A stretch of DNA of 10,590 bases from Candidatus Rifleibacteriota bacterium. GTDB taxonomy: Bacteria > UBP17 > UBA6191 > JACPRK01. Below, piece by piece: positions 1 to 10,590 of the stretch. The stretch's first letter is position 1. Each line of letters begins with the position of its first letter. The stretch lies in assembly GCA_016213865.1 (NCBI GenBank), contig JACQZL010000361.1:1-10590 (forward strand). The letters run 5' to 3'. The notes under the pieces were generated by a model. The model did no database searches. It was not told where the DNA came from and worked only from the letters and a program-made list of their open reading frames with translations. The position numbers and the translations under genes are program-made.

Positions 1-2
1 GA

Positions 3-320
3 AGCAACCCACCGTTGGGGCTCGCGTTCCTCGTCGACAAGATAGTCAAGATCAGTCCCGGGAGTCCGGACCCGACCTGGACCTTCAGCGACACGAATGT
101 TGCGGGCACACTCTTCACCGCCCTGGCGGCTCCTGCCCCATCCACTGCTCCCTACGCCAGGCCTCTCAACCGGCTGGGTTCACCAACCTGCCAGATCTAC
201 CTGAACATATTCGTGGACCGGAATGCTTCCTACGCCCTCGATCCCGAGGAGGCTTCGGTCCGGCTCATAACCAGCGTGAATACGCTCCTGATTCCGAGTG
301 CCGGGACGGCGACTCCCTGA
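3..320 (+). CDS. 3' end of an unidentified protein, possibly a minor pilin (PilW-like by position)
   Basis: The reading frame is open from the first bases of the window to a TGA at 318-320, so this is the C-terminal ~105 residues of a protein that starts upstream. A TTG at 15 could serve as a start, but the frame continues in front of it and no ribosome binding site is visible, so I treat it as partial. The visible part has no membrane helix and few charged residues. It is rich in Ala, Pro, Thr and Ser and ends in a beta-like stretch (SVRLITSVNTLLIPS). The PilX/GspK-like gene begins 18 bases after the stop on the same strand. In many type IV pilus minor-pilin operons the gene before pilX is pilW, and a beta-rich secreted C-terminus would fit that. 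The assignment rests on position alone; I do not recognise the sequence. Confidence 0.55.
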   Translation, partial: SNPPLGLAFLVDKIVKISPGSPDPTWTFSDTNVAGTLFTALAAPAPSTAPYARPLNRLGSPTCQIYLNIFVDRNASYALDPEEASVRLITSVNTLLIPSAGTATP

Positions 321-338
321 ACCTGCGTTGAACTGCCC

Positions 339-1215
339 ATGACTTGCTCGAACGAGAAGCGGCACGGAACGATTCTGATCTTCTTCATCGCCGCGATGGC
401 GATCGTGAGCGTGCTGGTTGTCTCGCTTCTTAAGACGCAGGCCGAGCAGGCCACTGGCGTCTCGGTGGCCGAAGCGAGACTCATCGCCGACACGCTGGCT
501 TTGTCCGGTATCGAGATCATGGCAACGATCGACGACAAGGGACCGTCCGCTGAACTGACGAATCGCTACCGGAGTTTTCCCGACGCGAATCAGTACGGGT
601 TCGGGCGGCTCTTCGGGTTGGATTCTTCTCCAGTGCAGAATTTACTCTACATGCCACCTTTGGAGTACCCTGCGATCCGCGGTGTCGCGATGCGCTTTCC
701 GACCGAGGATGTGCCTGGGGTCGCGTTCAACAACGACATTCGTCTGATGAACGTCTTGTGTGGGCTTCCAGTCAACGTCACGCTGACGGTTCCAGGAACG
801 ACTATCGCGGGAAACAACGGCGGTGCGGTGCTTCCCACAACTGCTTGCCGGCCCCAGCCACCCGATCCGGAACACGACGACTTTCCCGTCAATGCGGGAA
901 GTCGATACATAACCGCGCTGAACCACAACACGATTGGCTGGTACGCGCCCAAGAATTCGCCGGCCCCACTTCCCAACACGGCTAAGATCACCGGCGTCGC
1001 AGGTTCGCAGAAAGTGCCGCCGCACGTTCGTGTTTGTCCGGGACCAGATCAGCCCGCTGGGGTTGACCTCTCGCTGCTTCATCTATGCTTGGTATGCCCG
1101 TCGTAATGCGACAGACTACCTCATGACAAGCGGGCGCGTTCGCCAGATTCTGGTTTCCGGCGGGGTCGAGTACTTGGGTGACGAAATTGCCGTCAGTTAC
1201 ACTCAGTTGCGGTGA
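339..1215 (+). pseudogene. PilX/GspK-like minor pilin, frameshifted
   Basis: The ATG at 339 opens a 255-codon frame ending at 1106. It starts with a short basic leader ending in Gly10 (MTCSNEKRHG), then a hydrophobic helix at about residues 11-31 and an alpha-helical stretch to about residue 63. This is the N-terminal layout of PilX and GspK minor pilins, which sit in the pilus or pseudopilus tip and, like this protein, can lack Glu at position +5 of the mature chain. After about residue 228 the frame turns implausible. The +1-shifted frame from about 1024 reads as good protein (RTFVFVRDQISPLG, then VRQILVSGGVEYLGDEIAVS) and stops at 1213-1215. A 1-nt insertion or 2-nt deletion in the CCGCCGC tract at 1017-1023 explains this. 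Repaired, the protein would be about 290 aa. It may be a true pseudogene or a sequence error. No Shine-Dalgarno is visible at 339. Confidence 0.6.
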
Positions 1216-1239
1216 GCATCTGCCGGTACGGTCTGGCCC

Positions 1240-2196
1240 TCACGGCGGATAGCCTCCCCACGCCGGATTCGGCTCCGCTGGATACGTGTTGTCCCTGAGC
1301 GCCCGCGTTGCGGGCTGCTCCACGTTTCCCCAAGGGCGCGAGGTCTGCAACGCGGGGTTTGTGTCGAGGGTTGCGATCGTTGCAGGTAATGCTCCGGTGG
1401 GCAGGTAGAGCAACTCTCGTCGATTACTCGAATTGGTGTGGTTGCCCAGATACAGAGGCACTGTAACGACATCGGCTGCCTCGGGACCGAACCATACGCT
1501 GACCGTGCACTCAAGCGTGGTGGCGTTGTTGTCTGGACTGTAGAGCGTGTAGCGCCGGCCGAACTGCGACCACGGCTGGAAGGTCATCGGAATGGCCGGA
1601 GTAGAACCTCGGTCTCCGATGAATGGGTTGAACGGATCGTCGCTAGCTCCGCCAGTGGCCAGCACTGTCACAGTCAGTGCGTTGGGATTGAGACTTGGCG
1701 TGCTTGGACTTGTAGCAAGGGTGAATGCTCGACTGTACATGTACGGCGGATTCGTGTAGGGGGCGTTTGGAGGCCATACTGCTAGAGTCGTCCCTGGCGG
1801 CCTCACCACTGGCCACCACTTGGCATACCCCCCGTTCAGCATCAGCTCCACCCCCTCCTCGGCGTAGATCAGCGCGAGGTCTCGAGCGGTGTTGCGGGCG
1901 CGCTGGGCCGATTGCCGCGACAGCGACGAGGTCAGCGGCGGCACCACGACCCCCACGAGCATCACGACGATCAGGATCTCGAGCATCGTCATGCCCCGGG
2001 CCCCGGCCCCGCCCGAGCGAGGTGGCCGCAAGGTCTGAGCGCCACTCCCCAGGACTCGTGCCTGCGAGCGTGACGACGACTCACTCCAGTCATCGGGGGG
2101 TCCAGGGGTGAACTTCACCCCTGGCGGGGGTTCGGGGGCGGCGCCCCTGAGAGGGTTCCCTGTTGCCTCTTTCCCCTCTCCGCGCTGGTTCTCCAT
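1240..2196 (-). CDS. Type IV prepilin / minor pilin (PilV-like) with unusually long leader
   Basis: This is a 318-aa prepilin, exported and assembled into a type IV pilus or type II secretion pseudopilus. The diagnostic prepilin-peptidase site is at residues 66-73: ARG, cleavage, then MTMLE, with Glu at +5 of the mature chain. A hydrophobic helix follows (ILIVVMLVGVVVPPL), then an amphipathic helix (RQSAQRARNTARDLALIYAE) like the PilV group, and a beta-rich body with no recognised domain. I chose ATG 2196 because GGAGAGG (2205-2211) precedes it at good spacing; a GTG at 2205 is the alternative. The gene starts two bases after the TGA of the ligase gene, so the two are probably translationally coupled. 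The leader is about 68 residues instead of the usual 5-30 because a 49-bp double-hairpin repeat lies in frame inside it. The body has lower G+C (about 50-53% in 1381-1440 and 1681-1740) than the N-terminal part (67% in 1921-1980). Confidence 0.82.
   Translation of the reverse strand: MENQRGEGKEATGNPLRGAAPEPPPGVKFTPGPPDDWSESSSRSQARVLGSGAQTLRPPRSGGAGARGMTMLEILIVVMLVGVVVPPLTSSLSRQSAQRARNTARDLALIYAEEGVELMLNGGYAKWWPVVRPPGTTLAVWPPNAPYTNPPYMYSRAFTLATSPSTPSLNPNALTVTVLATGGASDDPFNPFIGDRGSTPAIPMTFQPWSQFGRRYTLYSPDNNATTLECTVSVWFGPEAADVVTVPLYLGNHTNSSNRRELLYLPTGALPATIATLDTNPALQTSRPWGNVEQPATRALRDNTYPAEPNPAWGGYPP
2102..2150 (+). repeat. 49-bp double-hairpin repeat, copy 1 (in prepilin leader)
   Basis: Hairpin one (2102-2124) has 10-bp arms CCAGGGGTGA and TCACCCCTGG around ACT. 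A 7-nt spacer CGGGGGT follows. Hairpin two (2132-2150) has arms TCGGGGGC and GCCCCTGA around a short loop, with one G-T wobble. The length and layout match the copies at 9276-9324 and 9131-9179 exactly. On the coding strand it is read as LRGAAPEPPPGVKFTPG, the same frame as copy 2. Confidence 0.85.
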
Positions 2197-2198
2197 CG

Positions 2199-3881
2199 TC
2201 ACCACCTCTCCAGTCGTTCCAGCTCTCGCCGGGCCAGCTCGAACCGCGGATTCACCTTCACCGCCAGCTCCAGCAAACGCCGCGCGCGGTCGAACTGCGC
2301 CGTCCGGATGTAGACCTTCGCCAGGTTATAGCACAGCGCCGGGTTGAACGGATCCAGCCGCAGCGCCTCGAGATAGCTGGTCTCGGCCCCGGGGTAGTCC
2401 TTCATCGCCACGTAGTTGCGCCCCCGCAGGAAGTGCGCCTCCGAATCGGCTGGTTTCAGCATCACCGCGTTGGCCAGGTGGAAGAGCGCCTCCTTGGGCC
2501 TATCGGTCATGTGCAGGCTCGCCCCGACCATCTTCTCGTGATCCGCCTCCAGCGCGTCCAGCGGCAACCACATCAGATATACCGCCATCGCCACCAGGAG
2601 TGGCCGCCTGACCGTCGAATCGCCCGCGGGCGCGCACCGCTCGCGCGAGGCCGCCATCCCCAGCAGGTACCAGAGCAGCATCGAGCTGGTCGTGAACCGC
2701 CCGTCCAGTCCGATCGCGGCATTCACCAGTAACGCCGCCAGCATCGCCAGGTGCAGCCGCCTCAGGTTCACCTCTTCCGGCTCCAGTTCGGGCCCCTGCT
2801 CGAGCAACGAGCGCACCGCCAGCGCCAGCAGGGCCAGCCACAACCCGAGCCCCACCAACCCCGACTCGACCGCCACGTGCAGCACCTCGGAGTGCGCGTG
2901 CAGCGCCCGCATGTTCTCGCTGGCCGAGATCTCTTGCAGGTAGGGAGGCGCGTAGACCACGAAGCAGGGCGCGAAGTTCCCCGGCCCGAATCCCAGCACC
3001 GGTCGATCGAGCACCATCCGCGAGGAACCGCTCCAGATGGCCACCCGCTCCTGGTTCGACCGGCTGCTCCGGGGGCTCATCCGGGAGAGATCCAGGTTGG
3101 TCGGCGGACGCCACCAGAGCAGCAGTCCGAACACCACGAGCATCGCCACCGCGAAGGGCAGCAGCGAACGAAAGGCCGGTACCAGCCCCCGATCCATCAG
3201 CACCAGCACGAAGAGCCCGAGCGCCGCGGCGAGCCAGCCCGCGCGCGAGAGCGAGAGCAGCAGCCCGGTCAGTATCACCAGGAAGGCCCCCAGCCCGGTG
3301 ACCCAGCGGCGCCTGCCCGCGGCCGGCCTCAGGATCCTCTGCAGCGCCAGCGGCAGCGTCACCGAGAGAAACGCCCCGAGGAAAGTCGGCTGCACGAAGG
3401 TCCCGGTCGCCCTCGTCTCCCAGGGCACCCCGAACCGCACCGTGTAGCCGCCCACGACCTGAACGATCGCCACGAGCGAGGTGGCCGCCGCCGACCCCAG
3501 CAACAGGCCCGTCAGCCAGTCGAACCGGCGAGCGTCCAGTTCGAGCGCGCGCACCAGCAGGTAGAAGAGCAACTGATAGCCCAGCACCTGCAGCTGTTCG
3601 ACCCCCACGTCCTGCACCTGCGAGAAGAGGAACGAGAAGAAGTTGGCGCAGAAATAGGCCATCGCCACCCAGTCCATCCTGCGCAGAAACCCGAAGGAAG
3701 CAGCCCGGCGGAAGGCCATCGTCAGCAACAGCAGCGCCGTGCCGGTCTGGAAGAGCGTCTCCTTGACCGTCTCGATGTTGTAGGTCCAGCCCGAAACCGC
3801 CAGCGGCACCAGCGTCAAGATCAGCGCGAGCAGCAGCAGCGGCAGGTCGAGCGGCGGGCGGCTGGAGTCGGTCACCGGCAT
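2199..3881 (-). CDS. O-antigen ligase / O-oligosaccharyltransferase family (Wzy_C) membrane protein with C-terminal TPRs
   Basis: This 560-aa inner-membrane protein has about 10-12 hydrophobic segments from residue 11 to about 440. Its Wzy_C features are SLSRAGWLAAALGL (210-223), NQERVAIW (276-283), DRPVLGFGPGNF (292-303) and HAHSEVLHVAVESGLVG (328-344). In the WaaL/PglL family the periplasmic loop His and nearby Arg residues are needed to move a lipid-linked glycan onto lipid A core or onto a protein; candidates here are R213, R279 and H328/H330. Residues ~445-560 form about three TPR units (for example AEAHFLRGRNY-type repeats with NPALCYNLAKVYIRTAQFDRA), an addition seen in some bacterial members. 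ATG 3881 is the only reasonable start because an in-frame TGA lies about 25 bases upstream; no clear Shine-Dalgarno is seen. The prepilin gene follows after two bases, which suggests a pilin-glycosylating ligase, but lipopolysaccharide or other surface polysaccharide ligation is equally possible. Confidence 0.85.
   Translation of the reverse strand: MPVTDSSRPPLDLPLLLLALILTLVPLAVSGWTYNIETVKETLFQTGTALLLLTMAFRRAASFGFLRRMDWVAMAYFCANFFSFLFSQVQDVGVEQLQVLGYQLLFYLLVRALELDARRFDWLTGLLLGSAAATSLVAIVQVVGGYTVRFGVPWETRATGTFVQPTFLGAFLSVTLPLALQRILRPAAGRRRWVTGLGAFLVILTGLLLSLSRAGWLAAALGLFVLVLMDRGLVPAFRSLLPFAVAMLVVFGLLLWWRPPTNLDLSRMSPRSSRSNQERVAIWSGSSRMVLDRPVLGFGPGNFAPCFVVYAPPYLQEISASENMRALHAHSEVLHVAVESGLVGLGLWLALLALAVRSLLEQGPELEPEEVNLRRLHLAMLAALLVNAAIGLDGRFTTSSMLLWYLLGMAASRERCAPAGDSTVRRPLLVAMAVYLMWLPLDALEADHEKMVGASLHMTDRPKEALFHLANAVMLKPADSEAHFLRGRNYVAMKDYPGAETSYLEALRLDPFNPALCYNLAKVYIRTAQFDRARRLLELAVKVNPRFELARRELERLERW
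2205..2211 (-). promoter_or_regulatory. Ribosome binding site for the prepilin
   Basis: GGAGAGG lies inside the last codons of the ligase gene, with 8 bases between it and ATG 2196. The ligase TGA (2199-2201) falls between the two, a layout typical of translational coupling. It favours ATG 2196 over GTG 2205. Confidence 0.6.
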
Positions 3882-3975
3882 GCGAGCTGTAGTAGCAGGA
3901 ACAGGTCAGTGATCTACTACCCGAGAAGATCGTCGCGGGGCGCGAGGATTCGACAGTGAAACGAGATTGGCCAAT

Positions 3976-4069
3976 CACAGAGATCACAGAGACACAGAGG
4001 CACAGAGGGGGAGTTGATTCCAGGAGAACCAAACACTTCTCTGTGTCTCTGTGCCTCTGTGTCTCTGTG
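3976..4069. repeat. Large inverted repeat of CACAGAG heptamers between the giant rSAM gene and the ligase gene
   Basis: The left arm has four CACAGAG heptamers (3976, 3985, 3993, 4001) at 8-9 base steps. The right arm has four CTCTGTG heptamers (4039, 4047, 4055, 4063) at exact 8-base steps. Positions 3983-4007 and 4047-4071 form a perfect 25-bp inverted repeat around a 39-base loop. Short direct runs of this type flank small non-autonomous elements in several bacterial groups, but no transposase lies nearby. In a minus-strand transcript it would form a very stable stem-loop between 4184 (end of the giant gene) and 3881 (start of the ligase). The rest of the 302-base gap (3882-4183) holds no gene I can support. 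Confidence 0.85.
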
Positions 4070-4183
4070 ATACATGTCTTCGTTTTCGGGCAAATGCCCG
4101 CGCTGGGCCCCCCTGCGTTCTCTGTGCCCGATCCCGCCAGGGATCCCAACTGCGACTTGCACCCTGTGGTAGCGCATCTGGGC

Positions 4184-7100
4184 TCACTTGAACCTGAAAG
4201 CGATCAGCTCGGCGGCGGTGAGCTGGACGGGGGGCACCCCTTCGGCGGCCCCGGCCTCGCCCTCCGCGAGCTGCGAGTTGTTTCGCGGGCCGTCGTCGGC
4301 GCCGTCGGCGACCACCTGCACCAGTTCCGCGGGGCTGAAGGGCTCGGGAAAGGCGTGATGCTCGTCGGGCAGCAACCGCTCCCGGGCCGAGGGCCCGGCG
4401 TCGGAGGCAGAGGCAGCGTCGAGCTGGTCGTAAAGCCCGCGCAACCGCGTTCGCTCGTCGGTCATCAGCGCCATCACCTTGCGGTGGGTCCGCAGGTTCA
4501 TCCCGAGGTTATCGCAGCACTTCACGCAGTTGATCGGCTCGAAGTAGGGATGGTCCTTGGTGACCGTGAGCGCGAGCGGCCGGAAGTTCTGCATCCGCGG
4601 CGAGTTCCACAGCCCTGCGAAACCGCCCGAGGCCTGGTGCAGGTTGCCGAGCGGCTTGCCGTAACCCTTGCAGCAGGGGATGGTGAATCCGTCGGTGGTG
4701 ACGCGCGAGTAGCTCCAACCGATGTAGCAGGGCATCGTGTTGACGAAGCCCGACTCGTACTCGCCCTTCTCGACCTCGCCCTGCAGCCGGCGCGAGAACG
4801 AGCCGAAGCCCAGGAAGCTCAGGAACTCGCGCTTCACGCTGTAGTTCTGCTTGTTGATGCTGCACTTGTCATGCAGCGGGCACTTGCGGCACCGCTCCTC
4901 GTCGAAGAGGAAGACGTAGCCGGTGGCGCTCTCCGGGTCGGAGTAGACGTGCGCCGAATCCAGGCCGGCCGGGCAGGTCGCCCGCGTGTGGCGGTGCTCG
5001 ATGTGGAACGTGAAGCCCTCGTACATCGACTCCTTCATCAGCCGGCTGGGAAACTCGGCGGCCTCGCGCGCGTGCTGCAGGTTGTCCAGCACCTCCAGGT
5101 GCTCGATGCCCAGCATGTTGACGTAGTCGGAACGCTCCTGCAGCCGGGCGAAGGCGGCCAGCACCTCCTCGCTCTGCTCGTGCGTGAGCCTCAGGCTGTC
5201 GGTGTAGCCCTCGATGGTGTCGACCGGGGTGAACTCGACGTACTGCGCGCCGGTGCGCAGCCCGAAGTCGATCATGTTGTCCAGGTCGTCGTAGTTGAGG
5301 TTGCTGATGACGTTGTAAATCTTGACTCTAGGTTTGACCTGCGCCCCCTTCAAGCCCTGCAGCAGCACCATCAACCGCTCCAGGCGCAGGAACGCCTCGC
5401 CGTCGGTGCCGGGGTGCGTGCGCTCGAAAGCCTCGACCGAACCGGCCCAGATGCTGCACGTCAGGTCGTCCACGCCCAGCGCCACCAGGTCCTTCACGCC
5501 CTGCTCCGTGAGCAGCGTGAAGTTGGTGATGATCGCCAGCTCCAGACCCTTCTCCTTCACGTGACGGATGACGTCCCAGATCTGCGGGTGCATGAACGGC
5601 TCGCCCGAACCCGCCAGCTGGATGCGCCGGGTGCCCATCCGCGCCGCATCGTCGATCAGCCGCCGGATCGTCTCCAGCGGAAGGAAGTGCTGCTTGAACG
5701 CGCCCGCGAACCGACGGTCGCCCATCAGGTGGCTGTGACACCAGCAACCGGCGCACGACACGTTGCAGTCGTTGGTCATGTCGATCTCGAGGATGTCGGG
5801 CCCCTTGAACGCTCGCCGGCCGTCCATGATCCCCAGCAACTCCAGCTCCGTCGGATCGTCCAGCGCCGGTGCGCCCTCCGGCAACAGCGGCTCGGGCACG
5901 AACGCAGGCCCCGACCCCGTGCGGCCCGCCACGCGCCTCTCGGTCTCGAAGCTGCCCAGGTGGTTCACCTGCTCCTTGAGCAGGTCGATCGCCTGCGCGT
6001 AACTGAGATTGCCCTTGATGATCCCCAGCACCAGCTCGTTCTGCTTGCCCTCGGTGAGATTGGTCTCCATCACCTGGATACCCTTCTCCTTGGCGACCGC
6101 CAGCAGCCGGCGGATGCGCTCCCGGCGCACCTCGATGGTGTTCTTCCCGTCCCGCGTGCGCCACAGGTAGTGGTAATCCATCGGCGGCAACACCACGTCG
6201 AACTGCTCGGCGTGGGCGTGGATCGGCGTGTCGGTGATGATCGCCAGCGCGTTGATCGACTTGATGCGGGTGACGAAGCCGGCGTTGTCCGAGTAGAAGT
6301 CGAGCGTTTGCCGGAAATCCTCCTCCTCCTCGCCGGGATAGCCGACGATGCAGAAGACGCTGCTCTCGATCCCCGCCTCGTGACAGTCGCGGATGACCCG
6401 GGCCGCATCATCTCTCGTGAAGGAGCTGCCCTTGCCCATCAGCCGGATCACCTTGTCGCTCGCGCTCTCCAGCCCGAACTTGAAGTCGTAGCAGCCCGCG
6501 GCCTTCATCTTGTCGAAGACCCTTCGCGTCATCTGCGGCGTCGGCAGGCCCTGGCACATCCACCGTACGTCGAGCTTGGCCGCCACGATCCGGTCGCAGA
6601 TCTCCTCGAGAGCCTCGATGTCGCCGTTGATGAGCTGATCGCTGATCTCGAACTCGTGGATCTCGTTCTTGACCGCGTGATAGGTCAACTCCTCGAGGAT
6701 GTGTTCGGGCGAACGGTTGCGCCACTTGCCCGTGATCGCCACGCCCTTGCAGAAGGCGCACCGGTTCACGCAGCCGCGGCTCCACTCGAGGATCAGCTTC
6801 TTCGATGGGTAGCGCGACAGGTCGAAGTCCTGGTAGTCCGGGAACGGCACCGTGTCGAGCGGCGCGATCGGCGCCCGGAAAGTCTCGCGCGGGTGCACGC
6901 CGTCCGGATAGGTCACCACGCCCGGCACGTCGCCCACCGGCCTCCCCGCCTTGATCGCCTCGATGACGTCGACCAGCGTCGCCTCGCCTTCGCCGATCAC
7001 GTAACCGTCCACCAGTTCGCCCACCTGGTCGAGGAAGATGCGCCGGTAGTCGGGCGTGAAGACCGCCGGCCCGCCCAGGATGATGCGCTTGGACTGATCG

Positions 7101-10100
7101 CGCACCTTGATGCGCCGGATCAGCTCGCAGGTCATCCGCTCCTTCGGGTCCACCACCGATAGCCCGATGACCTTGGCCGGCGACCCCGCCAGCTCGTCGG
7201 CCCACTTCTCGAGATGGTCGAGGTAGTAGCTCTTGAGCAGCGGGAAGGTGTCGCCGCTCGACCAGTAGTTCTTGTTCTCGACGTGCCAGAGCATCTTCAT
7301 GTCCTCCGGCGATTCGAGATAGAGCTGGGTGTTGAAATCGTGCACCGAGCAGCGGTAGCCCCGCCCTCGCAGATAACTCGAGAGATAGGCCAGCGCCACC
7401 GGCGGGTCGGTGTAGCCCCACACCGGACAGGTCGCCAGCACCGCGTCGTCCGGCCGTCCCACCCGCTGGTTCACCCGCTTGACGACCCGATCTTCCTGCT
7501 CGAGCAGCGTTCCCGGCGAGCCCAGCACGCGCTCCCTCGAAGGCAGCCGCACGTGCTGGTCCTCGAGCATCAGATACAGCTCCTTGAGCCGCTTGCGGCG
7601 GAACTCGCGGTTCAGATACCCGTTGTCGTGCCAGTCCCTCGCCAGGTCCTTGCCCACGCGATCGACGTTGAACCGCTTCGGCTCGCGATCGAGTTCGCAG
7701 CCCGGCAGCAACAACAGATCGGACATCGTCTCGACCTCGTCGATGTTGCCGGCGTTCTCCCACAGGAACCGCGCCAGACTCTCGAATTGCCCGTCCGGAT
7801 CGACCGGCAACCCCGCCACGAGCGTGTCGATCGACGTGACGATGCTCGACCAGTGACAGAGCCTCAACGCCTTCGCCAGGTACGGCTCCAGGCAGTACCC
7901 CTCCGGCGCCGTCGGGATGCAGAACCGCAGCTTGCGACAGCCGCCCGCCCACAACCGCCGGTATCGATCTTCCGGCTCGTCGGGCTCGGGCAGGTAGCGG
8001 GCCTCCCACGTCACCGGCAGCTCGTTGTCCTCGATCAGCGCGGCCAACCGCGTCAGCTCTTCCGGGTGGCTGTTGGCCATCGTCTGGCCCAGCACGAAGC
8101 TCGAGACACCCTTCTCGGACCACAACCTGGCCATCTCAAGGTAGATGTCGTCGGCCGAACGCGCTCTCAGGATCAGTCCATGCGGCGCGCGAGGACAGTG
8201 CACGCAGCGCTGAGAACACCCTATCCCGGCCAGCACCTCCAGCCTCGGCGACGGATACCCCGCCAGGTGGAACGGAGCCAGCTCCCCCAGCGTCAGCGCC
8301 GCCAGCGACTGCATCGGAACGAGCGGCATGAACTCGCTCGAGCCCGGGACGAACACCCCGGCCGGCCGTCGCGCCGGTCCCTCTCCGGCGTTCCCCTCGC
8401 CGCCGGTCTTCCGGGCCGCTCGGGCCAGCTCGAGCAGCGGCCGCTCGGGATCGCCCAGGATGAAGCCGTCCGGCATCGAGGCGGCCGGCAACACCTCCGC
8501 CAGCTCCTTGGCCGACCCCTGACCGAACCAGTAGATGGGCGCAGCAAAGTTCGCCTCGCGTAACTTCGAAGTGAAGTCCGCGGCCACCCGCCAGCTTGCC
8601 GGCGTCACGTGCAGCGCCAGCACCGCGGGCCTCTCACCGACCGTCTCGGCCACCGCGCGAGGGGCCAGAATCGCCCAGGGCCGCGCCACCATCGCGGCCG
8701 TCTCCGGCACGTTGTAGCCCGCATCGGCGTACTCGTCCCACCGCTCGCGCACCTGGTCCGGCGCCGCGAGGTAGCTGGCCAGGTTGAAGTCGATCGCGTG
8801 TACCCGCACCCGGTTCCCGAGCAGCCAGCTCGAGAGATACAGCAGCGAGGCCGACGGCCCGTGCGGACTGCCCGGCGGTAGCTCGGCCAGCAAGATGGCA
8901 GGCGGCTCCCCCTCGAGCGCGAGCAACTGGTGCGGCTCCCGGCTCTCGGCCGGCCGGCCGCTGAACGCGCACGGCGCCACCGGGCGCGGTTCGGGCGCGG
9001 GCAACTTCTCGCGCTTCGGCGCCACCGGCGTGCGGACCCGCTTCGAGGCCCCGACGATGCCGCGCCGAGGGCGGATTTTCACGAGAGCAACGGGGGCGGC
9101 GATGGCCGAGGCAGTGGTACCGAGTTCCTGCTGGGGGCCCTGCCCCCAGTCCCCCGCCAGAGGGTCATCGACCCTCTGGACTCCCGTTTGACCGGCGGTA
9201 GCTTCGCCCGCGACCGAACTGAGTGCTTCTTCGCAGACAGGACCGGCTTCCGATTGCGTGCCGAAATCGCCGGGTCCAGGGGGGGGCTCCCCCCCTGGCA
9301 GGGGTTCGGGGACAGCGTCCCCGACGGGGAGTTCGGTTCCAGCGTCTTCCACCTTGGCCTCCGACGGGTGGGTCTCCGCGACCTGCGGGTCCCACCTCTT
9401 CTGCGAGGGTTGGGCGGCCTCGCACTTCAGGCAAATGAGTCCCGGCCGCGGGGCCTCGTGGCCGTACACCTCGCGCAGGAACTGGCGACGCTTCTCGCCG
9501 TTCCAGATCTCGGCGAGGGTCTGTTCTCGCAGGTTCCCGATCGGCACTTCGCGGCGCCAGTCGTTGCAGCAGGCGATGACGTCGCCGCTATAGAGAACGC
9601 ACGCCATCTCCATGGCCCAGATGGAGTTGCATCCCTCGACCGCCTCGAAGCGCACCGGCGGCATCCAGCGGACGTTTCCGGCGCGCGACATCGGCTCCTC
9701 TAAGTACTCGACCCGCTCGAGCCCCAGCCCGCGCCAGTAGCGCACCGCCTCGCGGGCCTCTTCCCGGCCGAGGTGGCGCTTGTCGCGGATAATCTTGACG
9801 TTCACGTAGTCGGGGCCCTTGAGTTCGACCGCTTTGCGGCAGAAATCCTCCATGAGACTGCGGAGGCCGCCGGGGGCGTTGAAGTTCTTGAGCCCCATCA
9901 GCTTCTCGTAGGTGTCGTCGTGGAGGGCGTGCACCGAGAGACCGAGCCAGTCGAGCTTCGACTGGAGCAGGCGGTCGCCCAGCTTGCCGAGAAGCACCCC
10001 GTTGGTGAGGAGGTGCACGGTGGTGCGCGGGTTGCGGCTCTTGGCCAGGTCGATGCGTTCGATGAGTTTCGGGTCGCACAGCGGCTCGTTCATCAGGTAC

Positions 10101-10294
10101 ATCAGGATGCGGAGCACCTGGCCGTTGGCGGCGAGTTCGTCGATCACCCTCTCGAAGAGGGCGTCGTCCATCTCTCCCAGGGAGACCTCGTGCTTGATCT
10201 GGGGATGGGGGCAGAACGTGCAGGCGGCGTTGCAGGTCGTGGTGGTCTGCAACATCACGTTCAGGGGGAAGGCCGAGGTGGGAAGCTCGCTCAC
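4184..10294 (-). CDS. Giant protein with four radical SAM modules (rSAM-SPASM / B12-like-rSAM / B12-like-rSAM / rSAM-SPASM)
   Basis: The polypeptide is 2036 aa from GTG 10294, chosen because AGGAG lies 5 bases upstream and the start overlaps the preceding stop as GTGA. Module A (1-~300): CNAACTFC at 21-28 binds the SAM-cleaving 4Fe-4S cluster, and SPASM-type cysteines follow (C222, C242, C243, C288, C291). An Ala/Pro/Glu-rich linker (~300-460) carries two repeat insertions. Module B (~465-905): degenerate B12-binding-like domain, then CSQRCVHC at 693-700. Module C (~950-1445): B12-binding-like domain with GLSVVDP, LGGPAVF and GEGE (1101-1104), then CVNRCAFC at 1175-1182 and FGLES at 1273-1277. 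Module D (~1500-1930): CNVSCAGC at 1510-1517, GSGEP at 1562-1566, and SPASM cysteines C1856, C1874, C1875, C1923, C1926 and C1927. B and C align along their whole length and look like a tandem duplication. Such enzymes make radical-based modifications of peptides, lipids or small molecules; the substrate is unknown. The tail after ~1930 is unstructured. Confidence 0.88.
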   Translation of the reverse strand: MSELPTSAFPLNVMLQTTTTCNAACTFCPHPQIKHEVSLGEMDDALFERVIDELAANGQVLRILMYLMNEPLCDPKLIERIDLAKSRNPRTTVHLLTNGVLLGKLGDRLLQSKLDWLGLSVHALHDDTYEKLMGLKNFNAPGGLRSLMEDFCRKAVELKGPDYVNVKIIRDKRHLGREEAREAVRYWRGLGLERVEYLEEPMSRAGNVRWMPPVRFEAVEGCNSIWAMEMACVLYSGDVIACCNDWRREVPIGNLREQTLAEIWNGEKRRQFLREVYGHEAPRPGLICLKCEAAQPSQKRWDPQVAETHPSEAKVEDAGTELPVGDAVPEPLPGGEPPPGPGDFGTQSEAGPVCEEALSSVAGEATAGQTGVQRVDDPLAGDWGQGPQQELGTTASAIAAPVALVKIRPRRGIVGASKRVRTPVAPKREKLPAPEPRPVAPCAFSGRPAESREPHQLLALEGEPPAILLAELPPGSPHGPSASLLYLSSWLLGNRVRVHAIDFNLASYLAAPDQVRERWDEYADAGYNVPETAAMVARPWAILAPRAVAETVGERPAVLALHVTPASWRVAADFTSKLREANFAAPIYWFGQGSAKELAEVLPAASMPDGFILGDPERPLLELARAARKTGGEGNAGEGPARRPAGVFVPGSSEFMPLVPMQSLAALTLGELAPFHLAGYPSPRLEVLAGIGCSQRCVHCPRAPHGLILRARSADDIYLEMARLWSEKGVSSFVLGQTMANSHPEELTRLAALIEDNELPVTWEARYLPEPDEPEDRYRRLWAGGCRKLRFCIPTAPEGYCLEPYLAKALRLCHWSSIVTSIDTLVAGLPVDPDGQFESLARFLWENAGNIDEVETMSDLLLLPGCELDREPKRFNVDRVGKDLARDWHDNGYLNREFRRKRLKELYLMLEDQHVRLPSRERVLGSPGTLLEQEDRVVKRVNQRVGRPDDAVLATCPVWGYTDPPVALAYLSSYLRGRGYRCSVHDFNTQLYLESPEDMKMLWHVENKNYWSSGDTFPLLKSYYLDHLEKWADELAGSPAKVIGLSVVDPKERMTCELIRRIKVRDQSKRIILGGPAVFTPDYRRIFLDQVGELVDGYVIGEGEATLVDVIEAIKAGRPVGDVPGVVTYPDGVHPRETFRAPIAPLDTVPFPDYQDFDLSRYPSKKLILEWSRGCVNRCAFCKGVAITGKWRNRSPEHILEELTYHAVKNEIHEFEISDQLINGDIEALEEICDRIVAAKLDVRWMCQGLPTPQMTRRVFDKMKAAGCYDFKFGLESASDKVIRLMGKGSSFTRDDAARVIRDCHEAGIESSVFCIVGYPGEEEEDFRQTLDFYSDNAGFVTRIKSINALAIITDTPIHAHAEQFDVVLPPMDYHYLWRTRDGKNTIEVRRERIRRLLAVAKEKGIQVMETNLTEGKQNELVLGIIKGNLSYAQAIDLLKEQVNHLGSFETERRVAGRTGSGPAFVPEPLLPEGAPALDDPTELELLGIMDGRRAFKGPDILEIDMTNDCNVSCAGCWCHSHLMGDRRFAGAFKQHFLPLETIRRLIDDAARMGTRRIQLAGSGEPFMHPQIWDVIRHVKEKGLELAIITNFTLLTEQGVKDLVALGVDDLTCSIWAGSVEAFERTHPGTDGEAFLRLERLMVLLQGLKGAQVKPRVKIYNVISNLNYDDLDNMIDFGLRTGAQYVEFTPVDTIEGYTDSLRLTHEQSEEVLAAFARLQERSDYVNMLGIEHLEVLDNLQHAREAAEFPSRLMKESMYEGFTFHIEHRHTRATCPAGLDSAHVYSDPESATGYVFLFDEERCRKCPLHDKCSINKQNYSVKREFLSFLGFGSFSRRLQGEVEKGEYESGFVNTMPCYIGWSYSRVTTDGFTIPCCKGYGKPLGNLHQASGGFAGLWNSPRMQNFRPLALTVTKDHPYFEPINCVKCCDNLGMNLRTHRKVMALMTDERTRLRGLYDQLDAASASDAGPSARERLLPDEHHAFPEPFSPAELVQVVADGADDGPRNNSQLAEGEAGAAEGVPPVQLTAAELIAFRFK
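9131..9179 (-). repeat. 49-bp double-hairpin repeat, copy 3 (inverted, in rSAM linker)
   Basis: In opposite orientation to the other two copies. Hairpin one (9157-9179) has arms CCAGAGGGTC and GACCCTCTGG around a 3-nt loop. The spacer at 9150-9156 is TCCCCCG. Hairpin two (9131-9149) has arms CTGGGGGC and GCCCCCAG around CCT. It encodes residues 372-388 of the giant protein (VQRVDDPLAGDWGQGPQ). Confidence 0.87.
9276..9324 (+). repeat. 49-bp double-hairpin repeat, copy 2 (in rSAM linker)
   Basis: Hairpin one (9276-9298) has arms CCAGGGGGGG and CCCCCCCTGG around GCT. The spacer is CAGGGGT. Hairpin two (9306-9324) has arms TCGGGGAC and GTCCCCGA around AGC, all perfectly paired. It encodes residues 324-340 of the giant protein (VGDAVPEPLPGGEPPPG), the same frame as the prepilin copy. 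It contains a run of 8 G (9279-9286) and a run of 7 C (9289-9295). Confidence 0.87.
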
Positions 10295-10521
10295 GGGGTC
10301 TCCTTCTCCGGCGGGGCTCGCCGGGCGAGTCCCGAGCGGAACTCTTCGAGCCGGGCCCGCAGCGCTGCGAGGCCCGCGGGGCCGAGCGCGCCGAGCCGGT
10401 CGGCAACGAGACGGTTGTGCAGAGATGCCTCGCAATATGAAAACTCGACAGTGAAAGTCTGCTTTATTGGCGTCGTCCGAGCTGGCCACACGTGCTGATG
10501 GTCACATCGAACACCACACAC
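10291..10521 (-). CDS. Short hypothetical protein or 3' remnant upstream of the giant rSAM gene
   Basis: The frame ends at TGA 10291-10293, overlapping the giant gene's GTG as GTGA, which is what a translationally coupled upstream gene looks like. The last ~45 residues look coding: an amphipathic Ala/Leu/Arg helix (LGPAGLAALRARLEEF) with G/C-rich third positions. The first ~30 residues (codons GTG 10521 or GTG 10491 onward) look non-coding, with no Shine-Dalgarno. A CTG at 10420-10422 preceded by GAGG is another possible start. I recognise no family. It may be a small regulator or leader peptide, the remnant of a truncated gene, or chance. Confidence 0.35.
   Translation of the reverse strand: MCGVRCDHQHVWPARTTPIKQTFTVEFSYCEASLHNRLVADRLGALGPAGLAALRARLEEFRSGLARRAPPEKETP
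10300..10304 (-). promoter_or_regulatory. Ribosome binding site for the giant radical SAM protein
   Basis: AGGAG on the minus strand lies 5 bases before GTG 10294. It decides the start. A frame extension up to GTG 10489 would add a 65-residue, Arg/Pro-rich, low-quality N-terminus in front of the conserved domain. Confidence 0.65.
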
Positions 10522-10530
10522 TTTGCACTT

Positions 10531-10545
10531 TGCTGCTGCTGCTGC
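10531..10545. repeat. Short TGC trinucleotide run
   Basis: Five TGC units lie next to two CTTTGC repeats (10521-10533). They sit in the 69-base stretch upstream of the short ORF, in which I see no convincing promoter. Confidence 0.5.
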
Positions 10546-10590
10546 CTACCGCCCAATCACAAACCGGTCTACAATCCTCGGCTGATCAAC

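Follow-up and report, generated by a model that had tools for sequence, protein, structure and literature searches.

A single open reading frame with four radical SAM modules in a Candidatus Rifleibacteriota genome and its possible role in surface glycan modification

Radical SAM enzymes normally consist of a single module. FO synthase, the best known of the fusions, has two modules and is not known to contain B12 or SPASM parts. This synthase, FbiC (CofG-CofH), is described as joining two radical SAM enzymes that archaea encode in separate genes (PMC11917521). In this work, we found a protein with four radical SAM modules encoded on the minus strand (4184..10294) of a 10,590-nt stretch of a Candidatus Rifleibacteriota contig (JACQZL010000361.1, positions 1 to 10,590, hereafter the window). 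It resembles FbiC in being a fused radical SAM enzyme whose parts occur split elsewhere, but FbiC has two modules and functions in cofactor biosynthesis. As the initial annotation had supposed, no description of a family with this architecture was found in the literature searched, and this family of fused radical SAM enzymes is apparently undescribed.

The four-module open reading frame

The gene has a GTG start at 10294 and encodes 2036 amino acids without a stop; the open frame spans 10489 to 4184, and a ribosome-site-like GGAGAAGGAG lies just upstream of the GTG. Translation and a motif scan agree with the continuous 2036-codon frame noted initially and place the four CxxxCxxC motifs exactly at residues 21, 693, 1175, and 1510. 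Pfam identified four PF04055 stretches (whole-protein E 6.5e-57; 192.7 bits against a cut-off of 29.5) and two SPASM stretches (PF13186). The B12-binding regions expected before both middle modules were recovered by Pfam only once, as a PF02310 stretch at residues 1029-1110 that scored below the cut-off (25 bits against 32.1). The modules are arranged in the order S1 (BtrN-like, Twitch), B1 and B2 (cobalamin type), and S2 (SPASM type). Among the 25 NCBIfam models listed of 89 matching, all scored below their own cut-offs, including TIGR04317 for a tungsten-cofactor radical SAM maturase (149.1 bits, cut-off 380).

The fusion is genuine. A homolog search found the same four-module order in three relatives from other assemblies (89, 65, and 58% identical), and a fourth relative ends at a contig edge. 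The linkers vary in length among the relatives yet remain in frame. The Pro/Ala/Glu-rich linker between S1 and B1 (8930..9409, minus strand) is open in the relatives seen and evolves rapidly, with 27% identity to the Wallbacteria locus L002 over residues 293-439; the linker between B2 and S2 (5849..5944, minus strand) has 31% identity to L002, and modules S1, B2, and S2 have 70-83%. Between the window and L002, third-position differences in the modules exceed those at first positions 1.6-2.6-fold and those at second positions 2.0-3.3-fold. Chance cannot produce such an open reading frame, because the relatives keep the module order and substitutions are in excess at third positions. Separate-gene versions do exist in other organisms, but an assembly error that joined ordinary genes is extremely improbable, since three relatives from other assemblies share the order and their linkers, of differing length, are open.

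Modules and their closest characterized relatives

Module S1 (residues 1-295; 9410..10294, minus strand) has PF04055 and PF13186 matches, with its CxxxCxxC at residues 21-28 (10211..10234). Among solved structures, the best relative of S1 is the aminocyclitol dehydrogenase BtrN, which acts on 2-deoxy-scyllo-inosamine, as described in PMC9012708. The similarity to BtrN (PDB 4m7s and 4m7t) covers two stretches, one within the radical SAM core and one comprising the Twitch part and its cysteines (4m7s, E 8.5e-14). BtrN is a single module of ~250 amino acids, whereas S1 is fused to three more radical SAM modules. The auxiliary cysteines of S1 (C222, C242/243, C288, and C291; 9422..9631) align with those of BtrN, and all four positions are kept in 55 of 55 S1 modules. 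The initial annotation assigned SPASM-type cysteines to both the first and the last modules; this assignment fits S2, which has two sets, but S1, with just four auxiliary positions, follows the Twitch pattern of one cluster and not the SPASM pattern of two.

Module B2, also termed Bc (residues 961-1450; 5945..7414, minus strand), is the most conserved cobalamin-type radical SAM module of the family. It was delimited by PF04055, the sub-cut-off PF02310 stretch, and conserved motifs (WHVENKN, SVVDPKER, and EWSRGC), carries its CxxxCxxC at residues 1175-1182 (6749..6772), retains GxES as GLES, and matches TsrM, AprD4, OxsB, and CysS in sequence.

Module B1 (residues 456-960; 7415..8929, minus strand; CxxxCxxC at residues 693-700, 8195..8218) forms a long branch in the B-module tree. 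No Pfam B12-binding stretch was found there; its B12-like fold is backed by a predicted model (pLDDT 86.9), for which the best PDB matches are TsrM, AprD4, CysS, and OxsB (TM-score ~0.5-0.6). The model resembles these enzymes and TokK from the B12 domain to the radical core, but identities are 12-16% and the GxES motif is lost (CIPTAPEG; 7898..7921). This motif is absent from B1 in all five clade members and present in 160 of 162 other B modules. Unlike single enzymes of the TsrM/AprD4 type, this open reading frame holds two cobalamin-type modules in tandem in one chain. Judging from the sequence, the loss of GxES would remove SAM binding, and B1 probably represents a divergent cobalamin/[4Fe-4S] module with no canonical SAM site. 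It may be catalytically inactive, and could serve as a scaffold or electron relay or perform TsrM-like chemistry.

Module S2 (residues 1483-1950; 4445..5848, minus strand), delimited by Pfam, alignment, and a model (pLDDT 83.3), has its CxxxCxxC at residues 1510-1517 (5744..5767). Its auxiliary cysteines, namely, C1774, C1802, C1805, and C1811 (4862..4975) and C1856, C1874/1875, C1923, and C1927 (4514..4729), are invariant in 12 of 12 aligned rows. In model and cysteine sets, S2 is similar to the SPASM/Twitch enzymes SuiB, SkfB, and MoaA and to BlsE and DesII (TM-scores 0.35-0.6); the model also matches GDGT-MAS. It differs from these enzymes in an extra C-x27-CxxCx5C set inserted between the core and the Twitch part.

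Diversity and origin of the family

The family is combinatorial and has members in bacteria and in some archaea (DPANN), with ten or eleven modules within one locus in some Omnitrophota. As had been suspected, the modules also occur as adjacent separate genes, in five archaeal loci (L007, L011, L013, L014, and L072) and in one of two deltaproteobacterial MAGs contrasted (L068 vs L067); in such split loci, the B modules are often still fused together. The initial annotation suggested that the mirror-like order arose when two divergent or duplicated two-gene units fused. A mirror of duplicated pairs is not supported by the low identity between B1 and B2 (21%), by the B-module tree, in which each position forms its own clade, or by the comparison of S1 with S2, where the common part is just the Twitch tail (E < 0.01). 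On these sequence comparisons, S1/S2 and B1/B2 are distant paralogs only.

The proposal of four reactions is also doubtful, because B1 lost GxES and the middle B module degenerates in relatives: its radical half is gone in P0055-type proteins, and its CxxxCxxC is missing in L008. These losses, together with the intermolecular electron transfer reported for PapB (PMC10470005), are what one would expect if one or two modules were catalytic and the rest served as electron relays or scaffold, such that the fusion is an electron-transfer device and not an assembly line. However, S1, B2, and S2 keep their cysteines, are well conserved relative to L002, and change most at third positions, as expected of active sites, and we consider this explanation unlikely. 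It is compatible with a glycan substrate.

Gene neighborhood and candidate substrates

Downstream of the four-module gene and co-directional with it is a gene for an O-antigen-ligase (Wzy_C) protein with a TPR tail (2199..3881, minus strand; PF04932, E 5.3e-19), followed by a prepilin-like gene (1240..2205, minus strand) that has a type IV pilin-like N-terminus by eye and no Pfam match. The same order of radical SAM, Wzy_C/TPR, and prepilin-type genes is found in L002 (ligase counterpart 19529-21841; N_methyl genes 22925-23929 and 24872-25774). The ligase is the sole glycan gene in the window, which has no glycosyltransferase.

Across the family, glycosyltransferase group 1 was found in 23 of 126 neighbor ORFs from 22 of 28 loci, compared with at most one of 125 control ORFs taken from contigs chosen arbitrarily in those genomes (Fisher p 6e-7), and in 7 of 48 ORFs from a second set of six later-chosen loci (p 6e-4); these p-values overstate the case because the test ORFs were co-directional while the controls came from both strands, and because the loci are related. 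The 126 neighbors also include ABC_tran (8), ABC2_membrane (7), PF00953 (WecA-like; 3), and Wzy_C (2). Wzt_C is found in L008, Wzm/Wzt-like genes in relatives, and an epimerase, a carbamoyltransferase, and a deacetylase in L027. Two glycosyltransferase-radical SAM/SPASM fusion proteins were found, in L002 and L008. One sequence family adjoins the modules in six loci from bacteria and archaea; it is a glycosyltransferase by Pfam in L002, L007, and L011, weakly so in L004, and not in L008. Based on shared sequence clusters, a glycosyltransferase-like neighbor occurs in only 17 of 28 loci, several of which are on short contigs. The presence of Wzy_C alone says little, because it was found in 21 of 26 family genomes and also in 9 of 14 control genomes. 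Sulfatase-like proteins in L002 and L071 lack [CS]xPxR, the sulfatase maturation motif, which speaks against a role as anaerobic sulfatase maturase for such neighbors.

Relatives of S1 on named plasmids are in sugar/LPS loci in five of seven organisms examined. Plasmid pBHWA1 of Brachyspira hyodysenteriae has seven radical SAM/SPASM genes amid rfb/rhamnan, glycosyltransferase, and LOS sugar genes, and one of these is S1-like (23.5% identity); their annotation gives them as individual genes of normal length, with no multi-module fusion in the stretch 1-25000.

We place about even confidence in the reading that the fused enzyme edits a surface glycan while this is still linked to a lipid, prior to its export or ligation. 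It is favored by the glycosyltransferase excess, the export and ligase genes, the glycosyltransferase-radical SAM fusions, the kinship to BtrN, the sugar/LPS loci of S1-type plasmid relatives, the gene order in L002, and the matches of the B1 and S2 models to, among others, AprD4, BlsE, and DesII, the substrates of which are sugars or sugar nucleosides. It is weakened by the window having no glycosyltransferase, by the listed NCBIfam models all being below cut-off, and by best structure matches that extend to enzymes for peptides, lipids, and cofactors (SuiB, MoaA, TsrM, and GDGT-MAS). It is also weakened by L005 and L023 (Cloacimonadota) and L009 and L022 (deltaproteobacterial MAGs), where the neighbors scanned include no glycan genes and comprise M42 peptidase, DrrA-type ABC transporter, chemotaxis, histidine-kinase, transposase, and RNase E/G genes.

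Modification of a protein or peptide, either RiPP-like or of the nearby pilins, with the adjoining ligase glycosylating pilin, would explain the matches of S2 to SuiB and SkfB, the score of B2 against the RiPP C-methyltransferase subfamily TIGR03975 (131.1 bits), and the prepilin-type genes beside the ligase in the window and L002. That score is nonetheless below the cut-off of 281.85 bits, and N_methyl is outside the 25 commonest of 101 neighbor families. Unlike in SuiB/SkfB-type systems, no precursor-peptide ORF common to the loci was found: among 159 small intergenic ORFs (25-89 amino acids; a scan that would overlook precursors that are unshared, overlapping, or very short), none is common to distant loci, and mutual matches occur just among Cloacimonadota/UBP17 loci. 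We regard this alternative as rather unlikely. Synthesis or editing of a membrane lipid or polyprenyl carrier, as by Tes, GrsA, or ladderane-type radical SAM enzymes, could account for the match of B2 to TIGR04072 (lipid B12/radical SAM, ladderane type; 107.6 bits) and of S2 to GDGT-MAS, and one study reports GrsA homologs in 7 of its 42 Cloacimonadota MAGs (PMC11868695). However, the TIGR04072 score is far from its cut-off of 360 bits, and the 25 commonest neighbor families listed include none for fatty acids or isoprenoids, which makes a lipid substrate improbable.

Returning to the glycan reading, we infer a substrate, a set of reactions, and an order of action as follows. The enzyme would act in the cytosol, and its probable substrate is a sugar unit or an oligosaccharide or glycan carried on a lipid. 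S1 would oxidize a carbinol by H-atom abstraction and pass the electron to its Twitch cluster. The chemistry of B2 would be radical and cobalamin-dependent (C-methylation or AprD4-like dehydration), and S2 would add a SPASM-type oxidation or rearrangement. Wzm/Wzt-like proteins, the genes of which are found in relatives, could then export the product, and an enzyme of the O-antigen-ligase type, for example the adjoining one, could attach it. Fusion would fix the stoichiometry of the modules and may channel the work onto one substrate, as the initial annotation envisaged. A broader and tentative idea, which we hold to be less likely than not, is that such radical SAM megasynthases, in bacteria and DPANN archaea alike, process lipid-linked surface glycans as a radical assembly line and yield sugars with edited carbon skeletons, where module order is reaction order and middle modules decay to non-catalytic relays.

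This family has three to five module positions in each chain, split counterparts, and a surface-sugar neighborhood in many but not all loci. Its fused and split versions amount to a natural experiment on how modules are ordered, how electrons are shared, and how catalytic modules are lost. The fused enzyme may well change the carbon skeleton of cell-surface sugars, and if the link to glycans is true, uncultured bacteria and DPANN archaea would make surface sugars by a radical chemistry that nobody has sought.

Four radical SAM modules in one reading frame

Translation of the 2036-amino acid open reading frame (ORF; 10294-4184, minus strand) revealed no internal stop, and its start codon is GTG with GGAGAAGGAG located 5′ of it. 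A motif scan placed CxxxCxxC at residues 21, 693, 1175, and 1510, which bears out the one continuous frame with four such motifs described in the initial annotation. The four minus-strand modules are S1 (BtrN-like radical SAM plus Twitch; residues 1-295), the cobalamin-type B1 (residues 456-960) and B2 (residues 961-1450), and the SPASM-type S2 (residues 1483-1950); Pfam matched radical SAM at four stretches, SPASM at two, and B12 at one, the last below threshold. The cysteines of S1 form a radical set and one Twitch set, and those of S2 form a radical set and two further sets, invariant in all 12 aligned rows (alignment A5, the window plus 11 of the 28 listed S2 stretches). Counting one cluster each for B1 and B2, each chain is predicted to hold at most seven [4Fe-4S] clusters and two cobalamins. 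Also, a perfect 25-nt inverted repeat with a 39-nt loop (ATCACAGAGACACAGAGGCACAGAG; 3983-4071) lies between this ORF and the O-antigen-ligase gene, and could be a dispersed repeat or a regulatory hairpin.

A protein search returned 70 matches, the window itself among them. Homologs with the same four modules, which the initial annotation had proposed to look for, were found in P0003 (89%), P0004 (65%; Ca. Wallbacteria), and P0005 (58%, with 97% query coverage), and P0006 is truncated by the end of its contig. Two of these four relatives carry the name Wallbacteria, and the window probably belongs near that group. Between the window and the Wallbacteria locus L002, amino acid identity is 70% for S1, 57% for B1, 81% for B2, and 83% for S2; the linkers are only 27-31% identical while the reading frame is kept, and third codon positions are the most changed. 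An assembly artifact that joined separate genes was rejected as not being a sensible explanation, because relatives share the same fusion, the linkers stay in frame, and the third positions vary most. Two to three Cys-Cys motifs (CCSSG-like) occur in the S1-B1 linkers of P0004 (327-355), P0005 (334-371), and P0006 (332-359), possibly as a metal or cluster site; none is found in the corresponding linkers of the window and P0003.

The B-type modules have a conserved G-x-E/D-S (GxES) motif, which contacts SAM. In all five B1 modules of the clade of the window (the window, P0003, P0004, P0005, and P0006), CxxxCxxC is kept and GxES is lost, whereas GxES is kept in 160 of the 162 other B modules (Fisher p = 2e-8, with relatedness ignored). 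This audit covered 167 B modules longer than 250 amino acids in 68 proteins, with P0002, P0070, and P0071 left out. The length cutoff excludes the middle B of P0055-type proteins, which is short and consists of little beyond a weak Rossmann match; the middle B of locus L008 is without CxxxCxxC. The structural model of B1 (pLDDT 86.9) matches whole cobalamin-type enzymes (TsrM, AprD4, CysS, and OxsB). In TsrM, the cluster functions without the radical cleavage typical of this superfamily. The window protein would have four cluster sites, of which probably three are canonical SAM sites.

Module origin, family architectures, and distribution

The initial annotation suggested that the mirror-like module order stems from fusion of two divergent or duplicated two-gene units, and this origin is not supported. 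The match between S1 and S2 is limited to 65 residues in the Twitch tail (E = 8e-4), B1 and B2 are 21% identical, and a tree of B modules longer than 380 amino acids from 32 of the 68 proteins separates the modules into clades by position; mirror duplication of an S-B unit was rejected on these grounds. In this tree, B1 of the window has a very long branch (1.98) and groups with the B module that precedes Bc (the family-wide class of B2) in B-Bc-S2 proteins, such as Ca. Lernaella P0011. These comparisons indicate that the modules were brought together as a set and did not arise by doubling of a pair.

The expectation that the modules occur elsewhere as separate adjacent genes holds, because split versions are present in archaeal loci and in L068. 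In the archaeal loci, the modules are adjacent genes and the B modules are often still fused together: S1, B-Bc, S2, and S2 in L011; S1 then B-Bc in L013; B, B-Bc, S2, and S2 in L014; S1 followed by a single B-B-Bc-S2 frame and by S2-type genes in L007; and B-B-B, Bc, S2, and S2 in L072, from a genome of the same phylum group as L007. Furthermore, S1-B-B-B-B is a single 2504-amino acid frame in L067, whereas in the identically labeled MAG L068, S1 and the B modules keep this order but occupy separate frames; the frame of the third B was missed by the ORF caller, and its position was taken from other data.

Five CxxxCxxC motifs were found in 17 and four in 18 of the 68 proteins (P0001, the window's own, and P0003-P0069). 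The architectures include S1-B-Bc-S2, S1-B-B-B-B (approximately 2300 amino acids), B-B-Bc-S2, S1-B-B-B, S1-B-Bc, B-Bc-S2, and S2-S2-S2. The most conserved module is Bc, with LWHVENKN, SVVDPKER, and EWSRGC (alignment A2 comprises the window plus 21 of the 24 listed Bc stretches). A profile scan of one genome per species with alignment A1 as the query found 28 loci, and P0001 alone gave zero matches in the same contig scan. According to the record titles, these loci belong to Wallbacteria, Deltaproteobacteria, Cloacimonadota, UBP17, Calescamantes, Omnitrophota or Saelkia, Caldisericota, Woesearchaeota, Nanoarchaeota, or only "bacterium." In the phylum to which the L002 genome belongs, at least 5 of 39 genomes carry Bc (E up to 1e-130), and four of these five records are Cloacimonadota/UBP17; the corresponding counts are at least 10 of 384 for the phylum of L012 (E up to 1e-150) and at least 3 of 279 for that of L007 (E up to 1e-150); these tallies are lower bounds because part of the candidates per genome were scored (at most 40, 4, and 5, respectively). 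The distribution of Bc looks sparse. S2-S2-S2 and B modules form long arrays in the Omnitrophota loci L017, L024, L026, and L027, with eleven radical SAM modules in approximately 19 kb of L017 and ten in approximately 15 kb of L027. In L073, a Wallbacteria locus fetched for single B genes, no module was found, and the ORF caller chose overlapping frames.

A viral origin was rejected, as no confirmed relative was found among viral contigs; four phage records match B12-radical SAM distantly. B2 matched 160 plasmid records, and the 20 listed appear to be generic B12-radical SAM proteins. The family is a combinatorial one built from known module types, and no description of it was found in the titles and abstract openings searched, with subscription papers and preprints outside the scope. 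No such protein was seen in passages of the Cariaco and Black Sea studies (PMC9902471; PMC11868695). Related sources concern FO synthase (PMC11917521), BtrN/Twitch enzymes (PMC9012708), electron transfer (PMC10470005), and the Brachyspira plasmid (PMC4267127).

Gene neighborhoods and surface glycans

In many loci, neighboring genes point to glycan assembly. Glycosyltransferase group 1 was found by Pfam in 23 and group 2 in 12 of 126 neighbor ORFs, together with ABC_tran (eight), ABC2_membrane (seven), WecA-like PF00953 (three), and Wzy_C (two). This set consists of 126 of the 202 ORFs of at least 150 amino acids, restricted to the plus strand of 22 of the 28 loci, without L022, L028, L004:16000-18396, L006:7321-9711, and L023:14888-18040; ORFs bearing a radical SAM module were not counted as neighbors. 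Group 1 occurs in at most one of 125 control ORFs (of 193, both strands; a random 126 minus one long ORF), from contigs C7, C5, or C2 of 20 of the same genomes that were picked by number and not randomly. Among six later-chosen loci (48 of 60 ORFs scanned, L073 left out), group 1 was found in 7 of 48 and group 2 in 4 of 48; asparagine-synthase-like, carbamoyltransferase, epimerase, and GDSL/MBOAT genes in these loci fit glycan decoration. L027 has epimerase, carbamoyltransferase, deacetylase, and ABC2_membrane neighbors, and L008 has a Wzt_C ATPase. One neighbor sequence family is common to six loci of bacteria and archaea, with a Pfam glycosyltransferase in three of the five tested and weakly in a fourth. 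Proteins of two differently named bacteria (L002:8669-11191 and L008:8852-11296) combine a glycosyltransferase (group 1/family 4) with radical SAM/SPASM, which is a direct link from radical SAM modules to glycan assembly.

When S1 alone was compared with plasmids, 11 records matched at 23-26% identity. Seven of them were examined, from Brachyspira, Smac51, Solidesulfovibrio (plasmid pDCAR1 of Solidesulfovibrio carbinolicus DSM 3852), Lawsonia, Roseibium, Azospirillum, and Calothrix. In the first five, the S1-like gene lies among genes for sugars or LPS, such as rfbC/rfbF, perosamine synthetase, DegT-type aminotransferases, and rfaD/rfaE2; in the Azospirillum and Calothrix plasmids, it is not among such genes. 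Two Lawsonia, a second Brachyspira, and an unannotated Vibrio record lay outside these seven. The BtrN-like dehydrogenase next to a DegT aminotransferase resembles the BtrN/BtrS pair of butirosin. The Brachyspira plasmid (L074; NC_012226.1 7270-20028) has seven radical SAM/SPASM genes amid rhamnose/LOS genes, one of them S1-like.

Other substrates were considered. A RiPP precursor is disfavored, as a search among 159 small ORFs of 25-89 amino acids found none common to distant loci. A role in sulfatase maturation, which involves the motif [CS]xPxR, was rejected, as this motif is absent in the two sulfatase-like neighbors tested (L002 and L071). Glycan genes themselves are not universal. Judged from shared sequence clusters, a glycosyltransferase-like neighbor occurs in 17 of the 28 loci and not in the other 11; some contigs are short, and unclustered neighbors would be missed. 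No glycan gene was found among neighbors scanned singly in the Cloacimonadota loci L005 and L023 and the deltaproteobacterial MAG loci L022 and L009. In L005 and L023, the B-Bc-S2 genes lie amid peptidase, DrrA-type transporter, and signaling genes, which editing of a surface glycan does not explain. Of the genomes with these loci, 21 of 26 carry Wzy_C, but so do 9 of 14 control genomes.

The gene order of radical SAM, Wzy_C/TPR, and prepilin-type genes is common to the window and L002. By eye, pilin-like genes are located at 339-1106 (plus strand) and 1240-2205 (minus strand) of the window, near the ligase. Because of the loci without glycan genes and the presence of Wzy_C also in controls, our confidence was lowered from slightly better than even to about even; at that level, radical chemistry on a surface glycan would be the most likely role of this multi-module family. 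Pilin is a possible target, because the pilin-like genes adjoin the ligase and Wzy_C proteins include pilin glycosyltransferases, and the glycan might be attached to it.
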